Positions 1-9,471 of a stretch of DNA of 9,471 nucleotides are shown here, piece by piece. The stretch is from Candidatus Desantisbacteria bacterium CG1_02_38_46 (lineage in GTDB: Bacteria; Desantisbacteria; UBA1551; UBA1559), in contig MNUO01000037.1 of the NCBI GenBank assembly GCA_001871015.1, positions 1-9,471 of the forward strand, written 5' to 3'. The first letter of the stretch is position 1, and each line of letters starts with the position of its first letter. The translations under genes were made by a program, and so were the position numbers. The notes under the pieces are model-generated. The model had not been told where the DNA came from. It ran no database searches and saw only the letters and a program-made list of their open reading frames with translations.

Positions 1-1853
1 TTGAGCCGGGAGATAATCCATTTATCTGCAAGTGTTGGTTGACGGGTACCCACCGGGGTACCCACGATAGTGGGTCGGGTGGCAAGATTCATTATAATAA
101 ATCTGCTTGCGTTCCAGATTTTGTTCATAAAATTCCGATATCCCTGAATGCGTTCTTCAGAAAGATAAATATCCCTTCCTTTAACTGCTAACGCTGCAAG
201 CGTAAAACGCAGAGCATCAGTGCCGTAATTGTCAATGACTGCAAGGGGGTCGATAACATTTCCTTTTGACTTACTCATCTTCTGCCCTTCAATATCACGG
301 ATGAGCGCATGAATATAAACAGTGCTAAACGGCGCATCCCCCATAAAATGCAAACCCATTATTATCATCCTCGCAACCCAGAAGAAAATAATATCAAATC
401 CAGTAGAAAGCACACTCGTTGGATAAAATACCTGCAAATCTTCTGTTTTATCAGGCCATCCCAGCGTTGAAAATGGCCAGAGTGCTGAACTGAACCAGGT
501 ATCTAACACATCTTCGTCCTGAGTTAACTTATCGCCTCCACACTTTGGACATTTATCGGGTTTTATCCTGGAAGCAATCGGTGCACAGTTTTCGTTCTCG
601 CAATACCAGACTGGGATTCTATGCCCCCACCAGATTTGCCTTGAAATGCACCAATCCCTGATGTTTTCCATCCATTGAAAATAAGTCTTTTCCCAGTTCT
701 TTGGAACGAATTTGACCTTCCCATCCTTAACAGCTTTTAAGGCAGGTTTTGCAAGTTCTTTCATTCTCACAAACCACTGACGGGAAAGGTATGGTTCTAC
801 ATAGGTATGGCAGCGATAACAGGAACCAATAGAATATTTGTAACCTTCAATTTTCTCTATGTATCCTTCTCTTTTCAAATCATCCACTAAAACTTTGCGG
901 CACTCAAAACGGTCTAAACCCTTATATTTACGAGCCTGCTCATTCATTTTCCCATCCGGACCTATAACCTTTATTGCCTCAAGATTGTGTCGATTTCCAA
1001 TCTCAAAATCAGCAGGGTCATGGGCAGGAGTAATTTTAAGACAGCCGGTTCCAAATTTGATATCCACATAATCATCTGCAATAATCGGAATTTCCCTGTC
1101 TCCACAGGGAGCAGGTAATCGAACTTTCTTCCCAATGAGATTTTTGTAGCGCTTGTCCTGCGGATTCACAGCAATTGCAAGGTCTGCGAAAATAGTTTCC
1201 GGGCGGGTTGTGGCAACTACAATATAATCGCCATTCATAAAAGGATATTTCACATAATACAAATGGCCCTTTACATCTTTGTGTTCGGCTTCAAGGTCAG
1301 AAAGAGCGGTCTGGCAGCGTGGACACCAGTTTATGATATAATTGCCCCGATAGATAAAACCTTCATTGTACAGAGATATAAACACTTCCTGAACTGCTTT
1401 TGAAAGTCCTTCGTCCATTGTGAATCGTGTCCGGCTCCAATCACAGGAACAGCCAAGTTTTTTTAATTGATTTATAATTGTGCCGCCGGTTTCTTCTTTC
1501 CACTTCCAGACTCTCTCAACAAATTTAACCCTGCCTAATTCTTGTCGGGTTAATCCTTCCTTCGCCAATTCTTTTTCAACTACATTCTGCGTGGCGATGC
1601 CGGCATGGTCAGTCCCTGGTAACCAGAGGACATTGTATTCCTGCATCCTATTCCATCGGGTGAGAATATCCTGGAGGGTATTGTTCAGGGCATGTCCCAT
1701 ATGAAGTGAACCTGTAACATTTGGCGGCGGAATCACTATGCAAAACGGTTCCTTTTTGCTTTTAACATCTGCCCGGAAGTAATTCTTATCTATCCAATAA
1801 TTGTACCATTTATCTTCAACTTCTTCTGGATTATATTTTGTCGGTATTTCCAT
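1..1853 (-). CDS. valS: Valyl-tRNA synthetase, 3' end cut by window edge
   Basis: Class I aminoacyl-tRNA synthetase that charges tRNA-Val in the cytoplasm. The frame is open from ATG at 1853 to the window start, giving 617 residues of a family usually near 880, so the end of the anticodon-binding region and the C-terminal coiled coil lie outside. Visible landmarks are: PPPNVTGSLHMGH with the HIGH-type motif HMGH at residues 51-54; the editing-domain motif TTRPET near 215-220; the editing-site stretch ITPAHDPADFEIGN near 272-285; zinc-type Cys pairs (NWCPRC, CYRC, YCENENC, CPKCGG); DWCISRQIWWGHRIPVW; and KMSKS at 525-529 followed by KGNV. GGAGGG sits 3 nt before the ATG. A GC-rich segment near residues 590-607 (ATRPTIVGTPVGTRQPT) resembles the repeat family found elsewhere here. 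It is unrelated in function to the hydrogenase operon upstream and has its own promoter. Confidence 0.97.
   Translation of the reverse strand, partial: MEIPTKYNPEEVEDKWYNYWIDKNYFRADVKSKKEPFCIVIPPPNVTGSLHMGHALNNTLQDILTRWNRMQEYNVLWLPGTDHAGIATQNVVEKELAKEGLTRQELGRVKFVERVWKWKEETGGTIINQLKKLGCSCDWSRTRFTMDEGLSKAVQEVFISLYNEGFIYRGNYIINWCPRCQTALSDLEAEHKDVKGHLYYVKYPFMNGDYIVVATTRPETIFADLAIAVNPQDKRYKNLIGKKVRLPAPCGDREIPIIADDYVDIKFGTGCLKITPAHDPADFEIGNRHNLEAIKVIGPDGKMNEQARKYKGLDRFECRKVLVDDLKREGYIEKIEGYKYSIGSCYRCHTYVEPYLSRQWFVRMKELAKPALKAVKDGKVKFVPKNWEKTYFQWMENIRDWCISRQIWWGHRIPVWYCENENCAPIASRIKPDKCPKCGGDKLTQDEDVLDTWFSSALWPFSTLGWPDKTEDLQVFYPTSVLSTGFDIIFFWVARMIIMGLHFMGDAPFSTVYIHALIRDIEGQKMSKSKGNVIDPLAVIDNYGTDALRFTLAALAVKGRDIYLSEERIQGYRNFMNKIWNASRFIIMNLATRPTIVGTPVGTRQPTLADKWIISRL
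33..84 (-). repeat. Possible REP-derived GC-rich hairpin in frame within valS
   Basis: The coding strand carries CGACCCACTATCGTGGGT followed by ACCCCGG. It contains a perfect 6-bp stem (ACCCAC / GTGGGT, loop TATC) and then a GGTGGGTACC duplication. It aligns by eye with the GC-rich repeats at 2316-2358 and 4334-4373 (CGACCCGCC..GGCGGGTGCCCCGG). It encodes about 15 residues in the variable stretch between the MNKIWNASRF motif and ADKWIISRL. It is much more GC-rich than the surrounding valS sequence. Homology to the other repeats is an inference from a gapped eye alignment. Confidence 0.45.
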
Positions 1854-1856
1854 CTA

Positions 1857-1898
1857 CCCTCCAATTTATATTATATCATACTTTATTAAATTTATCAA
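1857..1898 (-). promoter_or_regulatory. Sigma70-type promoter and RBS of valS
   Basis: Reading the minus strand, TTGATA (1898-1893) and TATAAT (1875-1870) are separated by exactly 17 nt, a near-consensus -35/-10 pair. The expected start point falls about 7 nt further on, followed by GGAGGG (1862-1857) and the valS ATG at 1853. The 5' leader would be only about 10-17 nt, so there is no room for a T-box or other leader attenuator, a type of control common for aminoacyl-tRNA synthetase genes in Firmicutes. Confidence 0.8.
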
Positions 1899-1900
1899 AT

Positions 1901-1936
1901 AAAAAAGCGGATTTGCCTTTTATAGACTTCCGTTTT
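1901..1936 (-). terminator. Weak intrinsic terminator candidate after the hydrogenase operon
   Basis: On the minus strand AAAACGGA (1936-1929) can pair with TCCG(C)TTTT (1911-1903) with one bulged C, followed by a run of six T (1906-1901) that overlaps the stem. The loop is about 17 nt and the GC core only 4 bp, so the hairpin is weak. Its position, between the stop codon of the last operon gene (1951) and the valS promoter, is what makes it plausible. Confidence 0.35.
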
Positions 1937-1950
1937 GCTTTAGTATAAAT

Positions 1951-2508
1951 CTATACAAGAAATGCCTTAACCAATTTTTTGATGGAAGATTTTAATTCGG
2001 GAGTTAGAAATGCACCTAATTCAATAGTCTGGGGCTGAATTGCAAGAAGAAAAATGTCTGCATCTGTCTGTTGTTTGAGGCAATCCATAAACACACGTGG
2101 CGAGAGGGTGTGGGTAGTGAAGCCAATTTTACTTATATCTTCTGTTTCAAAAATCCTGACTTCACCCGGTTTTCCTCCAAAATCAGCAGCATCTACGACC
2201 ATAATCGTATCTGGCTTTGCTTTGATGATAGGACTGAGATAATTCTCAGGGACTTCGCCAGCATCTATTAGCAAAAAGGGGACTGTCCTCTTTTTGGGGG
2301 ACTGTCCTCTTTTCTGCAGAGCCGGGGCACCCGCCGCTGAGGTGGGTCGTGCCACTACATTTTTCAATTGCTGGATAAAAAAAAGGCCGGCACCATCATC
2401 GCCTTTCAATGGATTACCGACCCCTACGATTACAACTTTACCCTTTAATCGCTTTTTTAATTTTAGAAAAAGTAGCCTGTCCCCTTTTTCAACTATTTTT
2501 CTCCCCAT
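1951..2508 (-). CDS. hycI: HycI-type [NiFe]-hydrogenase maturation protease with repeat-encoded insertion
   Basis: Endopeptidase of the HycI/HybD family. It removes the C-terminal peptide of the hydrogenase large subunit once nickel is in the active site. The 185 residues include VGVGNPLKGDDGAG (27-41), VVDAADF (104-110) and TTHTLSP (131-137). D38, D106 and H133 match the nickel-sensing residues D16, D62 and H90 of E. coli HycI; IDAGEVPEN and LLAIQPQ also match HycI. Two segments are unusual. Residues 51-78 (VARPTSAAGAPAL... then two GQSP/RTVP-like units) are encoded by inverted repeats and have no counterpart in the family. Residues 7-14 (EKGDRLLF) come from another repeat. The ATG at 2508 overlaps the preceding gene's stop by 16 nt; I see no in-frame ATG, GTG or TTG between it and the VVIVGVGN motif. 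It is the last gene of the operon and implies that a [NiFe] large subunit exists in this organism. Confidence 0.9.
   Translation of the reverse strand: MGRKIVEKGDRLLFLKLKKRLKGKVVIVGVGNPLKGDDGAGLFFIQQLKNVVARPTSAAGAPALQKRGQSPKKRTVPFLLIDAGEVPENYLSPIIKAKPDTIMVVDAADFGGKPGEVRIFETEDISKIGFTTHTLSPRVFMDCLKQQTDADIFLLAIQPQTIELGAFLTPELKSSIKKLVKAFLV
2273..2309. repeat. Tandem GGGGACTGTCC repeat inside hycI
   Basis: Two copies of GGGGACTGTCCTC lie 19 nt apart (2278-2290 and 2297-2309), each next to a run of A or T. GGGACTGTCCC-like dyads recur at 7228-7239, and the related GGGGACAGG form at 2467-2491 and 3769-3790. Within hycI the pair is translated and forms the second half of the extra segment (residues 67-78). 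Confidence 0.75.
2316..2358. repeat. GC-rich GTAG-footed REP-like element inside hycI
   Basis: On the minus strand the element starts GTAGTGGCACGACCC and reads through a GC-rich hairpin to CCCCGGCTCTGC. Apart from one substitution and a 3-nt insertion in the loop (GCTGA against GA), it matches the copy at 4334-4373, which lies between genes. The 3-nt length change preserves the reading frame. It encodes about residues 51-65 of the protease. Confidence 0.8.
2467..2491. repeat. GGGGACAGGCTAC hairpin repeat at the 5' end of hycI
   Basis: On the minus strand GAAAAAGGGGACAGGCTA is followed by CTTTTT, so AAAAAG and CTTTTT can form a 6-bp stem. A near-identical copy, with a G for A change, lies at 3769-3792 just after the mrpE stop codon. 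Here it is translated as residues 7-14 of the maturation protease. Confidence 0.75.
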
Positions 2509-3107
2509 TCTTCTTTAATCACTACCTGCCGGCGGCACTTAGCGCAGAGAATGCGCATCAAACTCGCTCTTTTATGTGGAATTTCTTCTTTTTCTGCAGG
2601 TCCTTCAATCAACCCCAATTCTTCCTGGTTGATTAAGATAAGGTTAGCATTTGAATATGCAAGTGGCCCGAGTTTCTTTGCTAAATATCGCAGGTGCTCA
2701 ATAGTAGTAACAACCTCACCGCAGCACTCGCAGAATACAAGGTTTTTTTCTACACTTGTAATTTGTTTATCCCTGTCCTTCAAGAAAGCCAGATCATATT
2801 CCTGCGTGAGATTGATGCCCTTTTTGGTCAGACAGTTTGCCTGGCACTGCCCACAGAAAATACAAATATCATAGTGATGAATAATCTGGCGTTTTCCACT
2901 CTTTATATCATCAACCATTTCAAGTGCTTTTGCAGGACAAACTTCAACGCAGGCACCGCATCCAACACATTCTTTATCGTCAAACTCAACCTTTCCACGA
3001 TAAGCAGGGGCTGCTGGAGAAGGTGCAAATGGAAATTTTGTAGTATATGGGCCCTTAATCAGAGCTTTTATTGCCTCACCCAGCTCTCTTAACTTCGGCT
3101 TTTTCAT
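2493..3107 (-). CDS. HycF-like ferredoxin subunit with two [4Fe-4S] motifs, hydrogenase electron-transfer subunit
   Basis: An iron-sulfur subunit expected on the cytoplasmic side of a membrane-bound hydrogenase, passing electrons to the small subunit. Of its 204 residues, CVGCGACVEVCP holds Cys 47, 50, 53 and 57, and CIFCGQCQANCL holds Cys 82, 85, 88 and 92; in the second motif the usual proline after the last Cys is Leu. The NuoI/MbhN/HycF families share this core. The C-terminal half has five more cysteines, FCECCG (126, 128, 129) and LCAKCRR (188, 191), in the same places as the extra CxC..CxxC pairs of E. coli HycF. This makes HycF/HyfH the closer relative than the shorter MbhN; the extra cysteines are probably a metal site (inference). 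Its ATG shares ATGA with the mrpG stop, and AGGA lies about 9 nt upstream of the start. Confidence 0.88.
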   Translation of the reverse strand: MKKPKLRELGEAIKALIKGPYTTKFPFAPSPAAPAYRGKVEFDDKECVGCGACVEVCPAKALEMVDDIKSGKRQIIHHYDICIFCGQCQANCLTKKGINLTQEYDLAFLKDRDKQITSVEKNLVFCECCGEVVTTIEHLRYLAKKLGPLAYSNANLILINQEELGLIEGPAEKEEIPHKRASLMRILCAKCRRQVVIKEEWGEK

Positions 3108-3433
3108 TTGGACTTGTCCTCTTCGTATTTATCGCAGACACTTTTCTCCCACAGTTTTACCCCTGAAATATGCGCTCCTCTTGCAAGAGCGTGAGCAGCA
3201 GTAGGAGATGCAAGAACGATAAAGAAAATACAAATAAGAGCCTTTATTCCCATTGCAGTAAAACCACCGCTGATAAAAAACACACCCAGCAAGATTAGCC
3301 ATGTCCCCAATGTAACTGATTTCGTGGATGCCTGAAGCCTGTTATATACATCTGGCAATCTCACTATTCCTATACAACCCAGTAAATCAAATGCTACACC
3401 AATGATTAACAAAACCATTCCTATTTCATTCAT
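3104..3433 (-). CDS. mrpG: Mrp-type Na+/H+ antiporter subunit G (MrpG/MnhG/MbhC-like)
   Basis: Small membrane subunit of a Mrp antiporter or Mbh hydrogenase complex. From the ATG it has 109 residues with three predicted membrane helices. The family signature is clear: DLLGCIGIVRLPDVYNRLQA, STKSVTLG, then ASPTAAHALARGAH before a charged tail. I chose the ATG at 3433. An adjacent TTG at 3436 would add one residue and is better spaced from the AGAGGGG Shine-Dalgarno, so it is a real alternative. The start overlaps the mrpF stop and the stop overlaps the next start by 4 nt, which points to coupled translation. The usual E-F-G gene order is kept. Confidence 0.93.
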   Translation of the reverse strand: MNEIGMVLLIIGVAFDLLGCIGIVRLPDVYNRLQASTKSVTLGTWLILLGVFFISGGFTAMGIKALICIFFIVLASPTAAHALARGAHISGVKLWEKSVCDKYEEDKSK

Positions 3434-3680
3434 CAAAGTGTTTCCCCTCTAAATATTTTGCGAGTGTAATTGCTCCAATAAATCCAAGCAATGCCCAGAT
3501 AAGTGCTATGTTCATATACCAGTCCTGTTTGGCCTTAAGTGAAAAAAATCCACAGAAGCCAACCACAAGAATCCCTAAGATGTCTGTTGCAACTGCTCTA
3601 TCCGCAGCAGTGGGTCCTCTTGCAATTCTATAAAGACAGAGAAAACAACATATTCCAAGAATTATAAGTAAGTAAGTCAT
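3426..3680 (-). CDS. mrpF: Mrp-type Na+/H+ antiporter subunit F (MrpF/MnhF/MbhB-like)
   Basis: An 84-residue membrane protein with three hydrophobic segments and the hallmark RIARGPTAADRAVATDILG (residues 18-36), followed by a helix and LIWALLGFIGAITLAKYLEG. It belongs to the small-subunit bundle of Mrp antiporters and of Mbh hydrogenases. GGAG lies 6 nt before the ATG. It overlaps mrpG at its 3' end. It is separated from mrpE by 112 nt of mostly repeat DNA, although in most mrp operons these two genes are almost adjacent. Confidence 0.93.
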   Translation of the reverse strand: MTYLLIILGICCFLCLYRIARGPTAADRAVATDILGILVVGFCGFFSLKAKQDWYMNIALIWALLGFIGAITLAKYLEGKHFDE

Positions 3681-3696
3681 AAAAATCTCCTACTAC

Positions 3697-3740
3697 GGGG
3701 GTCAGGTCTTACACCCCAAAAATGTTAACCATTTTTGGGG
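3697..3740. repeat. GGGGTCAGGTC element with perfect 11-bp hairpin
   Basis: GGGGTCAGGTCTTACACCCC (3698-3717) is followed directly by an inverted repeat whose arms are CCCCAAAAATG (3714-3724) and CATTTTTGGGG (3730-3740), with a 5-nt loop TTAAC. The arms match at all 11 positions. Neither strand has a T-run just after the hairpin, so it does not look like an intrinsic terminator. It fills the mrpE-mrpF gap together with the next repeat. Confidence 0.75.
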
Positions 3741-3768
3741 GGACTCCATTGAATTGTGAATTAGTGTT

Positions 3769-3792
3769 AAAAAGCAGCCTGTCCCCTTTTTC
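3769..3792. repeat. GGGGACAGGCTGC repeat just after the mrpE stop
   Basis: On the minus strand the mrpE TGA is followed at once by GAAAAAGGGGACAGGCTG and CTTTTT. It is the second copy of the element at 2467-2491, differing by one base. AAAAAG and CTTTTT can pair. Whether it affects transcript processing or termination cannot be told from the sequence. Confidence 0.75.
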
Positions 3793-4287
3793 TCATTCGT
3801 AGATATGTTTCAGAAAATATTCAAATTTGGCTACAATTTCCTTGCTCGCTTCTTCAATATCTATGGTCTTAACATTAATCCAGTGAACATAGAGATACCC
3901 TTCATCAGTTATATCAACAGACAATGTCCCTGGAGTAAGAGTTATGGAATTTGCAAGAAATGTCCTTCCAGCATCTGATTTCAAATTTGTTTTCACCTTC
4001 ACTATTCCAGGTTTTATTGGCATTTTAGGGTGAAGCACGCGATATGCAACATCAAAATTTGCAAGTATGCAATACCAGAAGAAATATGGAATGTAAGCAA
4101 TCATCCAGAGGTACCTTTTAATATCTTTGAATTTGCCTGGATGCTCTGTGAAAATGTCACCCATTAGAATTGCAATAAATAAACTCAAAATTAGACCTAT
4201 GGTAACGTCCTGATAATTAAAGGTCCATGTTAAAAGTAACCACAGCAGGAATAAAATGACGAAAAGTACAAACTTACTCATTTTCAT
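3793..4287 (-). CDS. mrpE: Mrp-type Na+/H+ antiporter subunit E (MrpE/MnhE/MbhA-like)
   Basis: 164 residues, the usual length for the family. Two N-terminal membrane segments (about 5-25 and 28-45) and a third near 60-80 are followed by a soluble domain. Family motifs are HPKMPIKPGIVKVKT (about 86-100) and FLANSITLTPGTLSVDI (about 110-126), with DEGYLYVHWINV after them. It is a structural subunit of the Mrp/Mbh membrane arm. GGAG lies 7 nt before the ATG at 4287; a second ATG two codons on (MSKF) is possible but less well spaced. The 82-nt gap to mrpD is largely one repeat pair, so the gene was probably once closer to mrpD (inference). Confidence 0.93.
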   Translation of the reverse strand: MKMSKFVLFVILFLLWLLLTWTFNYQDVTIGLILSLFIAILMGDIFTEHPGKFKDIKRYLWMIAYIPYFFWYCILANFDVAYRVLHPKMPIKPGIVKVKTNLKSDAGRTFLANSITLTPGTLSVDITDEGYLYVHWINVKTIDIEEASKEIVAKFEYFLKHIYE

Positions 4288-4305
4288 CTGTCAACTCCAC
4301 TAATT

Positions 4306-4373
4306 GTAGTGGTCAAGTTTACTTGACTAAATCGCAGAGCCGGGGCACCCGCCGAGGCGGGTCGTGCCACTAC
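4306..4373. repeat. BIME-like pair of GTAG-footed inverted repeats (mrpD-mrpE gap)
   Basis: The left unit reads GTAGTGG and then the hairpin GTCAAGTTTACTTGAC (4312-4327). After the linker TAAATC comes the GC-rich unit in the opposite orientation (4334-4373), ending GCCACTAC. On the minus strand the latter is GTAG, then GGCACGACCCGCC / GGCGGGTGCC. The two feet face outwards, as in bacterial interspersed mosaic elements. The TAG in the right-hand foot is the mrpD stop codon. Confidence 0.85.
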
Positions 4374-5875
4374 GGCAGAATCGTTTTTACATAATTGGTT
4401 CCGTTGACCAGAACTTCTTTTGCCGGCTCAATCATTACCCTTATAAACCAGGACGCATTGGTGCCCTGAATGATGCGAAATGCGTCCAATCCTATAATCA
4501 GGCAAAGTGCAGCCAGAACAATTAAGGAAATGCACATTGGAACCGGAACCTCTTTTATGTTCATCAGGGTATCCTTAATCTTACCAAAGAATGCATACCT
4601 TTGAACTTTCAAGAAATATGCAAGGGTTAGAACACTTACCAATATTGCAATAACCGCATACACAGGCCGACCTGCTTGAACTATAGCAATAATAATTAAA
4701 AGTTTGCTCCAGAAACCATTAAATGGAGGTACTCCAGAGATAGAAAGCGTGCCAACTGTAGAAGTTATGCCGGTCACAGGCATTCTCTCAGAAAGTCCTC
4801 CCATCTTCTGTAAATCTCTGGTCTCTGTCGCATATTCCACAGCTCCCGAATTTAAAAACATCAGGGCTTTAAAAATAGAATGATTCGCAAGATGGAATAA
4901 TGCAGCAAGATAACCTAACGGAGTACCAAGTCCAAATGCGAGCATAATATAACCCACCTGACTTATGCTGGAATAGGCAAGCAACCGTTTGTAATCCCAC
5001 TGACCTATGGCAAGAAGTCCTCCGGCAACCATTGAGATAGCACCAAGGACCAGCATAATATCCCAGGCTCGACCGAGAGTGGCAATACCGATAACATTTG
5101 TCAATATTCTCATCATTGTATAAATTCCAAGAATTTTAATGAACACTCCAGACAGCATTGCAGAAATTGGTGCAGGAGCGCTTGGATGAGCATCCGGAAG
5201 CCAGGCATGGAATGGAACAATAGCTGCTTTTATGGCAAAACCAGCAATTAACAGAGCACTGGTAAATAACAAACCAATACCAAAATTCTTGCTGGCAATT
5301 ATTTGAGAAAGATGAGCCATATTTAAGGTTCCTGTCATTCCGTAGAGCAGAGCAATTGATAAAAGGATAAAGAGTCCGCCTACCGAACCTATTACCATAT
5401 ATTTAAAGGAAGCCTCCAATTCTTCGTCTTCAGTCCCAAAAGCAACAAGGACATAAGAGGCAATTGAAGCAATCTCAAGAAATACAAACATATTGAACAT
5501 ATCACCGGTCAAAATTACGCCATTCAATCCAGCAATCATAAGCATAAACATTGCATAAAACTTCGCCTTCGCAGTAAACCTTTCAATGTAGGAAATCGAA
5601 AAAATAGTAGCCAGAAAGGAAATAAGATTTACCATAACAAGCATAAGAATGGACAAACCATCCAGCACAAGAACAATGCCTATTGGTGGAAGCCATCTGC
5701 CCATAGAATAGGTAGTGGTCCCCTTGACTCCAATCACACTTATGGCCAGAATCAATAGAAATGCTGTTACAATATTTGCGAGTAAATCAATAAGGCTGTG
5801 CCTTGCCTTTCCTAACATTGCCAGAATAAAAGCAGCACCTAATGGAACAGCAATAAACAGTGGTATTATTTGCAT
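4370..5875 (-). CDS. mrpD: Mrp-type Na+/H+ antiporter subunit D (MrpD/MbhH-like, NuoM/N homologue)
   Basis: A 501-residue polytopic protein of the proton-translocating NADH dehydrogenase/antiporter family, of normal length for MrpD. The ion-path residues are present: E134 in VFLEIASIASYVLV, K216 in AIKAAIVPFHAWLPDAH, K247 in FIKILGIYTM, H328 and K336 in FHLANHSIFKALMF, and K391 in GVPPFNGFWSKL. It should exchange H+ (and perhaps Na+) across the membrane, driven by redox energy from the hydrogenase module. The ATG at 5875 lies 4 nt after the mrpC stop region, with AAGGGG upstream. Its stop codon lies inside a repeat foot (GTAG), so the original C-terminus may have been altered by the insertion (inference). 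Confidence 0.95.
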   Translation of the reverse strand: MQIIPLFIAVPLGAAFILAMLGKARHSLIDLLANIVTAFLLILAISVIGVKGTTTYSMGRWLPPIGIVLVLDGLSILMLVMVNLISFLATIFSISYIERFTAKAKFYAMFMLMIAGLNGVILTGDMFNMFVFLEIASIASYVLVAFGTEDEELEASFKYMVIGSVGGLFILLSIALLYGMTGTLNMAHLSQIIASKNFGIGLLFTSALLIAGFAIKAAIVPFHAWLPDAHPSAPAPISAMLSGVFIKILGIYTMMRILTNVIGIATLGRAWDIMLVLGAISMVAGGLLAIGQWDYKRLLAYSSISQVGYIMLAFGLGTPLGYLAALFHLANHSIFKALMFLNSGAVEYATETRDLQKMGGLSERMPVTGITSTVGTLSISGVPPFNGFWSKLLIIIAIVQAGRPVYAVIAILVSVLTLAYFLKVQRYAFFGKIKDTLMNIKEVPVPMCISLIVLAALCLIIGLDAFRIIQGTNASWFIRVMIEPAKEVLVNGTNYVKTILP

Positions 5876-5879
5876 CCGT

Positions 5880-6230
5880 TTACCCCTTTAATTTGCGCAT
5901 TTTCATCACATCAAAAGTTCCATATTTGTCATAAAGTCTGATTGCAATTGCAACCATTAGAATTGTAATACCAAGTCCGATTACAATAGAAGTGAGCACA
6001 AGTGCCTGCGGTAATGGGTCGACGGCCTGGGCAACAAATTGCGCTTTATCCTGTCCTTTCATCATAATCGGAGCAATGCCATCTCGCTTGTATCCAAGAA
6101 GTATAAAAAATAAGTTAACCGAATAATCAAGAATTCCAAAACTAATAATTATCTTTACTAAATTTTTCTTAACAACTATTCCATATAAGCCTATTGCAAA
6201 CAATATTATGCATAAAACATAAATTAGCAT
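5880..6230 (-). CDS. mrpC: Mrp-type Na+/H+ antiporter subunit C (MrpC/MbhG-like, NuoK homologue)
   Basis: 116 residues with three membrane helices, matching the length and layout of MrpC/NuoK. Recognisable segments are KKNLVKIIISFGILDYSVNL and VDPLPQALVLTSIVIGLG, the latter being the best conserved MrpC motif. It sits beside MrpD in the membrane arm and lines the lateral ion path in related complexes. GGAGG lies 4 nt before the ATG. It has a 15-nt gap to mrpB and a 4-nt gap to mrpD. Confidence 0.94.
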   Translation of the reverse strand: MLIYVLCIILFAIGLYGIVVKKNLVKIIISFGILDYSVNLFFILLGYKRDGIAPIMMKGQDKAQFVAQAVDPLPQALVLTSIVIGLGITILMVAIAIRLYDKYGTFDVMKMRKLKG

Positions 6231-6245
6231 TTCGCCTCCATATTT

Positions 6246-6689
6246 TTAATTCTCTTTTTTTGCAACCCTGAATAGAACAAGTGCAATGAATGCCCCAAAA
6301 AGACAGACGCTTACTTTCAATCCAATGCCAATATTACATAATGGAATTATGCCAGCTGTCCAGAGATGAAAGGGTATCCCTTTATTTGGAAAGAAATTCA
6401 AAAAGAATGTTCCCCAGATATAACCTAACAATGCAACCCCTAAAAATATCAGCGCCCCGGCAGAATCGAGAATTGAGGCAGAAGCAGTGCTCATTTTCTT
6501 CAGCGCTACCTCTTTACCAAAAGCCAGGCATAGCAGAATGAATGCAGCACCAATAATAACCCCTCCAGGAAATCCTCCACCAGGGGTTAATTGTCCATAT
6601 GCTACAATATACACTCCATAGAGCAAAATCAAACTTGTGCTAATCCTAACTATTGTCTTTACTATTAAAGTCATACCTGGTTTATTCAT
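6246..6689 (-). CDS. mrpB: Mrp-type Na+/H+ antiporter subunit B (MrpB/MbhF-like)
   Basis: 147 residues from the ATG at 6689, with four predicted helices. The family signature is YGQLTPGGGFPGGVIIGAAF (about 31-50), where the first part of the usual HNAPGGGFQGG of MrpB reads LTPGGGFPGG. The frame is open 12 nt further to a TTG at 6701, but GGAG at 6699-6696 is ideally placed (6 nt) for the ATG, so I use that. The start overlaps the preceding gene by 8 nt. In P. furiosus Mbh the equivalent, MbhF, follows MbhE, and the order here is the same. Confidence 0.93.
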   Translation of the reverse strand: MNKPGMTLIVKTIVRISTSLILLYGVYIVAYGQLTPGGGFPGGVIIGAAFILLCLAFGKEVALKKMSTASASILDSAGALIFLGVALLGYIWGTFFLNFFPNKGIPFHLWTAGIIPLCNIGIGLKVSVCLFGAFIALVLFRVAKKEN

Positions 6690-7215
6690 CTTTTTCTCCA
6701 ACTTTTTTCCTGCCTTTTTTCCTCAATAATACAATTGCACCTGCAACAGCAACAAATAGAATTGTAGCTTCTCCGAGGGTATCATAACCACGATAATCAA
6801 GAATTATAGCCGAAACTATATTTGATGCTCCTGTTTGAGCTAAACCATTCTGAACATAATGAGAAGAAACTGTCATCAGGGGTTTTCCGAAAGAAGGAAT
6901 TTCCATCAGGGCAAATGTTGAAAAAAGGACAAATATTGCCATAAAAACACCTATTGCAATCAAGCCACCAACTTCTTTTTGAGCTGTGACATGGGTGAGG
7001 TCGCGGCTAATTGTCGCCCTGATTAATATGACTAAAGAGAGAGTTTCTACAGCCATCTGGGTTATCGCAATATCCGGCGCCCCTAACATCAAGAAACAAA
7101 TACTCACTCCTGCACCAACTGCACCAACAGCAATAACTGCAGAAAGAAGATTCTTGGTTTCAAGCGCTATAATTGCGCCCGCAATCATAAAAATTAGAAG
7201 AATGATTAACAACAT
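6682..7215 (-). CDS. MbhD/MbhE-type fusion, equivalent to the C-terminal part of MrpA
   Basis: A 177-residue membrane protein that joins two modules. Residues 1-70 match the DUF4040/MbhD module, with LGAPDIAITQMAVETLSLV (44-62, acidic E57). Residues about 85-165 match MbhE and the MrpA C-terminus, with GASNIVSAIILDYRGYDTLGEATIL (129-153). In bacterial MrpA these modules are fused behind a large antiporter domain; in archaeal Mbh they are two genes (MbhD, MbhE). Here they form one separate gene, an intermediate state. An upstream ATG at 7248 would add MPNGDSPYEDK, but that stretch is a GGGGACAGTCCC repeat, and GAGG 5 nt before the ATG at 7215 supports the shorter start. They are coupled to mrpB by an 8-nt overlap. 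Confidence 0.88.
   Translation of the reverse strand: MLLIILLIFMIAGAIIALETKNLLSAVIAVGAVGAGVSICFLMLGAPDIAITQMAVETLSLVILIRATISRDLTHVTAQKEVGGLIAIGVFMAIFVLFSTFALMEIPSFGKPLMTVSSHYVQNGLAQTGASNIVSAIILDYRGYDTLGEATILFVAVAGAIVLLRKKGRKKVGEKDE
6696..6699 (-). promoter_or_regulatory. RBS deciding the mrpB start
   Basis: GGAG followed by AAAAAG and the ATG at 6689 gives 6-nt spacing. The alternative TTG at 6701 lies upstream of this site and has no comparable site of its own. Confidence 0.7.
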
Positions 7216-7220
7216 TTTAT

Positions 7221-7224
7221 CCTC
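7221..7224 (-). promoter_or_regulatory. RBS deciding the MbhD/E fusion start
   Basis: GAGG followed by ATAAA and the ATG at 7215 gives 5-nt spacing. This supports the inner start over the ATG at 7248, whose extra codons come from repeat DNA. Confidence 0.7.
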
Positions 7225-7227
7225 ATA

Positions 7228-7239
7228 GGGACTGTCCCC
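7228..7239. repeat. Single GGGACTGTCCCC dyad
   Basis: GGGACTGTCCCC is a near-perfect 11-bp dyad (GGGAC T GTCCC). It is the same core as the tandem copies at 2273-2309. It lies immediately upstream of the RBS of the MbhD/E fusion gene and at the end of the long repeat block. Confidence 0.65.
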
Positions 7240-7248
7240 ATTCGGCAT

Positions 7249-7374
7249 GTAGTGGTCGAGTTTACTCGCCTAAATTGCAGACCAAGGTCTGCCACTACTT
7301 GTAGTGGTCGAGTTTACTCGACTAAATTGCAGACCAAGGTCTGCCACTACTTGTAGTGGTCGAGTTTACTCGAC
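7249..7374. repeat. Tandem BIME-like array, 52-bp period, 2.4 copies
   Basis: Units start at 7249, 7301 and 7353. Each full unit is GTAGTGG, a TTTA-loop hairpin, TAAATT, the hairpin GCAGACCAAGGTCTGC (7277-7292, 7329-7344), CACTAC and TT. The TTTA hairpins lie at 7255-7270, 7307-7322 and 7359-7374. The last two are perfect GTCGAGTTTACTCGAC; the first ends CTCGCC and has one mismatch. The array fills most of the 185-nt gap after the 662-residue antiporter gene; the third unit is only half present. Confidence 0.9.
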
Positions 7375-7400
7375 TTATTTCTCTGCCGATACATTGCAAT

Positions 7401-9389
7401 TTATCGCACAAGAACATACAATATAATTCCAAAACCAATCAAACACCAGGCAAGATAAGTTGGCAGTGCTCCGATATGTCCTCTGCGCAGAATCCAGGAG
7501 AATAACAATACCAACCTTGCAACTCCGAGCACAAGCCAGTCAACAAATCTATCTATGCAATAAAACAGAATATAGGCGACACCTTTAAGAAATCCCATTC
7601 CCCATTTATAAAAATCTAAAAACTTCTTTTCAGCTGCTTTATAAATACCTGATAATCCACCAATTTCCTTTACAGTATTATAAAATTGAGTTCCAGGAAA
7701 ACGATGAACCTCAGTAGCCACTTCTCCACCAATGTAAATTGAATCAACTCTGGGCTTTGTCGCCTTTCCTATTATATAAATAAGGTAGCCAATAATCAAC
7801 CCAATAACTATTAAACCAGTTGCTAAAGTTGGACTCCAAAGCCCTGAAAGACTTAAAGCTCTGGGAATGCGAGCAAAATCAAGTCCAATTGCAGGACCAA
7901 TGAATTTTCCGAGTGGAATCTGGGCAAATACACCAAAAATTACACAAAGTGCTGCGAGCACTGCCATTGGTACCCACATTGTCCAGTTAACTTCTTTAAT
8001 AGGAGTGGAGCTTTCCCTACCCGCCGAAGCAGTGGTGGTGGGAGACTCGTTAACAGGTTGACCAAAAAATGTGGAATGAATCAGTTTCATAAATGAGGCA
8101 AGCGTCAGCGCAGAACCAAACATTGCAGCCACTAAAAATATCCAGCAAAAGAAACTTGTCAACTGATTCACTTGTGAACTTGCTGACTGTATTACTCCTT
8201 GGTACACCATCCATTTAGAAATAAATCCATTAAATGGGGGAACTCCAGAAATTGAAAACGCTGCAATCAGTGTAGCGACAAAAGTAATTGGCATTACTCT
8301 GGAAAGCCCTCCCAATTTCTCAAGGTCGGTTGTACCTGCTTGATGTTCTACTGCTCCACCACCTAAAAACAAGCAGGATTTATATATTGCGTGATTCAAC
8401 ATATGGAATAATCCACCGGCAATACCTATTGGATTTCCAGTTCCAATGCCCAGCACCATATATCCTACCTGGCTAACTGCATGATATGAAAGTAATTTCT
8501 TCAAATCATGCTGAATTAAAGCCATCATAACAGCAGCAATAATTGTAAAAGCACCGATGAACATCAATATCATCCCAAGCCATGATGGCATTATAAACAA
8601 ATCTGAAGTAATGCGAATAAGGAGATAAATACCGAGGAGTTTATCAAGAGATGCTGGTAAAAATGCCATCACAGGAACAGGCGCTTCAGTCGCAGCATCA
8701 GGAATCCATGTATGGAAAGGCATTGAACCTGCCTTAGCAAGTGCACCGCAAGCCATACAAATAAATGCGAGTGCACTTATCTTAAAACTCACACTTGTAA
8801 ACAAAGTTGCTTTTATAACATCAATACTGAATGTTCTCGTCATATACCATACCAAAAGAATTCCTAACAAGAGTAGAAAATCGGCAACTCCAACAATTAT
8901 AAAGGACTTTCTTGCACTGCAGGAGGCAGCTTTTCCACCTCCTATACTTATCATTCCATAAAGGCAAATTAAAACTAAATCCCAGAATATCAGCAGGGTT
9001 AAAAGGTTGTTCGAAAGCACTGCACCATTTGCCACACCAATATTAATAAGAAGATAGGCATAATATTCGTTCAGTCTGTTCTTTCCGGACATAAATTTCA
9101 GGGAATAAAGAGTGATCAGAAACCCGAAAAAGGTTATAAACATAAGTATAAAAGAATTTAAGTAGTCGACCCTGAGGTCAAGATTAATTCCTAATATCTG
9201 TGTAAGTAAACCTAATTCCCTATAAAAAACTGCTCCTTTTTCTTTAAAAATGGTTATACCGATAACCAAAGCAACAAAACTTACAATCAGAGCAATTGCC
9301 TCTTTGAGAATTTTTACTCTATTTGGAATTAACAGACAGATTAGTCCGCCCAAAACTGGCAAGAAAATTGAATATACAAGAATAATCAT
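7401..9389 (-). CDS. Large antiporter-like membrane subunit (NuoL/M, HyfB/HycC, MrpA/D superfamily) with extended C-terminus
   Basis: A 662-residue polytopic subunit of the proton-translocating superfamily and the second large antiporter of the operon. K219 (AKAGSMPFHTWIPDA), K250 (DKLLGIYLL), H329 and K337 (FHMLNHAIYKS), and K392 (GVPPFNGFISK) occupy ion-path positions. At the TM5 position, where most relatives have Glu, there is Asp137 (FWDLVLICLYG). After about residue 545 it has a C-terminal extension, YIGGEVATEVHRFPGTQFYNTV, an amphipathic stretch and two more helices, longer than MrpD. It lacks the MbhD/E modules of full MrpA; these are in the next gene. Residues 448-463 form a low-complexity loop insert. 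The frame extends to a GTG at 9425, but those 12 codons are repeat DNA; AGGA 6 nt before the ATG at 9389 supports the shorter start. Confidence 0.9.
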   Translation of the reverse strand: MIILVYSIFLPVLGGLICLLIPNRVKILKEAIALIVSFVALVIGITIFKEKGAVFYRELGLLTQILGINLDLRVDYLNSFILMFITFFGFLITLYSLKFMSGKNRLNEYYAYLLINIGVANGAVLSNNLLTLLIFWDLVLICLYGMISIGGGKAASCSARKSFIIVGVADFLLLLGILLVWYMTRTFSIDVIKATLFTSVSFKISALAFICMACGALAKAGSMPFHTWIPDAATEAPVPVMAFLPASLDKLLGIYLLIRITSDLFIMPSWLGMILMFIGAFTIIAAVMMALIQHDLKKLLSYHAVSQVGYMVLGIGTGNPIGIAGGLFHMLNHAIYKSCLFLGGGAVEHQAGTTDLEKLGGLSRVMPITFVATLIAAFSISGVPPFNGFISKWMVYQGVIQSASSQVNQLTSFFCWIFLVAAMFGSALTLASFMKLIHSTFFGQPVNESPTTTASAGRESSTPIKEVNWTMWVPMAVLAALCVIFGVFAQIPLGKFIGPAIGLDFARIPRALSLSGLWSPTLATGLIVIGLIIGYLIYIIGKATKPRVDSIYIGGEVATEVHRFPGTQFYNTVKEIGGLSGIYKAAEKKFLDFYKWGMGFLKGVAYILFYCIDRFVDWLVLGVARLVLLFSWILRRGHIGALPTYLAWCLIGFGIILYVLVR
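8001..8048 (-). repeat. Possible repeat-derived insert in the antiporter loop
   Basis: This GC-rich stretch encodes NESPTTTASAGRESSTP, a Ser/Thr-rich loop between FFGQP and the helix beginning VNWTMWVPM. Relatives usually have a short charged loop here. The coding strand contains GCTTCGGCGGGTAGGG, which resembles the GCCTCGGCGGGTGCCC core of the GC-rich repeats at 2316-2358 and 4334-4373. The feet (GTAG) are not present, so the relation is tentative. Confidence 0.3.
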
Positions 9390-9395
9390 ATTACA

Positions 9396-9399
9396 TCCT
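9396..9399 (-). promoter_or_regulatory. RBS deciding the start of the 662-residue antiporter gene
   Basis: AGGA followed by TGTAAT and the ATG at 9389 gives 6-nt spacing. The GTG at 9425 lies within a repeat foot and hairpin (9407-9428) and is an unlikely start. Confidence 0.7.
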
Positions 9400-9406
9400 A
9401 TCTTTT

Positions 9407-9452
9407 GCAGAGTAAACTCTGCCACTACTTGTAGTGGGCGAGTTTACTCGCC
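9407..9452. repeat. BIME-like pair of GTAG-footed inverted repeats upstream of the antiporter gene
   Basis: GCAGAGTAAACTCTGC (9407-9422) is followed by CACTAC, TT, then GTAGTGG leading into GGCGAGTTTACTCGCC (9437-9452). Both hairpins are perfect 6-bp stems around TTTA/TAAA, with the two feet meeting in the middle. It implies that another gene lies a short way upstream. No promoter is convincing in the last 19 bases (9453-9471), so the operon probably begins outside the window. Confidence 0.85.
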
Positions 9453-9471
9453 TTACCTTATTATATTTACC

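Follow-up and report, generated by a model that had tools for sequence, protein, structure and literature searches.

Introduction

How DNA of the kind that is scattered between genes as short repeats can come to lie, in frame, within the coding sequence of a hydrogenase maturation protease, and what has become of that protein, is the question raised by a 9,471-nt stretch of contig MNUO01000037.1 (hereafter, the window) from Candidatus Desantisbacteria bacterium CG1_02_38_46. A first-pass annotation had proposed that residues 51–78 of a HycI-like protein encoded there are derived from repeat DNA. Intragenic GTAG REPs were already described in 2013, as dimers and groups coding for 20–30 residues, and in recB of two Xanthomonas they occur at about the same site, according to the available text of PMC3733652. 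In this work, we searched 1.17 Mb of the genome that holds the window (88% complete) together with 0.47 Mb of Candidatus Desantisbacteria CG1_02_49_89 (G001), which represents a different genus and is the sole relative from the phylum compared; all counts given below refer to these samples. The segment in hycI is very probably composed of stacked miniature mobile elements of two classes, which entered in frame, survive in a flexible loop and were most likely spread by transposases of the RAYT and TIRYT kinds. The features of the window are collected in Table 1.

Table 1. Position, strand and supporting evidence of the features of the window.
Feature	Position	Strand	Evidence
In-frame repeat in valS, a decayed palindrome (TRPTIVGTPVGTRQP)	43..87	minus	Alignment with relative
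HycI-like hydrogenase maturation protease, 185 aa	1951..2508	minus	NCBIfam TIGR00072 and Pfam PF01750 above cutoff
TIR-type repeat: tandem pair of GGGGACAG/GGGGACTGTCC units at a 19-nt step, encoding KRGQSPKKRTVPF	2273..2314	minus	Identical 17-nt copies
GTAG-footed REP-type unit (GTAGTGGCACGACCC...CTCTGC), encoding VVARPTSAAGAPALQ	2316..2358	minus	21-mer/25-mer shared with 4334–4373
Third GGGGACAG-family unit, in frame near HycI start, residues EKGDRLLF	2467..2490	minus	96% identical to 3769–3792
Predicted peptide stretches of the repeat-encoded HycI segment: LKNVVARPTSAAGAPALQK, SPKKRTVPFLLIDAG			
GGGGACAG family, intergenic copy	3769..3792	minus	Repeat comparison
GTAG unit, intergenic copy	4334..4373	minus	Shared 21-mer/25-mer; genome search
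BIME-like tandem GTAGTGG array, intergenic, 52-nt period	7248..7377	+	Tandem Repeats Finder: 2.5 copies, 98% match
NuoL/MrpD-like antiporter subunit: in-frame stretch of decayed palindrome; relative lacks nine residues	8017..8049	minus	Alignment
Inverted GTAGTGG pair overlapping start of ORF 7401–9425, near contig end	9403..9455	.	Inverted and direct repeats

The Maturation Protease and Its Repeats

The HycI reading frame scores 99.7 bits against TIGR00072 (cutoff 47.5) and 64 against Pfam HycI (cutoff 23). It is the final gene in a membrane-bound hydrogenase/Mrp-type operon, in which it is preceded by genes for a ferredoxin-like subunit and for membrane subunits of the Mrp/Mbh type. Both the fold and the metal ligands of a HycI/HybD maturation protease are present, as the best Foldseek matches to the AlphaFold model are the solved HycI structures 5zby (E = 1.5e-14), 2e85 and 2i8l, and an alignment of homologues shows little or no variation at D37/D38, D106 and H133. 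D38, D106 and H133, which serve as catalytic and metal positions in E. coli HycI, remain in frame on either side of the insert, just as had been read from the sequence, and the enzyme is probably still active despite its repeats. A decaying pseudogene might be suspected from three separate repeat insertions, one of them near the start, and yet it is very improbable in view of the open frame, the three intact residues, 52% identity to the HycI of the relative and the conserved operon position.

The repeat DNA comprises 86 bp at 2273–2358 and, as first proposed, is in frame throughout. On the coding strand, from 2358 to 2273, a 43-nt GTAG-footed unit is followed by AG and by two head-to-tail GAGGACAGTCCCC units with A/T borders. 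Between AAT and TTG, the minus-strand codons read GTA GTG GCA ... CTG CAG AAA AGA GGA CAG TCC CCC AAA AAG AGG ACA GTC CCC TTT, which are translated, between N and L, as VVARPTSAAGAPALQKRGQSPKKRTVPF. The near identity claimed between the GTAG unit and the intergenic copy at 4334–4373 was confirmed, as the two share one 21-mer without mismatch and one 25-mer at 92% identity, the unit measuring 43 nt in hycI and 40 nt between genes. A search of the whole genome with the HycI unit recovered this copy (E = 3.3e-10) and three more diverged copies on other contigs; the subtype is rare, with six related units. Folded as single-stranded DNA, the HycI copy is no better than its shuffles (z −0.76), and it is decayed, having kept the foot and lost most of the palindrome.

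The two tandem units that had been noticed behind the GTAG unit contain identical 17-nt GGGGACTGTCCTCTTTT copies, at 2278 and 2297. This GGGGAC unit does fold (z −2.7), its hairpin beating 197 of 200 shuffles, with 3 of 200 as good, and one side of the GGGGACAG-type copies in hycI reads GAGGACAG. About 30 genuine dispersed relatives of the unit stand among 50 loose matches. Repeat comparison likewise upholds the view that two families unrelated in sequence are stacked in this one gene. A 22-mer of the third unit, at 2467–2490, recurs at many intergenic places and, since that unit lies in frame, the N-terminal extension of HycI is also repeat-derived. An intergenic palindrome at 3697–3745, around GGGGTCAGGTCTTACACCCC, resembles the dispersed TCAAGACCTGACACC family.

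A Predicted Flexible Loop and a Partly Lost or Replaced Linker

In the AlphaFold model of HycI, the core has pLDDT values above 90 and residues 51–77 form a disordered loop with values of about 48–67. The repeat-encoded segment is therefore predicted, with the low confidence of that stretch, to sit in a flexible surface loop of a well-folded core, which agrees with the tolerant position first suggested for it. An intein was considered and rejected, as the insert has about 28 residues versus 100 or more for inteins and no splicing motifs are visible in the sequence.

The linker from GDDxxG to DAGEVPE has 40 residues in this HycI versus 16–21 in nine homologues, all from outside the phylum. Homologues had been expected to lack about 28 residues here; the shorter linker was found, but not that size, the net gain being 19–24 residues relative to these nine. 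The result that the first-pass annotation had named as refuting, a repeat-free homologue with a similar segment, was not found, and the nine have linkers about half as long. As the gain is smaller than the 28.7 codons spanned by the repeat DNA, some of the host linker was lost or replaced, and the event was no simple insertion; the exact insertion junctions in hycI are not placeable. The gene for QueC contains an exact 22-nt unit of the GGGGACAG family (L127:11392–11413), and its length is unchanged versus the G001 orthologue. The QueC unit parallels HycI, as if it were replacing host DNA instead of being added to it.

Repeats across the Genome

The sequence GTAGTGG occurs 285 times in the 1.17 Mb sample and is followed by a hairpin at 149 of these places; among the other feet tried, GTAACTC has a hairpin at 156 places and the remaining feet at 0–15. 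The GTAGTGG family thus has a GTAG end followed by a short palindrome. It also has a high copy number and a mostly intergenic location, with 92 of the 149 hairpin copies in intergenic stretches, 19 at the edges of genes and 38 within called genes, as well as inverted or alternating BIME-like pairs, seen in the 52-nt modules at 7248–7377. The in-gene share lies far under the 87% coding share, which fits the purging of most in-gene insertions.

With a conservative 12-mer mask, high-copy repeats were found away from gene ends inside 33 predicted genes; several of these cases (L139, L116, L068 and L147) are probably due to chance or gene-specific, and were left out of the argument. Many of the repeat-bearing genes code for housekeeping enzymes, and those named above family cutoffs include the genes of QueC, ThrC, Alr, TopA, DprA, IspE, ThiL, TsaB, IspG, UvrA, Asd, an NrdG-type activase and YbeY. 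The TsaB and ThiL genes have 51-nt alternating GTAG modules inside them, and a stack of two repeat families at one site recurs in no fewer than three further genes (L078, L101 and L114). Where units point in the same direction, the distance between them is divisible by three in 10 of 11 cases within genes versus 10 of 40 elsewhere (Fisher p = 1.2e-4, rising to 1.3e-3 if one short ORF is left out), a result that leans somewhat on the gene caller's demand for open frames. IspE is longer by roughly 57 in-frame residues because of an array of about seven GTAGTGG units with a 24-nt period (L070:4876–5044).

The G001 sample displays the same in-frame habit, comprising palindromes plus 7–8-nt tandem repeats. 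Several of its genes (L185:10555–13044, L169:12856–15276 and L191:3056–5416) have in-frame 7–8-nt arrays (GTGTCAAC, TTGCAAA, ATCCAG), which are not of the palindrome type. With repeats in dozens of genes of both genomes, the HycI insert is no single-gene curiosity.

Candidate Transposases and a Probable Route into hycI

By sequence, the hycI repeats can be assigned to two classes in the available text of PMC3733652, RAYT-mobilised GTAG REPs and the GGGGWSAS-type terminal repeats of TIRYT. The termini of TIRYT have GGGGWSAS in common according to that text, and GGGGACAG fits this motif. Transposases bordered by repeats of these classes are present in both genomes. L154 (1462–2445) in the genome of the window is an intact TIRYT-like Y1 transposase with a DnaA-like C-terminal tail, which scores 79.9 bits against REP_Tyr_transpos (cutoff 80) and has AGGGTCAGACCTCAACATCT termini with 20-bp terminal inverted repeats. 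L153, from the same genome, is a broken TIRYT-like Y1 transposase flanked by AAAAAGGGGACGCTTCT terminal repeats, of which about 15 dispersed copies were found in the sample, one of them within a gene at L141. The G001 transposases L199 and L201 are flanked by AGGGACAG (GGGACAG) repeats, and its RAYT-like transposases L202 and L203 (contig C23) lie within arrays of GTAACTC REPs, a family that is one of the two most abundant detected in the genome of the window too. No transposase flanked by the exact GGGGACAGTCCCC family was found in the genome of the window, which is 88% complete, only close variants at L153 there and at L199 and L201 in G001, and no Y1 transposase flanked by GTAGTGG units was found in the genome of the window or among ten in G001. 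The transposase fragment L155 was rejected as the GTAGTGG partner; it looks like a plain IS200, and a GTAGTGG unit is about 350 bp off. REPtrons are absent from some species with GTAG REPs, according to the available text of PMC3733652, and TnpA-REP requires GTAG both to recognise single-stranded REP and to cleave it (PMC8266576).

A GTAG-tagged REP and two GGGGACAG-type terminal repeats would have entered hycI in frame, the units most likely being spread by Y1 (HUH) single-strand transposases related to IS200/IS605 (RAYT, TIRYT). Insertions would be purged wherever they break the frame or fall in folded parts, and as a result of such purging, the in-gene units that remain should be stop-free, in frame and in loops. 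The hycI repeats would survive because they are located in a flexible surface loop, and we infer that they are near-neutral for HycI.

The Same Loop in a Second Genus

The repeat segment is often absent from the G001 orthologues, as in Alr, EtfA and the MrpD-like subunit. The HycI loop of G001 (L023) offers no empty site. It is occupied by 56 residues, for which other palindromic pieces code, at least three in number, including GTAGCTGCAGGGCTTGCCCTGCA and GTAGTGGCAGAGCTTGCTCTGCA, which recur across G001, and it is also predicted to be disordered. The loop is filled differently in the two genera, possibly above one common old GTAG unit. The sequence GTA GTG GCA ... CTC TGC AGA AA occurs in both HycI genes with identical orientation and frame (VVA...ALQK), and the final linker residues align between them. 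The GTAG unit may thus have been in the loop since the common ancestor of both genera, with only the later units, GGGGACAG here and two other palindromes there, being separate. We regard this as a tentative reading and somewhat improbable, as the interior of the unit is completely different in the two genera. Moreover, neither genome is short of GTAG units, which are abundant, and among open frames the same frame and direction would be obtained by chance about one time in four.

The extended loop at the same place in the relative could also point to adoption of the segment for a function, for instance a contact to the large subunit of the hydrogenase, in place of neutrality; this is quite unlikely, however, given that the two HycI loops share little sequence, that both are predicted to be disordered and that the same repeats are found in dozens of unrelated proteins. 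An assembly or binning artefact, in which repeats joined two different genes or reads were misjoined, is hardly credible even for a fragmented draft of 133 contigs and a contig that ends near a repeat, as the match to the family runs on in one frame through both halves of HycI, gene order around hycI agrees with the relative and the same pattern is seen in dozens of genes as well as in a second, independent assembly. In-frame entry of two classes of mobile repeats, followed by survival in a flexible loop, remains the preferred reading for hycI.

ValS carries different repeat-like inserts in the two genera within the same loop, ahead of TLADKW/TVADRW (43–87 in the window; L175 in G001), and the ValS of the relative has a second insert elsewhere. 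A broader proposal would be that several families of mini-elements from single-strand transposases have, time and again, entered the same loops in different genera of Desantisbacteria and replaced part of them, that much of the variation in loop length in essential proteins comes from mobile repeats, and that a stacked loop is a preferred landing site; we consider this doubtful. The occurrence of different repeats in the same loops of two genera allows a direct test of whether these loops act as landing sites or hold only what has survived selection.

These observations extend intragenic REPs to an uncultured phylum, and yield named essential enzymes in which DNA of a parasite type has turned into protein; for comparison, there are at least six repeat families and two genera. 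They also serve as a warning that differences in loop length in such genomes may be due to repeat DNA and not to adaptation.

Comparison with Known Systems

The first-pass annotation had likened the hycI segment to the palindromic elements of Rickettsia (RPE). The likeness stands in that in-frame palindromic repeats occur across many housekeeping proteins, but the closest kin are instead the GTAG REPs and TIRYT-type repeats of PMC3733652, in its available text. In that text, RPE-4 and RPE-6 form a CGTC super-family not associated with transposases, whereas the feet here are GTAG, GTAA and GGGGAC; RPE-1 is longer than the repeats found here. The REP/RAYT system of E. coli TnpA-REP shares the GTAG foot and the BIME-like alternating arrays (PMC2817692, PMC8266576). 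Classical REPs are described there as intergenic, however, while the repeats of this genome lie in genes as well, and the RAYT partner of GTAGTGG was not found in the two samples.

The GGGGACAG-type units resemble the TIR repeats of TIRYT, both in the GGGGWSAS motif and in the similar repeats that border the Y1 transposases L153, L199 and L201; the hycI copies lie within a gene, and such copies are not described in the available text of PMC3733652. With the intragenic GTAG REPs of the same text, the repeats share the GTAG foot, short palindromes, a high intergenic copy number and an occurrence in genes as singles, dimers and groups, and in both cases uvrA and tRNA synthetases are among the genes concerned. 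Unlike in those published REPs, little of the palindrome is left in the HycI GTAG copy. The phylum, the sequences of the repeat families, the stacking of a REP and a second, TIR-type class in one gene and a net gain below the length of the repeats are new here. The hycI case is a well-supported instance of a known but little-studied habit, notable for its stacking and for the repeated use of the same loops.
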